A DNA stretch of 64,000 bases from Erysipelatoclostridium sp. An173 (GTDB taxonomy: Bacteria > Bacillota_I > Bacilli_A > Erysipelotrichales > Coprobacillaceae). Positions 1 through 64,000 of this stretch are shown here, one piece after another. The position numbers and the translations under genes were made by a program. The first letter of the stretch is position 1; the number at the start of each line of letters is the position of its first letter. Where the stretch lies: contig NZ_NFKR01000005.1 in assembly GCF_002160495.1 (NCBI RefSeq), positions 1 through 64,000 on the forward strand, given 5' to 3'. Under the pieces are notes generated by a model. The model was not told where the DNA came from and searched no databases. It worked only from the letters and a program-made list of their open reading frames with translations.

Positions 1-186
1 TTATCAAAGTAAGTGTTATAATATGTGTGGTTATATAAGCTTCCCGGCATTAATTTCAAATTTACCCATCGATTTGTATCTTAATGTGCAGGTGTGCTAC
101 TTATTTTTAGATGGGAATAAAATTTTTTTGGCTCTTTTTAGAGTCCTTTTTGTGTTTCAACACACCCAATTTTAATGCTTTTTTAG

Positions 187-318
187 TATTTTCAGATTAA
201 TCACTTAGAAAAAACAGCAAGTGACTGTATTCAATGTGGACATTGCAATCACCGTTGTCCTTTTAAAGTTGATCAAATAAAAAGAATGAAAGAAATAAGT
301 CAATACTTTGGTAAATAA
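187..318 (+). pseudogene. C-terminal remnant of a ferredoxin-tailed aldo/keto reductase
   Basis: The reading frame ending at a TAA at 316-318 encodes CIQCGHCNHRCPF followed by a tail typical of the 4Fe-4S C-terminus of a subgroup of aldo/keto reductases. Only about 43 codons remain: an in-frame stop lies at 184-186 and no start codon or ribosome binding site precedes it. The upstream 180 bases do not resemble a reductase, so the 5' part was deleted or replaced. The gene is almost certainly dead. Confidence 0.7.
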
Positions 319-345
319 GAGATGATAGTGAAATCATCTCTTATT
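314..345. terminator. Bidirectional terminator
   Basis: A perfect 13-bp stem (AATAAGAGATGAT against ATCATCTCTTATT) with a 6-nt loop sits between two convergent reading frames. A T-run follows on the plus strand and an A/T-rich tract on the minus strand. Confidence 0.8.
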
Positions 346-346
346 T

Positions 347-952
347 TTAAAAATTAAGCTGATAATATTTTTCATAAATTTTTATAATTCTGCCAATAAA
401 TAATGCAGTTAAAATAGTACCAATTCCAATACCATAAAGTGTAGTATTATTAATTATACATAATAAAACCGTTATTAACACTAAAGAAATATCAAATGTA
501 TTTTTTACTGTTGAAAACGGAATTGAAAAAACATCTGATATAGTCTTAACTATTCCATCAGTAGGTGTTAAAACAACATCAGTCTTTACACATAAATAGA
601 CTCCCATAGCTGTAATAAACATTGTTAAAACAAAACATATAAAAATAATAATGATATTAAAATTTAACTCGGGAATAATATAATCATATAAATCAATTAG
701 CCATCCAAATGCAAATGATAATGGTATTTCTAAAGTATAAGCTAGAGTAATTCTTTTTGATAAAATACATTGTATTAAAACAAATAATAAATAACAAATG
801 ATTGATGCTGTTCCTAATGAAATATAATATATTTCTGAAATAGCATACATGACCGAACTAAAAGCAGCAACACCTAGTCCATAACGAATATTTAACACAA
901 CTGCAAAAGCAATTAGATTTAAGCCAATAATATAATAAATTCCTCGTTTCAT
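347..952 (-). CDS. YczE/YyaS/YitT-type integral membrane protein
   Basis: A 201-residue, very hydrophobic protein with about five predicted membrane segments. It begins MKRGIYYIIGLNLIAFAVVL and has the conserved 'GLGVAAFSSV' and 'TPTDGIVKTIS' blocks of the YczE family. That family is found widely in Firmicutes beside regulators, but its transported substrate is unknown. A ribosome binding site (GGAGGG) lies just upstream on the minus strand. The gene diverges from the alcohol dehydrogenase at 1152 and converges on the reductase remnant. Family assignment is fairly secure; function is not known. Confidence 0.7.
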   Translation of the reverse strand: MKRGIYYIIGLNLIAFAVVLNIRYGLGVAAFSSVMYAISEIYYISLGTASIICYLLFVLIQCILSKRITLAYTLEIPLSFAFGWLIDLYDYIIPELNFNIIIIFICFVLTMFITAMGVYLCVKTDVVLTPTDGIVKTISDVFSIPFSTVKNTFDISLVLITVLLCIINNTTLYGIGIGTILTALFIGRIIKIYEKYYQLNF

Positions 953-1151
953 AACTCCCTCCTAATTTGTCTATTATTGTACATCAAATATTTTCAAAAA
1001 TATAATTCCTAATTTTCATCATATCAAAACAAAGAGTTATCAAAGGTATTAATAGTTTAATAAGTTTTACTTATCTATTTGATTAGAAGGTTATATTGAA
1101 GATAATTATATTTCTAATTAAAATATAGTTAAAGAAAGGAAGGAAAATAAA

Positions 1152-2333
1152 ATGAACGATTTTCAATTTCAAAACACAACAAAAGTTTATTTTGGAAAAA
1201 ACCAATTACAACACTTACATGAAGAAGTTTTAAAATATGGAGATAAAGTATTAGTAGCTCACGGAGGAAATTTTATTAAAAATTCTCCTTTATATAGTAA
1301 AGTTATTGAAGAATTAGAATTAAATAATATTAAAGTTTATGAACTAGGAGCAGTTGAACCTAATCCTCGCCATACAACAGTTAATAAAGGAGTTGCTTTA
1401 TGTAAAAAACATGGGATTCAAACTGTTTTGGCTATTGGCGGTGGTTCTACGATTGATTGTTGTAAAGCGATTGCAGCAACATCTTTATCTGATACTGATA
1501 ATATTTGGGATTTAGTTGAAGGAAAAGTTAGCTGGCATGATGCTTTGGCAGTTATTGCAATGCCGACAATTGCCTCAACTGGTAGCGAAATGGATAAATC
1601 ATGCGTTATCGCTAACGTTGATAAAGGGGTTAAAAGTGGTATTAATGGTGAAACAATCAGACCTAAAGCAGCTTTTCTAGATCCAACAAATACATTTACA
1701 GTTCCAGCTAGACAAACTGCATGTGGTGGTTTTGATATTATGGCTCATTTATTTGATATGAATTATTTTGTAAATGCTTTAAAGTATCCATTACAATTTA
1801 ATGTAGTTGAAACATTATTAAAAACAGTTAAGACTCAATTACAGATTGCAATTAAAGAACCTGAAAATTACGAAGCTCGATCAACAATGTTATGGGCAGC
1901 AAGCTGGGCTTTAAATAGTTTTTGTACTTCAGGATTTAAAACTCAGCCATCATTACATGCATTAGAACAATTTTCTTCATCATATGATTTAACTCATGGA
2001 TTAGGATTAGCGATTATTATGCCAAAATGGATGAAATATTTATTGGATCGAGATGATAGTGTGGCTGATGATTTTGCTCGTTTTGGAGTAAATGTTATGA
2101 ATGTAGATGATGGTAATGATAAAAAGGCAGTAGCTTATAAAACTATTGAAGCTTTACAAACTTTTATTAAAAATGAACTTGGATTACCAGTATATCTATC
2201 TGAAATAGGTATTGATGATAGTAAATTTGATGAAATGAAAGTAAAAGCCTGCTATGGTAAAGATTCATTACCACTAGCATATCGACCATTAACCCAAGAA
2301 GATTGTTTAAATATTTATAAAATGTGTCTGTAA
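1152..2333 (+). CDS. Iron-containing alcohol dehydrogenase (BdhA/YqhD-like)
   Basis: A 393-residue group III alcohol dehydrogenase, probably reducing aldehydes with NAD(P)H in the cytoplasm. The dinucleotide-binding GGGS is at about residues 96-99 and the 'ASTGSEMD' block near 141-148. Metal ligands of the family are present: D195 and H199 in GGFDIMAHL, then two histidines in the HALEQF and THGLGL segments. Full length for the family, with a strong AAAGGAAGG ribosome binding site. It is followed by its own terminator and a flavoprotein gene. A paralogue lies at 6750. The substrate cannot be told from sequence. Confidence 0.88.
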   Translation: MNDFQFQNTTKVYFGKNQLQHLHEEVLKYGDKVLVAHGGNFIKNSPLYSKVIEELELNNIKVYELGAVEPNPRHTTVNKGVALCKKHGIQTVLAIGGGSTIDCCKAIAATSLSDTDNIWDLVEGKVSWHDALAVIAMPTIASTGSEMDKSCVIANVDKGVKSGINGETIRPKAAFLDPTNTFTVPARQTACGGFDIMAHLFDMNYFVNALKYPLQFNVVETLLKTVKTQLQIAIKEPENYEARSTMLWAASWALNSFCTSGFKTQPSLHALEQFSSSYDLTHGLGLAIIMPKWMKYLLDRDDSVADDFARFGVNVMNVDDGNDKKAVAYKTIEALQTFIKNELGLPVYLSEIGIDDSKFDEMKVKACYGKDSLPLAYRPLTQEDCLNIYKMCL

Positions 2334-2342
2334 ATAATAAAA

Positions 2343-2373
2343 GAGAAATTATCATTTGATAGTTTCTTTTTTA
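2343..2373 (+). terminator. Rho-independent terminator
   Basis: A 9-bp stem with one G-U pair (GAAATTATC/GATAGTTTC) followed by a T-run, directly after the alcohol dehydrogenase stop codon. Confidence 0.6.
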
Positions 2374-2423
2374 TTAGTTTTACTTATTATTGAGAAAAAT
2401 TTTAATATATATAGGAGATAGTT

Positions 2424-2975
2424 ATGAGTAGAAAATGTTTAATTATTTCTTCTAGTCCTAGAAGAAAAGGTAATAGTGAAATATTATGTCAGCAATTTGC
2501 AAAAGGAGCAATGGAGGCTGGTGTAGAAGTTGAAAAGATAAATTTAAATGATTATAATATTTTACCATGTCTTGCCTGTGAATATTGTCGTCATCATGAT
2601 AATCAATGCATAAGAAAAGATGATAGTAATCAAGTAATTCAAAAGATGATTGATGCTGATATCTGGTTATTAGCATCGCCAGTATATTTTTATAGTATTT
2701 CTTCACAAATGAAGTTATTGATTGATCGAATGTTTGCTCGTGAATATGAAATTAGAAATGCTAAAAAACGAAAAGATGTTTATTATTTGATTACAAGTGG
2801 TTCACCAGATCATGATCAAATGATAGGAACTATTGAATCGTTACGAGGATTTATCAAAGTACTAAGAACTGTTGATGAAAAAGGAATTATTTATGGAACA
2901 GGTGCTTTCTTGTTAGGTGATGCTAAAAAGCATGTTGCATTTAATCAGGCCTATGAAATGGGAAAAGCTGTTTAA
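2424..2975 (+). CDS. Flavodoxin-fold NAD(P)H oxidoreductase with CxxC cluster motif
   Basis: 183 residues of the NADPH-dependent FMN reductase / iron-sulfur flavoprotein superfamily. The N-terminal 'SSSPRRKGNSEILC' is the FMN phosphate loop. CLACEYCRHHDNQC at about residues 50-63 is the cysteine cluster of Isf-like flavoproteins, and 'LASPVYFYSISSQMK' is the second FMN-contacting segment. The ribosome binding site is GGAGAT. It probably acts as a cytoplasmic electron carrier or quinone/nitro reductase next to the dehydrogenase; the physiological partner is unknown. A related gene is at 6207. Confidence 0.8.
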   Translation: MSRKCLIISSSPRRKGNSEILCQQFAKGAMEAGVEVEKINLNDYNILPCLACEYCRHHDNQCIRKDDSNQVIQKMIDADIWLLASPVYFYSISSQMKLLIDRMFAREYEIRNAKKRKDVYYLITSGSPDHDQMIGTIESLRGFIKVLRTVDEKGIIYGTGAFLLGDAKKHVAFNQAYEMGKAV

Positions 2976-3033
2976 AGTTTAAAAAGATTATTTGAGTAAA
3001 TTACAAATAAATTTAAATATTAATGAATCTGGA

Positions 3034-3066
3034 CTAGAATGTTTAAATACATTCTAGTTTATATTT
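3034..3066 (+). terminator. Rho-independent terminator
   Basis: A perfect 9-bp stem CTAGAATGT/ACATTCTAG with a 6-nt loop followed by a T-rich tail, between the flavoprotein gene and the LysR gene. Confidence 0.7.
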
Positions 3067-3141
3067 TACTTGAACTTTTAATTATTAAAATTTTTTTGTA
3101 CAATATAAATATAACTTTTATCTAATGTAAGGGGGATAATA

Positions 3142-4035
3142 ATGTTTAAACAAATGCAGTATTTTATCGCTGTTGTTGATACTCAAAGTTTTACTAGAGC
3201 AGCAGAATTATATTATATTTCACAATCAGCAATATCCCAGCAAATTAAGGCTTTAGAAGAAGAATTAGGAGCTAAATTATTGATTAGAAAAAGAAAATCT
3301 TTTTCATTAACACCTGCTGGTGAATATTTTTATCAGCATTGTCAGGAAATATTACAAGATGTTGATGAGCTATGTAAAAAAACCAGGGAATTAGAAGAAG
3401 ATGAAAATATTTTAAAAGTAGGGTATTTAAGAGGATATGAAGGTAAAGAGTTTAAAGATGCTGTATTGGATTTTGCTTCATTATATCCAGACGTTACAAT
3501 TAATATTATTAAAGGAAATCATGAGGAGTTGTATAAGCATTTGATGGATGAAACGGTTGATTTGGCGATAAGTGATCAACGTCGTTCTTTTCATGATGAT
3601 TTTATTAATTATCATTTATTGCATATGGATTGTTGTGTGGAGGTATCACTTAATAATCCTTTGAGTAAGGAAGATATTTTAGATGTAAAAGATTTAAGAA
3701 AAGAAAATTGTATTTTAGTAGCGACTCCAGAACAACAAGCAATTGAACAAGAATTTTATGAAAATATAATTGGATTAAAATGCAAGTATTTATTTGCAAA
3801 TGATATTGATGAAGGTAGATTAATGGTAATGATGAATCGGGGTATTATGCCAATTGAACATGTAAAAATGCCTAAGAATGAAAAAGAAGGAATTAAAACT
3901 ATTCCTTTATATCGGAATCAAAAATTGATTCAAAGAAATTATTGCGCTTTTTGGAAGAAAGAAAAATCTACTTATTATATTGAAGAATTTGCAGATATGA
4001 TGCGAAAAAAATTTAAGATTAGTCATCAAGAATAA
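3142..4035 (+). CDS. LysR-family transcriptional regulator
   Basis: 297 residues, the normal length for the family. The N-terminal winged helix-turn-helix spans about residues 1-60 (SFTRAAELYYISQSAISQQI), followed by a linker helix and an effector-binding domain. The start is supported by AAGGGGG upstream. It is transcribed in the same direction as the preceding dehydrogenase/flavoprotein pair but separated by a terminator, and ends at its own terminator. It may regulate the redox genes on either side; that is inference from position only. Confidence 0.88.
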   Translation: MFKQMQYFIAVVDTQSFTRAAELYYISQSAISQQIKALEEELGAKLLIRKRKSFSLTPAGEYFYQHCQEILQDVDELCKKTRELEEDENILKVGYLRGYEGKEFKDAVLDFASLYPDVTINIIKGNHEELYKHLMDETVDLAISDQRRSFHDDFINYHLLHMDCCVEVSLNNPLSKEDILDVKDLRKENCILVATPEQQAIEQEFYENIIGLKCKYLFANDIDEGRLMVMMNRGIMPIEHVKMPKNEKEGIKTIPLYRNQKLIQRNYCAFWKKEKSTYYIEEFADMMRKKFKISHQE

Positions 4036-4068
4036 TCATTGATTATAGAGATATAGTTTATATTGTAG

Positions 4069-4098
4069 ATACAACGAATAATTTCGTTGTATTTTTTT
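4069..4098 (+). terminator. Rho-independent terminator
   Basis: A perfect 9-bp stem ATACAACGA/TCGTTGTAT with a 6-nt loop and a run of Ts, just after the LysR gene. Confidence 0.85.
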
Positions 4099-4145
4099 AA
4101 CAAAACTGTATATATTGTATATTAACAGTATTAACGTTATTAGTT

Positions 4146-4174
4146 ATACTGTATATGTAAGATATATACAGTAT
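4146..4174. promoter_or_regulatory. Probable operator of the GntR regulator
   Basis: An inverted repeat ATACTGTATAT - 7 nt - ATATACAGTAT lies 24 bases before the GntR start codon. A related half-site (ACTGTATATA) occurs about 40 bases further upstream. Such dyads are typical autoregulatory sites of YtrA-type GntR proteins. Confidence 0.65.
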
Positions 4175-4197
4175 ATTATGTTACGAGGTGAATATTC

Positions 4198-4572
4198 ATG
4201 GAAATTATTTTAAGTAATGCTAGTTCTAAACCTATTTATGAACAAATTGCTTTACAGATTAAAGAGCATATCATGAAAGGAGAACTAAAGGCCAATGATC
4301 CTCTACCCTCAATGCGCAAGTTGGCTAAGGATCTACACGTTAGTATTATAACAACTCAACGAGCTTATGAAGAGTTGTCCAAAGATGGTTTTATAGATAT
4401 TGTACCAGCTAAAGGGGCATTTGTTTCGATACAAAATAAAGATTTTATTATCGAAGAAAATCGACGGCGAATTGAAAAGCTGCTTAGTGATGCTTGTGAA
4501 CTAGCAAAACAAAACGGAATTACTGTTGAAGAATTATTGCAAACACTGCAATTGATATTTAAGGAGATGTAG
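4198..4572 (+). CDS. GntR-family regulator, YtrA subfamily
   Basis: 124 residues: a winged helix-turn-helix at about residues 10-75 (PLPSMRKLAKDLHVSIITTQ) and a short helical tail instead of a ligand-binding domain, which is the YtrA layout. It is the first gene of an operon with an ABC transporter (2-base gap to the ATPase gene), the usual arrangement for YtrA regulators. It probably represses its own operon through the upstream dyad and responds to cell-envelope or drug stress. The inducing signal is unknown. Confidence 0.85.
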   Translation: MEIILSNASSKPIYEQIALQIKEHIMKGELKANDPLPSMRKLAKDLHVSIITTQRAYEELSKDGFIDIVPAKGAFVSIQNKDFIIEENRRRIEKLLSDACELAKQNGITVEELLQTLQLIFKEM

Positions 4573-4574
4573 TT

Positions 4575-5429
4575 ATGGAATACGCTATTGAGGTGGAAAA
4601 TATATCTAAAGAATATCGTGATTTTAAATTAAAAGATATTTCATTAAAAGTTCCTTCAGGAAGTATTATTGGTTTGATTGGTGAAAATGGTGCCGGAAAA
4701 TCAACATTTATCAATGCAATTTTAGGAGTAATTGATTCTCATTATGATAAGTTACAATATTTTGAAAAAGATTTTAAAGATAATGAGAAAGAAATTAAGG
4801 AACAAATTGCGGTTATTTTTGATATTACTCATTATAATTTAGAGTTTACACCGAAATTTATAGGTTTATTACTAAGTAAGATGTATAAACAGTGGGATAT
4901 GGATAAATATTATCAATATTTAGATAAGTTTGATTTACCACTAAAAAAGAAATTAAAATCCTTTTCTCGAGGAATGAAAATGAAATTAGAATTTGCGATA
5001 GCTTTTAGTCATAACGCTAAAATATTAATTTTAGATGAAGCTACTAGTGGCTTAGATCCAATTGTTCGTGATGATATTTTGGGATTAATTCGTGAATTTA
5101 CTGAAGATGAAAAACATACAGTTTTAATTTCATCTCATATTACAAGTGATTTAGATAAAATTGCAGATTATATTGCCTATATTCATCAAGGTAAATTGCA
5201 GTTTTTAAAATCATATGAGGAAATTAATGAAAATTATGGCATCATTAATGGTGGTGAAAGTTTATTAAAATCATTAAATACAGAAGATATTATTGCCTAT
5301 ATAAAACAACCTTATAGTTGCTCGATATTAATAAATAATCGTCAGGATATTTTAAATATTTTTACTGATCTTGATATTAAAAGACCAACAGTTGAAGAAT
5401 TAATGTTGTTTTATGTTAAAGACAAATAA
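4575..5429 (+). CDS. ABC transporter ATP-binding protein (YtrB-like)
   Basis: 284 residues with a complete nucleotide-binding domain: Walker A GENGAGKS at residues 36-43, the signature region FSRGMKMK at about 130, Walker B ILILDEA at 150-156, and an H-loop in 'LISSHITSD'. The C-terminal 70 residues are a divergent extension. It would energise the membrane partner encoded next. Because that partner carries a stop codon, the ATPase may be orphaned. Confidence 0.88.
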   Translation: MEYAIEVENISKEYRDFKLKDISLKVPSGSIIGLIGENGAGKSTFINAILGVIDSHYDKLQYFEKDFKDNEKEIKEQIAVIFDITHYNLEFTPKFIGLLLSKMYKQWDMDKYYQYLDKFDLPLKKKLKSFSRGMKMKLEFAIAFSHNAKILILDEATSGLDPIVRDDILGLIREFTEDEKHTVLISSHITSDLDKIADYIAYIHQGKLQFLKSYEEINENYGIINGGESLLKSLNTEDIIAYIKQPYSCSILINNRQDILNIFTDLDIKRPTVEELMLFYVKDK

Positions 5430-5430
5430 T

Positions 5431-6081
5431 ATGTTAGGAATAGTTATTAAAGATTATTATGAAACATTCTGTCTAAAAAAGAATATCATTGGGATGATAT
5501 TTTCATTATCAGTTATTTTATTAGTAGTACCTTTAATAGATAATTTATATGCTTTTGTTTTAATAGTAGGAATAACTTTACCAATGATGGGAGCCTCTAC
5601 TCTTCAATCATCAATGGAGCAGGATGAAATTTCTAAATTTGATCAAATTTTGTTAACATTTCCAATAACTAGACAATAAATAGTGAAAGCAAAATTATTA
5701 TCATCATTATTGTTAACTTTAATTACTAATCTTTTATTGAGTTTGTTAATTACTATTGTTTATGTTTTTATTTATCAAACAGTTGATTTAAAAACAGGAT
5801 TGCTAGTTTTGTTTATTGGATTTATTATTGCATTAATAATGAATGCAATTAATGGCGTTGGTTTTTTCTTGCTTGGTAATAAAAAAGGAGCTGTTGTTTA
5901 TGCAGTATTAGTTGCCGTATTTGCCTTTGGATATGTTATGTTTAATTTAAATTTTGATTTAAGTAAATTATTATCATTAGATATTGGAGTAATTTTAATA
6001 CTAAGTCTAATTGTTGCAATTGTTTTAAATATTATTAGTTATTTTATTTGTGTAAAAATATATAATAGAAAACATTCATAG
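5431..6081 (+). pseudogene. ABC-2-type permease split by a nonsense codon
   Basis: Two pieces in the same frame form one permease of about 216 codons with six hydrophobic segments. They are separated by a single TAA at 5677-5679, so the protein reads ...FPITRQ-stop-IVKAKLL.... Relatives usually have a glutamate in the equivalent R-x-E-I-V-x-A-K motif, so a GAA to TAA change is the simplest explanation. The next codons include a GTG at 5683, so re-initiation is conceivable, but no good ribosome binding site is visible. The start is taken at ATG 5431, just after the ATPase stop; an ATG at 5413 overlaps the ATPase gene. A sequencing error is possible. Confidence 0.75.
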
Positions 6082-6103
6082 TACACTTCGGTGTACTTTT
6101 TTT
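6080..6103 (+). terminator. Rho-independent terminator with UUCG loop
   Basis: A 7-bp stem AGTACAC/GTGTACT closed by a TTCG tetraloop and followed by seven Ts, ending the GntR-ABC operon. Confidence 0.9.
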
Positions 6104-6206
6104 ATACCTAAAAGGTATGGCAGACAATAAATAATAAGTATTAGACAATTTTGATAATTGCTAGTTAAAATGATAGTAGAAAAAAGATTTTTGTTGGAGG
6201 TATAAA

Positions 6207-6740
6207 ATGAAAATATTAGTTTTAAAAGGAAGTCCACATAAAAATGGTTCTTCTAACTTGTTAGCTGATGAATTTATTAAAGGTGCTAAAGAAAATAATC
6301 ATCAAATTGAAGAGTTTGATGTTGCTCATGCAAATATTAAGCCATGTCTTGGTTGTGATCATTGTGGAATGAATGGACCATGTATCCAAAAAGATGATAT
6401 GGCTAGTTTAAAAGAGAAGATTTTAGAAAGTGATATGTTAGTATTTGTTACTCCATTATATTATTTTGGAATGTCAGCTCAATTAAAATTAGTTATTGAT
6501 CGTTTTTATAGTTTTAATGGTCGTTTAACAAGCAAACCTATTAAAAGTGTTTTAATTGCTGCTGCTTGGAATCAAGCAGATGATACTATGGATGATTTAT
6601 TGACACATTATCGTACGATTTGTAATTATTTAGATTTTGATAATCAAGGGGAAATTCTTGGATTAGGTTGTGGAACAGTTTCTATGACTAGAAATACTGT
6701 TTATTTAAAACAAGCTTATCAATTAGGTAAAAAGATTTGA
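6207..6740 (+). CDS. Flavodoxin-fold NAD(P)H oxidoreductase with CxxC cluster motif
   Basis: 177 residues, paralogous to the protein at 2424. The FMN loop is KGSPHKNGSSNLL near the N-terminus, the cysteine cluster CLGCDHCGMNGPC is at about residues 49-61, and 'VTPLYYFGMSAQLK' is the second flavin segment. The ribosome binding site is GGAGG. It lies 9 bases before an iron alcohol dehydrogenase gene, so the two are very likely co-transcribed. The role is inferred to be cytoplasmic electron transfer or reduction of quinones/aldehydes. Confidence 0.82.
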   Translation: MKILVLKGSPHKNGSSNLLADEFIKGAKENNHQIEEFDVAHANIKPCLGCDHCGMNGPCIQKDDMASLKEKILESDMLVFVTPLYYFGMSAQLKLVIDRFYSFNGRLTSKPIKSVLIAAAWNQADDTMDDLLTHYRTICNYLDFDNQGEILGLGCGTVSMTRNTVYLKQAYQLGKKI

Positions 6741-6749
6741 GGTGGGAAA

Positions 6750-7922
6750 ATGGTCGTTGAAGATAATGCTTTTTTTCCAACTAAGATATTATTTGGAGCT
6801 GAAAAATTAAAAACTTTACATCAAGAAAAATTACCGGGTAAACGAGCTTTGGTACTAATTACTAATGGTAATTCGATGAAAAAATATGGCTATTTAGATC
6901 AGTTATGTAATGAGTTGAATTTAGCTCAAGTTGATTTTGTAATCTATAATCAAATTAGTGCTAATCCTACTTCTGATGAAATTGATAATGGAGCAAAATT
7001 TGCTAAGGAAAAACAAGTAGATTTTATTATTGCTTTAGGTGGTGGTAGTGTTATTGATAGTGCTAAAATGATAGCTATTGTTTTAACTAATGGTGGTTCG
7101 ATATGGGATTATACATGTACAGATAAAAAGCCTAAAACAGTTATTAATGACCCTATCGCTATTATTGCTATCCCAACGACAGCGGGAACTGGTTCTGAAG
7201 TTGATTGTGCTGGAGCATTTACTTATTTACCATTACAAGAAAAAGTAGCATTTAAAGATGAACGATTATTTCCTGCTATTACAGTTATTGATCCAACTTT
7301 GACGTATACCTTGCCATCAAAGCTAACTGCTTATCAAGGTTGGGATGCCTTAACCCATAGCATGGAAAATCTAATAAATAAAAATGAAAATAGCGATGCT
7401 ACAAATATTGCAAAAACAGTAGTTAAATTAGCTGGTAATAACTTAAGTAAAGCAGTTAAAAATGGTGATGATCAAGAAGCTCGAGAAAAAATGGCTATTT
7501 CAAGTTATTTATCAGGAATTGTAATTAATTTAAGTGGTACTACATCAATGCATGCTCTAGAATGTGCTATGTCAGCATTACATCCTGATTTAGAACACGG
7601 AGCAGGTTTAATAATTCTTTCAATTGCTTATTTTCAGTTTTTTATTGATTTGCATATTTGTGATGAAGTATTTGTTGAAATGGCTAGATTGTTAGGAGCA
7701 GTAGATGCTAATAGTCCTGATGATTTTATTAAAGCAATCAAAAATATTCATCAAAAATGTCATGTTGATAATTTAAAAATGTCTGATTATTTGATAAGTG
7801 AAGATGAGTTCCCTTTGATTATCGCTAAAGCCCGTCGAGCAATGCCTGGTAACTTTGTAAATGATCGATATTTATTATCAGATGAAGATTGTTTAAAGAT
7901 TTTAAAACAAGCTTATCGTTAA
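6750..7922 (+). CDS. Iron-containing alcohol dehydrogenase
   Basis: 390 residues, group III alcohol dehydrogenase. GGGS is at 97-100, 'TAGTGSEVD' near 144-152, and metal-ligand positions D199 and H203 in GWDALTHSM, with later histidines in MHALECAM and EHGAGL. It follows the flavoprotein gene by 9 bases and precedes the lipoprotein gene by 13 bases, so these three genes form one operon. It is clearly diverged from the dehydrogenase at 1152, suggesting a different substrate. Confidence 0.88.
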   Translation: MVVEDNAFFPTKILFGAEKLKTLHQEKLPGKRALVLITNGNSMKKYGYLDQLCNELNLAQVDFVIYNQISANPTSDEIDNGAKFAKEKQVDFIIALGGGSVIDSAKMIAIVLTNGGSIWDYTCTDKKPKTVINDPIAIIAIPTTAGTGSEVDCAGAFTYLPLQEKVAFKDERLFPAITVIDPTLTYTLPSKLTAYQGWDALTHSMENLINKNENSDATNIAKTVVKLAGNNLSKAVKNGDDQEAREKMAISSYLSGIVINLSGTTSMHALECAMSALHPDLEHGAGLIILSIAYFQFFIDLHICDEVFVEMARLLGAVDANSPDDFIKAIKNIHQKCHVDNLKMSDYLISEDEFPLIIAKARRAMPGNFVNDRYLLSDEDCLKILKQAYR

Positions 7923-7935
7923 AAGAGGTGTTATA

Positions 7936-8439
7936 ATGCTAAAAAAAGCAGCTAAAGTATTATTGATTATTTGTGTATTATTGTTAAATGGCTGTCAAAC
8001 TTCAACTAATCAACAAAATAATGGTGATTCAAATAATGAAGTTCAAGAATCATCTGTTAAAGAAAGTGAGGAGACAAAAACAATGACAACTATTAAATTG
8101 CAGTTTGATAATAAAGAAATTGTTGTTGAATTAGACGATAATTCTGCTACAAGAGATTTAGTTTCTAGATTACCACTAGATGTTCAATTTGAAGATTTTA
8201 ACGGTACTGAAAAAATTTGTTATTTGGATGAAGATTTAGATACTAGTGACGTATCTACAAGCTGTTTACCGGTTCAAGGAACACTAGCCTATTATATTCC
8301 ATGGGGTAATATTTGTTTCTTTTATCAAGATTTTCAAGAATCAAATAATTTAGCGCCACTAGGTAAAGTTGTTGAAGGATTAGAATATCTTGAAGAACTA
8401 GATCAAGGATCAAGTGTTCAAATTAGTGTTGAACAATAA
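7936..8439 (+). CDS. Lipoprotein with cyclophilin-like domain
   Basis: 167 residues. A lipoprotein signal ends in LLNGC with the modified cysteine at residue 20, then a Ser/Asn/Glu-rich linker to about residue 48. A compact all-beta domain follows (KLQFDNKEIVVELDDNSATR onward, with 'GTLAYYIPWGNICFFY'), of the cyclophilin-like fold often found next to flavoproteins and dehydrogenases in gut Firmicutes. It should be anchored on the outer face of the membrane. Its ligand is unknown and it lacks obvious proline-isomerase catalytic motifs. Last gene of the flavoprotein-dehydrogenase operon. Confidence 0.72.
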   Translation: MLKKAAKVLLIICVLLLNGCQTSTNQQNNGDSNNEVQESSVKESEETKTMTTIKLQFDNKEIVVELDDNSATRDLVSRLPLDVQFEDFNGTEKICYLDEDLDTSDVSTSCLPVQGTLAYYIPWGNICFFYQDFQESNNLAPLGKVVEGLEYLEELDQGSSVQISVEQ

Positions 8440-8452
8440 AATATATTTTATT

Positions 8453-8502
8453 AATCTATTAATAATTGATAACTATTTGTAATTATTAATAGATTTTTTT
8501 AA
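8453..8502 (+). terminator. Rho-independent terminator
   Basis: A perfect 15-bp AT-rich stem AATCTATTAATAATT/AATTATTAATAGATT with a 13-nt loop and a run of Ts. Confidence 0.8.
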
Positions 8503-8575
8503 CATCATTAAATTAAAAATCAAAGAAATGCTATAATAAAGATAAGATTATATTATTATAGAAGGAGAAAATGTT

Positions 8576-9322
8576 ATGAGTAGAATTGAACGAAGCAAAG
8601 AAAAATATGAACAGTTATTTAAAACAGAACAAAAATTAGATCCTAATGATCCTGAATTAATGAGTCAATTACAACGGCTCATTTTTGGAGAAGTATTCTA
8701 TATTGGTAAATTAACAGATAAACAAAGAGAATTGATAACTTGTACAATTTTAACAGTACTGCAAACATTACCACAATTAAAAGCCCATGTAAATGCTGCA
8801 TTAAATGTTGAAGTTTCCCCATTAGAATTAAAAGAAGCTATTTATCAGTGTGCACCATTTATAGGTTATCCTAAAACTTTAAATGCAATTAGTGTAGTAA
8901 ATGAAGTATTTAACCAAAGAAATATTACATTACCATTAGAAAATCAATGCGATTTCGCTGATGATCAAAGATATGAACGAGGATTAAAAATTCAAAAAGA
9001 ATTATATGGTGATGAAATCAAAGAACGTTATCAATATTTACCAGAAGAAATTGCTAATGCATTACCAAAATTTTTAACGGAATGGTGTTTTGGAGATTGT
9101 TATAGTCGAAAAGATATGGATATTAAAACTAGGGAATTACTTATTTTTTGTGTTTTAACAGCTTTAAATGCTACAGGACAATTATACTCTCATGTTTTAG
9201 GAAATTTAAAAGTTGGTAATTCTTTAGATATTTTATATGCAGCTTTGATTCAATGTTTACCATATTTAGGTTTTCCATGTATTTTCAATGCTTTTAATGC
9301 TATTAAGGAATTGGCTGAGTAG
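8576..9322 (+). CDS. Carboxymuconolactone decarboxylase-family protein, two tandem domains
   Basis: 248 residues containing two copies of the CMD/AhpD-like helical domain (about residues 45-115 and 180-245). Both show 'RELITCTILT/RELLIFCVLT', a following 'H' and 'YQCAPFIGYP/IQCLPYLGFP'. The CxxC of AhpD peroxidase is not present, so a peroxidase role is unlikely. The ribosome binding site is GAAGGAG. The next gene, an RpiR regulator, starts 2 bases after the stop, so the two are translationally linked. The reaction is unknown. Confidence 0.78.
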   Translation: MSRIERSKEKYEQLFKTEQKLDPNDPELMSQLQRLIFGEVFYIGKLTDKQRELITCTILTVLQTLPQLKAHVNAALNVEVSPLELKEAIYQCAPFIGYPKTLNAISVVNEVFNQRNITLPLENQCDFADDQRYERGLKIQKELYGDEIKERYQYLPEEIANALPKFLTEWCFGDCYSRKDMDIKTRELLIFCVLTALNATGQLYSHVLGNLKVGNSLDILYAALIQCLPYLGFPCIFNAFNAIKELAE

Positions 9323-9324
9323 TT

Positions 9325-10212
9325 ATGTATTTATTTCAAAGAATTGAAGAAGTCATGATTCAATATCATGATGCTAGAGCAGTAATTGCCGAGTTTTTAT
9401 TAAATGAAAAAAATCATCTATATCGATATACAATGGATGATATTGCTCGTTTTACTTATACTTCTAAATCTACCTTAGTAAGATTTGCGAAAACTTTGGG
9501 GTTTAAAGGCTGGAAGGATTTTAATCGGGTCTTAATGGAGGAAATAAAGTATCAGGAGAGTAATAAAAGTACTATTGATGTAAATTTTCCTTTTGTTGAA
9601 AGTGATGATTATAAAAAAGTTATTGATAATATGGCCCAGTTACAAATTGAAAGTATTATGGATACAGCTAATTTAATTCAAGAAAAGATGCTGGAATTAG
9701 CAGTAATCCGATTATCGAAAGCTAAAAATATTATTCTTTTTGGAATGCGTCCTAATTCTTATTATGCTGAAAGTTTAAGATGGAAGTTTTTAAGCATCGG
9801 ATTGCATATTCATATTGCTGGTTATGGTGAATTTGGGATGCTAGCAAGGACACTTACTAAAGATGATTGTGCTATTTTAGTATCTTATTCAGGGGATAAT
9901 GTCAATAAAGATCCGATGGCCCAGGTAGAAATATTAAAAAAGCAAAATGTTCCAATGATCGCTATGACTAGTGGTGGTAATAATTATTTGCAACAAAATA
10001 TAGATTGTATTTTTGAAATATCAGCGCGAGAACGTTTATATAGTAAAATTTCTACTTTTGCAACTGAACAATCATTGTTATTAATATTTAATGTTATTTT
10101 TGCTTGTTATTTTAAAAAGCATTATCATCAAAATCTTGTTTATAAAATTGAAAATTCTAAAGTATTAGAGCAGCAAAGAAATGCTACATTAAAACAATTA
10201 AAAGAAGAATAG
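9325..10212 (+). CDS. MurR/RpiR-family sugar-phosphate-responsive regulator
   Basis: 295 residues: an N-terminal helix-turn-helix (about residues 35-60, DDIARFTYTSKSTLVRFAKT) and a C-terminal SIS sugar-phosphate-binding domain (about 110-270). RpiR regulators respond to phosphosugars, and this gene stands directly before the beta-glucoside PTS gene, so control of that locus is likely. It ends in a terminator, which places the PTS gene under a separate promoter. Confidence 0.87.
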   Translation: MYLFQRIEEVMIQYHDARAVIAEFLLNEKNHLYRYTMDDIARFTYTSKSTLVRFAKTLGFKGWKDFNRVLMEEIKYQESNKSTIDVNFPFVESDDYKKVIDNMAQLQIESIMDTANLIQEKMLELAVIRLSKAKNIILFGMRPNSYYAESLRWKFLSIGLHIHIAGYGEFGMLARTLTKDDCAILVSYSGDNVNKDPMAQVEILKKQNVPMIAMTSGGNNYLQQNIDCIFEISARERLYSKISTFATEQSLLLIFNVIFACYFKKHYHQNLVYKIENSKVLEQQRNATLKQLKEE

Positions 10213-10215
10213 TTG

Positions 10216-10245
10216 GATCATCAAGTAATTTGATGATCTTTTCTT
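10216..10245 (+). terminator. Rho-independent terminator
   Basis: A perfect 9-bp stem GATCATCAA/TTGATGATC followed by TTTTCTTC, right after the RpiR stop. Confidence 0.8.
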
Positions 10246-10281
10246 CTAAAAAAATATTATTGATATTTATAGGGAATATGG

Positions 10282-10342
10282 ATTTTATTTCATTTAATTT
10301 CACCAAAATGGTCATAAATATTGTTAAATGATGAAATAAAAT
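10282..10342. promoter_or_regulatory. Imperfect dyad upstream of the PTS gene
   Basis: ATTTTATTTCATTTAA and TTAAATGATGAAATAAAAT form an imperfect inverted repeat separated by about 26 bases in the RpiR-PTS intergenic region. It may be the RpiR binding site; AT-rich DNA makes chance dyads common, so this is tentative. Confidence 0.35.
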
Positions 10343-10474
10343 TTTGACTTTAAAAAGTTATGGGAATTTCGTTGTTTATCTATTTTTACAATGCTAAAGT
10401 GTTCTTGTAAACAAAAAAGGTTGTTACAAAATGCGCGTTTTATAAAGACCTTATTAAAAAATAAGGAGAAAATT

Positions 10475-13741
<3,267 letters not shown>

Positions 13742-13743
<2 letters not shown>

Positions 13744-13768
13744 CAGCAAGATTTTTCTTGCTGTTATT
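13742..13768 (+). terminator. Rho-independent terminator
   Basis: A perfect 10-bp stem AACAGCAAGA/TCTTGCTGTT with a TTTT loop and T-rich tail, ending the PTS-GH1 operon. Confidence 0.85.
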
Positions 13769-13835
13769 TCCTTAGATAATCTAATTTATTGGAAAAAATA
13801 TTTTTTTTAGATAAAATTAATTTGAGGTGTTATTA

Positions 13836-15032
13836 ATGAGTAATAAAAGTACAAAACATTTTTTAGTTTTATTAGTATGTTGTGGTTTAGCAGCATCATC
13901 GATTGGAATTTCGATTAATTCATCAGGTGTATTTTATACACCAGTATCTGAAAGCTTAGGAATTTTACGTGGTTCTTTTTCGATGCATATGACAATATTT
14001 TCTTTAGTTACTGCTATCAGTGCTTTCTTTATTCCAAAATTGATGGAAAAATATTCTTATAAACTAATTTTAACAGTGAGTGTCTTAGTTGCGGTAATTG
14101 CAACTGCTGCTATGGCTTTTGCTAAAACAATTCCAATGTTTTATTTGCTTGGAGCTATTCGGGGATTAAGTACCAGCTTTTTTTCAATCGTTCCTTTAAC
14201 TTTAATTATCAATCAATGGTTTGAAAAAAATCATGGGCTTGCAACAAGTATTGTATTTGGTTTTAGCGGTTTGGCTGGATCGTTTTGTTCGCCAGTTCTT
14301 TCGCATTTTATTGAAACAATGGGGTGGCAAACAGGGTATTTTATAAAGGCTGGAGTTATTTTATGTCTATGTTTACCAGCAGTTTTGTATCCTTTTCATC
14401 TTGATCCACGTTTAGATGGTTATTTACCATATGGTTATAGTGAAAAACAAGTAAGTGAGGTAAAGAAGAGTTACTCTTTTAGTTTTTTGACAGTTGCGTT
14501 TGTTAGCTTTTTTATCTTTGGACTTTTAAGCAGTTGTATTACTAGCTTTACTCAACATTTTCCAGGTTATGGCCAATCTTTAGGTTATAGTGCTTCTTTA
14601 AGTGCTTTACTGCTTTCAGCCGGAATGGTAGGAAATGTAGTTTCTAAATTGATTATTGGTGTTTTGAGTGATTGGTTTGGTGCTGTAAGGGCAACATTGA
14701 TTATGATTTTTGCAATTATAATCGGTATTGTTTTATTAATTGCTGGTTCAAATATTTATTTATTAATGATTGGAGCATTTTTATTTGGATCAAGTTATGC
14801 TATTGGTGCTGTTAGTTTACCATTACTAACAAAATATTTTTTCAAAGTAGAAAATTATGCTAAAGCTTTCCCAAGTATTTCTTTTGCTTCTAATTTAGGA
14901 GCCGCTATTTCTTTATCGATGGTTGGTTATATTTATGACTTTTTTGGTTCATATTTATATGGATTTATAATTGCTTTAATTATGATTGTAATATGTGTTG
15001 GGTTACTTTTAGTTACTAATTTTAAACGATAA
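13836..15032 (+). CDS. MFS transporter, OxlT-like (oxalate/formate antiporter family)
   Basis: 398 residues with about twelve membrane segments arranged as two halves. It has the 'SSGVFYTPVSESLGI' entry segment and 'GLATSIVFGFSGLAGS' motif seen in OxlT-related monocarboxylate porters, and 'VLSDWFGAVRAT' is the cytoplasmic loop motif. The start is ATG 13836 behind GAGGTG. It has its own terminator, so it is a single-gene unit. The substrate is probably an organic anion; this is family-level inference. Confidence 0.82.
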   Translation: MSNKSTKHFLVLLVCCGLAASSIGISINSSGVFYTPVSESLGILRGSFSMHMTIFSLVTAISAFFIPKLMEKYSYKLILTVSVLVAVIATAAMAFAKTIPMFYLLGAIRGLSTSFFSIVPLTLIINQWFEKNHGLATSIVFGFSGLAGSFCSPVLSHFIETMGWQTGYFIKAGVILCLCLPAVLYPFHLDPRLDGYLPYGYSEKQVSEVKKSYSFSFLTVAFVSFFIFGLLSSCITSFTQHFPGYGQSLGYSASLSALLLSAGMVGNVVSKLIIGVLSDWFGAVRATLIMIFAIIIGIVLLIAGSNIYLLMIGAFLFGSSYAIGAVSLPLLTKYFFKVENYAKAFPSISFASNLGAAISLSMVGYIYDFFGSYLYGFIIALIMIVICVGLLLVTNFKR

Positions 15033-15056
15033 GCTGTTGTAATTAACAGCTTTTTT
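15031..15056 (+). terminator. Rho-independent terminator
   Basis: An 8-bp stem AAGCTGTT/AACAGCTT with a 6-nt loop and Ts, overlapping the MFS stop codon. Confidence 0.8.
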
Positions 15057-15163
15057 AGACTATTTAATGAAAAAGTCAAAATATAGACTTTTTGATTTTT
15101 TAGTAAATTGTATTTATATAAAGATTGAACTAAGATAATAGTTGTAAAAAGGAGATGGTAAAG

Positions 15164-15739
15164 ATGGCAAAAACATTATATCTAATGCGACATGGTCAAA
15201 CATTGTTTAATGTGTTAAAAAAGATTCAGGGCTGGTGTGATTCACCATTGACTGAAGAAGGGATTAGACAAGCCAAGATTGCAAGAAAATGGTTTGAAGA
15301 TAATAATATTCAATTTGATCATGCTTATAGTTCAACTAGTGAACGTTGTTGTGATACGTTAGAATTAGTTAGTGATATGCCTTATGTTAGATTAAAAGGT
15401 TTAAAAGAGCATAATTATGGTACTTTGGAAGCAGAAGGAGAGTTCTTAGCAGAAAACGATCCGGAAAAATGTAAGACATATTATTTACAATTTGGTGGTG
15501 AATCTTCAGAAACCGTTAAAGAAAGAATGATTGAAACCCTTACAAATATTATGGAACAAGAAGATCATCACTCAGTCTTAGCGGTTAGTCATGGTGGGGC
15601 CTGCTTTAATTTTTTAAGAGGTGTTGAAGATGACTATAGTGAACAATTGCAAAAAGGTTTTGGAAATTGCTGTATCTTTATCTATGAATATGAAAATCAT
15701 CAGTTTAAATTAAAAGATGTAATTAGACATCAATTTTAA
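15164..15739 (+). CDS. Histidine phosphatase family protein (phosphoglycerate mutase-like)
   Basis: 191 residues. The catalytic RHG is at residues 9-11 (LMRHGQT) and a second catalytic histidine lies in 'LAVSHGG', both hallmarks of the branch. Cytoplasmic; probably a sugar-phosphate or nonspecific phosphatase rather than true phosphoglycerate mutase. The start ATG 15164 is chosen because the AAGGAG ribosome binding site directly abuts an earlier ATG at 15155. It leads an operon with an aldo/keto reductase and a GH1 enzyme. Confidence 0.85.
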   Translation: MAKTLYLMRHGQTLFNVLKKIQGWCDSPLTEEGIRQAKIARKWFEDNNIQFDHAYSSTSERCCDTLELVSDMPYVRLKGLKEHNYGTLEAEGEFLAENDPEKCKTYYLQFGGESSETVKERMIETLTNIMEQEDHHSVLAVSHGGACFNFLRGVEDDYSEQLQKGFGNCCIFIYEYENHQFKLKDVIRHQF

Positions 15740-15752
15740 GGAGGAAGTGAAA

Positions 15753-18213
<2,461 letters not shown>

Positions 18214-18218
18214 GTTTT

Positions 18219-18250
18219 AAAACAAGAAGTAGATGCTTCTTGTTTTTTGA
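18219..18250 (+). terminator. Rho-independent terminator
   Basis: An 11-bp stem AAAACAAGAAG/CTTCTTGTTTT with a 6-nt loop and Ts, just after the second GH1 gene and before the LysR ribosome binding site. Confidence 0.85.
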
Positions 18251-18266
18251 TAAGGGGATGATAACA

Positions 18267-19139
18267 ATGGAACTTAGAGTATTAAAATATTTTTTGATGG
18301 TAGCAAGGGAACAAAATATTACTAAAGCAGCTAAACTATTACATGTAACTCAGCCTACTTTATCAAGACAATTAATGCAGCTAGAAGATGAGCTTAATGT
18401 TAAATTATTTTATCGAAAACAGCATAATATTGAGTTAACTGATGAAGGAATGTTATTACGGCGACGAGCTCAGGAGATAGTTAGTATTGAAGAAAAAATT
18501 AAAGAAGATTTTACAAGTGACACTGAAAATATTACTGGTTTAATTACTATTGGCTGTGGCGAGGCTATAGGGGTAAAGCGTTTATCTAAGATAGTAAGTG
18601 ATTTTTCAAAAAGTAATCCACTAGTTAGATTTGAAATCATTACGGCTGATTCAGATACTATTAAAAGCTCTTTAGATAGAGGAACAGTTGATATAGGAAT
18701 GTTAGTAGAACCGGTTGATATTACTAAATATAACTTTAAAAAGATTATTCAAAAAGAACGTTGGGGAGTTTTAACGAGAAACGATTCTCCTTTAGCTAAA
18801 AAAGCTTTTGTTTGTCCTGAAGATTTATTGAATTATCGTTTATTGATGTCTAATCGTGCTATGGTAATAAATGAAATTGAAAATTGGTTTGGTGATTATT
18901 ATTTGAAATTACAGATAGCGGCTAGATATAATCTAGGATATAATTTAGTCCATTTTATTAAAAATAAATTAGGAATTGCTTTTTGTTTAGAGAGTATTGA
19001 TGAAATGCGAGATTTAACTTTTATTCCTTTAAAGCCAAAATTAGAAAGTGGATCAGTTATGGTTTGGAAAAAAGATTTATTATTATCTCCGGCAATGAAA
19101 GCATTTATCAATTATTTGAAAGATTATTCAATGATGTAA
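18267..19139 (+). CDS. LysR-family transcriptional regulator
   Basis: 290 residues: a winged helix-turn-helix over about residues 1-60 (NITKAAKLLHVTQPTLSRQL) and a periplasmic-binding-like effector domain. The start ATG 18267 is supported by AAGGGG; upstream in-frame codons belong to the terminator and the GH1 gene tail. It may control the flavodoxin-like gene downstream or the carbohydrate genes upstream; neither is shown by sequence. Confidence 0.85.
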   Translation: MELRVLKYFLMVAREQNITKAAKLLHVTQPTLSRQLMQLEDELNVKLFYRKQHNIELTDEGMLLRRRAQEIVSIEEKIKEDFTSDTENITGLITIGCGEAIGVKRLSKIVSDFSKSNPLVRFEIITADSDTIKSSLDRGTVDIGMLVEPVDITKYNFKKIIQKERWGVLTRNDSPLAKKAFVCPEDLLNYRLLMSNRAMVINEIENWFGDYYLKLQIAARYNLGYNLVHFIKNKLGIAFCLESIDEMRDLTFIPLKPKLESGSVMVWKKDLLLSPAMKAFINYLKDYSMM

Positions 19140-19258
19140 GATAATTTGAAATACCTAAAAGGCATTATAATCGATAGTATATAAGTATTGGAATAAATGA
19201 TAAATTATTCTTATAATAAAATTGTAAAATTAAATAAAAAGAAATGGAGATGATTTAA

Positions 19259-19705
19259 ATGAAAAAAAGAATTATGATGTTAGTTTTAGGTATTGCTGTT
19301 ATTATGGTAGCAATCTTTGGAATTTTTACTTACTTAAATAACAATCAAAATGAATCACAAGATACAAATGAAACTGTTAGTAATGAATCAAAAACAGATG
19401 ATATAAACATAGAAAACATGGGTAATACTTTAATTTTATATTTTTCAATGAGTGGAAATACTGAGACAGTTGCAAATTATATCCATGAAGAAATTGGCGG
19501 TGACATCGTCAAACTAGAAACTGTTCAAACATATCCAGAAGATTATGATGAGCTGGTTGATTATGCTCGCGAAGAACAACGAGATAATACTCGTCCAGAA
19601 CTTGAGACAACTATCGAAAATATTGAACAATATGATACGATCTTTTTAGGATATCCTAACTGGCTTGCGTACCACAAATTGATACAATGCACCCAACTTG
19701 CGTGA
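19259..19705 (+). pseudogene. Membrane-anchored flavodoxin truncated by the element junction
   Basis: The first 135 codons encode an N-terminal membrane anchor (residues 5-28), an acidic linker and a flavodoxin domain beginning TLILYFSMSGNTETVANYI, the FMN phosphate loop. The frame stays flavodoxin-like through 'IFLGYPNW' at 19661-19663, where relatives continue with the FMN-stacking W-G-D/x-M-P segment. Here it switches to about 13 unrelated codons and a stop. About one third of the domain, including much of the flavin site, is missing. This marks the left end of the foreign DNA. Confidence 0.82.
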
Positions 19706-19716
19706 TTGGGTGCATT
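19686..19716. terminator. Perfect hairpin at the element boundary
   Basis: An 11-bp perfect inverted repeat AATGCACCCAA/TTGGGTGCATT with a 9-nt loop that contains the heptamer CTTGCGT. It may be a terminator, or a recombinase-recognised structure at the element end. Confidence 0.55.
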
Positions 19717-19745
19717 TCAAATTTACATATAAAATTAATGGTCTT

Positions 19746-19772
19746 GCTCCTGCAATTGACAGGGGCTTTTTT
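19746..19772 (+). terminator. Rho-independent terminator
   Basis: GCTCCTG/CAGGGGC (7 bp, one G-U) with a 7-nt loop followed by six Ts. It would stop host transcripts reading into the element. Confidence 0.7.
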
Positions 19773-19785
19773 AATGGCAAAAGAA

Positions 19786-19820
19786 AAGCACATCTTTCCC
19801 AGCGTGGGAGCGATGTGCTT
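19786..19820 (-). terminator. Terminator of the XRE gene
   Basis: AAGCACATC/GATGTGCTT (9 bp) with inner CCCA/TGGG pairing. It abuts the XRE stop codon and is followed on the minus strand by a T-rich stretch. Confidence 0.7.
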
Positions 19821-20119
19821 CAGATGGCATCCATCAGTTCAAGAAGGATTTGCTTTTGCCTATCTGTCAGGGTACTCCATTTTGAAAAGAGTTTCTGTTG
19901 TTCTTCGGTCAATTGCGCTTCTTCACCCTCGGCAAAGAACTGAGCCAGTGTGATACCAAATGCCCTGCATACTGCCTCCAGAGTTGGCAGCGTTGGTGCG
20001 TTATTTCTGTTGAACATATTTGTAACGGTGGAATGGGAAAGGTTTGCCTCCTTTGCCAGCCGATAGTCCGTCCAGTTCCGTTCCTCCATCAGTTGTCTAA
20101 TCCGTTTCTGTGTATCCAT
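19820..20119 (-). CDS. XRE-family helix-turn-helix regulator
   Basis: 99 residues with a Cro/C1-type helix-turn-helix in the N-terminal 60 (YRLAKEANLSHSTVTNMFNR) and an acidic helical tail (EGEEAQLTEEQQKLFSKW). Small XRE proteins of this form are common regulators on conjugative elements and prophages of Clostridia. It is transcribed toward the junction, away from the rest of the element, from the short region facing the gene at 20272. Target unknown. Confidence 0.82.
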   Translation of the reverse strand: MDTQKRIRQLMEERNWTDYRLAKEANLSHSTVTNMFNRNNAPTLPTLEAVCRAFGITLAQFFAEGEEAQLTEEQQKLFSKWSTLTDRQKQILLELMDAI

Positions 20120-20271
20120 ATCATCACCTACCTATCTGTATCTATTCTAAGTCCCAGAATGGTGGTATAATAGTCACAATCGGTAGCTATCATATTTCCT
20201 AAAAGGGGTTTATACAGTTATAGTATTGTAGATGATGGAAATGCTATTCGCAAAAGACTGGAGGTAGAATA

Positions 20272-20517
20272 ATGCAGGAGCATATCTTTGAAAGAATGGC
20301 GCGGGAGAGAAACATTTCAGTTGAGGAAATGCGGGCGATAATTTCCGATAGAATTGGCAAGGGGTGGAATGATAAAGATCCGGTCAAACGGGAGCAATGG
20401 AGAAAAATTCCCTGTGCTGGAGATGTGCCAACACCAGATGAATGGCTGAACTATGTGGTAAAGAAGATAAAAGATGATGGTCAAGAAGGGTTATTACGGA
20501 AATATTTAATTTGGTAG
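20272..20517 (+). CDS. Small hypothetical protein of ICE type
   Basis: 81 residues, helical, with 'RNISVEEMRAIISDRIGKGW' near the N-terminus and 'DVPTPDEWLNYVVKKI' in the second half. Similar short proteins accompany XRE regulators on Clostridial mobile elements, but I do not know a function. GGAGG precedes the ATG. It diverges from the XRE gene, with a TATAAT at 20166-20171 between them as a possible -10 element. Confidence 0.6.
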   Translation: MQEHIFERMARERNISVEEMRAIISDRIGKGWNDKDPVKREQWRKIPCAGDVPTPDEWLNYVVKKIKDDGQEGLLRKYLIW

Positions 20518-20762
20518 TTATATCTTGAATGCTATACATCTGATTGTAGTGATCCGCCAGCTCATGCAGGAGTATGGTTGGCAGCTTGAAGTTGGGGGCA
20601 AGGTACTCGGCGCGGAGATTGATTTCTCGCTACTGGCATTCTGTATCTCGTTGATACTGTACCAGCCATGTGCTCTGTGCCCTCCGTCTTGCGATACAGT
20701 GATGGCAGGGAGACTCACTTGTCCTCATAAAAATCCTCGTTGAACAGATCGAACATTTCCCC
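20518..20762 (-). pseudogene. Frameshifted fragment of a SprT-like metallopeptidase gene
   Basis: On the minus strand, pieces in different frames encode MFDLFNEDFYED, LPAITVSQDGG..GWYSINEIQNASSEK and REINLRAEYL...LLHELADHYNQMYSIQD. They align in order with residues about 10-100 of the intact protein at 23170-23781. At least two frame changes and a stop break the gene, and the zinc motif reads HELAD instead of HEMAH. The C-terminal zinc-ribbon part is absent. This is a decayed duplicate. Confidence 0.8.
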
Positions 20763-20942
20763 GGTTTCCTATACACATTTAAAAGCCTATTCTGGCGGGG
20801 ATTGGATAATTCCAATTATCACCCTGTCAACTACTACCGAAATCCCTTGATGTTCATCAGATTTTATTCCTCTAAATGTGCAGACAAGAGGTTGTATTTA
20901 TGCTGTTTATGCTGTTCTGACCCAGCATAAAAGATATAGTGA

Positions 20943-20971
20943 TTGACAAACCAGGCTCTCCATAGTATTAT
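20943..20971 (+). promoter_or_regulatory. Sigma-A promoter of the ABC-F gene
   Basis: TTGACA at 20943-20948 and TATTAT at 20966-20971 with a 17-base spacer, about 40 bases before the leader peptide start. The stretch 20763-20942 has no recognisable gene. Confidence 0.75.
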
Positions 20972-21010
20972 TAGAAACAAGAGTTATACCTCTCAAAAGG
21001 AGATAAAGGC

Positions 21011-21106
21011 ATGATTATGAATTTTCATTTAACCGATCAGCGTAAAAAGAAAATCAGCTCTGTACAATCCATACCGATGAAACATTGTGCAGAGTATAGC
21101 GTATAA
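21011..21106 (+). CDS. Leader peptide (uORF) of the ABC-F gene
   Basis: 31 codons, MIMNFHLTDQ...HCAEYSV, with a very good ribosome binding site (AAAAGGAG, 8 bases before the ATG). It sits between the promoter and two terminators that precede the ABC-F gene. Its end overlaps one arm of an inverted repeat (CCGATGAAA 21074-21082 with TTTCATCGG 21121-21129). This is the layout of ribosome-stalling leader peptides that sense antibiotics. Function inferred from layout only. Confidence 0.65.
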   Translation: MIMNFHLTDQRKKKISSVQSIPMKHCAEYSV

Positions 21107-21197
21107 ATGACGCATTTCGATTTCATCGGGAAGCCATAAGGGGGATTTTATACCCATTTTGAGAAAGTGGCTTTCCATGCAGTTATAATGTGTATGA

Positions 21198-21235
21198 GGC
21201 TATGGACAATGTTTTGTCCATAGCCTTTTGTTTTT
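21198..21235 (+). terminator. Attenuator 1 of the ABC-F gene
   Basis: A perfect 12-bp stem GGCTATGGACAA/TTGTCCATAGCC with a 4-nt loop and TTTTGTTTTT tail, 100 bases before the ABC-F start codon and downstream of the promoter. Confidence 0.85.
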
Positions 21236-21251
21236 GGCGCTGCTATGCCAG

Positions 21252-21298
21252 AGGCAGAAGGCAGATACATTTGTGTATCTTTGCTTTCTGCCTTTTTC
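21252..21298 (+). terminator. Attenuator 2 of the ABC-F gene
   Basis: A long imperfect hairpin (AGGCAGAA..GATACA against TGTATC..TTCTGCCT) followed by TTTTT, 38 bases before the ABC-F start. It is a second terminator in tandem with the one at 21198. Confidence 0.7.
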
Positions 21299-21336
21299 GT
21301 TTGTATCAGAGAATATGCAGGAAAGGGTTAATAAAA

Positions 21337-22875
21337 ATGAGCTTATTAGAAATTGACGGACTGACACACTCTTTTGGTGAGAATGTGCTATACAAAAATG
21401 CAGGTTTCACACTCAATAAAGGAGAACATATTGGCATTGTCGGACAGAATGGAACCGGCAAAAGCACTTTAATCAAAATCTGTACAGAGCAGATCATACC
21501 AGACAGCGGGCGCATTGTCTGGCAGCCGAATACTACGATTGGTTATTTAGACCAATATGCGGAAATCGACCATACCTTAACGATGAAAGAATTTCTCAAA
21601 TCCGCTTTCACAAAGTTATTTGAAATGGAGGCACAGGCGTTGCAGCTATATGAAAGAGCTGCTGACGGTGATACGAAAAGCCTTGAACTGGCCGCCCATT
21701 ATCAGGAACAGCTTGAAGCCCATGACTTTTATTCGATAGATACCGCTATTGAGCGTGTCGCCAATGGGTTAGGACTTCTTGCGATTGGCCTTGACCGTCC
21801 GATTGCTGAAATGAGTGGCGGCCAGCGGGCAAAAGTGATTTTAGCAAAATTACTGCTGGAAAAGCCGGATGTCCTGTTGCTGGACGAGCCGACCAATTTT
21901 CTTGATAAAGACCATGTAACATGGCTGGCGGAATATTTATCTGCTTTGGAAAATGCTTTTTTAGTGGTTTCCCATGATTTCAATTTTCTGGATAAGATAG
22001 CGAACCGCATTTGTGATATAGACAATGACACGATTACAAAATACTACGGCACATATTCCGAATTTCTGCGGAAGAAAACCCTGCTGCGGGAAGATTATGT
22101 ACGGCAATATGCGGCCCAGCAAAAGGAAATTAAAAAGACAGAGGAATTTATACGGAAGAACATAGCGGGCAGAAAAGCAAAAATGGCGCGGGGACGGCAA
22201 AAGCAGCTTGACCGAATGGACAAAATGGAAGCCTTAGACCAAAAGGAAATTATTCCGCACTTCCATTTTCCCGTACTTCCATTAACCAATACAGAACACT
22301 TGTTGGTGAAACATCTGGCAGTTGGCTACCATTACCCCGTTTTATCAAACATTGAATTTAGCATTAAGGGAGGACAAAAAGTTGTTATTACTGGATTTAA
22401 TGGGATTGGAAAATCGACACTATTAAAAACCCTGATTGGGGAAATTCCATCTATGCAGGGCCATTTCAAATTTTCCGATCAGGTTACTATCGGATATTTT
22501 GAACAGGATTTAGAGTGGAAAGAACCTGAATTGACGCCCATTCAAATTGTTGCCAATGCTTATCCCAATATGGTGACAAAAGATGTCCGCAAGCATTTGG
22601 CACGATGCGGAATTTCCAGTAAACACGCTATGCAGTCCATAGGAACATTAAGCGGCGGCGAACAGGCAAAGGTAAAGATGTGTCTGCTTACTCTGACCCC
22701 CTGTAATTTCCTGATTATGGATGAACCTACAAACCATTTAGACGTACAGGCAAAAGAGGCTTTGAAAACAGCCCTTTCAACTTTTGCAGGAACGGTACTG
22801 CTCGTATCGCATGAGGAAGCATTTTATCGAGATTGGACACAACGAGTTATCAACATATTAAGGAACAACCTTTAA
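21337..22875 (+). CDS. ABC-F ribosomal protection protein (Lsa/CplR-like)
   Basis: 512 residues with two nucleotide-binding domains and no membrane segments, as in ARE-ABC-F proteins that bind the ribosomal E site and displace antibiotics. Walker A motifs are GQNGTGKS (from 36) and GFNGIGKS (353-360), signatures MSGGQRAKV and LSGGEQAKV, Walker B 'LLLDEPTNFLD' and 'LIMDEPTNHLD'. A charged interdomain linker of about 90 residues (roughly 195-300) is long enough to reach the peptidyl-transferase centre. The start is ATG 21337 after AAAGGG; codons further upstream lie in the attenuator. Likely resistance is to lincosamides, streptogramin A or pleuromutilins; the spectrum is inference. Confidence 0.87.
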   Translation: MSLLEIDGLTHSFGENVLYKNAGFTLNKGEHIGIVGQNGTGKSTLIKICTEQIIPDSGRIVWQPNTTIGYLDQYAEIDHTLTMKEFLKSAFTKLFEMEAQALQLYERAADGDTKSLELAAHYQEQLEAHDFYSIDTAIERVANGLGLLAIGLDRPIAEMSGGQRAKVILAKLLLEKPDVLLLDEPTNFLDKDHVTWLAEYLSALENAFLVVSHDFNFLDKIANRICDIDNDTITKYYGTYSEFLRKKTLLREDYVRQYAAQQKEIKKTEEFIRKNIAGRKAKMARGRQKQLDRMDKMEALDQKEIIPHFHFPVLPLTNTEHLLVKHLAVGYHYPVLSNIEFSIKGGQKVVITGFNGIGKSTLLKTLIGEIPSMQGHFKFSDQVTIGYFEQDLEWKEPELTPIQIVANAYPNMVTKDVRKHLARCGISSKHAMQSIGTLSGGEQAKVKMCLLTLTPCNFLIMDEPTNHLDVQAKEALKTALSTFAGTVLLVSHEEAFYRDWTQRVINILRNNL

Positions 22876-22915
22876 TACAAAAACAGCCTTCCAAATCGGA
22901 GGGCTGTTTTTGTAT
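22875..22915. terminator. Bidirectional terminator after ABC-F
   Basis: A 14-bp stem ATACAAAAACAGCC/GGCTGTTTTTGTAT with further pairing toward the loop, ending the ABC-F unit. Confidence 0.85.
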
Positions 22916-22920
22916 CTATG

Positions 22921-22960
22921 CCCGGAAAGCCTGATATTGTGGGCTTTCCGGGCTTTTTCT
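22921..22960 (+). terminator. Second terminator; 22,961-23,169 otherwise empty
   Basis: An 11-bp stem CCCGGAAAGCC/GGCTTTCCGGG followed by CTTTTTCTGTTTT. The following 200 bases, up to the SprT-like gene, are GC-rich and show no convincing gene on either strand. Confidence 0.7.
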
Positions 22961-23169
22961 GTTTTCCGGGGACTCGGTGGAACAAGCCGCCATCAGCCCG
23001 CTTCCTATTGCGGCGATCACATAATCCCATGGCGGCTCATTTTTGCACACCCTTGTCCGGCCCGTATATGCCAGAAACGAGGAAACGCTAAAAAGTATCC
23101 GCTCCCGGACAGCACCACCTCTTTCAATGAGAACAATTTAGCGGGAACCTCGCGGCCCCCGCTTTTTTC

Positions 23170-23781
23170 TTATTCCCGCTCGAAAGCCTCTCCGCAATCC
23201 CCGCAGATTACATTGACCTCCCGCGTTGCCCGGATAATGGTGCCGCAGCAGGGGCAAACATATTTGATGCTGCGGTTAATGGATTTCTTACTCCCGCCCT
23301 TGGTGGTGCCTTCCACCGGCAAGCGGCTGGCGTTGATCTTGTCCTCGCCCAAAGTTTTTCTGATCCATGCCTCCGCCTCCGGGGCCAGCGTCGTTGCCGT
23401 CCAGCCATACTTGGCGTGCTTCTCGATATGCAGGCCGTGGGCCTCAGCGGTGGCCTTAAATTTCTGGTTGTGGTAATAGCCGTTGTTGCTTACGTCTTGG
23501 ATGCCATGAACCAGATTGTAGAGATGCGCCATCTCATGCAGGAGCGTGGCTGCCAGCTCGAAGATGGGCCGGTCAAGGTACTCGGCGCAAAGATTGATTT
23601 CCCGATACTTCTCGCCGCTGGCGTTCCATATCTCGTTGATACTGCACCAGCCATAAGCCCCGCGCCCTCCGTCCGGCGATACAGTGATGGCCGGGCGGCT
23701 CAACTCGCCTTCGTAAAAATGCTCGTTGAACAGGTCGAACATTTCCTCGGTTTTTCTTACGATTTCAGATATTTGCAGCAT
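23170..23781 (-). CDS. SprT-like zinc metallopeptidase-type protein
   Basis: 203 residues. The N-terminal half carries HEMAH at residues 82-86 (zinc-binding HExxH) in 'LLHEMAHLYNLVHG', and the last 30 residues form a zinc ribbon (CPCCG..CGDCG). The layout matches SprT-like/transposon-encoded metallopeptidases common on Clostridial ICEs. Cellular SprT relatives act on DNA-protein crosslinks, but the ICE proteins are uncharacterised. The start is ATG 23781 behind AAGGAGG; longer frames upstream lack a site. A conserved repeat lies upstream at 23816. Confidence 0.8.
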   Translation of the reverse strand: MLQISEIVRKTEEMFDLFNEHFYEGELSRPAITVSPDGGRGAYGWCSINEIWNASGEKYREINLCAEYLDRPIFELAATLLHEMAHLYNLVHGIQDVSNNGYYHNQKFKATAEAHGLHIEKHAKYGWTATTLAPEAEAWIRKTLGEDKINASRLPVEGTTKGGSKKSINRSIKYVCPCCGTIIRATREVNVICGDCGEAFERE

Positions 23782-23815
23782 GGTTGCGTCCTCCTTAAAG
23801 ATATGTTTTATTTCT

Positions 23816-23853
23816 GTGAGTGACAGCTTACACACCACCGGTCAAAAAGCAAG
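23816..23853 (-). repeat. Upstream control repeat, copy a
   Basis: Plus-strand GTGAGTGACAGCTTACACAC then CACCGGTCAAAAAGCAAG. Near-identical copies are at 25177-25214 and 26998-27035. Each lies just upstream of a minus-strand gene or gene remnant, so it is probably a promoter or operator shared by these ICE genes. Confidence 0.75.
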
Positions 23854-23897
23854 CTCTAAAGGTCTTAAAACATATCTTTTTCACTGAGGATAGGAAA

Positions 23898-23917
23898 AGC
23901 CCCGCCAAAGCGGGGCT
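23898..23917. terminator. GC-rich hairpin downstream of the VOC gene
   Basis: AGCCCCGC/GCGGGGCT, 8-bp perfect stem with CAAA loop, 23 bases beyond the VOC stop codon. Almost the same hairpin occurs at 24486 on the other side of that gene. Confidence 0.75.
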
Positions 23918-23939
23918 AATCAAAACAGCAAATTAGGAT

Positions 23940-24398
23940 TTATCGCATACAGGCATTGACAAATTTCATAGGTACGTCCATGCGTTCTGCTACTTGTTCT
24001 GGTGTCATTCCACTGTTTAAGAAACGCTTGCATACTATTTTCATGTTCTCGCCAACTTCGATAATATGTTTATCTGGGTCATAGAAACGAACAACACGCT
24101 GTCCCCATGAATGTTCTACAATAGGGTGGACATATTCAACATCACATTTTTTCAGCTTATCCGCAAATTCATCAAAATTATCTTCTTCAAAGTAAATTTC
24201 AAAGTTATTGCCACCAAAAGAAATATCGCTTTTTCCAATAAAGTCTTTATATGTTTCAACTGTCTGCAAAGCCAAACCGCCTGTTAAAGTCTTATTTGCT
24301 CCAAAATCCATAATCACATGAAGCCCGAAAACCTTTTTATAAAACTCAACTGATTTGTCTATATCTGTTACTACCAGCATAGGATTTTTCAATTTCAT
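23940..24398 (-). CDS. VOC-family (glyoxalase/bleomycin-resistance fold) protein
   Basis: 152 residues. A single VOC domain begins MKLKNPMLVVTDIDKSVEFY and continues with 'GLHVIMDFGANKTLTGGLAL' and the C-terminal 'VRFYDPDKHIIEVGE' metal-site strand. After residue 120 there is a short helical tail, 'MTPEQVAERMDVPMKFVNAC'. The family includes antibiotic-binding proteins and dioxygenases; the substrate is unknown. The start ATG 24398 follows GGAGGTGG. It is notably AT-richer than its neighbours and flanked by twin hairpins, suggesting a recent insertion. Confidence 0.8.
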   Translation of the reverse strand: MKLKNPMLVVTDIDKSVEFYKKVFGLHVIMDFGANKTLTGGLALQTVETYKDFIGKSDISFGGNNFEIYFEEDNFDEFADKLKKCDVEYVHPIVEHSWGQRVVRFYDPDKHIIEVGENMKIVCKRFLNSGMTPEQVAERMDVPMKFVNACMR

Positions 24399-24485
24399 TT
24401 TCGCCACCTCCACAAATTCCAATTTGTTTTTCTGATTATAGCATATCGAGCTACAAAAGGGAAGCATGTTATAACTCAAGAAAGA

Positions 24486-24501
24486 CCCCGCCGAAGCGGG
24501 G
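24486..24501. terminator. GC-rich hairpin upstream of the VOC gene
   Basis: CCCCGC/GCGGGG with a CGAA loop, the near twin of the hairpin at 23898. It also serves as terminator of the minus-strand gene ending at 24512. Confidence 0.7.
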
Positions 24502-24511
24502 CCTTCTCGTT

Positions 24512-25132
24512 TTACTCTGCAGCAATGAAGCCTTGTTCTTTCAGGCTTTCGATCAGCGCCGGATTTTCCGGGCCAGTCAATGTTCCTTCTCTGTCGATAT
24601 TGTAGCTTCCTACTGCGAAAGCGTATGTCGGCGCTCTCAGATATTCCGGCTTTGCTCCAATGAAGTCGCCTACTGCTGCCACCAGCTCCTTGCGCCGTAC
24701 ACCTGTCACATTGTAGGCGGCCTCAATGCCTCCCGGACTGCTTTCTTCTGCGGTAGGTTCACCGGGATTTTTTACCGGGGTTTCAATCTCCTGCGGGCTT
24801 TCTTCCAGCGCGGCCTCTATTTCTGGCTCGGCAGTCTCCACGGCCATAACCTCTGTACTTTCCTGTGCGGCGGCTTTGGCTGCGGCCTTCGCCGCCCGGC
24901 TTACTCTGGTGCGGGCCTCCGGGAATACCTCCGGCAGTGCGCCTTCCTCATAGTGGATTTCAAAGGTGATCTTCCCGTCCATGTGTACGTTGAAGTGGAA
25001 GTCAGTCATTTCCACTTCTTTCAGCTCGTCCGGTAGCTCGATGTTCTTGTACCGCTTGACCTCCTCGCCGTTTACCATAAGGCAAACCGGAACCGCGTCC
25101 CTCAGTTTCGCTGTGATTTTCCCTGTTTTCAT
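24512..25132 (-). CDS. ICE 'virulence-related' type protein, function unknown
   Basis: 206 residues in three parts. An N-terminal beta-rich domain (about 1-75) is followed by a low-complexity Ala/Glu/Pro linker. A C-terminal domain (about 140-206, 'TGVRRKELVAAVGDFIGAKP', ending EGTLTG...QGFIAAE) is homologous to the N-terminus of the prophage protein at 54596. The start ATG 25132 has AAGGTGG at good distance. Proteins of this kind are called virulence-related on Clostridial elements but have no known activity. The repeat at 25177 lies upstream. Confidence 0.65.
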   Translation of the reverse strand: MKTGKITAKLRDAVPVCLMVNGEEVKRYKNIELPDELKEVEMTDFHFNVHMDGKITFEIHYEEGALPEVFPEARTRVSRAAKAAAKAAAQESTEVMAVETAEPEIEAALEESPQEIETPVKNPGEPTAEESSPGGIEAAYNVTGVRRKELVAAVGDFIGAKPEYLRAPTYAFAVGSYNIDREGTLTGPENPALIESLKEQGFIAAE

Positions 25133-25176
25133 TATCATTTCCACCTTTCATGTTTGTGTTTGGGCTTGTGCCTTGT

Positions 25177-25214
25177 GTGAGTCACAGCTTACACACCACG
25201 GGTGGAAAAGCAAG
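25177..25214 (-). repeat. Upstream control repeat, copy b
   Basis: Same approximately 38-base sequence as at 23816 and 26998, here 45 bases upstream of the virulence-related gene start. Confidence 0.8.
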
Positions 25215-25289
25215 GCTTTTTATAAATTTCAAGTAAACTTTTCATGTAATTGCTCAAAGTAAAAAATATAAATACCGCACGAATGTATC

Positions 25290-25318
25290 TTGACAAAGTG
25301 GACGTTTGATGATATGAT
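25290..25318 (+). promoter_or_regulatory. Sigma-A promoter of the first TetR operon
   Basis: TTGACA (25290-25295), 17-base spacer, TATGAT (25313-25318). ACGAATG-type motifs occur on both sides (CGAATGTATC at 25280, AAACGAATGA at 25332) and again as ATTCGTTCG at 26049, so they may be TetR half-sites. Confidence 0.7.
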
Positions 25319-25361
25319 GGAAACATACCAAACGAATGATAATTAGGGAGGTGATATAAAG

Positions 25362-26003
25362 ATGGCAAGGAATAAATATCCTGAAATAACTGTTGAAAAA
25401 ATACTTGAAGTATCACAGCGGTTATTTATGGAAAAAGGGTATGATAATACAACCATCCAAGACATTGTAAATGAACTTGGTGGGTTGACTAAAGGTGCTA
25501 TTTATCATCATTTCAAGTCGAAAGAAGAAATAATGGATGCTCTGGGCGAGAAAATGTTTTTCGATAATAACCCTTTTACTCTTGTCAAAGAACGTAAAGA
25601 TCTGAATGGTTTACAAAAAATGCGTGAGGTTATTAAAATCAATTATGAAGATACAGAGAGGGCCGAATTAAGCAAACGTACCCTTCCCGTATTAAAGAAT
25701 CCACGTATTTTAGCGGGAATGATTGATACGGACAGACGCTTACTTGCTCCACTATGGCAAACGCTAATTGAGGAGGGGCAAGCTGATGGATCTATAAATA
25801 CAGAATATGCAAAAGAATTGTCTGAACTTATTCCGCTATTGAGTGATTTATGGCTGACTCCAACAACATATCCGGCTTGCGAAAAAGAAATAATGAATAG
25901 GTTTAACTGTATGAGCGCTATTTTGGATGCGATGGGAATACCGTTATTCAATAGTGAACTCAAAGAGCTTGTTGAACATCGTGTCGAAGAACTTTTGAAA
26001 TAG
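25362..26003 (+). CDS. TetR-family regulator
   Basis: 213 residues. The N-terminal helix-turn-helix covers about residues 10-55 (TTIQDIVNELGGLTKGAIYH) and the C-terminal two-thirds is a helical ligand-binding/dimerisation domain. GGGAGGTG precedes the ATG. It leads a unit with three tiny membrane-protein genes. The region is AT-richer than the flanking ICE DNA. It probably represses itself and the membrane proteins; the ligand is unknown. Confidence 0.87.
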   Translation: MARNKYPEITVEKILEVSQRLFMEKGYDNTTIQDIVNELGGLTKGAIYHHFKSKEEIMDALGEKMFFDNNPFTLVKERKDLNGLQKMREVIKINYEDTERAELSKRTLPVLKNPRILAGMIDTDRRLLAPLWQTLIEEGQADGSINTEYAKELSELIPLLSDLWLTPTTYPACEKEIMNRFNCMSAILDAMGIPLFNSELKELVEHRVEELLK

Positions 26004-26037
26004 ATATAAAAGTGCCTTGCAAAAGGTACTTTTATAT
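26004..26037 (+). terminator. Hairpin between TetR gene and membrane-protein genes
   Basis: ATATAAAAGT/ACTTTTATAT with inner CCTT/AAGG pairing, immediately after the TetR stop. It could be a leaky terminator or an RNA-stability element; no long T-run follows. Confidence 0.5.
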
Positions 26038-26105
26038 AAAGCAATTACATTCGTTCGTCAGGTATTATTTTTAGGTTTTTAATACCTATCAAAGGAGGCG
26101 CTTTT

Positions 26106-26396
26106 ATGACAGAGGAAAGATTTGAAAATGCAATGGAACACTTTGGAAATGCAGTTGAAACAGTCGTTGAAGGTGCAGCAACGGTCGTTGACAAATCTAT
26201 GGATTTCATGTGGGGATTTCGTCCAGTACGGTTAGTGGGAAGAACACTTACCTTTTTAACAGGTGCGGGGCTTATGGCGAGCTCTGTACCATTGGAAGAA
26301 AAGGGGTATCATAAGACGGCAAAAGCTTGCTTAATCGGTGGAGGTGTTGTTATTGCGGCACAGATTATAGAAATAGCCGTACTAAGAAGAAAATGA
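26106..26396 (+). CDS. Small membrane protein, tandem paralogue 1
   Basis: 96 residues: an amphipathic N-terminal half ('ENAMEHFGNAVETVVEGAAT'), then two hydrophobic segments separated by 'VPLEEKGYHKTAK', ending in the basic RRK. The segment 'RPVRLVGRTLTFLTGAGLMA' is shared with the protein at 26566. AAAGGAGG precedes the start. The function is unknown; its position after a TetR gene suggests an inducible envelope-stress or drug-response protein. Confidence 0.7.
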   Translation: MTEERFENAMEHFGNAVETVVEGAATVVDKSMDFMWGFRPVRLVGRTLTFLTGAGLMASSVPLEEKGYHKTAKACLIGGGVVIAAQIIEIAVLRRK

Positions 26397-26417
26397 AGTG
26401 AATGAGGAGGTTCTATT

Positions 26418-26573
26418 ATGCGTAGACTGTGGTTTTGGATGAAATTTGTAGCAGTCGCTGGTACAACTGCGGTGGCAATTCTTGAAATATTGTCAATCAA
26501 CCGAAAATACACCAGCTCAAATAGTAGTTTTTACAAAACTACGCCTAATGAAATGGGAGAGAAAAATGACTGA
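26418..26573 (+). CDS. 51-residue single-span microprotein
   Basis: MRRLWFWMKFVAVAGTTAVA begins a short protein with one likely membrane segment (about residues 5-26) and a polar Ser/Thr/Asn-rich tail. GAGGAGG stands 8 bases before the ATG, and its stop overlaps the start of the next gene (ATGACTGA), a classic coupled arrangement. I do not recognise the family. Confidence 0.6.
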   Translation: MRRLWFWMKFVAVAGTTAVAILEILSINRKYTSSNSSFYKTTPNEMGEKND

Positions 26574-26835
26574 AGAAAAAATTGAAATTGCAATGGAACG
26601 TATGGGTGACGCTATCGAGAAAACTGTTGACGGAGCGGCTAACAAAGCATGGCGACATCGTCCGGTTCGCGTGATTGCAAAAACAATATCTTTTTTAACT
26701 GGTGCCGGGCTTATTGCAAGTACCATACCACTTACCGAAAACGGAAATACTACAGCCGCCAAAATATGTTTGATAAGTGGTTGTATTGTTATTGTTGCCG
26801 GAATTGCTGAATTGATCTTTATTAAACGAAAGTAA
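26566..26835 (+). CDS. Small membrane protein, tandem paralogue 2
   Basis: 89 residues, with 'MTEEKIEIAMERMGDAIEKT' matching the start of the protein at 26106 and a shared 'HRPVRVIAKTISFLTGAGLI' first membrane segment. A second span ends in 'IFIKRK'. The overlap with the microprotein gene fixes the start at 26566. Tandem duplicates separated by a microprotein suggest a hetero-oligomeric membrane complex; that is inference. Confidence 0.68.
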   Translation: MTEEKIEIAMERMGDAIEKTVDGAANKAWRHRPVRVIAKTISFLTGAGLIASTIPLTENGNTTAAKICLISGCIVIVAGIAELIFIKRK

Positions 26836-26849
26836 TTTGGTTGTGAAAA

Positions 26850-26908
26850 CAAGCCTATTACCTACCGCAACAAAATGGGCCAGTCTGCCTTGTGCGGATT
26901 GGCCCATA
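26850..26908. repeat. Cassette-boundary repeat, copy A
   Basis: Contains CAAAATGGGCCAGTCTGCC then TTGTGCGGATTGGCCCAT, shared with copies at 28598, 31081 and 35363. Only the central part of the longer repeat is conserved here. Confidence 0.75.
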
Positions 26909-27035
26909 GTGGATTTCAAAGGTGATCTTCCCGTTCATGTGTACGTTGAAATGGAAGTCGGTCATTTCCGTCTTTCATTTTTGTGCTTGTGCCTTGTGTG
27001 AGTCACAGCTTACACACCACGGGTGGAAAATCAAG
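26909..27035 (-). pseudogene. Internally deleted remnant of a virulence-related gene and its control repeat
   Basis: 26909-26970 matches the stretch around 24956-25012 inside the virulence-related gene almost base for base (GTGGATTTCAAAGGTGATCT, then CATGTGTACGTTGAA). It is then joined directly to that gene's upstream region, and 26998-27035 is a third copy of the control repeat. The rest of the gene is gone. Confidence 0.75.
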
Positions 27036-27088
27036 GCTTTTTTGCTTTCTCTTCAAACTATATTTTGATTATTTCCTTTCCGCCGCTC

Positions 27089-27135
27089 TTGACATTCTAA
27101 CAGTTGTTAGGTATAATTTACCTAACAACTGTTAG
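27089..27135 (+). promoter_or_regulatory. Promoter and palindromic operator of the second TetR operon
   Basis: TTGACA (27089-27094), 17-base spacer and TATAAT (27112-27117). The spacer and downstream DNA form a perfect 17-bp-arm palindrome, 27097-27113 against 27119-27135 (CTAACAGTTGTTAGGTA and its complement). Each arm contains the near-palindrome CTAACA..TGTTAG, so two TetR dimers could bind and cover the -10 region. Confidence 0.88.
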
Positions 27136-27152
27136 ATAAGGGAGGAGATTAG

Positions 27153-27764
27153 ATGAACGACACAAAGCAACGCATATTAGATGTTTCTTTAGACTTGTTT
27201 TCTCGAAGTGGTTTTTCGGCGGTATCAATCAGAGACATTTGCGGACAGGTGCAAATCAAAGAAAGCTCTATCTACTATTACTTTAAAAATAAGCAGGCTA
27301 TTTTTGACGAACTGCTTTGCTTGTTTGAGGAAAAAGCAAGAGATATGATGTCTCAATTAGATGCAGCACTTGCAGAGCAAACTTTTTCTGCAACGGAAAA
27401 CTTCTATCAAACTGTGTGTGATACCTTTTTTAATAGATATTTAATGGATAACTTCTGTAACAAGGTAATACGTTTGATCTTAATAGAGCAATTCAGAAAC
27501 AGCGCCGTTCAGAAAGTATATGACCGTTGGATGTTTACTGAACCGCTTTCTTTTCAAAGCAAGGTGTTTTCTGTTCTAATTCAGATGGGTGTTATCCAGG
27601 GTAAAGACAGCGACTATTTGGCGGTGAAGTATTATGCGCCAATCCAATTCTTTGCTCAAAGGTGGCTGTTTAGCGGAACACTGACCGAAGAGCGTAAAAG
27701 TGCTTTTCGCACAAGTGCTTATCAGTATATTCAAAGATTTTTCAACGAGATAGGGGTGGCATAA
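27153..27764 (+). CDS. TetR-family regulator
   Basis: 203 residues. Helix-turn-helix at about residues 20-50 (SAVSIRDICGQVQIKESSIY) followed by a helical ligand-binding domain. GGGAGGAG is upstream of the ATG. The stop codon overlaps the ATG of the SDR gene (TAATGG), so both are made from one message. The palindrome at 27097 is very likely its operator. The ligand is unknown and may be the SDR substrate. Confidence 0.88.
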   Translation: MNDTKQRILDVSLDLFSRSGFSAVSIRDICGQVQIKESSIYYYFKNKQAIFDELLCLFEEKARDMMSQLDAALAEQTFSATENFYQTVCDTFFNRYLMDNFCNKVIRLILIEQFRNSAVQKVYDRWMFTEPLSFQSKVFSVLIQMGVIQGKDSDYLAVKYYAPIQFFAQRWLFSGTLTEERKSAFRTSAYQYIQRFFNEIGVA

Positions 27765-28528
27765 TGGCAAATATTATCATTACAGGTGCAAATCAAGGAA
27801 TCGGCTACTACTTTACAGAGCAGGCGCTCAAAGATGGAAACAGGGTTGCCGTATTGGATATAGAAACAGATCATTTGAAAGACTTAGCCCAAGTGTTTCC
27901 AAAGCAGCTTTTGTGCTGTAAAGCAGATGTGTGTGATGATATACAGATAGATACCGCTGTAAAAGAAATCGTTGCAGTCTTTTCCTCCATAGATATTGCA
28001 ATCCATAATGCCTGCCTTTGTACCTTTGCTAATGAGAACGATACAGAACTTAATATGTATGAAAGAGTTTTCAATGTGAATTATTATGGCGGACTGCGTT
28101 TGGCTAAACGTGTTCTGCCATATATGCAGGAGCAAAAAAGGGGCAAAATTATTTTTACAAGCTCCGGAGTAGGAGTGACCGGCTTTATCGGAATATCGCC
28201 TTACGCTTCTACCAAAGGTGCTTTAGAATCGTTGGCGAAATGTCTAAATATTGAATATGCTTCTGACGGAATATCTTTTCATATTATCCACCCACCATTA
28301 ACCCGAACAAAATCGGCTTCTCCTCTTCCAGTACCGAATGAATTCATGGCTGATCCTCAAAAAGTCGGATATGGCATTGCGAAACATATTTTTTCTAAGA
28401 GATTTATTATATGTCATAGTTTTGGTCAAAAACTTCAGACTCTTCTCTGTTATTTATGCCCGATTAAAATGGGAAAACTGATGTCGAAGATGGCTGCAAG
28501 ATATATGAACAGTCAAAAGGACTTATAA
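27764..28528 (+). CDS. Short-chain dehydrogenase/reductase
   Basis: 254 residues, Rossmann fold with TGANQGIG at about residues 6-13 (NAD(P)-binding glycine motif), 'IHNACLCTF' in place of the usual NNAG, catalytic serine in 'FTSSGVG' and YxxxK in SPYASTKGAL. It probably oxidises or reduces a small hydrophobic compound or drug in the cytoplasm. Co-transcribed and coupled with the TetR gene in front. The C-terminal region has 'LLCYLCPIKMGKLMSKM', a possible membrane-associating helix. Confidence 0.85.
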   Translation: MANIIITGANQGIGYYFTEQALKDGNRVAVLDIETDHLKDLAQVFPKQLLCCKADVCDDIQIDTAVKEIVAVFSSIDIAIHNACLCTFANENDTELNMYERVFNVNYYGGLRLAKRVLPYMQEQKRGKIIFTSSGVGVTGFIGISPYASTKGALESLAKCLNIEYASDGISFHIIHPPLTRTKSASPLPVPNEFMADPQKVGYGIAKHIFSKRFIICHSFGQKLQTLLCYLCPIKMGKLMSKMAARYMNSQKDL

Positions 28529-28597
28529 TTGCAGGCATAACTTATTTAGCACAAATTCAAGTTGGCAAACAGAAAACATAAATATATCTAATGTTTA

Positions 28598-28703
28598 AAG
28601 CAAGGCGGGCCTTCTACCTGCCAAAATGAGCTAATCTGCCTTGCTTGGATTGGCCCATTACAAAAGGCTTGCTTTTTCCTTCAAAATCCGCTACACTGTC
28701 AAC
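28598..28703. repeat. Cassette-boundary repeat, copy B
   Basis: A longer form of the repeat: AAGCAAGGCGGGCC, then ACCTGCCAAAATGAGCTAAT, TTGGATTGGCCCATTA, AAAAGGCTTGCTTTTTC and CTACACTGTCAA. It matches copy C at 31081-31182 over about 100 bases and sits directly before the MerR promoter. Confidence 0.82.
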
Positions 28704-28706
28704 CCT

Positions 28707-28742
28707 ACACTTTAACACCAGACTTATAAAGTGTGGTATAAC
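28707..28742 (+). promoter_or_regulatory. MerR-type promoter with operator dyad
   Basis: TTAACA (28712-28717) and TATAAC (28737-28742) are separated by 19 bases, the long spacer typical of MerR-controlled promoters. ACACTTTA (28707-28714) and TAAAGTGT (28727-28734) form a perfect 8-bp dyad there. It suggests autoregulation by the MerR protein. Confidence 0.75.
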
Positions 28743-28761
28743 AGAATGGGAGGTGTATAGG

Positions 28762-29511
28762 ATGAAGCAGTATAAAACCATCGACATTGCCAGACGGATT
28801 GGCATCCATGTGAATACCGTCCGGCTCTATGAAAAATGCGCTCTTATCCCTAAGCCGGAACGCTTACCAAATGGATACAGAGTGTTTACCGATCTTCATA
28901 TAGAGCAATTTAAGCTGGCGCGTGCGGCACTTCGGGTAGAGGTACTTCAAAATGGACTCAGAAAGCAGGCGGTGAATATCATAAAGGTTTCTGCTGCCGG
29001 AAATTATGGAGAAGCTGCCGCATTGACCCGCCGCTATATCCAGCAAGTGGATCAGGAACGAAAAAATGCGGAGGAAGCAATTCAGATTACCCGGAAAATA
29101 CTTGCTGGATTGGATGGAAAAGAACATACAGGTATTTACTTCACGCGAAAAGAAGCTGCGGATTTTCTCGGTGTTACCATAGACACGCTGCGGAACTGGG
29201 AATTGAATGGCCTGTTCACAATCAAGCGCAGAGAGAACGGTTATCGTGTCTATTCGGAGAAGGATATACAACGCTTGAAGATCATCCGTTCCCTTCGCTG
29301 CGCGAATTACTCGCTGGCAGCCATTTTACGGATGCTGCGGGCGATCAACGATGATCCCGCCGCAAATATCCGTACAGTCATTGATACGCCGAATGAGGAT
29401 GACGATATTATTAAGGCGTGCGACAAGCTGCTTACCTCTCTGTCCGAGGCCCGGAAAAATGCGGTCTATGTGGCCGGACAAATTGAAAAAATGCAGAAAA
29501 TGACAAAATAA
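28762..29511 (+). CDS. MerR-family regulator with two helix-turn-helix domains
   Basis: 249 residues. A MerR HTH at the N-terminus (TIDIARRIGIHVNTVRLYEK) is followed by a helical segment. A second MerR-like HTH begins near residue 135 (RKEAADFLGVTIDTLRNWEL, then 'NGYRVYSEKDIQRLKII'), and the tail is helical. Two DNA-binding modules in one chain are unusual for MerR proteins. The start ATG 28762 follows GGGAGG. A probable second target is the ABC exporter operon 70 bases downstream, where TTGACC at 29521 lies 21 bases from TAACCT. Confidence 0.85.
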   Translation: MKQYKTIDIARRIGIHVNTVRLYEKCALIPKPERLPNGYRVFTDLHIEQFKLARAALRVEVLQNGLRKQAVNIIKVSAAGNYGEAAALTRRYIQQVDQERKNAEEAIQITRKILAGLDGKEHTGIYFTRKEAADFLGVTIDTLRNWELNGLFTIKRRENGYRVYSEKDIQRLKIIRSLRCANYSLAAILRMLRAINDDPAANIRTVIDTPNEDDDIIKACDKLLTSLSEARKNAVYVAGQIEKMQKMTK

Positions 29512-29582
29512 AAGCCTACATTGACCCACCATACCACCGAACCATGCTAACCTTTATACATCAAAATAGGAGGTATAAAGGC

Positions 29583-30311
29583 ATGGATGAAACCATCAAA
29601 GTAACCGGTTTGAGTAAATCTTACGCCGGAAACAAAGTAATCAGTAACATTGAGCTTTCGATTGGAACAGGTCAAGTGTTCGGCCTGCTCGGAGCGAATG
29701 GCGCGGGCAAAACTACCACGATAGAGTGTATCTTAGGCACTCGGAAGGCAGATGCGGGATCTGTTTCTATTTTAGGATTGAATCCTCGAAAAGACAGAAA
29801 ACAACTCTTTGAGCAGGTTGGCGTGCAATTTCAGGAAGCCAGCTACTCGGACAAAATTAAAGTTTGGGAGCTGTGCGAAGAAACCGCCTGCCTTTACCGG
29901 AAAGCTGCAAATTACGAGGAGCTTTTGAGGCAATTTGGTCTGTGGGAAAAACGAGACGCTTTCGTAAATGAATTGTCCGGTGGGCAAAAACAGAGGCTAT
30001 TCATCGTTTTAGCACTCCTGCCTGATCCGAGGGTCGTCTTTCTGGACGAGCTTACAACGGGCCTTGATACGAAAGCACGCAGGAGTGTTTGGAAAAGTCT
30101 GGACGCACTGAAACAAAAGGGTCTGACCATCTTTCTTTCCTCACATTTTATGGACGAGGTGGAAGTCCTGTGCGATACAATCGCCATTTTGAAGGACGGA
30201 AATTTCATTTTCACAGGAACCGTTCAGGAGGCAATTCACCAAAGCCCATATGATAATTTGGAAGAAGCCTATTTGTGGTTTACCGGAGAGGAGGAAACGG
30301 ACGATGAATAA
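29583..30311 (+). CDS. ABC exporter ATP-binding protein (drug-exporter type)
   Basis: 242 residues with Walker A GANGAGKTT (about 40-48), signature ELSGGQKQRL, Walker B 'VVFLDELTTGLD' and H-loop 'FLSSHFMDE'. The CcmA/DrrA layout indicates an efflux pump ATPase. Walker B ends in DEL rather than the usual DEP, a conservative change. The start ATG 29583 follows GGAGG. It overlaps the permease gene by 8 bases, so the two subunits are made together under the MerR regulator. Confidence 0.87.
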   Translation: MDETIKVTGLSKSYAGNKVISNIELSIGTGQVFGLLGANGAGKTTTIECILGTRKADAGSVSILGLNPRKDRKQLFEQVGVQFQEASYSDKIKVWELCEETACLYRKAANYEELLRQFGLWEKRDAFVNELSGGQKQRLFIVLALLPDPRVVFLDELTTGLDTKARRSVWKSLDALKQKGLTIFLSSHFMDEVEVLCDTIAILKDGNFIFTGTVQEAIHQSPYDNLEEAYLWFTGEEETDDE

Positions 30312-31047
30312 ATATGTCACAATGCTGAAAACAGAAATCAAGCTGTCTTTTCGAGGTATGGATATGGTGATCTTCGCACTTTGCCTGCCGGTCGTGATGG
30401 TGGTACTGCTCGGCATCATTTATGGAAATCAGCCCGCTTTCGAGGGAGCAAGCTATTCCTTTTTGGAGCAATCCTTTGGAGCAATTTCCACGATTGCAAT
30501 CTGCGCCGGTGGCGTTATGGGCCTCCCGTTGGTGATTTCTGACTATCGGCAGAAGAAAATACTGAAACGATATAAGGTAACGCCAACCAGCCCCATCCTG
30601 CTGCTAACAGTACAGGTTTCTATTTACGCCATTTACTCGCTGCTTTCTTTGATATTGGTCTATTTGGTAGGAAGTCTGTTCTTCGGCGTGCGGTTGCCCG
30701 GTTCCGTGGGAATCTTTCTGGCCTCTTATCTTCTGGTGATGCTTTCCACATTCAGCATTGGAATGATGGTGGGCGGAGTCGCTCCGAACATGAAGGTCGC
30801 GAGTATTGTTGCCAGCGTTTTGTATTTTCCCATGTTGATCTTCTCCGGGGCCACTCTCCCATACGAGGTGATGCCGACAGCATTGCAGAGGATTTCAGAT
30901 ATTCTACCGCTAACACAGGGGATCAAATTGCTGAAAGCGGCTTCTCTGGGATTACCGATAGAAGTTGCTTGGCTCCCTCTGGTTGTCATGGTGGCTCTGA
31001 TTATTATCTGCGGAGGAATTGCGGTGAAATTCTTCAAGTGGGAATAA
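30304..31047 (+). CDS. ABC-2-type permease of the exporter
   Basis: 247 residues with six membrane segments and the central 'KKILKRYKVTPTSPILLL' ABC-2 coupling region, followed by 'GGVAPNMKVASIVASVLYFP' and 'LPLTQGIKLLKAASLG'. It pairs with the ATPase at 29583 to export a drug or lipid-like compound. The start is fixed by the ATGA-type overlap with the ATPase gene. Confidence 0.85.
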   Translation: MNKYVTMLKTEIKLSFRGMDMVIFALCLPVVMVVLLGIIYGNQPAFEGASYSFLEQSFGAISTIAICAGGVMGLPLVISDYRQKKILKRYKVTPTSPILLLTVQVSIYAIYSLLSLILVYLVGSLFFGVRLPGSVGIFLASYLLVMLSTFSIGMMVGGVAPNMKVASIVASVLYFPMLIFSGATLPYEVMPTALQRISDILPLTQGIKLLKAASLGLPIEVAWLPLVVMVALIIICGGIAVKFFKWE

Positions 31048-31080
31048 AGAAGTAATAATACAAAAGAACTTTTTATTACA

Positions 31081-31182
31081 GCAAGGCGGGCCAATTACCT
31101 GCCAAAATGGGCCAGTCTGCCTTGTGCGGATTGGCCTCATTATGAAAGGCTTGCTTTTTCATAAAAGTCCAGTACACTGTCA
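31081..31182. repeat. Cassette-boundary repeat, copy C
   Basis: GCAAGGCGGGCCAATTACCT, GCCAAAATGGGCCAGTCTGC, TTGTGCGGATTGGCC, GAAAGGCTTGCTTTTTCATA, TACACTGTCAA: the best-conserved copy. Internal complementary pieces (GCAAGGC with GCCTTG, GGCCAAT with ATTGGCC) allow a branched hairpin. Confidence 0.85.
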
Positions 31183-31249
31183 ATCTGACACAAAGCATTT
31201 CATACTCTTTCCATATTGCTTTGGTATGATGGAGCGAGGAGGTGTAAAA

Positions 31250-31915
31250 ATGGCTGTTTTATTGATTGTGGAAGACGATACCGCCACCAACGAGGCAATC
31301 TGCGAATACATGAGCTCCGCAGGACATACCACCTTGTCTGCCTTCGATGGAGAGCAGGGCTTGCAGATCGCAAGGGAAAAATCCATTGATTTAGTGGTTC
31401 TGGACATTATGCTCCCGAAACGAACCGGTTTGGAGGTATTAAAAGAACTGCGTCAAACGAGCGGCATCCCCGTCTTAATGCTTACCGCCCTTGACGATGA
31501 GCCTACTCAGGCGGCCAGCTTTGATGAACAGGCGGACGACTATATCACAAAACCCTTTTCCATGCTTTTGCTGGGGAAACGGGTGACGGCTCTGCTGCGG
31601 CGGTGTGGGAAAAGCCCGGAACTGAGCCAAATCCAGATAGGCGATATTACGGTGGATTTTGGCGGCTACACCGCTTCCGGGCCGGGCGGCCCTATTGACC
31701 TGACACCAAAGGAGATCGACCTGCTGAAATTGCTGATAGAGCATAAAGGTCTAGTTCTTACACGGTCGCAGATCTTGGACGAGTTGTGGGGATATGATTA
31801 CCCCATCATCGACCGAACTATTGATACCTACATCAAAAATTTACGGAAAAAGCTGAGTCTTGACCGGATTGTAACGGTAAAAGGCGTTGGCTACAAGTAT
31901 GAGGAACACCCATGA
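31250..31915 (+). CDS. OmpR-family response regulator
   Basis: 221 residues: a receiver domain with phospho-acceptor D52 in VVLDIMLP, acidic pocket 'VEDD' near residue 8 and conserved T/K positions, then a winged helix-turn-helix effector domain (about 125-220, ending 'TVKGVGYKYE'). The start ATG 31250 follows GAGGAGGTG. It overlaps the kinase gene by 4 bases. With the kinase and ABC genes it forms a sensor-exporter cassette of the kind that responds to cationic peptides or cell-wall drugs. Confidence 0.9.
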   Translation: MAVLLIVEDDTATNEAICEYMSSAGHTTLSAFDGEQGLQIAREKSIDLVVLDIMLPKRTGLEVLKELRQTSGIPVLMLTALDDEPTQAASFDEQADDYITKPFSMLLLGKRVTALLRRCGKSPELSQIQIGDITVDFGGYTASGPGGPIDLTPKEIDLLKLLIEHKGLVLTRSQILDELWGYDYPIIDRTIDTYIKNLRKKLSLDRIVTVKGVGYKYEEHP

Positions 31916-33027
31916 GAAACTTAAAGCTCTTTACTAAAATCTTCTTATACACCTTTGGGGTGATGCTATTTGTCACTGTGATGGCCCATGTCTTTCTCTA
32001 CGTGCTTGCGCCGCAAATGACCGTAAGCACCAACCGTTTTGTGGAAGGGGCCATTATTGAGAGTGATGTGAATACTGGTATTTTGATAAAATCCGCTATC
32101 GGAAAAGCACTGCCGGTATCCCTGCTTTGCTGCGCCATCATTTCCGCCGGGTGTTCCCTGTTGTTTTCCAGAGCCATGACGAGGCCAATCAAGCAGATTG
32201 CGGAAACAACGGAAAAGATGGAAAAACTGGATAAGGCTGCAACCTGCGTGGTGCATACGAAGGACGAGATTGGCGAATTGGCCGCCCGCGTAAATAAGCT
32301 GTATGCCAGCCTGCTTTCCACCATTGAAAAGCTGGAAGAAGAAAAGCAAAACGTCCGTGAGGCGGAACGGTCAAAAATTGATTTCCTGCGGGCCGCCTCC
32401 CATGAACTGAAAACACCGGTGACTGCTCTTAACGCGATTTTGGAAAACATGATCTTAGGCATTGGAAAATACAAAGACCGGGATCGCTGTCTGTTGGAAT
32501 GTAAGGAGATTACCGGGCAGCTCTCCTCTATGATTAAAGAAATTTTGGATACCTCCCGGCTGGATTTTACACAGGAGAAACAGGACGCCCAAACCTTTGA
32601 CCTGTCGGAGCGCCTTCCGGCGATCTGCGAGCCTTATCAGTTGATTGCGAAGGCAAAAGAAATCGACTTTACTTTCAGCATACAGGGAAAGTGCCCTGTC
32701 CATACGTCGAAGAAAAGCCTTGAAAAAATCCTGTCCAATCTGCTCTCCAACGCGGTTGCTTACACAAAGCCGGGATGCAAGATCACCGTTATATTGAACG
32801 CCCAGCAGATAAAAATAGAAAACGAGTGTATGCCCATCCCGCCGGATAAGCTGGCCCATATATTTGAGCCGTTCTACCGCCCGGATTTTGCCAGAGGCAG
32901 AAAAGATGGAGGGAATGGGCTGGGGTTATATATTGTAGATACGCTTTCAAAGGCCCTTGGGCTGCCCTATCAATTTGAGGCGACCAAAAACCCGCCGGGA
33001 ATGTGCTTTACCCTTTATCTCTCATAA
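31912..33027 (+). CDS. Sensor histidine kinase
   Basis: 371 residues. Two membrane segments (about 8-30 and 60-85) enclose a very short extracellular loop. They are followed by a HAMP region ('MTRPIKQIAETTEKMEKLDK'), the H-box with phospho-acceptor H164 (ASHELKTPV) and an ATP-binding domain with 'NLLSNAVAYT' and 'GGNGLGLYIV'. The small sensor loop suggests that the partner ABC transporter does the sensing, as in BceS-type kinases. Translationally coupled to the response regulator. Confidence 0.9.
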   Translation: MRNLKLFTKIFLYTFGVMLFVTVMAHVFLYVLAPQMTVSTNRFVEGAIIESDVNTGILIKSAIGKALPVSLLCCAIISAGCSLLFSRAMTRPIKQIAETTEKMEKLDKAATCVVHTKDEIGELAARVNKLYASLLSTIEKLEEEKQNVREAERSKIDFLRAASHELKTPVTALNAILENMILGIGKYKDRDRCLLECKEITGQLSSMIKEILDTSRLDFTQEKQDAQTFDLSERLPAICEPYQLIAKAKEIDFTFSIQGKCPVHTSKKSLEKILSNLLSNAVAYTKPGCKITVILNAQQIKIENECMPIPPDKLAHIFEPFYRPDFARGRKDGGNGLGLYIVDTLSKALGLPYQFEATKNPPGMCFTLYLS

Positions 33028-33123
33028 AGCGATTGCTTTTTATCCGTTTCATACTGGTTCCATATTGGGGTGCTATGCTGTCAGCGTTGCAACACTTATC
33101 CCATATGAAACGGAGGTCATTCT

Positions 33124-34488
33124 ATGAACTTTATGAATCGAGCGTGGCTGTACATCGTCCGCAAGAGGGGCAAGAGTATCCTTCTTTTTGTCATCTTGCT
33201 GGTGATGGCAACCTTTGTACTGACCGCCCTGGCGCTGGGGAACGCTTCTAAAGCTGCCCAGCAGGAGCTGCGGCAAAGTCTTGGCGGGAGTTTTCTCATT
33301 GGCTTTGACTACACGGAAAACAACCCCTATTTGAAGGTGGAAAGCGTGGATGGCGGAACGCTGATTTATTCCACTCAGCAAATCCGCCCGGAGCTGGTAG
33401 AGCAAATCCGGGAAATTGAGGGGATCAAGGAATGCAGCGCAACCGTGGAGGGGCTGGCGGCGTTCCCCTCTCTGGAACTGTTTACCGGCAATATCCCCAT
33501 TGAGGAAGAATTTCGCGCATCCTCAAAAATTTTAAGCGCATGGAAAAGCGAGGAGCTTACTCGTTTTACTTCCGGGCAGCTTACGCTGACAGAAGGGCGG
33601 CATATCCTGCCGGACGACAAAAACAAGGGGCTTATCAGCAAGGATCTGGCTGAAAAAAACGGCCTGAAAATTGGCGATAAAATCCAAACGGACAAAGGCG
33701 TGGAGATTGAAATTGTGGGCCTGTTTTCTCCAAAAGAAATCGAAGGTATCAACGATCAGGTAACAACCTACGATAAAATACAAAATCTCATTATCACTGA
33801 TCTCGCCACTTTAGTGGCTTATGAAAACGGCCCTGCAATCCAAGGATTTAATGAGCTGACCGTATCAGTAGACGATCCGCAGAACATGGAGGAAATTATT
33901 TCTAAAGTAAAGGGTATCTCCGGTGTGGACTGGAAGGGATTCTCTTTTCTGCTTGACAACGAGGACTATGAGAACGCCGCGTCCTCCTTAGAACAATTAT
34001 CGGAGCTGGTAGCCACTATTTTGATTGTCGCGCTGATTGTAAGCATTGCCATCCTTTCGCTCATTCTTACCATGTGGGCCAGAACCCGAATCCACGAAAC
34101 CGGCGTGCTGCTCTCTGTTGGGATCAGCAAGCTGTCGATTTTAGGACAGTATATTGCCGAGGTTTTACTCATAGCAGTGCTGGCGTTTTCCCTTTCTTAT
34201 TTCTCTGCCAGCGCCATTGCAGGCCAGATGGGAAACGTCCTGCAATCCGGGCAGGCGGTAACAGAGGTGCAGCAGGAAAACGGCTTATCTGCCGGAAGCC
34301 GTGGCGAAGCCGGAACAGACGCAGAAGATCAGAAAATAGAACCCCCTAAATTGCAGGTTCGCGTACAGTTTGAGGAAATGGGGCTCCTATTCCTGCTTGG
34401 GATCGGAATTGTAACGGTATCCGCTGGAATTTCCTCGATTTCCGTCATGCGGCTGAAACCGCGAGAGATTTTATCAAAAATGAGCTGA
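33124..34488 (+). CDS. FtsX/MacB-like ABC permease
   Basis: 454 residues. An N-terminal membrane segment (about 15-38) is followed by a large extracytoplasmic domain (40-280), then three C-terminal membrane segments (about 290-315, 345-365 and 415-440) with 'MWARTRIHETGVLLSVGISK', the FtsX-family coupling loop. A Gln/Glu/Gly-rich loop lies between spans 3 and 4. It works with the ATPase at 34705. Such transporters pump or sense antimicrobial peptides. GGAGG precedes the ATG. Confidence 0.85.
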   Translation: MNFMNRAWLYIVRKRGKSILLFVILLVMATFVLTALALGNASKAAQQELRQSLGGSFLIGFDYTENNPYLKVESVDGGTLIYSTQQIRPELVEQIREIEGIKECSATVEGLAAFPSLELFTGNIPIEEEFRASSKILSAWKSEELTRFTSGQLTLTEGRHILPDDKNKGLISKDLAEKNGLKIGDKIQTDKGVEIEIVGLFSPKEIEGINDQVTTYDKIQNLIITDLATLVAYENGPAIQGFNELTVSVDDPQNMEEIISKVKGISGVDWKGFSFLLDNEDYENAASSLEQLSELVATILIVALIVSIAILSLILTMWARTRIHETGVLLSVGISKLSILGQYIAEVLLIAVLAFSLSYFSASAIAGQMGNVLQSGQAVTEVQQENGLSAGSRGEAGTDAEDQKIEPPKLQVRVQFEEMGLLFLLGIGIVTVSAGISSISVMRLKPREILSKMS

Positions 34489-34504
34489 GAAAGGCGGTAA
34501 CGAT

Positions 34505-34693
34505 ATGAAAAAAGTATGGAAATTGTTTCCTATATTCTTTCTTCTGGTACTGTTGTTCACTGGGTGTACCCCGAAGGAGAACAAAGGGGACGAAACGCAG
34601 GAGCAGTCTGGTGCGCCCATGATAGATTATGAGGTGCCGGATAAAGTAAAGGACTATGACTTCAACTATGAATTTGTACCGGAAGGTGAATAG
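34505..34693 (+). CDS. Small lipoprotein in the ABC cassette
   Basis: 62 residues. A signal peptide ends in 'LLFTGC' with the lipidated cysteine at residue 21, followed by a short acidic, Tyr/Asp-rich segment (DYEVPDKVKDYDFNYEF). GAAAGGCGG precedes the ATG. It lies between the permease and ATPase genes of one operon, so it is probably an accessory subunit. No family is recognised. Confidence 0.75.
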   Translation: MKKVWKLFPIFFLLVLLFTGCTPKENKGDETQEQSGAPMIDYEVPDKVKDYDFNYEFVPEGE

Positions 34694-34704
34694 GAGGTAG
34701 CTAT

Positions 34705-35352
34705 ATGGGAACTTTGGAATTACAAAACTTGACCTATTCTTATGATAAAAAGAAAAAGGTACTCAGAGGAATTGACGCGCGGATGGAGGCTGGAAAGATG
34801 TATGCCATTCTCGGCCCCTCCGGCTGTGGCAAGACAACGCTCCTTTCCCTGTTGGGCGGTCTGGACAGTCCCACAAGCGGGGCTATCCTGTTTGAAGGGA
34901 AGGATGTTGCACAGACCGGATTAGCAGGACACCGGAAAAAGAATGTTTCGTTTATCTTTCAGAGCTACAACCTGATTGATTATATGACTCCGCAGGAGAA
35001 TGTCCGGCTGATTTCCAAAAAACCAGCATTTCCGTTTCTGGAACGGCTGGGGTTGACGAAGGAAGAAACAAGACGAAACGTGTTGAAGCTTTCCGGCGGT
35101 CAGCAGCAACGTGTAGCCATTGCGCGGGCACTGGCCAGCGAGGCTCCAGTGATTTTGGCGGACGAGCCTACTGGCAATCTGGACGAAGAAACCGCTCAGG
35201 ATATTACAGAAATCCTGAAAGAAAGCGCACATCAGATGAATAAATGCGTGGTAGTAGTCACCCACTCAAACGAGCTGGCAAAACAGGCGGATGTGGTGTT
35301 CCGGCTGAAAAAAGGCGAACTACATATAGAGCAAAGCGGGAAATCTTCATAA
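34705..35352 (+). CDS. ABC ATP-binding protein (MacB/LolD type)
   Basis: 215 residues. Walker [10 protein letters not shown] (about 35-43), signature [16 protein letters not shown], Walker B '[12 protein letters not shown]' and H-loop '[12 protein letters not shown]', characteristic of the MacB/LolD/BceA group. It energises the FtsX-type permease at 33124. Separated from the lipoprotein gene by 11 bases. Confidence 0.9.
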
Positions 35353-35362
35353 ATTATTTTTT

Positions 35363-35421
35363 AAGGCAAGACTACTACTTGCCAAAACGGGCCAGTCTGC
35401 CTTGTGCGGATTGGCCCATTT
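35363..35421. repeat. Cassette-boundary repeat, copy D; leader region to 35,602
   Basis: AAGGCAAGACTACTACTTGC, CAAAACGGGCCAGTCTGCCT, TGTGCGGATTGGCCCATTTT: a variant of the repeat at 26850, 28598 and 31081, closing the last cargo cassette. The next 180 bases up to the sigma gene hold a tiny frame (MCSS-stop at 35442), T-rich direct repeats (TTTTTC..AAAAT) and no gene. Confidence 0.8.
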
Positions 35422-35602
35422 TGTTTAAGGAGGAAAAATATATGTGCAGCTCCTAACCAGCATTTAGATAGACTCACCCATTCAAAAATTTTTCTCAAAA
35501 TATTTTTCAAAATCTTTCCGGTTTTCACCCCTGAGATGTGTTCTGGTTATGTGAGGAGGCGAAAAACAACCAGCTCAAATCTGCAGGAAGGAGGGATGCG
35601 GC

Positions 35603-36028
35603 ATGAAGTCTCCCTCTGACTATGAAAAACGGATTGTTGCCATGGTGGATTCCTTTACCAAGACAGTAGCCCGGAATTTCAGCAGAAATCTCAAACGGGC
35701 AAAGGCAAACCGGGAGAAGCATTTTTCCGATGAACCGGTAGACTATCTTCTTGAACTTTTAAGCCACGACGACAGGTATCCGTCCGACCATTTTGTGCTT
35801 TATGCGGACGAGTTATCCTGCGTGGTCTATAGCGAAACTTTATATAAAGCACTCTGTTCCCTTCCGGAAAAGCAGCGGAAAGTCTTACTGTTTGACTTCT
35901 GGTACGCTTGGACAGATGGGGAAATTGCAGCCAGAATGGAGGTGACAACCCGCACTGTCTACAACCTGAGACAGCGCGCATTTAAGGCAATCAAAACTTT
36001 CTATGAGCAAGGAAGCTCAGAGCCATGA
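35603..36028 (+). CDS. Sigma-70-like factor of conjugative-element type (Tn916 orf7-like)
   Basis: 141 residues. The C-terminal 55 form a sigma region 4 helix-turn-helix (LPEKQRKVLLFDFWYAWTDG then 'EVTTRTVYNLRQRAF'), and the N-terminal half is helical and basic. This is the regulator found with an HTH partner on Tn916/Tn1549-type elements, where it activates conjugation or excision genes. It overlaps the next gene by 26 bases, as in those elements. GGAAGGAGG precedes the ATG. Confidence 0.82.
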   Translation: MKSPSDYEKRIVAMVDSFTKTVARNFSRNLKRAKANREKHFSDEPVDYLLELLSHDDRYPSDHFVLYADELSCVVYSETLYKALCSLPEKQRKVLLFDFWYAWTDGEIAARMEVTTRTVYNLRQRAFKAIKTFYEQGSSEP

Positions 36029-36245
36029 ATTAACCTATGACCTAATCAAGCGAGCGGTTCACGGCGACCAGGAGGCAATCGAGGCATATCTCCTGCACTA
36101 TGACGCTTATATCAATTCTCTGGTGATGTATGACGAAGTCGGCCCAGACGGCCAGCTACATTCCTACATCGACGAGGACATGAAGATACAAGTGCAGATG
36201 AAGCTCGTGGACGCATTACAGAACAAATGGAGGAAACTGATATGA
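36003..36245 (+). CDS. Helix-turn-helix protein of conjugative-element type (Tn916 orf8-like)
   Basis: 80 residues. 'LTYDLIKRAVHGDQEAIEAY' and 'DMKIQVQMKLVDALQNKW' are the hallmark blocks of the HTH partner that follows the sigma-like gene on Tn916/Tn1549 relatives. The overlap with that gene implies coupled translation. In intact elements xis and int usually follow this pair; here a DUF3825 gene does. Confidence 0.8.
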   Translation: MSKEAQSHELTYDLIKRAVHGDQEAIEAYLLHYDAYINSLVMYDEVGPDGQLHSYIDEDMKIQVQMKLVDALQNKWRKLI

Positions 36246-37054
36246 TTCTCATGCCAGACCTGTTTTCCTTCGCCTACGTCCCGAACTGGTACTCCCAGCT
36301 TGATATGCTGGCGGAGATGGCCCTGCCGGAACCGTGGCGATTCAAAAACCCTATATACTTAACGAAAAATCCAGATACTCCGATTTTGGAGCGATATATT
36401 CACGCGATCTTTAAGAAACAGCTTATTGATTACAAGGACGAAAGAAACCCCAGCAGCGCGGCAGATTACTTCCACATTGAGAATGAATTTTGCTGCTTCC
36501 ATACGGGCCTCTACACCCGGCGGTATAAGGCTATATATGCCTGCTTTGACCGGAATAAAAAGAAGGACTCCCTGCTGGAATGGTATTTCAGGGGCTTTGC
36601 GGACGAGCTGTCGCCAATGCTCCGGCACATATCCCCGCTGCCGAAGAAGCCCAGCTACTATATGACGCAATATGGCGTCAATTACAACCCGGAATGGCCG
36701 ATCCGCGTCAACGTGGATCATATCCTCGGCGACGAGGAGAACCTTTCCCGTATCCCGGCAGAAATCCGCGAAGCGCAAAACCTGCCCCTGCTTTTAGAAA
36801 CGGCAGTTGAGTTGGCGCGGCGGAAGGCTGTGGTGGAACCGAGCATTGTGGTTCCGCAGGGGTATCAGGGCCGGGTGCAATACTTGCTGCCGATCTGCCT
36901 GACCGATATGGAGCAGCCAGACCTTGCCATGACCCTCACGATCATGGACGGGTATTACTTGGGGAACACCTGCCTCACCTTAGAAATGGCGTACCTCAAC
37001 GCGCGGCTTCTTTCCAGACCGGTGGCGCATTGGCTCACGGACATTGTGGAATAG
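36242..37054 (+). CDS. DUF3825-family protein
   Basis: 270 residues, with 'YVPNWYSQLDMLAEMALPEP' at the N-terminus, 'CCFHTGLYTRRYKAIYACF' in the middle and 'LLPICLTDMEQPDLAMTLTI' near the end, matching DUF3825. The family contains an OST-HTH-associated domain suspected of RNA binding, but no activity is established. The start ATG 36242 follows GAGGAAA and overlaps the previous gene by 4 bases, so it is in the same transcription unit. Confidence 0.72.
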   Translation: MILMPDLFSFAYVPNWYSQLDMLAEMALPEPWRFKNPIYLTKNPDTPILERYIHAIFKKQLIDYKDERNPSSAADYFHIENEFCCFHTGLYTRRYKAIYACFDRNKKKDSLLEWYFRGFADELSPMLRHISPLPKKPSYYMTQYGVNYNPEWPIRVNVDHILGDEENLSRIPAEIREAQNLPLLLETAVELARRKAVVEPSIVVPQGYQGRVQYLLPICLTDMEQPDLAMTLTIMDGYYLGNTCLTLEMAYLNARLLSRPVAHWLTDIVE

Positions 37055-37120
37055 CTGCGCACAGATCGCAGGCTCGCTCCCCGGTAGCCGGATCGGCTCT
37101 GGCGGAAAGGAGTGACCGGT

Positions 37121-37327
37121 TTGCGTCAAAGCAAGAAGGAGGTTGAACAGGATGACATAAGAGACAAAATGCGTCCGGTATACTGCCCGAAATGCGGGTG
37201 GAAACTGCTGGACGCGGTAAAGGGTACAAAGACATTGATTAAGATCCCCCACAAGGGCCGGTATCCCGATTTATATGTGAAGTGCGGGCACTGCGGCGCG
37301 GAGGTTGGGATCATCAAAACTGAATAG
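37121..37327 (+). CDS. Small zinc-ribbon protein
   Basis: About 68 residues from a TTG at 37121 (AAAGGAG, 7 bases away) or 52 from ATG 37169. Four cysteines, CPKC and CGHC, flank a basic stretch, 'TLIKIPHKGRYPDLYVK', forming a single zinc ribbon of the Com/KTR-like type seen on mobile elements. Probably a nucleic-acid-binding regulator. The true start is uncertain. Confidence 0.55.
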   Translation: MRQSKKEVEQDDIRDKMRPVYCPKCGWKLLDAVKGTKTLIKIPHKGRYPDLYVKCGHCGAEVGIIKTE

Positions 37328-37548
37328 CTACCACCGAATGTTCCGGGCTGGTTCCGGGACTTACCGGATAGCTGCGGCAATACGACAGCCCCCATAAGGA
37401 ATGTATATGACGGGCGGGCAACGGACAGCGAAGCCGGGAAACCGGTGCGGCGTTTGTCTGAGCATGATGCACGAAGGGGTGATTTCATTCCATCATCTGT
37501 GGTTGCCCCTTCATCACGCTGTCTTGAAAGAAAGACAGATGGGATATT
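37328..37548 (+). ncRNA. Candidate structured non-coding region
   Basis: 220 bases with no plausible gene. They contain several self-complementary pieces, for example AAGGGG..CCCCTT around 37478-37510 and CTGTCTT/AAGACAG at 37519-37538, and run into a very strong terminator. It could be a small RNA or a long leader for the sigma-like gene; this is inference from structure only. Confidence 0.35.
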
Positions 37549-37595
37549 GAGCCTGGCAAGCGGCACTTTTGTGCTGCTTGTCAGGCTCTTTTTTT
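37549..37595 (+). terminator. Strong Rho-independent terminator
   Basis: An 18-base-arm stem (GAGCCTGGCAAGCGGCAC against GTGCTGCTTGTCAGGCTC, with minor mismatches) closed by TTTT and followed by seven Ts. Confidence 0.9.
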
Positions 37596-37647
37596 CGTTT
37601 TAGCGGCAAAGGTGCCGCCTGCCGGGCTCCGAAAGGAGAACGGCAAA

Positions 37648-38034
37648 TTGAAAATCAATTACACATTTGCAAATGGTGAGACCTCAGATGTAGAGGTCAA
37701 TGAGGAAATCGGAAACTTGATTCTGGATTCCAGGCGGGAGGAAAGCAATCAGGATCGGAAAGAGCGGTACCATTGCTATTCCCTGGATGCGGCGGAATAT
37801 GAAGGCGCGGATTATGCGGACGGCAGTACGCCGGAGACAGAACTTTTCCGGCAGCTTGAAAACCAGCGGATCAAAGAGGCGTTTGGGCAGCTCTCGGAGG
37901 TACAGCGGCGCAGGCTGCTGATGCTGGCCGAAGGGGTATCCCTCCGGGAGATTGCCCGCCGGGAGGGCAAGGACATTAAGACTATACGGGAATCCATCGA
38001 GGGAGCCAGGAAAAAGTTTTTGAAATTTTTCTGA
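37648..38034 (+). CDS. Phage sigma-70 region 4-like regulator
   Basis: 128 residues from a TTG start at 37648 placed 9 bases after AAAGGAG. The N-terminal half contains 'KINYTFANGETSDVEVNEEI' and the C-terminal half is a region 4 HTH ('LSEVQRRRLLMLAEGVSLRE' then 'EGKDIKTIRESIEGARKKF'). Proteins like this head the early replication operon of Clostridial siphophages. It probably directs or modifies transcription of the phage genes that follow. Confidence 0.75.
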   Translation: MKINYTFANGETSDVEVNEEIGNLILDSRREESNQDRKERYHCYSLDAAEYEGADYADGSTPETELFRQLENQRIKEAFGQLSEVQRRRLLMLAEGVSLREIARREGKDIKTIRESIEGARKKFLKFF

Positions 38035-38118
38035 GACATCCCCCCTCAAACCGTGCTTCAAATCTCCGTATGTTGAAGGACATCCCGATACCGTCCTTCA
38101 GAAAGCAGAGGTGATGAG

Positions 38119-38319
38119 ATGAAACACACATTGCAGATCCGTGTTTCAAAAAAGCCCGTGAACAGCGGCGCGGTCAGTGTGCGGAATGTCTCCGTGCGTG
38201 AGCGGTTCATGCGTTTCCTGCTGGGGGACAAGGTCAGGCTGACGGTCATCGTTCCAGGCAGCACGGTGGAGGAACTGTCCATCCGGGAGGTTGCGGAAGG
38301 AGGGCTGGCGCATGAGTAA
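38119..38319 (+). CDS. Small phage protein, unknown
   Basis: 66 residues, with a basic beta-rich first half (KHTLQIRVSKKPVNSGAVSV) and 'FLLGDKVRLTVIVPGSTVEE'. It overlaps the next gene by 8 bases. Conserved position at the start of this early-gene block in related phages, but no function known. Confidence 0.6.
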   Translation: MKHTLQIRVSKKPVNSGAVSVRNVSVRERFMRFLLGDKVRLTVIVPGSTVEELSIREVAEGGLAHE

Positions 38320-38662
38320 GATGAAACTTCTTCTGGACGTGGTATCCGATCTCCGTTCCCTGGCAGACAGTTTGCAGGCGGTGGCGGACGCTGTCGCACA
38401 GGGCGGACAGGAGCAGCCGGACCAAACCACGGAGGAAAAGCCGACTCAGAAACCGGAAAAGAAAAATGTTGCAAAGCAAGTGGAGAAGGCAGAGCCAAAG
38501 CCGCTGACGCTGGAACAGGTGCGGGCGGCTCTGGCGGAGAAGTCCCGTGCCGGACACACATCGGAAGTAAAGGCGCTCCTGATCAAGCACGGTGCGGATA
38601 AGCTGTCGGACATTGACCCGGCGGAGTATCCGGCGCTCTTTGCGGAAGCGGAGGTGCTGTGA
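38312..38662 (+). CDS. Small phage protein with charged linker ('rrp5-like')
   Basis: 116 residues: an N-terminal helix ('MKLLLDVVSDLRSLADSLQA'), a Glu/Lys/Pro-rich linker (about 35-65), and a C-terminal helical domain 'LTLEQVRAALAEKSRAGHTS'. This domain resembles the C-terminal module of phage proteins loosely labelled rRNA biogenesis protein rrp5. The start ATG 38312 has GGAGGG upstream. It shares its last base with the DUF2800 start (TGATG). Possibly a replication accessory protein. Confidence 0.6.
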   Translation: MSKMKLLLDVVSDLRSLADSLQAVADAVAQGGQEQPDQTTEEKPTQKPEKKNVAKQVEKAEPKPLTLEQVRAALAEKSRAGHTSEVKALLIKHGADKLSDIDPAEYPALFAEAEVL

Positions 38663-39780
38663 TGGGAAAACACGCATTGCTTTCCGCTTCCTCCAGCCAC
38701 CGGTGGCTGAACTGCCCGCCTTCCGCAAGGCTTTGCGAGAAGTATGAGGATACGGGCAGCGAATACGCCCAGGAAGGGACGGACGCCCACAGCCTGTGTG
38801 AATACAAGCTGAAACAGGCGCTTGGCATGGATGCCGCAGACCCAACGGAGAACCTTTCCTTCTACAACGAGGAAATGGAACAGTGCGCTTTGGACTATGC
38901 CGCCTATGTGCTGGAACTGGTAGAAGAAGCAAAGAAAACCTGCAAGGACCCGGTAGTGCTGATCGAGCAGCGGCTGGACTTTTCCCGTTTCGTCAAAGAC
39001 GGATTCGGAACCGGCGACTGCGTCATCATTGCAGACGGGACCCTGGACATCGTGGATTATAAGCACGGGAAAGGCGTGGAGGTGTCCGCCGTAGAAAATC
39101 CTCAGATGATGCTGTATGCCCTGGGCGCTCTGGAACTGTTTGACGGCATCTATGACATTGATACCGTCCGCATGAGCATCTTCCAGCCACGCCGGGATAA
39201 CGTGAGTGTCTGTGTCATGGCAAAGGATGACCTTTTGCAGTGGGCCTGCAATGACCTGACCTATAAGGCGAAACTGGCCTATGAGGGCGGCGGGGAGTTT
39301 GCCTGCGGGGACTGGTGCCGGTTCTGCAAGGCGAAGGCGGTCTGCCGGAAACGGGCGGAGTACAACCTGGAACTGGCGAAATATGATTTTGAGATGCCCG
39401 ATATCCTGGAAGATGCGGAGATCGCCGCCATCCTGGACAAGGTGGATGAACTGGCTGTCTGGGCTGCGGATGTGAAGGAATACGCACTCCGGCAGGCACT
39501 CAGCGGGACGGAGTATCCTGGCTATAAAGTGGTGGAGGGACGTTCCAACCGCCGGTACATCAGCGAGGAGGCAGTGGCCGACGCCGTTTCTCAGGCGGGG
39601 TACGACCCCTACGCCAAAAAGGTGCTGGGCCTTACGGAGATGCAGAAGTTCCTGGGCAAAAAGAAGTTTGATGAGCTGCTGGGCGGCCTGATTGAAAAGC
39701 CCCAGGGCAAGCCCGTCCTTGTGCCATTGTCTGATAAGCGACAGCCTATGAATACGGCACAGAATGATTTTAAAGATTGA
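38662..39780 (+). CDS. DUF2800 phage nuclease (PD-(D/E)XK superfamily)
   Basis: 372 residues. 'SASSSHRWLNCPPSARLCEK' at the N-terminus and 'LDIVDYKHGKG' around residue 131 are the DUF2800 hallmarks; the latter resembles the D...D/ExK nuclease core of Cas4/AddB-like exonucleases. Cysteines in 'CGDWCRFCKAKAVCRKR' could bind an iron-sulfur cluster. It always sits beside DUF2815 and a phage DNA polymerase, suggesting an exonuclease for replication or recombination. Confidence 0.85.
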   Translation: MGKHALLSASSSHRWLNCPPSARLCEKYEDTGSEYAQEGTDAHSLCEYKLKQALGMDAADPTENLSFYNEEMEQCALDYAAYVLELVEEAKKTCKDPVVLIEQRLDFSRFVKDGFGTGDCVIIADGTLDIVDYKHGKGVEVSAVENPQMMLYALGALELFDGIYDIDTVRMSIFQPRRDNVSVCVMAKDDLLQWACNDLTYKAKLAYEGGGEFACGDWCRFCKAKAVCRKRAEYNLELAKYDFEMPDILEDAEIAAILDKVDELAVWAADVKEYALRQALSGTEYPGYKVVEGRSNRRYISEEAVADAVSQAGYDPYAKKVLGLTEMQKFLGKKKFDELLGGLIEKPQGKPVLVPLSDKRQPMNTAQNDFKD

Positions 39781-39793
39781 GGAGGAAACCAGA

Positions 39794-40357
39794 ATGTCAA
39801 ATAAAGTCAAGAACCCGATGAAAGTGATCACCGGCCCCAATACCAGATGGAGCTATTGCAACGTGTGGCAGCCCAAGTCCATCAACGGCGGCACGCCCAA
39901 GTACAGCGTCAGCCTGATCATCCCCAAGTCGGACACGGTCACCATCAACAAGATCAAAGCGGCTATCGAAGCTGCCTACAAAGAAGGCGAGGCCAAGCTG
40001 AAGGGCAACGGCCGGAGCGTCCCCGCACTTTCCGTCTTAAAGACGCCGCTCCGTGACGGGGATGCGGAACGCTCGGACGATGAAGCCTACGCAAACGCCT
40101 ATTTCGTCAACGCCAACAGCGCCACGGCTCCGGGCATTGTGGATGCGGATCGCCAGCCAATCCTGGACACTTCCGAGGTTTACAGCGGTGTATACGGCAG
40201 GGCGAGCATCAACTTTTATGCGTTCAATTCCAATGGCAATAAGGGGATTGCCTGTGGCCTGAACAACCTGCAGAAGATCCGTGACGGTGAGCCGCTGGGC
40301 GGCAAGTCCCGCCCGGAGGATGACTTCGCGGATGAGGACGAGGATTTCCTCTCCTGA
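39794..40357 (+). CDS. DUF2815 protein, probable phage single-strand DNA-binding protein
   Basis: 187 residues. 'NPMKVITGPNTRWSYCNVWQ' and 'GTPKYSVSLIIPKSD' begin an OB-like domain, and the acidic tail (EDDFADEDEDFLS) is the signature of single-strand DNA-binding proteins that recruit partners. DUF2815 lies between DUF2800 and the polymerase, as in T7-like ssb positions. The start ATG 39794 follows GGAGG. Confidence 0.82.
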   Translation: MSNKVKNPMKVITGPNTRWSYCNVWQPKSINGGTPKYSVSLIIPKSDTVTINKIKAAIEAAYKEGEAKLKGNGRSVPALSVLKTPLRDGDAERSDDEAYANAYFVNANSATAPGIVDADRQPILDTSEVYSGVYGRASINFYAFNSNGNKGIACGLNNLQKIRDGEPLGGKSRPEDDFADEDEDFLS

Positions 40358-40432
40358 CACAGAAAACCGCTGGAACCGGGTGGCGGGGGATTCCCCCTGC
40401 CGCCCTTAAGGCATTGAAGGGAGATGATAAAC

Positions 40433-42373
40433 TTGAAATCTATATCATGGGATTTGGAAACGTACAGCAGTGTGGATCTTACGAAATGTGGGGTGTACCG
40501 ATACTGCGAGAGCGAAGATTTTGAAATCCTGCTTGCCGCATATTCCATCGATGGCGGGGCGGTACAGGTGACCGACCTTGCCTGTGGAGAGAAACTCCCG
40601 CAAGAGATTCTGGATGCGCTGGAAGATGAAACTGTAGAGAAGTGGTCATTCAACTCGCAGTTTGAACGGATTTGTCTCTCACGGCTCCTCGGCTATCCGG
40701 CCGGTGACTATCTTGCTCCGGCATCTTGGCGCTGCTCTATGGTGTGGGCCTCAACACTGGGCCTTCCCCGTTCCCTGGAAAGCGTGGGCGCAGTGCTGGG
40801 GCTGGAGAAGCAGAAGCTGACGGAAGGCAAAGACCTAATTCGCTATTTCTGCGTCCCCTGCAGACCGACGAAAGCCAATGGCGGCAGGACGCGGAACCTG
40901 GCGGAACACGACCCGGAGAAATGGGAGCGGTTCAAGGCATATAACCTGCGGGATGTGGAGACGGAAATGCAGATCCAGGAGAGGCTCTCCAGATTTCCCG
41001 TGCCGGATTTTATCTGGGAGGAATACCAGCTCGATCAGGAGATCAATGACCGGGGAATCGGCGTGGACATGGAACTGGTCCGGCAGGCTATTGCCATGGA
41101 TGCCCGCTCCCGTGAATGGCTGACCGCCTCCATGCAGGAGCTGACGGAACTGGAAAACCCGAATTCTGTACAGCAGATGAAACAGTGGCTGGCAGACCAC
41201 GGACTGGAAACAGACACCCTGGGAAAGACAGCGGTGGCGGAGCTGGTTAAGACAGCGCCGGAGCCGCTGAGGGAGGTTCTCTCGCTTAGGCAGCAGCTCG
41301 CCAAGAATAGCGTGAAGAAATATACGGCGATGGAGAATGCAGTCTGCGCAGACAGCCGGGCGCATGGAATGTTCGTTTTTTACGGGGCGAACCGCACCGG
41401 CCGGTTCTCCGGGCGGCTGATCCAGTTGCAAAATCTGTATAAGAATACCATGCCAGATTTGGCACAGGCGCGGGCTTTGGTGCGGAGCGGTAATTATGAA
41501 GCACTTTCCATGCTCTATGAAGATATCCCGGATACCCTCTCCCAGCTTATCCGCACGGCATTTGTGCCGCAGGATGGCAGGAAACTCATTGTGGCAGATT
41601 TTTCCGCCATCGAAGCGAGAGTGCTGGCTTGGCTGGCCGGAGAGAAATGGGTATTGGAGGTTTTTGAAAAAGGCGGAGACATTTACTGTGAGACTGCTGC
41701 CCGTATGTTCCACTGCCGGGTGGAAAAGCATGGGGAGAACGCAGAGCTGCGCCAGAAAGGAAAACAGGCGACTCTGTCCTGCGGGTATGGTGGCAGCGTC
41801 GGTGCGCTGAAGGCAATGGGTGCGTTGGAGGCCGGAATGACGGAGGAGGAACTTCAACCGCTGGTGGATAGCTGGAGAGCGGCAAATCCCAATATCGTCC
41901 GTTTCTGGTGGGATGTGGATCGGGCTGTGAAAGAATGCGTCAAAATGAGAATCCCCACGGAGACACACGGCCTCCGCTTTGATTACCGGAGCGCCATGCT
42001 CTTTATCACCCTTCCTTCCGGCCGGCGGCTCGCCTATGTGAAACCGAGGATTGGCGAGAACCAGTTCGGTGGGGAGTCGGTGACTTACATGGGCGTGGGC
42101 GGAACAAAGAAGTGGGAACGGCTGGAGAGTTATGGCCCCAAGTTTGTGGAGAATATCGTCCAGGGTACCGCCCGCGATATTCTCTGCAATGCCATGCAGA
42201 CTTTAAAAAACTGCTCCATTGTTGCCCATGTGCATGACGAGATTATCATTGAGGCTGACCGGAGAATGTCGGTTACGGCGGTTTGCGAACAGATGGGCAG
42301 GACGCCGCCCTGGGCGAAAGGGTTGAAGCTGCGGGCAGACGGATACGAATGCGAGTTTTATCAGAAGGATTAG
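40433..42373 (+). CDS. Phage DNA polymerase, family A, with 3'-5' exonuclease
   Basis: 646 residues. The exonuclease domain begins at the N-terminus ('ISWDLETYSS', the DxE motif). Polymerase motif A is DFSAIEARVLAW with D389 and motif C is HVHDEIIIE with D602/E603; the O-helix has 'RQKGKQATLSCGYGG'. It copies the phage genome. The start is taken at TTG 40433, which gives GAAGGGAG proper spacing and matches the start of relatives; an ATG at 40424 overlaps that site. Confidence 0.9.
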   Translation: MKSISWDLETYSSVDLTKCGVYRYCESEDFEILLAAYSIDGGAVQVTDLACGEKLPQEILDALEDETVEKWSFNSQFERICLSRLLGYPAGDYLAPASWRCSMVWASTLGLPRSLESVGAVLGLEKQKLTEGKDLIRYFCVPCRPTKANGGRTRNLAEHDPEKWERFKAYNLRDVETEMQIQERLSRFPVPDFIWEEYQLDQEINDRGIGVDMELVRQAIAMDARSREWLTASMQELTELENPNSVQQMKQWLADHGLETDTLGKTAVAELVKTAPEPLREVLSLRQQLAKNSVKKYTAMENAVCADSRAHGMFVFYGANRTGRFSGRLIQLQNLYKNTMPDLAQARALVRSGNYEALSMLYEDIPDTLSQLIRTAFVPQDGRKLIVADFSAIEARVLAWLAGEKWVLEVFEKGGDIYCETAARMFHCRVEKHGENAELRQKGKQATLSCGYGGSVGALKAMGALEAGMTEEELQPLVDSWRAANPNIVRFWWDVDRAVKECVKMRIPTETHGLRFDYRSAMLFITLPSGRRLAYVKPRIGENQFGGESVTYMGVGGTKKWERLESYGPKFVENIVQGTARDILCNAMQTLKNCSIVAHVHDEIIIEADRRMSVTAVCEQMGRTPPWAKGLKLRADGYECEFYQKD

Positions 42374-42388
42374 AAGGAGGTGCAGCCT

Positions 42389-42823
42389 ATGGGCATCAAC
42401 AAATATAACAGCGAGGGTTATTACGATCCAACCACATACGAGGCTCTTTCCAATATTGAGAAAGAGGAAAAAGCGACAAAGCGTGTATACCGGCCGCTGG
42501 TCTATATATGCTCTCCCTACGCTGGCGATGTGGAACGGAATGTGAACATGGCAAGGGCATACAGTCGTTTTGCAGTACGGAATACCTGCATCCCCATTAC
42601 CCCTCACCTGCTTTATCCGCAGTTCATGGATGATAGCAGCCCGACGGAGCGGGAACTTGCCCTGTTCATGGGAATGGTACTGCTCACGAAATGCGAACAG
42701 GTGTGGGTGTTCGGCAGCGTCATATCTGCGGGTATGCGGACAGAGATTGCGAAAGCGGAAAGGAAAAAGATACCCGTGCGGTATTTCACAGAGGAATTGG
42801 AGGAGATGCCATGCGCGAATTAA
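42389..42823 (+). CDS. DUF4406-like protein (nucleoside deoxyribosyltransferase fold)
   Basis: 144 residues. 'PLVYICSPYAGDVERNVNMA' and 'ITPHLLYPQFMDDSSPTERE' followed by 'VWVFGSVISAGMRTEI' match the nucleotide-binding Rossmann-like fold of DUF4406/DUF1937 proteins near phage polymerase genes. A role in nucleotide salvage or sensing is suggested but not shown. The start ATG 42389 follows AAGGAGG; it overlaps the helicase gene by 13 bases. Confidence 0.7.
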   Translation: MGINKYNSEGYYDPTTYEALSNIEKEEKATKRVYRPLVYICSPYAGDVERNVNMARAYSRFAVRNTCIPITPHLLYPQFMDDSSPTERELALFMGMVLLTKCEQVWVFGSVISAGMRTEIAKAERKKIPVRYFTEELEEMPCAN

Positions 42824-45153
42824 ACATTGCCTGCGCCAACAGCCGCAGCACGAAACAGTTGACGAACAAGAAGATCGAACTCTCCGCTTTGAAGGGACGG
42901 CTGAAAGTGACAATCCGTACAACGGAGTCCGCAGAGGAATACGCCCGGCTCCCCAGGTCGAAACGGGACGCCGCGAAGGACCACGGCGGCATTGTAGCTG
43001 GCGTGCTAAAGGACGGGAGGCGCAAGATCGACACGGTGGTCTCCCGGTCCATGGTAACGCTGGACGGGGACCGGATCGAGGCGGAATTCCTGGAGGACTA
43101 TGAACGCCGGGTTCCCTACACCTCCATCCTCTACAGCACCCACAGCCACACGCCGGAGACGCCGCGGGTGCGGATACTGGTCCCTCTGACGAGGGATGTA
43201 ACGCCGGAGGAGTATGTGGCGGTGGCAAGATACCTGGCCCAGTCCCTGGGCATGGACTATTTTGACGAATGCTCCTACCTGCCCAACCAGCTCATGTACT
43301 GGCCCAGCACACCGGCCAACGGGGAGTTTGTCTATAAGGAGACGGACGGGCCGTGGCTTGACCCGGACGAAATCCTGTCGGCGCATCCGGAATGGACAGA
43401 CCCTACCAGGCTGCCTACCTCCTCCAGGGAGAGCCGGGCGAAGGGGATCGGGGATAAGAAACAGGCAGATCCGCTGGAAAAGGAAGGTATTGTTGGAGTT
43501 TTCAATAACGCCTACTTTCCTATAAACCTCGCCATGGAAAAATTCCTGAGTGACATTTATGAGCTTTCAGCGGATGGGACACGCTATCGCTTTAAGGAGT
43601 CGAGCAGTCAGCCGGGTGTGGAGATCAAGGAGGGCGGCAAATTTGTATACAGCCACCACGCCAAAGACCCGGCATATCTGAAGCTGTGCAGCGCCTTTGA
43701 CATTGTCCGCATCCATCTGTTCGGCGATGAGGACGAAAAGAAGTCCTTCCGTTCCATGGCGGATTTCGCCAGCAGGGACGAGACGGTCAAAATGCTGATC
43801 CTTGAGAAAAAGCAGCAGGCGGCAGAAACGGACTTTTGTTTCACGGACGGGGACGATACCTGGAAGAAAAAGCTGGAGTATGAGTCTCGTTCTATGGTGT
43901 TAAAAAACAACCTCCATAACATTACCCTGATTATGGAGAACGATCCCAACCTCAAAGGAATCGTGTTTAACCAGTTGGCAGACGGCATGGAGATCAAAGG
44001 CGAGGTGCCATGGAAACATCCGGCAAGGTTCTGGCGGGATGCGGATGACGCGCAGCTCATCAGTTTTGTAGATTCCCATTATGGCTCGTTTTCAGAACGT
44101 AATTACCGTATCGCAGTTACCAAGGTGACGGACGACCGTTCCTATCACCCGATCCGGGAAATGTTCGAGTCCCTTCCGCCATGGGATAAGGTCAGGCGGG
44201 CAGAGACCGTGCTGATCGATTATCTCGGTGCGGAGGACAACCGCTATGTCAGGGCGGTCACCAGGAAGTCGCTGTGCGCAGCGTATATGAGGGTACATTA
44301 TCCCGGCATCAAGTTTGACAACATGATTGTTTTAAACGGGGCTCAAGGTATTGGCAAAAGCACCCTCATTTCCGCCCTTGGTGGGGAGTGGTTCTCAGAC
44401 AGCCTTGCCCTTTCTGACATGAACGATAAAACAGCCGCTGAGAAACTGCAGGGGTACTGGATTCTGGAGATCGGCGAACTTGCGGGCATGAAAAAGGCGG
44501 ACATCGACAAGGTCAAAGCCTTTATTTCCAGACAGGACGACAAATACCGCGCCAGTTTTGGGCGGAGGGTGACTCCGCACCCAAGGCAATGTGTGTTCTT
44601 CGGCACGACCAACAGCGAGAACGGGTATCTCCGCGATATTACCGGAAACCGCAGGTTCTGGAACGTCAAGGTTACCGGCCAGGGAAAGTGCAAGCCCTGG
44701 GAAATGACCGCCGAGGTGGTCCGGCAGATATGGGCGGAGGTCGCCGAGATCGCCAGGTCGGGAGAAAAGCTGTATCTTGATGCTGACATTGAGGCTTACG
44801 CCAGGCAGGAACAGCGGGAAGCGATGGAGCAGGACGACCGCGAGGGCATCGTGCGGAATTATCTGGATATGCTTCTTCCCGATGATTGGGACAGCATGGA
44901 TTATTACAGGCGCAGGGAGTATATCCGAGATATTGATGATCCGACCAGGGCTGAGGGTACTGTAAAGCGGCAGACCGTGAGCAACATCGAGATCTGGTGC
45001 GAATGCTTCGGCAAAAGCAAGGAGGAGATGCGCCCCTCGGACTCCTATGCCATATCTGCCATTATGGTGCGGATCGAGGGCTGGGAGAAATGCGGGATGC
45101 GGCAGATGCTCCCCATCTATGGGCGGCAGCGCATATATACGAGGACAACCTGA
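42811..45153 (+). CDS. VapE-like phage replication helicase/primase
   Basis: 780 residues. The first 350 form a primase-associated region ('LVPLTRDVTPEEYVAVARYL', 'SYLPNQLMYWPS'), followed by a D5/VapE superfamily ATPase with Walker A GAQGIGKST at residues 510-518 and the family block 'LQGYWILEIGELAGMKKADI', then 'TNSENGYLRDITGNRRFW'. It would unwind and possibly prime phage DNA. The start ATG 42811 follows GGAGGAG. It ends next to an origin-like region. Confidence 0.87.
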   Translation: MRELNIACANSRSTKQLTNKKIELSALKGRLKVTIRTTESAEEYARLPRSKRDAAKDHGGIVAGVLKDGRRKIDTVVSRSMVTLDGDRIEAEFLEDYERRVPYTSILYSTHSHTPETPRVRILVPLTRDVTPEEYVAVARYLAQSLGMDYFDECSYLPNQLMYWPSTPANGEFVYKETDGPWLDPDEILSAHPEWTDPTRLPTSSRESRAKGIGDKKQADPLEKEGIVGVFNNAYFPINLAMEKFLSDIYELSADGTRYRFKESSSQPGVEIKEGGKFVYSHHAKDPAYLKLCSAFDIVRIHLFGDEDEKKSFRSMADFASRDETVKMLILEKKQQAAETDFCFTDGDDTWKKKLEYESRSMVLKNNLHNITLIMENDPNLKGIVFNQLADGMEIKGEVPWKHPARFWRDADDAQLISFVDSHYGSFSERNYRIAVTKVTDDRSYHPIREMFESLPPWDKVRRAETVLIDYLGAEDNRYVRAVTRKSLCAAYMRVHYPGIKFDNMIVLNGAQGIGKSTLISALGGEWFSDSLALSDMNDKTAAEKLQGYWILEIGELAGMKKADIDKVKAFISRQDDKYRASFGRRVTPHPRQCVFFGTTNSENGYLRDITGNRRFWNVKVTGQGKCKPWEMTAEVVRQIWAEVAEIARSGEKLYLDADIEAYARQEQREAMEQDDREGIVRNYLDMLLPDDWDSMDYYRRREYIRDIDDPTRAEGTVKRQTVSNIEIWCECFGKSKEEMRPSDSYAISAIMVRIEGWEKCGMRQMLPIYGRQRIYTRTT

Positions 45154-45450
45154 GCCGTCCCACACCTGTCCTGGGGTTGTCCATGGCCGGAAAACGCAGT
45201 CAGCACAAGGGTTTCCGGTATCTTACTGGACAACTGGACAGAAAAACCTATATAAGACAAAAACATGAATTTATATGGATATAGATCCCGTCCTGCACAC
45301 GCGCGAACACGCGTATTTCGCGCGTAAGGGAATTTTCCGTCCACTTGTCCGCAGAAGCGGCAAAAACGCAGTGATTTCAAGGGTTTTTGCTGTGGACAGG
45401 CCCTGTGGACAAGGGCTGGACGGGACAACTTCTGAAAGGAGAAATCGGAA
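45154..45450. other. Origin-like non-coding region
   Basis: About 300 bases without a convincing gene. TGTCC/GGACA pentamers occur eight times on both strands (including the pairs at about 45165-45181, 45226-45241 and 45402-45418). There is a perfect dyad CGCGCGAA/TTCGCGCG at 45300-45324 around ACGCGT, and an AT-rich patch at 45248-45282. Iterons, dyad and AT-rich DNA downstream of a replicative helicase gene suggest a phage replication origin. Confidence 0.45.
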
Positions 45451-45969
45451 ATGATCAAAAATGGAAGGCCTTATACGAATGAGAACGGATTTACCGATGG
45501 GGCGCTGATCACCGGCCGTGAGGATGCTGTGGTTACCGCGGTTGACGGATGGATCAGAAAGAATATTCGAGCCGGGAAGAAGATCCTACAGGGACACACG
45601 AGTTACGGGATGAAACACCTGCTGGAACATGATACGGGCGTTTACCTTACCAACAACGAGTTCAAGGACGCCATGCTGCTTGCCGGATACCGGCCCGTGA
45701 ATCCGAACAGCCTGAACTGGAAGTACCGCATTGAGCTGACACGAGAGATCAATGACAATCCCAGCCCGTTCTTCCGCTGGGCGAGGAACTTCGAGGCGGA
45801 CGCCACGCCATGCGGGGATTTTGTCCGGGATATGCTCCGCGACTTTGAATTCCCGGTTCTGGCAGAACATGATGTTATTGCGCGGTACCTTGGCCGTATC
45901 GGCGCCTGCAGCGGAGCGGTGGAGGCATTTGAGGTGTTATGGAGGGAATATGCGGGAGCGGCAGATTGA
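45451..45969 (+). CDS. Conserved phage protein, unknown
   Basis: 172 residues, with 'TAVDGWIRKNIRAGKKILQG', 'GMKHLLEHDTGVYLTNNEFK' and 'FFRWARNFEADATPCGDFVR'. Two compact domains seem likely, the second resembling a YozE/SAM-like helical bundle. GAAAGGAG precedes the ATG, and it overlaps the nuclease gene that follows. It lies between helicase and nuclease genes in a replication block; no activity known. Confidence 0.6.
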   Translation: MIKNGRPYTNENGFTDGALITGREDAVVTAVDGWIRKNIRAGKKILQGHTSYGMKHLLEHDTGVYLTNNEFKDAMLLAGYRPVNPNSLNWKYRIELTREINDNPSPFFRWARNFEADATPCGDFVRDMLRDFEFPVLAEHDVIARYLGRIGACSGAVEAFEVLWREYAGAAD

Positions 45970-46231
45970 ACAGACCCTGGCAAAAGCCGTAAAAGCGGCA
46001 GGCGGCATCGCACCGAAATTTACCTCTCCCGGATTTGCCGGGATGCCCGACCGCTTAGTGCTGATGCCGGGCGGACACATCGGCTTTGTGGAGGTAAAAG
46101 CACCGGGAGAAAAACCGAGGCCCCTGCAGCTTTCCAGGCACAGGCTCCTTCGGCGATTGGGCTTTAAGGTGTATGTGCTGGATGACGAGGGGCAGATTGG
46201 AGGGATCATGGATGAAATACAGTCCCCATGA
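45950..46231 (+). CDS. VRR-NUC domain nuclease
   Basis: 93 residues, a stand-alone VRR-NUC domain: 'GMPDRLVL' with D34, and 'GFVEVKAPG' with E48 and K50 forming the PD-(D/E)XK site. 'PLQLSRHRLLRRLGFKVYVL' is the rest of the core. Phage VRR-NUC proteins resolve branched DNA and pair with the SNF2 helicase encoded next (20-base overlap). GGAGGG precedes the ATG. Confidence 0.88.
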   Translation: MRERQIEQTLAKAVKAAGGIAPKFTSPGFAGMPDRLVLMPGGHIGFVEVKAPGEKPRPLQLSRHRLLRRLGFKVYVLDDEGQIGGIMDEIQSP

Positions 46232-47576
46232 GTATCAGAGCCATGCCACGGAGTATATCGAGACACACCCTGTTGCGGCGGTGCTTTTGTCGATGGGGCT
46301 TGGCAAGACGAGCATTACCCTGACCGCTTTGAACGACCTGCTGTTTGACCGCTTTGAGATCCACAAAGCCATCGTGATCGCACCCCTGCGTGTGGCACGG
46401 GATACCTGGCCGGCAGAGATTGAGAAATGGGACCACCTGGGCGGCCTGATCTATTCCGTGGCTGTGGGAACAGAGGCGGAGCGGCGGGCGGCGCTGAGAC
46501 GGCAGGCAGACATTTACATCATCAACCGGGAGAACGTGCAGTGGCTGGTGGAGGCAAGCGGCATCCCCTTTGATTACGACATGGTGGTGGTTGATGAGTT
46601 ATCTTCTTTCAAGAATCACCAGTCCAAGCGGTTCCGTGCCATGATGAAGGTGCGGCCGAAGGTGGGACGGATCGTGGGACTGACCGGGACGCCCAGCAGC
46701 AACGGGCTGATGGATCTATGGGCTGAGTTTAAGCTGCTGGATATGGGGCAGCGGCTGGGGAGGTTTATTGGGCAGTACCGCACCCGGTTCTTCCTGCCGG
46801 ACAAGCGCAATGGGCAGGTGGTGTTTTCCTACAAGCCCCTTCCAGGGGCGGAGGAACAGATCTACCGGCTGATCTCCGACATCACGATTTCCATGAAATC
46901 CACAGATTACCTGCATATGCCACAGTTCGTTTCCTCCGGCTATGAAGTGTATCTCTCTGAGGAGGAAACGCAACGGTATGTTTCCTTCAAGCGGGATCTG
47001 TTGCTGCAGCTCCCGGACGGGGAAATCACCGCCGCCAATGCTGCGGCTCTTTCCGGGAAGCTCTCCCAGATGGCGAATGGCGCGGTATACACAGATGAAG
47101 GAGAGACCATTGCCATCCATGACCGGAAACTGGATGCCTTGGAGGACATCATCGAGAGTATGGGAGGGAAACCGCTCCTGGTGGCTTACTGGTTCCGGCA
47201 CGACCTGGAACGGATCACGGAACGGCTCCATAAGCTGAAGATCCCGTTTTCCAGGCTGGATTCTTCGGAAAGCATCCGCAGATGGAATGCCGGGGAACTT
47301 CCGGTGGCCCTGATCCACCCGGCATCGGCGGGACACGGGCTGAACCTTCAAAGCGGAGGTTCCACCCTTGTATGGTTTGGACTGACCTGGTCCCTGGAAC
47401 TTTACCAGCAGACCAACGCCCGTCTCTGGCGGCAGGGCCAGCAGTCCGATACCGTGGTGGTGCAGCATATCATCACGAAAGGTACGATTGACGAGCGGAT
47501 CATGAAGGCCCTGTCGGAAAAGGACACCACACAGGCAGCGTTGATCGAAGCCGTGAAAGCGGATCTGAAAATCTGA
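46212..47576 (+). CDS. SNF2-family helicase
   Basis: 454 residues. Walker A is SMGLGKT at 27-33, the Walker B-like motif is DELS in 'MVVVDELSSFKN', motif III 'LTGTPSSNG', and motif VI 'QQTNARLWRQGQ'. It is the compact phage SNF2 type that remodels or migrates DNA with the VRR-NUC nuclease. The start ATG 46212 lies inside the nuclease gene end. Confidence 0.9.
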   Translation: MKYSPHEYQSHATEYIETHPVAAVLLSMGLGKTSITLTALNDLLFDRFEIHKAIVIAPLRVARDTWPAEIEKWDHLGGLIYSVAVGTEAERRAALRRQADIYIINRENVQWLVEASGIPFDYDMVVVDELSSFKNHQSKRFRAMMKVRPKVGRIVGLTGTPSSNGLMDLWAEFKLLDMGQRLGRFIGQYRTRFFLPDKRNGQVVFSYKPLPGAEEQIYRLISDITISMKSTDYLHMPQFVSSGYEVYLSEEETQRYVSFKRDLLLQLPDGEITAANAAALSGKLSQMANGAVYTDEGETIAIHDRKLDALEDIIESMGGKPLLVAYWFRHDLERITERLHKLKIPFSRLDSSESIRRWNAGELPVALIHPASAGHGLNLQSGGSTLVWFGLTWSLELYQQTNARLWRQGQQSDTVVVQHIITKGTIDERIMKALSEKDTTQAALIEAVKADLKI

Positions 47577-47598
47577 GCCAAACCATGAAAACAAGGAG

Positions 47599-47651
47599 CC
47601 AATCAAAGACAATCTGTGAAAATCCGGGGGAATAAAAAAATCTTTGATTGG
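47599..47651 (+). promoter_or_regulatory. Perfect inverted repeat before the ArpU-like gene
   Basis: CCAATCAAAGA (47599-47609) and TCTTTGATTGG (47641-47651) are perfectly complementary and enclose 31 bases. The second arm ends right at the GGAGG ribosome binding site of the next gene, so folding could mask it. It may alternatively be a protein-binding operator. Confidence 0.55.
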
Positions 47652-47662
47652 AGGTACCGGGT

Positions 47663-48124
47663 ATGAGCATTATCTGGAAGTATCTTGATAAACGGTCGGC
47701 GGCTGTGGACGCCTTGAAGGATTACGGCAGCATGAAATTTATTATCGGCCACACGGATGACGAAATCAAAAGAGCCTATGAGAAGATGGAAGGCATCAGC
47801 AGCCCGCAGCTTGACGGGATGCCCCGCAGCCATAATCCGCAGGCTTCAGAGGAGAGGATCGTCAAGGGCATTGAGGAGATCGATGTTTTGAAGGAACGAT
47901 ACCGGCAGGCGGTGGAATACATGGCGTGGTTCGTCCCAGCCTGGAAAGAACTGACAGAGGATGAACGGTATGTGCTGGAAGCGTTCTATGGTGAGGACAA
48001 CCAGTACGGAAGTAATGCCGCTGACGATGTGGCAGACTATTTCCAGATTGAACGGGCTTCCGCATACCGCAGGAAGAACCGGGCGCTGGAGCGCCTGACC
48101 ATCCTCCTGTTTGGGAAAGCCTGA
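47663..48124 (+). CDS. ArpU/RinA-type late transcription regulator (sigma region 4-like)
   Basis: 153 residues. The C-terminal half, 'LTEDERYVLEAFYGEDNQYG' then 'ADYFQIERASAYRRKNRALE', is a sigma region 4-like HTH; the N-terminal half contains a helical DUF1492-like part. Such proteins stand just before HNH/terminase genes and switch on late phage genes. The promoter-like TTGGACATGGTACGATAGTA at about 48155 is a possible target. GGAGG precedes ATG 47663. Confidence 0.75.
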   Translation: MSIIWKYLDKRSAAVDALKDYGSMKFIIGHTDDEIKRAYEKMEGISSPQLDGMPRSHNPQASEERIVKGIEEIDVLKERYRQAVEYMAWFVPAWKELTEDERYVLEAFYGEDNQYGSNAADDVADYFQIERASAYRRKNRALERLTILLFGKA

Positions 48125-48184
48125 TGTCCACTCTGTGAGATGAAGTTTCCATTTGGACATGGTACGATAGTAACATCGAAAACT

Positions 48185-48236
48185 GCATAAAGACAGCCAG
48201 CCTCATGGGAGAAATCCTGTGGGGCTTTCTTTATGC
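48185..48236 (+). other. Leader hairpin before the HNH gene
   Basis: GCATAAAGA (48185-48193) pairs perfectly with TCTTTATGC (48228-48236), with AGCC/GGCT pairing inside. The HNH ribosome binding site follows within 10 bases. Similar leaders occur before the terminase and portal genes. Confidence 0.55.
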
Positions 48237-48253
48237 CCGGAGGAGGTGAGCCG

Positions 48254-48613
48254 ATGCCAAGGAAACCAAAGCGGCCGTGTTCCTACCCCGGCTGTCCCAA
48301 GCTGACGGATGGCAGGTTCTGTGAGGAACATCAAAAGCTGGAGAATCAACGGTACGAAAAGTACGGCCGGGACCCGGCAGCCAAGCGCAGGTACGGACGG
48401 GCATGGAAACGCATCCGTGACCGGTACATGAATGCGCACCCGCTTTGTGAGCGGTGCCAACGGGAAGGCAGGCTCGTAAAAGCGGAGCAGGTGCATCACA
48501 TCAAGCCTCTGGCAGAGGGCGGTGATCACAGCGAAACAAATCTTATGTCCTTATGTTCTTCTTGTCATGCGAAAATTCATGCAGAACGTGGGGATCGCTG
48601 GCACAATCACTAA
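48254..48613 (+). CDS. HNH endonuclease, packaging-associated
   Basis: 119 residues. An N-terminal zinc-knuckle-like part (CSYPGCPKLTDGRFCEEH) precedes the HNH core 'VHHIKPLAEGGDHSETNLMS' with CERC and CSSCH zinc ligands. This small HNH protein next to a P27-type small terminase is required for cos DNA cutting in HK97-like phages. GGAGG precedes the ATG. Confidence 0.88.
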   Translation: MPRKPKRPCSYPGCPKLTDGRFCEEHQKLENQRYEKYGRDPAAKRRYGRAWKRIRDRYMNAHPLCERCQREGRLVKAEQVHHIKPLAEGGDHSETNLMSLCSSCHAKIHAERGDRWHNH

Positions 48614-48757
48614 AGGCCCCAAGGGCGGTCAAAATCTCTACGGCAGAGCGGCCGGGGAACGGGCGCGGGGTCTCGCGTGCGAAAAAGGCGAAATCAAAAG
48701 GGTAATTAAGGGCGGCCGGCTACGGCTGCTTATTTTTTCGAGGAAAGGGGTGAGAAA
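48614..48757. other. Putative cos site and terminase leader
   Basis: 144 bases between the HNH and small terminase genes, the usual place of cos in such phages. It is GC-rich and repetitive (CGGCCGGGGAACGGGCGCGG, TCTCGCGTGCG) and ends in a hairpin GCGGCCG/CGGCTGC (48712-48729) with a TTATTTTTT tail just before the ribosome binding site. Site function is inferred from position. Confidence 0.4.
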
Positions 48758-49306
48758 ATGCCGACAAAATCCAATAACACAGGCGGGCGCGGCGGTGCGA
48801 GACCCGGTGCGGGAAGGAAAAAGTCTGCGGTCAAGGAGAAAGCCGAGAACGGCAATCCGGGCGGACGGAAGCTGGAAGTGCTGGACATTCCCGAAGTCGA
48901 GGGTGTCGATATGCCAAAGCCCCATGAGTTCCTCTCCGCAGAGCAGCGTGATGGGAGTACGCTCCAGGCGGAGGAGATCTACACGGAAACCTGGGAGTGG
49001 CTGAAAAAGGTGGGCTGTGCGGCGAAAGTGTCTCCCCAGCTATTAGAACGGTATGCTATGTGCTCCGCCCGCTGGATTCAGTGCGAGGAGATGACTAACC
49101 GTATGGGCTTCCTATCCAAGCACCCGACCACCCAGAAGCCAATCCCGTCTCCGTTCATCAATATCGGCATCAACTATATGAACCAGGCGGTGCGGCTCTG
49201 GAACGAAATCTTCCAGATCGTGAAAGAAAACTGCAGCACCGATTACGGGGAGGTTTCTCCCCAGGATGATTTGATGGAGCGATTGCTCCGGGCAAGGAAG
49301 GGGTAA
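48758..49306 (+). CDS. Phage terminase small subunit, P27 family
   Basis: 182 residues. A basic, glycine-rich N-terminus (GGRGGARPGAGRKKS) and 'LQAEEIYTETWEWLKKVG' and 'LERYAMCSARWIQCEEMTNR' helices match P27-like small terminases that recognise cos/pac DNA. The cognate large subunit is not adjacent as usual but lies 9 kb downstream at 58385, separated by accessory genes. Confidence 0.87.
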   Translation: MPTKSNNTGGRGGARPGAGRKKSAVKEKAENGNPGGRKLEVLDIPEVEGVDMPKPHEFLSAEQRDGSTLQAEEIYTETWEWLKKVGCAAKVSPQLLERYAMCSARWIQCEEMTNRMGFLSKHPTTQKPIPSPFINIGINYMNQAVRLWNEIFQIVKENCSTDYGEVSPQDDLMERLLRARKG

Positions 49307-49310
49307 AGCC

Positions 49311-50096
49311 ATGTTTGAGAAAGTAAATCCGTGCCACCCGGATAAGGTGGCGGACCGTATTGCCGGCGCACTGGTGGATGCGGCGTACAGAAAAGAGGAA
49401 AATCCCAGGATCGCCGTGGAAGTCCTCATCGGCCACGGTGTCTGCCACATCATTGCGGAGAGTTCGGTACACATCCCGCTGGATGAGGTGGACGCCATCG
49501 TGAATCGCATCGGCGGAAACTTGCACACGGATTATGTGGAAGTTCCGCAGGACGGACGCCTTGCCAATAACCAGGCAGAAGGAATCCGCTGCGGCGACAA
49601 TGGCATCTTCAAAGGGGTGCCGGTCACGGAGGAGCAGAAAGCACTCTGCGAGATTGCAAAAAGTGTGTATCACACTTACCCTTCGGATGGGAAGTACATC
49701 ATTGATGAAGCAAGGCTGATCCTCTGCCAGAGCAATGCGCCTACGGAAGAACTAAAAAGGTTATATCCTTCCGCCGAGGTCAATCCCCTGGGAGACTGGA
49801 CCGGTGGCACGGATGTGGACTCCGGCGCGGCCAACCGGAAGCTGGGCAGCGACATGGCCGATTCCGTGACGGGCGGCGGGCTTCATGGGAAAGACCTCTC
49901 CAAAGCGGATGTGTCTGTGAACATCTACGCTTGGCTCAAAGCGCAGGAAACCGGAAAGCCAGTGGAACTGTGCTGCGCCATCGGGGATGATACAGTGGAC
50001 GGTGTTCCCTACGCTGAGATCGTGGAGACTGCCCGGAGATACATCCGGAGCCTTGGCGGTTTTGAGAAATTTGCGGAATGGGGGCTGGTGCGATGA
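49311..50096 (+). CDS. Compact S-adenosylmethionine synthetase-like protein
   Basis: 261 residues, against about 390 in cellular MetK. Recognisable MetK blocks are CHPDKVADR at residues 8-16 (ATP site) and 'GGGLHGKDLSKADVSVNIYA' (matching the GGGAFSGKDPTKVDRS region), with a shortened C-terminal domain. It would make S-adenosylmethionine from methionine and ATP, presumably for the two methyltransferases encoded just downstream. Whether the shortened enzyme is active is unknown. A 4-base overlap links it to the next gene. Confidence 0.8.
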   Translation: MFEKVNPCHPDKVADRIAGALVDAAYRKEENPRIAVEVLIGHGVCHIIAESSVHIPLDEVDAIVNRIGGNLHTDYVEVPQDGRLANNQAEGIRCGDNGIFKGVPVTEEQKALCEIAKSVYHTYPSDGKYIIDEARLILCQSNAPTEELKRLYPSAEVNPLGDWTGGTDVDSGAANRKLGSDMADSVTGGGLHGKDLSKADVSVNIYAWLKAQETGKPVELCCAIGDDTVDGVPYAEIVETARRYIRSLGGFEKFAEWGLVR

Positions 50097-50707
50097 AAAC
50101 TACATCTCATTCGGAAGGAGCATTAATTTGGGTTGATGAACAGATGAAGACTCTCGGTGTGGATGATTATCATTTTTGCCCAGAGAACGATTGTTATGTT
50201 TGTGATCGCTACGGGAACTTCTATTCAATTTGTCACAGACAGTATTCCAAGGCAGGAAATTTAGTTGAAAAATACAGGATAATGAAACTAAACGGATCAA
50301 TCGATAAGTATGGCTATGTTACGTATCGCATCACGATAGATGGAATCAAAAAACATCTTAAGGCACATAGAATGATGCTAAATGCGTGGATTGGAGAAAG
50401 GCAAAATCTTGTAGTAAACCATAAAGATGGCAACAAACAGAATAATGCCCTCTCAAATCTCGAATGGTGTACAGTTGCTGAAAATAATGCTCATGCGATT
50501 AGTACGGGATTGTTTGATCCGCATGCCGCCAAACATGAATTAGCCATACCGTTAGCAGACTGGCTCACATTATATATTCTGTATGAGCATTTCGGAATGT
50601 CTATGTGCGAATTAGGGCGGATAAATAATGTTTCACATTCGACTATTTCAAAAATCGTCCAAAGAATCCGTACAATTCTGCCGAAGGAGGTGCAGCATGG
50701 AACATAA
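50093..50707 (+). CDS. Free-standing HNH homing-type endonuclease
   Basis: 204 residues: an N-terminal NUMOD4-like part ('CPENDCYVCDRYGNFYSICH'), the HNH_3 core 'AHRMMLNAWIGE' and 'VVNHKDGNKQNNALSNLEWC', and a C-terminal helix-turn-helix ('MCELGRINNVSHSTISKIVQ'). It is markedly AT-richer than the genes on both sides, and overlaps both, suggesting a selfish endonuclease inserted between phage genes. Confidence 0.82.
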   Translation: MKTTSHSEGALIWVDEQMKTLGVDDYHFCPENDCYVCDRYGNFYSICHRQYSKAGNLVEKYRIMKLNGSIDKYGYVTYRITIDGIKKHLKAHRMMLNAWIGERQNLVVNHKDGNKQNNALSNLEWCTVAENNAHAISTGLFDPHAAKHELAIPLADWLTLYILYEHFGMSMCELGRINNVSHSTISKIVQRIRTILPKEVQHGT

Positions 50708-51971
50708 AACAATTACAGAATTCCAGTTGGTTGATATTAATCGGCTTGTCCCATATATCAATAATGCAAGGACACACAGCCCGGAGCAGATAAACAAGCT
50801 TCGGGCTTCTTTACGGGAGTTTGGATTTGTAAATCCGATTATTGTTGATAGAGATTACAACGTTCTGGCAGGACACGGACGTCTTATCGGCGCAAAGGCA
50901 GAAGGATACAAAGAAGTTCCGTGCGTTTTTGTGGATGAAATGACGGAAGCGCAGAAGAAAGCCTATATCATTGCGGACAACCGCATGGCGATGGATGCCG
51001 GATGGGATGAGGAACTTCTGCGGGTGGAGATTGAGTCCTTGCAGGGTATGGACTTTGATCCCCTGCTGACCGGTTTTGATGAAAAGGAACTGGCAGACCT
51101 GTTTGGTACAGATGATGAGGCGAAGGAAGATGACTTCGATGTGGAAGCGGAACTGGAGAAGCCCTGCTTTTCCAAAGCAGGTGACATCTGGAGGCTTGGA
51201 AAACATACCGTCATCTGCGGGGATTCCACAGACCCGGAGACGTTCCGTTTGCTTCTTAGAGACACGAAGGTCAACCTGGTCTGCACGGACGCCCCGTATT
51301 TTGTTAAACTGGAGAGCCAGTCCGGGCGGATCGCAAACGACGATCTGGAGGATGCCCAGGCCTACGAGTTCCTCATGAAAGCATTTACGAACTTCAAAGA
51401 TGCCATGGCCATTGACGCTTCTATCTATGAATTTTACGCCACTATGAAAGCGCGTGTGTTTTATGACGCCTTTGAGGATGCCGGGTTCAAGGTCGGCGCC
51501 GGACTCATCTGGAAAAAGCCCAGGGCTCCGCTGATGCGGACAGACTGGAAGTTCAACATGGAACCGATCATCTTTGGCTGGAGAAAGGATGGAAAGCACA
51601 AGTGGTATGGAGACCAGAAACAGAAAGCCGTCTTTGAATTTGATGGAATCAAGAATTCAAAAGAGGACGGACATGGTCATCCTTCCAGTAAACCTGTTCC
51701 TCTCATTGCGTATCTGATACAGCAAAGCACACAGGTAAATGGAATCGTACTGGATGGGTTTCTGGGTTCAGCATCCACGCTGATTGCCTGTGACCAGATC
51801 GGGCGGATCTGTTATGGGGTGGAACTGGAACCAAAGTTTGTAGATGTGGCAGTTATGCGTTACATGAACCAGCATGGCAACAGTGCGGATGGTGTGCTGT
51901 TGATCCGGGATGGAAAGGAACATACCTACGAACAGGCACTTGATATGGCGGAGGTAATTGCAGATGAGTAA
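50697..51971 (+). CDS. ParB-domain DNA methyltransferase (N4/N6 type)
   Basis: 424 residues. A ParB/Srx-like domain spans about residues 10-100 ('LAGHGRLIGAKAEGYKEVPC'). The methyltransferase has motif IV DAPY at 198-201 instead of the usual DPPY and motif I DGFLGSAST from residue 353 instead of DxFxGSGTT. The order IV before I fits the beta class. It probably methylates adenine or cytosine amino groups in phage DNA. Both altered motifs raise doubt about activity. AAGGAGG precedes the ATG. Confidence 0.85.
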   Translation: MEHKTITEFQLVDINRLVPYINNARTHSPEQINKLRASLREFGFVNPIIVDRDYNVLAGHGRLIGAKAEGYKEVPCVFVDEMTEAQKKAYIIADNRMAMDAGWDEELLRVEIESLQGMDFDPLLTGFDEKELADLFGTDDEAKEDDFDVEAELEKPCFSKAGDIWRLGKHTVICGDSTDPETFRLLLRDTKVNLVCTDAPYFVKLESQSGRIANDDLEDAQAYEFLMKAFTNFKDAMAIDASIYEFYATMKARVFYDAFEDAGFKVGAGLIWKKPRAPLMRTDWKFNMEPIIFGWRKDGKHKWYGDQKQKAVFEFDGIKNSKEDGHGHPSSKPVPLIAYLIQQSTQVNGIVLDGFLGSASTLIACDQIGRICYGVELEPKFVDVAVMRYMNQHGNSADGVLLIRDGKEHTYEQALDMAEVIADE

Positions 51972-52581
51972 TGTAAAATATCGGTTTTCTGAAGACGGCC
52001 TTGTAGCCTATGGGGAACTGGCAAGCGGTCAGATTTTTGTGATAGATGCCGATATGGTCGAAAAGATTCGTACAGTTAAATTTTATCTGGGCAGCAAAGG
52101 AAATGGCAGCCAATATTATGTGATTGACTGTAAGGGACGAACCCTCCATGATTATCTGTTTGAACACAGGCCGGGCTATGAAATAGACCATATAAATCTG
52201 GACACATTTGACAATCGCAGGTGCAATATCCGTTATTGTACACATCAGCAGAACCAGATGAACCAGCCGCTGCAGAAAAATAATACTTCCGGTGTCAGTG
52301 GCGTGAGTTATTATCCGCCAAGGCGCAAATTCCGGGCAAGAATAAAAATCTGCCAGCAAGAGATACACCTTGGCTATTTTGATACCTTTGAAGATGCAGT
52401 AAAAGCGCGGAATATTGGAATGCTTTGTATGTTTGGACAGTATGGGAGATATAACGATACTGGAAAAGCACCGGATTGGATTGAAAGAAAAGTCGCTGGA
52501 AAATGTGCGCGTTATGCGGAACTCTCGCAGAACAGCGCATTTTTTGATTTCTGGGATGGGGGTGTTGTCAATGCTCCATGA
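51964..52581 (+). CDS. HNH endonuclease with AP2 domain
   Basis: 205 residues: an HNH core ('YEIDHINLDTFDNRRCNIRY'), then an AP2 DNA-binding domain ('NNTSGVSGVSYYPPRRKFRA' to 'HLGYFDTFEDAVKARN'). HNH-AP2 proteins are mobile homing-type nucleases. It overlaps the methyltransferase gene before it and the C5 methyltransferase gene after it, is AT-richer than both, and so looks like a second independent insertion. Confidence 0.85.
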   Translation: MSNVKYRFSEDGLVAYGELASGQIFVIDADMVEKIRTVKFYLGSKGNGSQYYVIDCKGRTLHDYLFEHRPGYEIDHINLDTFDNRRCNIRYCTHQQNQMNQPLQKNNTSGVSGVSYYPPRRKFRARIKICQQEIHLGYFDTFEDAVKARNIGMLCMFGQYGRYNDTGKAPDWIERKVAGKCARYAELSQNSAFFDFWDGGVVNAP

Positions 52582-54514
52582 CAAACTGACCCTCGGCAGC
52601 CTGTTTGACGGTTCCGGCGGTTTCCCTCTTGGCGGCTTGCTCTCCGGCATTACCCCCGTTTGGGCATCGGAAATCGAGCCGTTCCCCATCCGGGTGACCA
52701 CAAAGCGGCTTCCGTTTATGAAGCATTACGGCGATGTCTCCCGGATGGACGGTGGGAAGATTGAGCCGGTGGATGTCATTACCTTCGGCAGCCCTTGCCA
52801 GGACATGAGCATCGCGGGCCGGAGGGAAGGTCTGGACGGCTCCCGCTCCAGCCTTTTCTATGAAGCCGTCCGGATCGTAAAGGAAATGAGGTGTGCAACT
52901 GATGGCAGATATCCAAGGTATATCGTCTGGGAGAACGTCCCTGGTGCGTTCAGCTCCAACAAGGGCGCGGACTTCCAATCCGTCCTCGAAGAGATCTGCT
53001 CGGTCAAAGGATACAAGATTGATCCTGCTCGACCTGCGAAGTGGCCAGCCGCCGGGGAGATCGTGGCAGACGATTTCAGTCTCGCATGGCGGGTATTTGA
53101 TGCGCAGTACTGGGGAGTCCCCCAACGCAGAAAACGCATCTACCTTGTCGCAGATTTTGCAGGCAGGAGTGCCGGAAAAATACTATTTGAGTCCGAAGGC
53201 GTGTCTGGGTATACTCCGCAGGGCTTCCGCCCGTGGCAAGGAGCTGCCGGAACTTTTGCGGAAGGCGCTGGAGCGTCAGGCTGCGTCTGCTTAAACGACC
53301 AGGGCGGCAGCCGCATGGATGTGACGGAGGATGTTGCGGCAACGCTCCGGGCAGAAAACCATGGGCACCCGCCCTGCGTGATGGGGGCGGCAGGCTTTTG
53401 TACCGAGCATTCCGCACAGGCAAGGGGCATCGGGTATGAGGAGGAAACCTCGCCTACTCTCCGTGCCGGTACGGTGCCGGCGGCGGTCTATGAGAACCAT
53501 AGCCAGGACACCAGATACACCGGCCCGCTGGAGACAGCCCCTACGGTCATGTCTACCTATGGCACAGGCGGAAACAACCAGCCCTTTGTGGTGGAGACAC
53601 CCAAGACGCTGAAGATCCGCTCCGGCTGCGAGGGCGGCGGCAAGGGCGCGCTGATCCAGGATAACAAATCCGCCACGCTGGGCTGCAACAATGACCAGGC
53701 GGTATTCGTGCCGTTCGTGAAAGGTACCCGGCCCCACTCTCCCGATGAGGGGCAGCAGTGGAAAGCATCTGATGTGGCGAACACGCTGAACACTTACGAT
53801 ATGGGCGAGGCCCGGTGCAATGAACTGGCAGTCAGAGTTTACGGCATCTGTTCCAAGGACAGCAACGCCATGAAATCCGATAATCCAAAGAGCGGGTTCT
53901 ATGAAGCGGAAACTTCCAGATGCCTGGATGCGAACGGCGGCAATCCCACCTGCAACCAGGGCGGCATGGCTGTAGTAGCCCTGCAGGGCTCCATGATCGG
54001 CAGGGCGGATAAGAACGGACCCCAGGGCAGCGGCGTGAACGAAGATGTGTCTTTCACGCTGGATGCTGCTGACCGTCATGCGGTGGCTTACTGCATGACC
54101 ACCGGCACTTACACCCAGATGCTCAAGGAACAGTCCCCGACCTTGATGGCAAGGGACTATAAAGACCCGCCTGTAGTGAACGAGACAGAGCCGGAATACA
54201 TCGTCCGCAGGCTGACGCCCACCGAATGTGCCAGACTGCAGGGGTTCCCGGACTGGTGGTGCGCCGGGCTTGGGACAGACAAGCCGACCGAGGAGGAGAT
54301 CGAGTTCTGGACAGAGGTGTTTGAGACACACCGCTCCGTCATGGGGACTTCCTCCAAGCCTAAGAGCCGGAACCAGATCATCAAGTGGCTGAAGAATCCT
54401 CACTCCGACAGTGCAGAATATAAAATGTGGGGCAATGGCGTGGCACTCCCCAATGTCTATTTTGTGCTTTCCGGCATTGTGTACTACTCACAATTCCCGG
54501 ACTTTTTGTTGTGA
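52571..54514 (+). CDS. C5 cytosine DNA methyltransferase with repeat-rich variable region
   Basis: 647 residues, long for the family. Motif I is GSLFDGSGGF, motif IV PCQ with catalytic C76, motif VI 'VWENVPGA', motif VIII 'VPQRRKRIYLVAD', and motifs IX-X 'RRLTPTECARLQGFPDWW' and 'MWGNGVALPN' near the C-terminus. Between VIII and IX lie about 280 residues containing some eight degenerate repeats of a '(S/A)PTL.A.......PP' type. Methylation of phage DNA to evade host restriction is the likely role. Confidence 0.88.
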   Translation: MLHDKLTLGSLFDGSGGFPLGGLLSGITPVWASEIEPFPIRVTTKRLPFMKHYGDVSRMDGGKIEPVDVITFGSPCQDMSIAGRREGLDGSRSSLFYEAVRIVKEMRCATDGRYPRYIVWENVPGAFSSNKGADFQSVLEEICSVKGYKIDPARPAKWPAAGEIVADDFSLAWRVFDAQYWGVPQRRKRIYLVADFAGRSAGKILFESEGVSGYTPQGFRPWQGAAGTFAEGAGASGCVCLNDQGGSRMDVTEDVAATLRAENHGHPPCVMGAAGFCTEHSAQARGIGYEEETSPTLRAGTVPAAVYENHSQDTRYTGPLETAPTVMSTYGTGGNNQPFVVETPKTLKIRSGCEGGGKGALIQDNKSATLGCNNDQAVFVPFVKGTRPHSPDEGQQWKASDVANTLNTYDMGEARCNELAVRVYGICSKDSNAMKSDNPKSGFYEAETSRCLDANGGNPTCNQGGMAVVALQGSMIGRADKNGPQGSGVNEDVSFTLDAADRHAVAYCMTTGTYTQMLKEQSPTLMARDYKDPPVVNETEPEYIVRRLTPTECARLQGFPDWWCAGLGTDKPTEEEIEFWTEVFETHRSVMGTSSKPKSRNQIIKWLKNPHSDSAEYKMWGNGVALPNVYFVLSGIVYYSQFPDFLL

Positions 54515-54534
54515 CATATTTTGCGCCGGATTCG

Positions 54535-54580
54535 CTTGCTATTTCCGCCGCTTAGAGTGATGAATGTAGTACCGAAAAAC
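54535..54580 (+). repeat. Leader element R1
   Basis: CTTGCTATTTCCGCCGCTTA then GAGTGATGAATGTAGTACCG and AAAAAC. It is the most diverged copy of the element also found at 56028, 57880 and 60043, and precedes the gene at 54596 by 15 bases. Confidence 0.7.
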
Positions 54581-54595
54581 AAGGAGGTACAGAGA

Positions 54596-55315
54596 ATGCG
54601 AATTGAATTTCACAGAACAGGCGCGGAAAGGAAGGCGCTGGTAACAGCCATCGGGGAAATCCTGGAGGTCAGGCCGCAGTACAAAGGGATGCCGAGCGCC
54701 GCTTACGAAATCGACTACTTTACAGTAACGAAAGAAGGTACGCTGGAGTTTGACGACCGGGCTGACAGTGAGGAAGTGGAAAACCTGCTGGAGCAGCTTG
54801 CTGACCGGGGGATCGTAGCAGCGCCGGCGGAAATGGCGCAGGCTTGGTTTAATGCGAGGGAGGCAGAACTATCCGAAAAAAGCGAAACCGAGCCGCAGGA
54901 GGCAAATGCGGGGCTTACGGTGGAAATCCCGCTGGACAAGGTGGCGGTGGGCAATCTTACCAAGCTGCTGGACGCCAAAGGGAATCTGATACGGAAGGCT
55001 CTGGGCATCACCGACCTTCGCATCGAGGTGCTGGACGACCGGGTGGCGTTCCCCTGGTTCCCCCAGGTAGACGCAGACTCCGCAGCCGCCTACACCCACT
55101 TCATTTCCGCGCTTTGCGAGATGAGCAGGAATGCCAAGCGGGTAACAGCGACCGAGAAGCCGGTGGACAATGAGAAATACGCCTTCCGGTGTTTTCTCCT
55201 GCGCCTGGGCTTCATCGGCAGCGAGTATAAAGCGGAACGCAAAATCCTGCTGAAGAACCTGACCGGTTCCTCGGCTTTCAAGAACGGGGGTGTGAGCCAT
55301 GAAGTTTCCGAGTAG
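54596..55315 (+). CDS. Virulence-related type protein with shared terminal modules
   Basis: 239 residues. The N-terminal domain (about 1-75, 'TGAERKALVTAIGEILEVRP', 'KEGTLEF') is homologous to the C-terminal domain of the ICE protein at 24512. The C-terminal 45 residues (NEKYAFRCFLLRLGFIG, then 'NLTGSSAFKNG') closely match the tail of the amidoligase at 56115. The middle part resembles ICE virulence-related proteins. GGAGG precedes the ATG. It heads a three-gene unit after repeat R1. Function unknown. Confidence 0.68.
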   Translation: MRIEFHRTGAERKALVTAIGEILEVRPQYKGMPSAAYEIDYFTVTKEGTLEFDDRADSEEVENLLEQLADRGIVAAPAEMAQAWFNAREAELSEKSETEPQEANAGLTVEIPLDKVAVGNLTKLLDAKGNLIRKALGITDLRIEVLDDRVAFPWFPQVDADSAAAYTHFISALCEMSRNAKRVTATEKPVDNEKYAFRCFLLRLGFIGSEYKAERKILLKNLTGSSAFKNGGVSHEVSE

Positions 55316-55694
55316 AGAAATCGTGGAGCGCATCTGCCGGGAATATCCCGCCGGTACCCGTGTGGAACTGGTGCGGATGGATGATGCGCAGGCTCCGTCC
55401 GCCGGCACGAAAGGCACTGTCAAAGGCGTGGATGACACCGGCTCCCTCCTCATGCGCTGGGACAATGGCAGCGGCCTGAATGTAGTTTACGGAGAGGATG
55501 TCGTGAAGAAAATTCCGGCAGTCAGGACCGTCTGCTACGGCAGGATGGAGGAATGGTATAGCCGCAGGGAGGCGGAGCAGTTTTTCCTGCGGGCCATGGC
55601 TGCCTCCGAAGGCAGTGAACAGAGGCGGTACGCCAAGATATATACAGAGCTGAAAATGGGCATGGAAGTTTGCACAGATGAGGAGGATACTTGA
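55299..55694 (+). CDS. DUF4314-domain protein
   Basis: 131 residues. The first 75 are DUF4314 ('TRVELVRMDDAQAPSAGTKG', 'SLLMRWDNGSGLNVVYGED'), a small SH3-like barrel common on Clostridial mobile elements. The C-terminal part is helical ('RREAEQFFLRAMAASEGSEQ'). The gene overlaps the preceding one by 17 bases and abuts the next. It may bind a protein or nucleic acid; function unproven. Confidence 0.75.
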   Translation: MKFPSREIVERICREYPAGTRVELVRMDDAQAPSAGTKGTVKGVDDTGSLLMRWDNGSGLNVVYGEDVVKKIPAVRTVCYGRMEEWYSRREAEQFFLRAMAASEGSEQRRYAKIYTELKMGMEVCTDEEDT

Positions 55695-55976
55695 ATGGAA
55701 CAGGATATTTTAGACCGGCTTTATTATGGGAAAATCGTGCCGTGGGAAAACCGCAGGGGCAATACGCCGGAAATGGATTTGCTCAGTGGGCAGGTGGATC
55801 AGGACATCCAATGGTTGAAAAAGGTCCTGGGCGATAAGGAAAAGGAAGTGCTGGGGCACCTTTTGGAGAATGCTTCAGAACTGGAACGGCTGCAGGTCTG
55901 CGAGGGATTTAAGGATGGATTCCGGCTTGGGATACAGCTTGTAGTGGCTGGCCTTGGCGGTGAGAAACAGCCATAA
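55695..55976 (+). CDS. Small DUF6809-like protein
   Basis: 93 residues, all helical: 'DILDRLYYGKIVPWENRRGN' at the start and 'LQVCEGFKDGFRLGIQLVVA' at the end, the pattern of small DUF6809-type proteins on mobile elements. It begins immediately after the DUF4314 stop codon, behind GATGAGGAGG. Function unknown. Confidence 0.62.
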   Translation: MEQDILDRLYYGKIVPWENRRGNTPEMDLLSGQVDQDIQWLKKVLGDKEKEVLGHLLENASELERLQVCEGFKDGFRLGIQLVVAGLGGEKQP

Positions 55977-56027
55977 ACTACACAATATCCCGCGGTCATC
56001 TTTGTGTAATATATAACGCGGAATTAA

Positions 56028-56077
56028 CTTGCTATTATCCTCTTTTAGAGCGAATATGTGTACACCGAAAGGGAAAA
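56028..56077 (+). repeat. Leader element R2
   Basis: CTTGCTATTATCCTCTTTTA then GAGCGAATATGTGTACACCG and AAAGGGAAAA, a well-conserved copy. TTGCTA and ATATGT are 19 bases apart, as in R3 and R4. It precedes the amidoligase start by 38 bases. Confidence 0.85.
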
Positions 56078-56114
56078 CACACAGCCGCAGGGCAGAAAAA
56101 CGGAGGATTTCAGA

Positions 56115-57065
56115 ATGAACGAGAAAACAGCAAGGCAGATTGCAGAGATGAAGAACCAGACCATCGGGGTCGAGGTGGAGATGAACAGCATCACCCGCCA
56201 GAAGGCAGCGAAGGTTGCCGCTACCTACTTCGGCACAGGCAGATACGAGAACACCGCCGGCCGCAACGGGTACAGCACCTGGAGCGCATGGGACGGCCAG
56301 GGACGCGAATGGAAATTCCAGAAGGACGTTTCTATTGCGGGACCGGAAGAACAGAAATGCGAACTGGTCACCCCAATCCTGACCTACGGCGACATCGAAA
56401 CCCTGCAGGAGCTTTGCAGGCAGCTTAGACACGCCGGAGCGAAAAGCGATGCCAGCCGGGGGTGTGGAGTTCACATCCACATCGGAGCGCAGGGGCACAC
56501 GCCGCAGAGCCTTCGGAACCTTGCCAACATCATGGCGAGTCACGAGAGCCTGATTGCCGAGGCGTTGAAGCTTGACCGGGGTCGCATGAACCGCTACTGC
56601 CGCACGGTAGACCCACGGTTCTTGGAGCAGGTCAACCGCAGGAAGCCCCGCACAATGTCACAGCTTGCGGACATCTGGTACAACAGCAACGGCGCAAGCT
56701 ACGGAAGAAACCACCATTACAACGATAGCCGCTACCATATGCTCAACCTCCACGCCACTTTTACCAAAGGCACGGTCGAGTTCCGGCTCTTCCAGTTTGA
56801 TGAGCCGACAGCCGAGCGCCGGGGCGGCATCCACGCAGGGCAGCTTAAGAGCTACATCCAGCTTTGCCTGGCCTTAAGCCAGATGGCAAAGGATGTGCGG
56901 ACGGCAAGCCCTAAGCCCCAGCAGAACGAGAACCCCAAATACGCCATGCGCACCTGGCTCCTCCGCCTGGGCTTCATCGGTGAGGAGTTCGCAACGGCCA
57001 GGGATTTTCTGACCCGCAATCTTTCTGGGGACACAGCCTTCCGGCACGGTAGAGCCGCCGCTTGA
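56115..57065 (+). CDS. Amidoligase-family protein
   Basis: 316 residues of the COOH-NH2 ligase (amidoligase) family related to glutamine synthetase and glutamate-cysteine ligase. E20 and E22 in TIGVEVEMNS, 'CGVHIHIG' and 'GTVEFRLFQF' are the metal- and ATP-binding motifs. The family forms amide or peptide bonds, and in published genome surveys occurs beside cyclotransferases in phages and ICEs. The tail (NPKYAMRTWLLRLGFIG, 'NLSGDTAFRHG') is shared with the protein at 54596. ACGGAGGA precedes the ATG. Substrates unknown. Confidence 0.85.
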   Translation: MNEKTARQIAEMKNQTIGVEVEMNSITRQKAAKVAATYFGTGRYENTAGRNGYSTWSAWDGQGREWKFQKDVSIAGPEEQKCELVTPILTYGDIETLQELCRQLRHAGAKSDASRGCGVHIHIGAQGHTPQSLRNLANIMASHESLIAEALKLDRGRMNRYCRTVDPRFLEQVNRRKPRTMSQLADIWYNSNGASYGRNHHYNDSRYHMLNLHATFTKGTVEFRLFQFDEPTAERRGGIHAGQLKSYIQLCLALSQMAKDVRTASPKPQQNENPKYAMRTWLLRLGFIGEEFATARDFLTRNLSGDTAFRHGRAAA

Positions 57066-57090
57066 AGGACACGCAGGAGTTAGCCTCCTG

Positions 57091-57139
57091 CCACCTTACC
57101 CTTGACCGCCTCGGCGGTCTTAAGGTGGTAGAAGGGTAA
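57091..57139 (+). promoter_or_regulatory. Leader with two mutually exclusive hairpins
   Basis: CCACCTTA/TAAGGTGG (57091-57098 with 57121-57128) encloses GACCGCC/GGCGGTC (57104-57110 with 57113-57119). TTACCCTT (57096-57103) can instead pair with AAGGGTAA (57132-57139), which would break the outer stem. It lies between the amidoligase stop and the cyclotransferase ribosome binding site. Confidence 0.55.
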
Positions 57140-57162
57140 CCCCTTCGGAAAGGATGGATACC

Positions 57163-57639
57163 ATGAAAGAAAAAAGATACTACATTGCTTACGGCAGCAA
57201 CCTGAATGTCGGGCAGATGCGGATGCGCTGTCCCCACGCCACGATCCTCGGCACGGCCAACCTGAAGGGCTGGGAACTGCTTTTTAAGGGGAGTAAGACC
57301 GGCTCCTACCTGACCATCGAGGAAAGCGAAGGCGGCACAGTCCCTGTGGTGATCTGGGAGGTAACAGCAACCGATGAAGCCGCTCTCGACCGCTACGAAG
57401 GATTTCCCAACTTTTACTACAAAAGGGACATCCGGCTTCAGTACAAAGGCATCCGCACCGGGAAGCGCAGGACGGTGACGGCCTTTGCCTACATCATGCA
57501 TGAGGACAGGCTGATTGGGATTCCGAGCAATTTCTATATGCGGACCTGCCTGGAAGGGTACGACACCTTCCGCTTCGACAAGGATATTCTGGTTGATGCT
57601 TATGATAAATGCCTGGAGGTATGCGGATATGAAGGATAA
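57163..57639 (+). CDS. Gamma-glutamylcyclotransferase-like (AIG2/GGCT fold) protein
   Basis: 158 residues. 'YIAYGSNL' at 7-14 is the substrate-binding loop and E79 in 'LDRYEGFP' the catalytic glutamate of the GGCT fold. These enzymes cleave gamma-glutamyl amides by cyclisation, the opposite of amide formation by the amidoligase encoded just before it. The start ATG 57163 uses GGAAAGGATGG; an ATG at 57154 overlaps it. It overlaps the zinc-ribbon gene by 11 bases. Confidence 0.85.
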   Translation: MKEKRYYIAYGSNLNVGQMRMRCPHATILGTANLKGWELLFKGSKTGSYLTIEESEGGTVPVVIWEVTATDEAALDRYEGFPNFYYKRDIRLQYKGIRTGKRRTVTAFAYIMHEDRLIGIPSNFYMRTCLEGYDTFRFDKDILVDAYDKCLEVCGYEG

Positions 57640-57829
57640 CATCACAAGGATGGCTGTCTGCCCGCTTTGCGGCAGGATCTACCACGGCGCTCCGGCGCTT
57701 TCCAGAGAGGACAACGAAACGCTCATCTGCCCGGACTGCGGCACCCGTCAGGCTCTCCAGTCCATCGGCGTGGAGCCATCTGAACAGGAGCAGATCATTG
57801 AGACAATCCACCGCCATACGCAGGAGTGA
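57629..57829 (+). CDS. Small zinc-ribbon protein of the amidoligase block
   Basis: 66 residues with CPLCG and CPDCG forming one zinc ribbon (about residues 11-38) and a short helical tail. GGAGG precedes the ATG, which lies within the cyclotransferase gene, so the two are translationally coupled. Possibly an adaptor or nucleic-acid-binding partner. Confidence 0.65.
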   Translation: MKDNITRMAVCPLCGRIYHGAPALSREDNETLICPDCGTRQALQSIGVEPSEQEQIIETIHRHTQE

Positions 57830-57879
57830 TATACACAATTTGTTCCTCCAATTTTTGTACAGATTATGCTCCGAATTAA

Positions 57880-57930
57880 CTTGATAATATGTGCTTTTAG
57901 AGCGAATATGTACACACCGAAAGGGAAAAC
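57880..57930 (+). repeat. Leader element R3
   Basis: CTTGATAATATGTGCTTTTA then GAGCGAATATGTACACACCG and AAAGGGAAAAC. It is closest to R2, with about 35 identical bases, and 22 bases before the gene at 57953. Confidence 0.85.
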
Positions 57931-57952
57931 GAAGAAAACGGAGGATACGAAG

Positions 57953-58270
57953 ATGAAAGAAACAGGGATTAAGAGATACGAGGACTACACCGAGAACTGC
58001 GTAAACCGCTACCGGCTGCCGAACACCAGCACGATGGAGAACCTTTCGATGAAGGTCACCGCCGGCGAGGGCGCGGTGCTGAAGATGGGCGACAAGGTAC
58101 TGGTCACCGACCATGCCTGGAAGGGATTCATCGCCGGGGTGTACGAGTTCATCGAGACACCGGAAGAAACCGGGTACAGCTACATTGAGTGCCGCCTGAA
58201 CCTCATCTCCATGAGCGCAGAACTTTTCGAGGATGGTGGCCACGCCATCGCCTGGGCGATGCAGCAGTAA
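57953..58270 (+). CDS. Hypothetical protein, unknown family
   Basis: 105 residues, with a polar helical start 'YEDYTENCVNRYRLPNTSTM' and a beta-rich second half 'AVLKMGDKVLVTDHAWKGFI' ending in 'AIAWAMQQ'. GGAGG lies 7 bases before the ATG, and repeat R3 precedes it. It is the last accessory gene before the large terminase gene. I do not recognise it. Confidence 0.6.
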   Translation: MKETGIKRYEDYTENCVNRYRLPNTSTMENLSMKVTAGEGAVLKMGDKVLVTDHAWKGFIAGVYEFIETPEETGYSYIECRLNLISMSAELFEDGGHAIAWAMQQ

Positions 58271-58298
58271 CAACAGCAAAGACAATAACCTGAGATCG

Positions 58299-58360
58299 AG
58301 CCGCATGGCTCTTTCTCTCGTACAGAACCATTTTGGAGGTCGCAGAGATGCGGCTATTTT
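58299..58360 (+). other. Leader hairpin before the large terminase gene
   Basis: AGCCGCAT (58299-58306) pairs with ATGCGGCT (58348-58355), followed by ATTTTTATGCC; it can also fold locally as GAGCC/GGCTC. The overall plan matches the leader before the HNH gene. Confidence 0.5.
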
Positions 58361-58384
58361 TATGCCATTCGGGAGGTGATGTCC

Positions 58385-59986
58385 ATGCGGAAACTGAAGA
58401 AATACAAGCCTACAAAGTTTATGGCAAAGACCTCGCACTACGATAAGGACGCCGCCGACTATGCGGTGATGTTCATTGAGTCCCTCTGTCATACCAAGGG
58501 CACCTGGGCGGGAAAGCCCTTTGAACTGATCGACTGGCAGGAGCAGATCATCCGCGACCTGTTCGGTGTCTTAAAGCCCAACGGCTACCGTCAGTTCAAC
58601 ACGGCGTACATTGAGATCCCCAAGAAACAGGGCAAGTCGGAGCTTGCCGCCGCTGTGGCGCTCCTGCTCCTATGTGGGGACGGCGAGGAACGGGCCGAGG
58701 TGTACGGCTGCGCCGCTGACCGCAACCAGGCAAAAATCGTGTTTGATGTGGCAGTGGATATGGTGCGGTTCTGCCCGGCGCTTTCCAAGCGGGTGAAGAT
58801 CCTGGAATCCCAGAAGAAAATCACCTATCTGCCCACCAATTCTTCCTACCAGGTGCTTTCGGCGGATGTAGCGAACAAGCACGGTTTCAATACCCACGGC
58901 GTGATCTTTGATGAGCTGCATACCCAGCCCAACCGGAAACTCTTTGACGTCATGCTCCAGGGCTCCGGCGATGCCCGGATGCAGCCGCTGTATTTCCTGA
59001 TCACCACAGCGGGCAACGACACTAACTCCATCTGCTACGAGGTACACCAGAAAGCCATCGACATCGCGGAGGGCAGGAAGGTTGACCCCACCTTCTATTC
59101 TGTTATCTACGGGGCTGCCGAGGATGAGGATTGGACAGACCCCAAGGTGTGGAAAAAGGCCAATCCTTCCCTTGGCATCACGGTGGGCATTGATAAGGTG
59201 AAAGCCGCTTGTGAATCCGCCCAGCAGAATCCCGGCGAGGAGAACGCTTTCCGGCAGTTAAGGCTCAACCAGTGGGTGAAGCAGTCCGTCCGCTGGATGC
59301 CGCTGGACAAGTGGGACGCCTGCGCCTTCCCGGTTTCTGAGGACGATCTGGAGGGGCGCGTCTGCTACGGCGGTCTGGATCTTTCCTCCACTACGGACAT
59401 CACGGCCTTTGTGCTGGTGTTCCCGCCGCTGGATGAGGAGGATAAATACTACATCCTGCCGTACTTCTGGATACCGGAAGAAACGCTGGATCTTCGTGTC
59501 CGGCGCGACCATGTCCCCTACGACCTGTGGGAGCGCCAGGGGACGCTGATGACTACAGAGGGAAATGTGGTTCATTACGGCTACATTGAGAAATTCATCG
59601 AGCAGTTGGGCGAACGGTTCAACATCCGCGAGATCGCCTTTGACCGCTGGGGTGCTGTGCAGATGGTGCAGAACCTGGAGGGCATGGGATTTACGGTGGT
59701 TCCCTTCGGGCAGGGATTTAAGGATATGTCCCCGCCCACCAAGGAACTGATGAAGCTGGTGCTGGAGGAAAAAATCGCCCACGGCGGCCACCCGGTGCTG
59801 CGGTGGATGATGGACAACATCTTCATCCGCACCGACCCGGCCGGCAACATCAAGGCGGACAAGGAAAAATCCACAGAGAAGATTGACGGGGCCATTGCCA
59901 CCATCATGGGGCTTGACCGGGCGATCCGCTGTGGCAACGATACAGGCGCTTCGGTTTATGACAGCCGGGGCCTTTTGTTTATCTGA
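58385..59986 (+). CDS. Phage terminase large subunit
   Basis: 533 residues. The ATPase has Walker A 'PKKQGKSE' at about 79-86 and Walker B 'VIFDELH' with D176/E177. The nuclease domain has 'GGLDLSSTTDITAF', 'AFDRWGAVQM' and 'EKIDGAIATIMG' acidic positions. It cuts and pumps DNA into the prohead. The start ATG 58385 follows GGGAGGTG; the GTG at 58376 and ATG at 58379 overlap that site. Confidence 0.93.
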   Translation: MRKLKKYKPTKFMAKTSHYDKDAADYAVMFIESLCHTKGTWAGKPFELIDWQEQIIRDLFGVLKPNGYRQFNTAYIEIPKKQGKSELAAAVALLLLCGDGEERAEVYGCAADRNQAKIVFDVAVDMVRFCPALSKRVKILESQKKITYLPTNSSYQVLSADVANKHGFNTHGVIFDELHTQPNRKLFDVMLQGSGDARMQPLYFLITTAGNDTNSICYEVHQKAIDIAEGRKVDPTFYSVIYGAAEDEDWTDPKVWKKANPSLGITVGIDKVKAACESAQQNPGEENAFRQLRLNQWVKQSVRWMPLDKWDACAFPVSEDDLEGRVCYGGLDLSSTTDITAFVLVFPPLDEEDKYYILPYFWIPEETLDLRVRRDHVPYDLWERQGTLMTTEGNVVHYGYIEKFIEQLGERFNIREIAFDRWGAVQMVQNLEGMGFTVVPFGQGFKDMSPPTKELMKLVLEEKIAHGGHPVLRWMMDNIFIRTDPAGNIKADKEKSTEKIDGAIATIMGLDRAIRCGNDTGASVYDSRGLLFI

Positions 59987-60042
59987 GTTACTATGCACAA
60001 TTCGGGCAATGAATGTTTGTGTAAGATATTCCGCAGAAACCG

Positions 60043-60087
60043 CTTGCTAATATCCCCATTCAGAGCGAATATGCACCTACCAAAAAC
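60043..60087 (+). repeat. Leader element R4
   Basis: CTTGCTAATATCCCCATTCA then GAGCGAATATGCACCTACCA and AAAAC. TTGCTA and ATATGC are again 19 bases apart; it precedes the small gene at 60102. Confidence 0.82.
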
Positions 60088-60101
60088 AGGAGGTTTTGTT
60101 T

Positions 60102-60326
60102 ATGACAAGAGAAGAAGCAGTAAAGCTGGCAGAGAGCAAGTGGTACGAGACACAAACAGCGGAGGAAATCGTGGCATTCCAGTTATATGAGGAACGGCTT
60201 TGTATGCCGTTCCCCTTATTCCATAAGGCTGTGGAAGAGGCGTTAGGCCGTCCGGTCTATACCCATGAGTTTGCCGGTGTAGAAAATCTGCGTCAGGAAT
60301 TCGAAGCCATGAGAAAAGGAAACTGA
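60102..60326 (+). CDS. Small hypothetical protein between terminase and portal
   Basis: 74 residues, helical: 'EEAVKLAESKWYETQTAEEI' followed by 'QLYEERLCMPFPLFHKAVEE' and a charged tail. GGAGG precedes the ATG, with repeat R4 just upstream. Its position interrupts the usual terminase-portal order and suggests an accessory (moron-like) gene. Function unknown. Confidence 0.62.
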   Translation: MTREEAVKLAESKWYETQTAEEIVAFQLYEERLCMPFPLFHKAVEEALGRPVYTHEFAGVENLRQEFEAMRKGN

Positions 60327-60350
60327 AAAAAGAGAGAGTTTTGAGGGAAG

Positions 60351-60373
60351 GCATCGCGGAGGCGGTGCTTTTT
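60351..60373 (+). other. Leader hairpin before the portal gene
   Basis: GCATCGC/GCGGTGC (60351-60357 with 60362-60368, one G-U pair) followed by TTTTTCTC. It resembles a terminator but stands in the middle of the structural operon. Confidence 0.5.
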
Positions 60374-60404
60374 CTCTGTCCATTTATCGGAGAGGAGTGA
60401 TTGT

Positions 60405-61772
60405 ATGGGATTTTTAAGCGGGCTGTTTCGATCAAGAGACGCTCCGAGCAACCGCACCGCAGGCAGCGCCTACAGCTTTTTCTTTGGAGGAAGCACTGCG
60501 GGCAAGCGGGTCAATGAACGGTCTGCCATGCAGATGACGGCGGTGTATTCCTGCGTCCGCATCCTGGCAGAAGCAGTGGCAGGTCTTCCTCTGCACCTTT
60601 ACCGCTATAAGGAGGACGGAGGCAAGGAGAAAGCCATTGACCATCCGTTGTATCTGCTCCTGCATGACGAGCCGAACCCGGAGATGAGTTCTTTTGTGTT
60701 CCGGGAAACGCTCATGACCCATCTTTTGCTGTGGGGCAACGCCTATGCCCAGATTATCCGCAACGGCAAGGGCGAGGTCATTGCCCTCTATCCCCTGATG
60801 CCGGACCGGATGACGGTGGATCGTGACAGCAAGGGACAGCTTTATTACGAATACACCGTCAGCATGGATGACGCACCTACGGTCAAAGGCAGTCTTGTCC
60901 GGCTGCATCCTTCCGATGTGCTGCATATCCCAGGGCTTGGCTTTGACGGGCTGGTGGGGTATTCCCCTATCGCTATGGCAAAGAACGCCATCGGCATGGC
61001 GATTGCCTGTGAGGAGTACGGGGCGAAGTTCTTTGCCAACGGTGCGGCACCTGGCGGCGTCCTGGAGCATCCGGGTACCATCAAAGACCCGCAGCGTGTC
61101 CGGGAAAGCTGGCAGTCCACCTTCGGCGGCAGCGGCAACAGCAATAAGATTGCCGTGCTGGAAGAGGGCATGAAGTACACGCCCATCGGCATCTCCCCGG
61201 AACAGGCGCAGTTTCTGGAAACGAGGAAGTTCCAGATCAATGAGATCGCCCGGATTTTCCGGGTGCCGCCCCACATGGTGGGCGACCTGGAGAAGTCGAG
61301 CTTTTCCAACATTGAGCAGCAGTCACTGGAGTTCGTGAAATACACGCTGGAACCCTGGCTGGTGCGCTGGGAGCAGTCCATCCAGAGGACGCTATTTTCC
61401 CCGGAGGAAAAGAAACGGTATTTTGCCAAGTTCAACGTGGAAGGGCTGCTCCGGGGCGATTATGCCAGCAGGATGTCCGGCTACGCTACCGCAAGGCAGA
61501 ACGGCTGGATGAGTGCCAATGACATCCGGGAACTGGAGAACATGGACCGCATCCCTGCCGAGGAAGGCGGAGACCTGTACCTTATCAATGGCAATATGCT
61601 CCCGCTTGGAAACGCCGGGGCTTTTGCAAATACCGAAGTTAGCGATGACGGAAAGGAGGAAGATTCTGATGAAGAAGTTCTGGAAGTGGAAGAACCAGGC
61701 GGAGACGGAGACAGCTCCGGCGGAACGGACGCTGTTCCTCAACGGCACCATCGCCGAGGAAAGCTGGTTTGA
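60405..61772 (+). CDS. Phage portal protein, HK97 family
   Basis: 455 residues. 'SAMQMTAVYSCVRILAEAVA', 'LVGYSPIAMAKNAIGMAIAC', 'RKFQINEIARIFRVPPHMVG' and 'SFSNIEQQSLEFVKYTLEPW' are the HK97-type portal blocks. It forms the dodecameric DNA channel at one vertex. The acidic C-terminus (EEDSDEEVLEVEEPGGDG) overlaps the protease gene by 104 bases. GAGAGGAG precedes the ATG. Confidence 0.93.
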   Translation: MGFLSGLFRSRDAPSNRTAGSAYSFFFGGSTAGKRVNERSAMQMTAVYSCVRILAEAVAGLPLHLYRYKEDGGKEKAIDHPLYLLLHDEPNPEMSSFVFRETLMTHLLLWGNAYAQIIRNGKGEVIALYPLMPDRMTVDRDSKGQLYYEYTVSMDDAPTVKGSLVRLHPSDVLHIPGLGFDGLVGYSPIAMAKNAIGMAIACEEYGAKFFANGAAPGGVLEHPGTIKDPQRVRESWQSTFGGSGNSNKIAVLEEGMKYTPIGISPEQAQFLETRKFQINEIARIFRVPPHMVGDLEKSSFSNIEQQSLEFVKYTLEPWLVRWEQSIQRTLFSPEEKKRYFAKFNVEGLLRGDYASRMSGYATARQNGWMSANDIRELENMDRIPAEEGGDLYLINGNMLPLGNAGAFANTEVSDDGKEEDSDEEVLEVEEPGGDGDSSGGTDAVPQRHHRRGKLV

Positions 61773-62409
61773 CGATGACGTCACACCCCAGCTTTTTAAA
61801 GAGGAACTGATGGGCGGAAGCGGAGATATCACGGTCTGGATCAACAGTCCCGGCGGGGACTGTGTGGCGGCGGCCCAGATCTATAACATGCTGATGGATT
61901 ATCCGCACAACGTAATTGTGAAGATCGATGGTATCGCAGCCAGCGCCGCCTCGGTTATTGCGATGGCCGGCACGAAGGTGCTGGTATCGCCGGTGTCCAT
62001 GATGATGATCCACAATCCCATGACCGTAGCGATGGGCGATACCGCAGAGATGCAGAAAGCCATCGAGATGCTTGGCAGCGTGAAGGATTCCATCATCAAC
62101 GCCTATGAGATCAAGACCGGGCTGTCCCGCGCCAAGCTGTCCCATCTGATGGACGCGGAAACCTGGATGGATGCGAACAAGGCGGTGGAACTTGGCTTTG
62201 CCGATGATGTCCTGGCACGGGCGGAGATCCCGGAGGACATGGAGCCGCCTGCGGTTTCCATGCTGTATTCCAAAGCCGCTGTGGTCAACTCCCTGATGGA
62301 TAAGATCGCGGCCAAGTGCAGGACCAATCCTAAGAAAACCGAAGATTCCAAACCCAAGGGCCGCTCTGTAGACAGTCTCTACGAGCGGCTCAATCTTTTG
62401 AAACATTAA
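61669..62409 (+). CDS. ClpP-like phage prohead protease
   Basis: 246 residues. The ClpP fold is marked by 'ITVWINSPGGDCVAAAQIYN', the catalytic serine in 'GIAASAASVIAMAG' and the histidine in 'MMMIHNPMTVAMG'. It processes the capsid scaffold domain during head assembly. Its first 35 codons overlap the portal gene in another frame, an arrangement seen in this phage group. GGAGG lies before ATG 61669. Confidence 0.9.
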   Translation: MKKFWKWKNQAETETAPAERTLFLNGTIAEESWFDDDVTPQLFKEELMGGSGDITVWINSPGGDCVAAAQIYNMLMDYPHNVIVKIDGIAASAASVIAMAGTKVLVSPVSMMMIHNPMTVAMGDTAEMQKAIEMLGSVKDSIINAYEIKTGLSRAKLSHLMDAETWMDANKAVELGFADDVLARAEIPEDMEPPAVSMLYSKAAVVNSLMDKIAAKCRTNPKKTEDSKPKGRSVDSLYERLNLLKH

Positions 62410-62422
62410 GGAGGATACCACT

Positions 62423-63622
62423 ATGACGATTCTTGAACTGCGCGAGAAGCGCGCCAAAGCCTGGGAAGCTGCGAAAGCCTTTCTGGATTCCCACAGAAAC
62501 GATAAGGGCGTCCTGTCCGCCGAGGATGACGCCGCCTATACCCGTATGGAGCAGGAGATCACCGACCTGGGCAAGGAGATCGCCCGCCTGGAACGTCAGG
62601 AGGCGCTTGAGGCGGAACTGAACCGCCCGGTAAACAAGCCCCTGACGGGTAAGCCCATGAGCGGCAAGGAGGAGGCTAAGACCGGCCGCGCCACCGATGA
62701 GTACCGCCGGAACTTCTGGAACATGATGCGTTCCAAGGCTCCGATGCCCTCTGTGGTGAATGCGCTGCAGATCGGGACGGACTCCGAGGGCGGCTACCTG
62801 GTGCCGGATGAGTACGAGCGTACCCTGGTGGAAGCACTGGAAGAGGAAAATGTATTCCGCCAGCTTGCCAGGGTGATCCAGACTTCCAGCGGAGACCGCA
62901 AGATCCCCGTGGTGGCGACCAAGGGAACTGCTTCCTGGATTGATGAGGAAGGAGCCTACACGGAAAGCGATGATTCCTTCGGCCAGGTATCCATCGGGGC
63001 CTACAAGCTGGGGACGATGATCAAAGTTTCCGAGGAACTGTTAAACGACAGTGTCTTTGACCTGGAAAGCTACATCTCCCGTGAGTTTGCCCGCCGCATC
63101 GGCGCCAAGGAGGAGGAAGCCTTCTTTACCGGGGACGGCTCCGGCAAACCCCTGGGCATCCTGGCTGCAAGCGGCGGCGCGGAGACCGGCATCACTGCTG
63201 CGTCTGCCACCGCCATTACCGCCGATGAGCTGATCGACCTGTTCTACTCCCTGAAATCGCCTTACCGCCGCAATGCTGTGTGGGTACTGAACGATTCCAC
63301 CATCAAGGCAGTCCGTAAACTGAAAGATGGCAGCGGCCAGTACCTGTGGCAGCCTTCCCTGACTGCCGGAACGCCGGATACCATCCTGGGCAGACCTGTG
63401 CGTACTTCGGCCTATATGCCCGCCATCGCCGCCAGCGCGAAAACCATCGCTTTTGGTGATTTCAGCTACTACTGGATCGCGGACCGCCAGGGGCGTTCCT
63501 TCAAGCGCCTGAACGAACTGTATGCGGCAAACGGCCAGGTGGGCTTCCTCGCTTCCCAGCGCGTGGACGGCAAGATGATCCTGCCGGAAGCTGTTAAGGT
63601 GCTGGTACAGAAAGCATCGTAA
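62423..63622 (+). CDS. Phage major capsid protein, HK97 fold
   Basis: 399 residues. The first 75 are coiled-coil ('AYTRMEQEITDLGKEIARLE', the delta scaffold) followed by a linker and the HK97 fold ('GGYLVPDEYERTLVEALEEE', 'KVSEELLNDSVFDLESYISR', 'WVLNDSTIKAVRKLKDGSGQ'). The protease presumably removes the N-terminal scaffold. GGAGG precedes the ATG. Confidence 0.94.
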   Translation: MTILELREKRAKAWEAAKAFLDSHRNDKGVLSAEDDAAYTRMEQEITDLGKEIARLERQEALEAELNRPVNKPLTGKPMSGKEEAKTGRATDEYRRNFWNMMRSKAPMPSVVNALQIGTDSEGGYLVPDEYERTLVEALEEENVFRQLARVIQTSSGDRKIPVVATKGTASWIDEEGAYTESDDSFGQVSIGAYKLGTMIKVSEELLNDSVFDLESYISREFARRIGAKEEEAFFTGDGSGKPLGILAASGGAETGITAASATAITADELIDLFYSLKSPYRRNAVWVLNDSTIKAVRKLKDGSGQYLWQPSLTAGTPDTILGRPVRTSAYMPAIAASAKTIAFGDFSYYWIADRQGRSFKRLNELYAANGQVGFLASQRVDGKMILPEAVKVLVQKAS

Positions 63623-63636
63623 GGGAGGGTTGACAG

Positions 63637-63864
63637 ATGAGCTACAACGGAAAGAACTACATGGAACAGGGCGGCGATAAGTGGGTGATTGGCGGCACCC
63701 TCGAAATCAAGGAGGGGGCTTCTGTTACCGGATTGCCCGCCGCCGAGGTTCCCCAGGCGGCAAACCAGGCCGACAGTGCTGCGGAGGATGTTTCCACTCT
63801 GGTTTCTGATTTCAACGGCCTGCTGGCCAAGCTGAAGGCAGCGGGCCTGATGGCATCCAGTTAA
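63637..63864 (+). CDS. Head fiber/decoration-like small protein
   Basis: 75 residues, 'MEQGGDKWVIGGTLEIKEGA' then an Ala/Asp-rich helix 'DVSTLVSDFNGLLAKLKAAG'. Proteins like this follow the capsid gene in related phages and are labelled head fiber proteins. It would decorate the capsid surface; the label rests on position and similarity of pattern. Confidence 0.65.
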   Translation: MSYNGKNYMEQGGDKWVIGGTLEIKEGASVTGLPAAEVPQAANQADSAAEDVSTLVSDFNGLLAKLKAAGLMASS

Positions 63865-63882
63865 GGAAGGAGGCAGCGTGTG

Positions 63883-64000
63883 ATGGACACTCTGCTGGAA
63901 AAAGTCAAAGCAAACCTGATTCTGGAACATTCGGCGGATGATGAACTTTTGAAAAGCTACATCACCGCCGCTGTTTCCTACGCGGAGAGCTATCAGCATA
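63883..64000 (+). CDS. Head-tail connector protein, 5' part only
   Basis: The first 39 codons (MDTLLEKVKANLILEHSADD, then 'LLKSYITAAVSYAESY') match the start of gp6-like head-tail adaptors, which follow the capsid gene in HK97-type phages. AAGGAGG precedes the ATG. The gene runs off the window edge. Confidence 0.75.
   Translation, partial: MDTLLEKVKANLILEHSADDELLKSYITAAVSYAESYQH

Follow-up and report, generated by a model that had tools for sequence, protein, structure and literature searches.

The ABC-F gene of Erysipelatoclostridium sp. An173 is probably controlled by a ribosome-mediated transcription attenuator, with a conserved leader peptide, an RNA hairpin (uup RNA) inside the leader reading frame, an antiterminator and two terminators in series as its predicted parts. 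We analyzed the element within a window of 64,000 nt (positions 1 to 64,000 of the forward strand of contig NZ_NFKR01000005.1, assembly GCF_002160495.1). An earlier sequence-only reading had proposed transcription attenuation by stalling on the leader, and computation bears this out through the conserved peptide, the antiterminator pairing (AT1) and modeled switching by a stalled ribosome. The computational support covers translation of the leader, the pairing of three RNA elements (P1, D and AT1) and the stall position; drug-induced stalling, the drug class, and termination and read-through are what we infer. New here are the leader family, a P1 hairpin within the ORF whose predicted pseudoknot partner lies downstream, a conserved second terminator and a predicted function for uup RNA. 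On this reading, an orphan Rfam motif gains a specific, testable function as a nascent-peptide antibiotic sensor, predictions follow for the class of drug, the codon of the stall and the precise strands to target by mutation, and uncharacterized ABC-F and Mef-like genes are marked as probably inducible drug-resistance genes.

Between 20943 and 21337, on the plus strand, the window holds in order a promoter, a leader ORF with its ribosome binding site (RBS), the leader hairpin, a further hairpin, terminators T1 and T2, and the RBS and start of the ABC-F gene. Every part of the anatomy described earlier from the letters (promoter, leader with RBS, inverted repeat, two terminators, ABC-F start) was found. 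The promoter (TTGACA-17-TATTAT, 20943–20971) agrees with the consensus at 11 of 12 positions. The ABC-F RBS, AGGAAAGG, was recognized by sequence at 21319–21326, and the gene (21337–22875, 512 aa) scored 400 bits against a cut-off of 380 with the NCBIfam ribosomal protection-like model NF000355.4; its role in resistance is putative. Its nearest relatives among solved structures were housekeeping-type ABC-Fs, followed by PoxtA. As for a named resistance family, the Vga, Lsa, Msr, Sal, OptrA and CplR models all remained below cut-off. Simple scans performed at chance level, with 4 promoter-like sites where 3.6 were expected and 1 terminator-like site where 1.1 was expected; the above-chance evidence is family membership and conservation.

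We compared 80 ABC-F loci with 58–100% identity, mostly from Lachnospiraceae and other Clostridia and one from Paenibacillus. An uup-like hairpin lay upstream of the gene in 76 of them (75 by pattern, L075 by eye). The other four were L050 and L074, whose records end short upstream, and L052 and L078, where no uup-like hairpin occurred within 700 bases upstream. In all, 102 upstream regions were collected; the hairpin was found by pattern in 92 and by hand in 6 more, for a total of 98, and the non-redundant set, at 0.85 similarity by simple string ratio, comprised 37 loci. One further locus, L092, has no T1 and stands outside this set. L077, L091, L092 and L109 fall below the Rfam cut-off and were counted by hand where stated, and T1 was placed by hand for L082, L089 and L108.

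The leader ORF (MIMNFHLTDQRKKKISSVQSIPMKHCAEYSV, 21011–21106) starts at ATG 21011, ends with the stop codon at 21104–21106 and spans 31 codons behind an RBS, AAAGGAG, at 20996–21002; translation from a second ATG in the same frame, at 21017, would make it 29 codons long, as is usual among relatives. Members of the same peptide family are present in the uup-bearing ABC-F loci, with a consensus in close relatives of about MNFxLTxxxKK(I/L)xSVQSxPMKHC(A/T)EYSV. The peptide is kept from Lachnospiraceae to Paenibacillus, and its first half only also in Vibrionaceae. Aligned at SVQ, 35 of the 37 non-redundant loci could be tabulated (L094 and L109 could not be anchored there). Lys or Arg occupied position −3 from SVQ in 34 of the 35 leaders, 27 had two or more basic residues within −5 to −3, and the start lay 14 codons from SVQ in 27; in the window the distance is 16 codons from ATG 21011 and 14 from ATG 21017. 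The window carries the basic patch RKKK at codons 11–14 (21041–21052), our proposed stall region in view of the Lys/Arg conservation and of modeled switching from codon 13.

To assess selection on the peptide we used the 13 codons preceding SVQ, most of the P1 hairpin lying downstream of them. In 19 Lachnospiraceae-type leaders, pN/pS was 0.46 in frame versus 1.10 and 0.65 in the other frames, and none of 200 column shuffles (mean 0.87) was as low. Across 34 leaders of all groups the value was 0.71, again with 0 of 200 shuffles as low. Together with the RBS, the in-frame value of 0.46 supports the prediction that the leader is translated. Beyond SVQ the frame is free to shift: Paenibacillus and Vibrionaceae retain the RNA sequence in another reading frame; given the low pN/pS before SVQ, the first half of the leader therefore appears to be held as peptide and the second half as RNA. 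The sequence-only reading had matched the leader to none that it knew, and its core strings indeed did not occur in the open-licence literature searched.

The inverted repeat noted earlier over the end of the leader is real, and its identity, absent from that description, is uup RNA. A scan of the 64 kb matched Rfam RF03060 over its full length (model positions 1–48 of 48) at 21048–21095, with 62.3 bits against a cut-off of 36.8 and an E value of 1.1e-9; this was the sole gathering-level Rfam match in the window and the only RF03060 locus found in its genome. Uup RNA was reportedly first described in a 2017 computational survey. The 2024 review PMC11477304, the only paper naming uup RNA in the open-licence literature searched, reports the motif from Bacillota and Gammaproteobacteria, in front of ABC ATPase genes. 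RF03060 is named in no paper of the open-licence literature searched. Judging from the related loci, uup RNA corresponds to the 3′ half of what is predicted to be a translated leader.

The P1 hairpin (21057–21095, −15.1 kcal/mol), the presumed anti-antiterminator, has its 5′ arm at 21057–21068 and its 3′ arm at 21084–21095. Its pairing was retained in 341 of 363 cells over 33 of the 37 loci (L070, L093, L106 and L109 were left out), with two-sided changes at 6 pairs. The loop segment CCGAUGAAA (21074–21082) can pair with the D element UUUCAUCGG (21121–21129), about 45 nt downstream of the loop. The TTCATC of D recurred in 35 of 37 loci versus about 1.2% expected by chance per window, and the pairing of loop with D held in 299 of 324 cells from 36 loci (1 of the 37 was left out), with two-sided changes at 3 pairs; in one such change, in L093, CCGGUGAAA pairs with UUUCGCCGG. 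The order of these pairings suggests that P1 and D form an H-type pseudoknot. A further hairpin (CGGGAAGCCA ... UGGCUUUCC, 21127–21176) was predicted by folding between these elements and T1, and relatives have similar hairpins.

In the mechanism that we propose, a leader translated quickly, with no drug at hand, would let P1 form and be locked to D by the pseudoknot. P1 would then hide the strand able to pair with T1, so that T1 would fold and transcription would stop, with T2 catching what leaks past T1. With a tunnel-binding antibiotic present, the ribosome would stall at codons 12–14, in the basic patch, where it would cover the P1 5′ arm and free the 3′ strand at 21080–21095. Once freed, this strand would pair with the T1 5′ arm at 21199–21214, T1 would be too late to form, and RNA polymerase would reach the ABC-F gene. 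P1, AT1 and T1 (21198–21235; a perfect 12-bp stem at 21198–21225, then U-rich sequence; −22.8 kcal/mol) are predicted to act as mutually exclusive anti-antiterminator, antiterminator and intrinsic terminator.

The alternative pairing of the P1 3′ strand with the T1 5′ arm and loop recurs among the relatives. Measured against dinucleotide shuffles, AT1 duplex energy had a mean z of −3.84 over the 37 loci, and the cognate pair was better than the mean of swapped partners in 31 of 37; AT1 was weak or hardly above shuffles in L082, L090, L095, L106 and L107. In the pair table, which covered 27 loci (L043, L082, L089, L090, L091, L095 and L106–L109 were left out), 373 of 432 cells were paired and 2 of 16 columns were mostly mismatched. 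Two-sided changes were few, at 2 of the 16 pairs and in 3 cells, and those of L075 and L077 fell at the same core pair.

To model the stalled ribosome, we kept the transcript unpaired between −14 and +15 of the P-site codon and ended it just before the T1 3′ arm. In nested folding of the window with no ribosome, AT1 had 0.2 expected pairs and P1 had 11.6. AT1 stayed off with the P-site at codons 1–11, rose to ∼10–11 pairs (about 10.7) at codons 13–19 and faded by codon 23. In the window model, then, stalling at codons 13–19 frees the antiterminator; exceptions are Paenibacillus, L093, L099 and L108. Modeled switching also starts in or beside the basic patch in L018, L020, L059, L065 and L089, while in L095 and L107 AT1 appears weakly or further downstream. 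In L077, L093, L098, L099 and L108, AT1 dominated the nested model, which leaves out the pseudoknot, already with no ribosome, and Paenibacillus loci are among those that behave in this way; the pseudoknot could stabilize P1 in such loci. At the decision point for T1 (transcript end 6 nt before the end of T1, P-site at the conserved basic codon), 22 of 35 loci gained more than 3 AT1 pairs through the stalled ribosome, and 15 of 35 lost more than 3 T1 pairs. When the T1 3′ arm of the window was fully out, T1 beat AT1 at equilibrium, and antitermination must therefore be kinetic. As the vmlR paper puts it for that system (PMC9226507), the antiterminator lies upstream and can form first.

The second terminator, T2 (21249–21300; a long imperfect stem at about 21249–21294 plus a U-tract), raises a clean question of how one signal switches serial attenuators. 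Hairpins like it follow T1 in 34 of the 37 loci, although that of L093 is weak and L082, L091 and L109 have none. The sequence-only reading had suggested a two-input switch; we rejected this idea because no second leader ORF or sensor was seen between T1 and T2 and because only 1 of 33 loci lost more than 3 T2 pairs in the modeled stall. The chance that T2 is a plain, unregulated fail-safe terminator, which merely cuts leak and maximum output, falls only a little short of even. The loss or weakening of T2 in L082, L091, L093 and L109, where leader and T1 stay, fits this reading, as does the single leader, but T2 is conserved in most loci and a strong unregulated terminator would block induced transcription as well. 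Coupling between the terminators, in which the freed T1 3′ arm would pair with the T2 5′ arm so that one stall disables both, seems unlikely by comparison. It draws on the complementarity of the T1 3′ arm and U-tract to the T2 5′ arm (mean z −2.3, 34 loci), which extends to the Vibrionaceae loci L107 and L108 with their different sequence, and on a possible linking helix, AT2, at 21223–21262 in the window (−25.6 kcal/mol vs −22.8 for T1 and −27.3 for T2). However, the G+C and U-tract composition that adjacent terminators have in common inflates such complementarity, and in folding the window helix forms with or without the ribosome. Since folding did not bear out the complementarity and the modeled effect of a stall on T2 is nearly nil, we keep T1–T2 coupling as a hypothesis and a rival, with a plain fail-safe T2 the likelier of the two. 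We hold as unlikely the most ambitious form of the proposal, in which uup RNA would serve Bacillota and Vibrionaceae alike as a portable drug sensor, pseudoknotted and translated, before ABC-F, Mef-like and MATE genes, and one stall would disable both terminators by strand exchange along a chain of P1, T1 and T2. No case of tandem terminators combined with attenuation and a leader peptide was found in the open-licence literature.

Searches of sampled genomes with RF03060 yielded 23 loci, the window included. The genes behind them comprised 18 ABC-Fs, 4 Mef-like MFS exporters (L091, L092, L093 and L099) and 1 MATE gene (L094). Among the ABC-F targets, that of L096 is degraded, and L083 and L084 were assigned by identity with L059 and L001; L096 keeps an intact uup leader before its degraded gene. 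We say only "Mef-like" because the Mef models matched well below their curated cut-offs, and the L099 protein as scanned began at an in-frame start further upstream, so that about 60 residues at its N-terminus are not MFS. In Vibrionaceae plasmids (L106–L108) uup RNA scores above cut-off, and MIYILFKNFVRRLNSVQIHDEVLLGA is an example of their leaders. Within the window's class and phylum the motif is patchy, occurring in 2 of 395 and 2 of 392 sampled genomes (the same two); in family samples taken around two other genomes it occurred in 10 of 250 and 9 of 104. The exact uup-core pattern had 0 matches in viral contigs. No uup-like leader was evident on reading the sequence upstream of the distant ABC-F homologues L104, L105 and L110–L113; an Rfam search of L104 and L110–L113 gave no RF03060 match, and the motif was found in 0 of 3 relatives of the Mef-like MFS (L114–L116). 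An Enterococcus wastewater "phage" contig (L109:1–1000), probably bacterial DNA, has an ABC-F gene behind a leader, MFFVLTDKLTRKVAPDSLRTDEALLWSRAINFFIA, that resembles uup but scores under the Rfam cut-off. In Enterococcus gilvus (L104:338–484), an unrelated short annotated ORF and a terminator-like hairpin precede an ABC-F 50% identical to that of the window, possibly another type of attenuator.

DNA homology between the window and nine close relatives from other genera (L002–L010) was confined to about 20930–22857, starting at window positions 20930–21016. As the homology excludes the flanks, promoter, leader, terminators and ABC-F gene seem to move as one cassette. Lachnoclostridium sp. An181 (L001) matched the window over 4.26 kb at 98.4%. 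We also observed a 259-bp direct repeat of 79.5% identity at 20523–20767 and 23495–23753. A SprT-like gene is present as a remnant upstream of the cassette and in full downstream (23170–23838, minus strand), the cassette lying as if placed between partial SprT-like duplicates.

The drugs sensed are most likely macrolide-type tunnel binders rather than lincosamides or pleuromutilins. Three observations lead to this choice: the basic patch coincides with the switching codons, and 22 of 35 leaders have Arg/Lys-X-Arg/Lys (+X+) among the 7 residues that precede SVQ (the window has RKKK); Mef-like exporters lie behind the same uup element; and the leader of a related exporter gene, in L115, nearly equals the macrolide leader MTASMRLR. 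The +X+ motif is described in PMC8298421 as an arrest motif of macrolides, especially ketolides, and MTASMRLR in PMC4335068 as the macrolide leader of mef(E). The L115 (Niallia) MFS is 45% identical to the exporter of L093 and its leader reads TTG-TASMRLRFSPFIR, that is, xTASMRLRFSPFIR. On this Niallia taxi megaplasmid (L115:439–483), the Mef-like MFS gene is preceded by the MTASMRLR-type leader, with its TTG start, and by terminator-like repeats. This arrangement, in an almost unannotated record, is a putative macrolide attenuator. Against a macrolide, 13 of the 35 leaders lack +X+ near SVQ. Sensing of lincosamides, pleuromutilins or streptogramins, as first envisaged, is probably wrong: the pleuromutilin, lincosamide and streptogramin A group is described in PMC10201436 as inhibiting just after initiation, and in our model ribosomes stalled at codons 1–11 are too far upstream to switch.

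It is improbable that the attenuator senses any slowing of translation, or a shortage of charged tRNA, instead of a class of drug. Runs of basic codons are conserved and any stall at codons 13–19 flips the model, as such a sensor would have it, but Lys and Arg interchange freely at the key position, unlike in a sensor of one amino acid, and the targets are drug exporters and ABC-Fs. Slightly less probable still is a ligand-binding, riboswitch-like aptamer of P1 and pseudoknot acting on T1, with the leader ORF incidental: the very conserved loop nucleotides, the pseudoknot, the RNA sequence kept across the 3′ arm where Paenibacillus and Vibrionaceae shift frame, and the place given to uup RNA among riboswitch-like motifs in PMC11477304, which notes that further evidence of its being a riboswitch is lacking, would all suit it, but the peptide-level selection upstream of the hairpin, the Lys/Arg at a fixed codon, the strong leader RBS and the mixture of drug-resistance targets in place of one metabolic pathway all argue against it.

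The attenuator reading places the element beside several known systems. The window hairpin matches Rfam uup RNA in full and, as PMC11477304 describes for that motif, lies upstream of an ABC ATPase gene; in contrast to the Rfam model, the sequence here forms part of a leader ORF, and the loop finds its pairing partner downstream, beyond the model's end. Like bmrCD (PMC4191407), it would be a case of ribosome-mediated transcription attenuation of a drug-resistance gene, although the leader differs and the bmrCD target is an ABC exporter. With vmlR of Bacillus subtilis and cplR of Clostridioides difficile, as described in PMC9226507 and PMC10201436, it shares an ABC-F gene under a uORF proposed to stall with antibiotic, alternative folds and a terminator. 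However, the uORF consensus given for those systems is about 3 codons (MIN, MR[I/M]) with the stall expected near initiation, unlike the uup leader, and they also hide the RBS of the gene, whereas no sequestering of the window's ABC-F RBS was noticed on inspection. The macrolide attenuators of mef(E)/mel (msrD) and of ermK/ermD, in the accounts of PMC4335068 and PMC10314930, likewise have a leader with a basic arrest motif, a terminator and an antiterminator, and the mef(E)/mel type too controls an MFS exporter plus an ABC-F. Their leaders are of the MTASMRLR type with 8–14 codons, whereas uup leaders run to 29–31 codons and carry the basic patch internally, at codons 11–14, and the hairpin within the ORF, the pseudoknot and the second terminator set the uup element apart from the mef and erm attenuators as those accounts present them. 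Going by its predicted parts, the element probably belongs to the same class as the attenuators of mef(E)/mel, ermK, vmlR and cplR and operates in the same manner.
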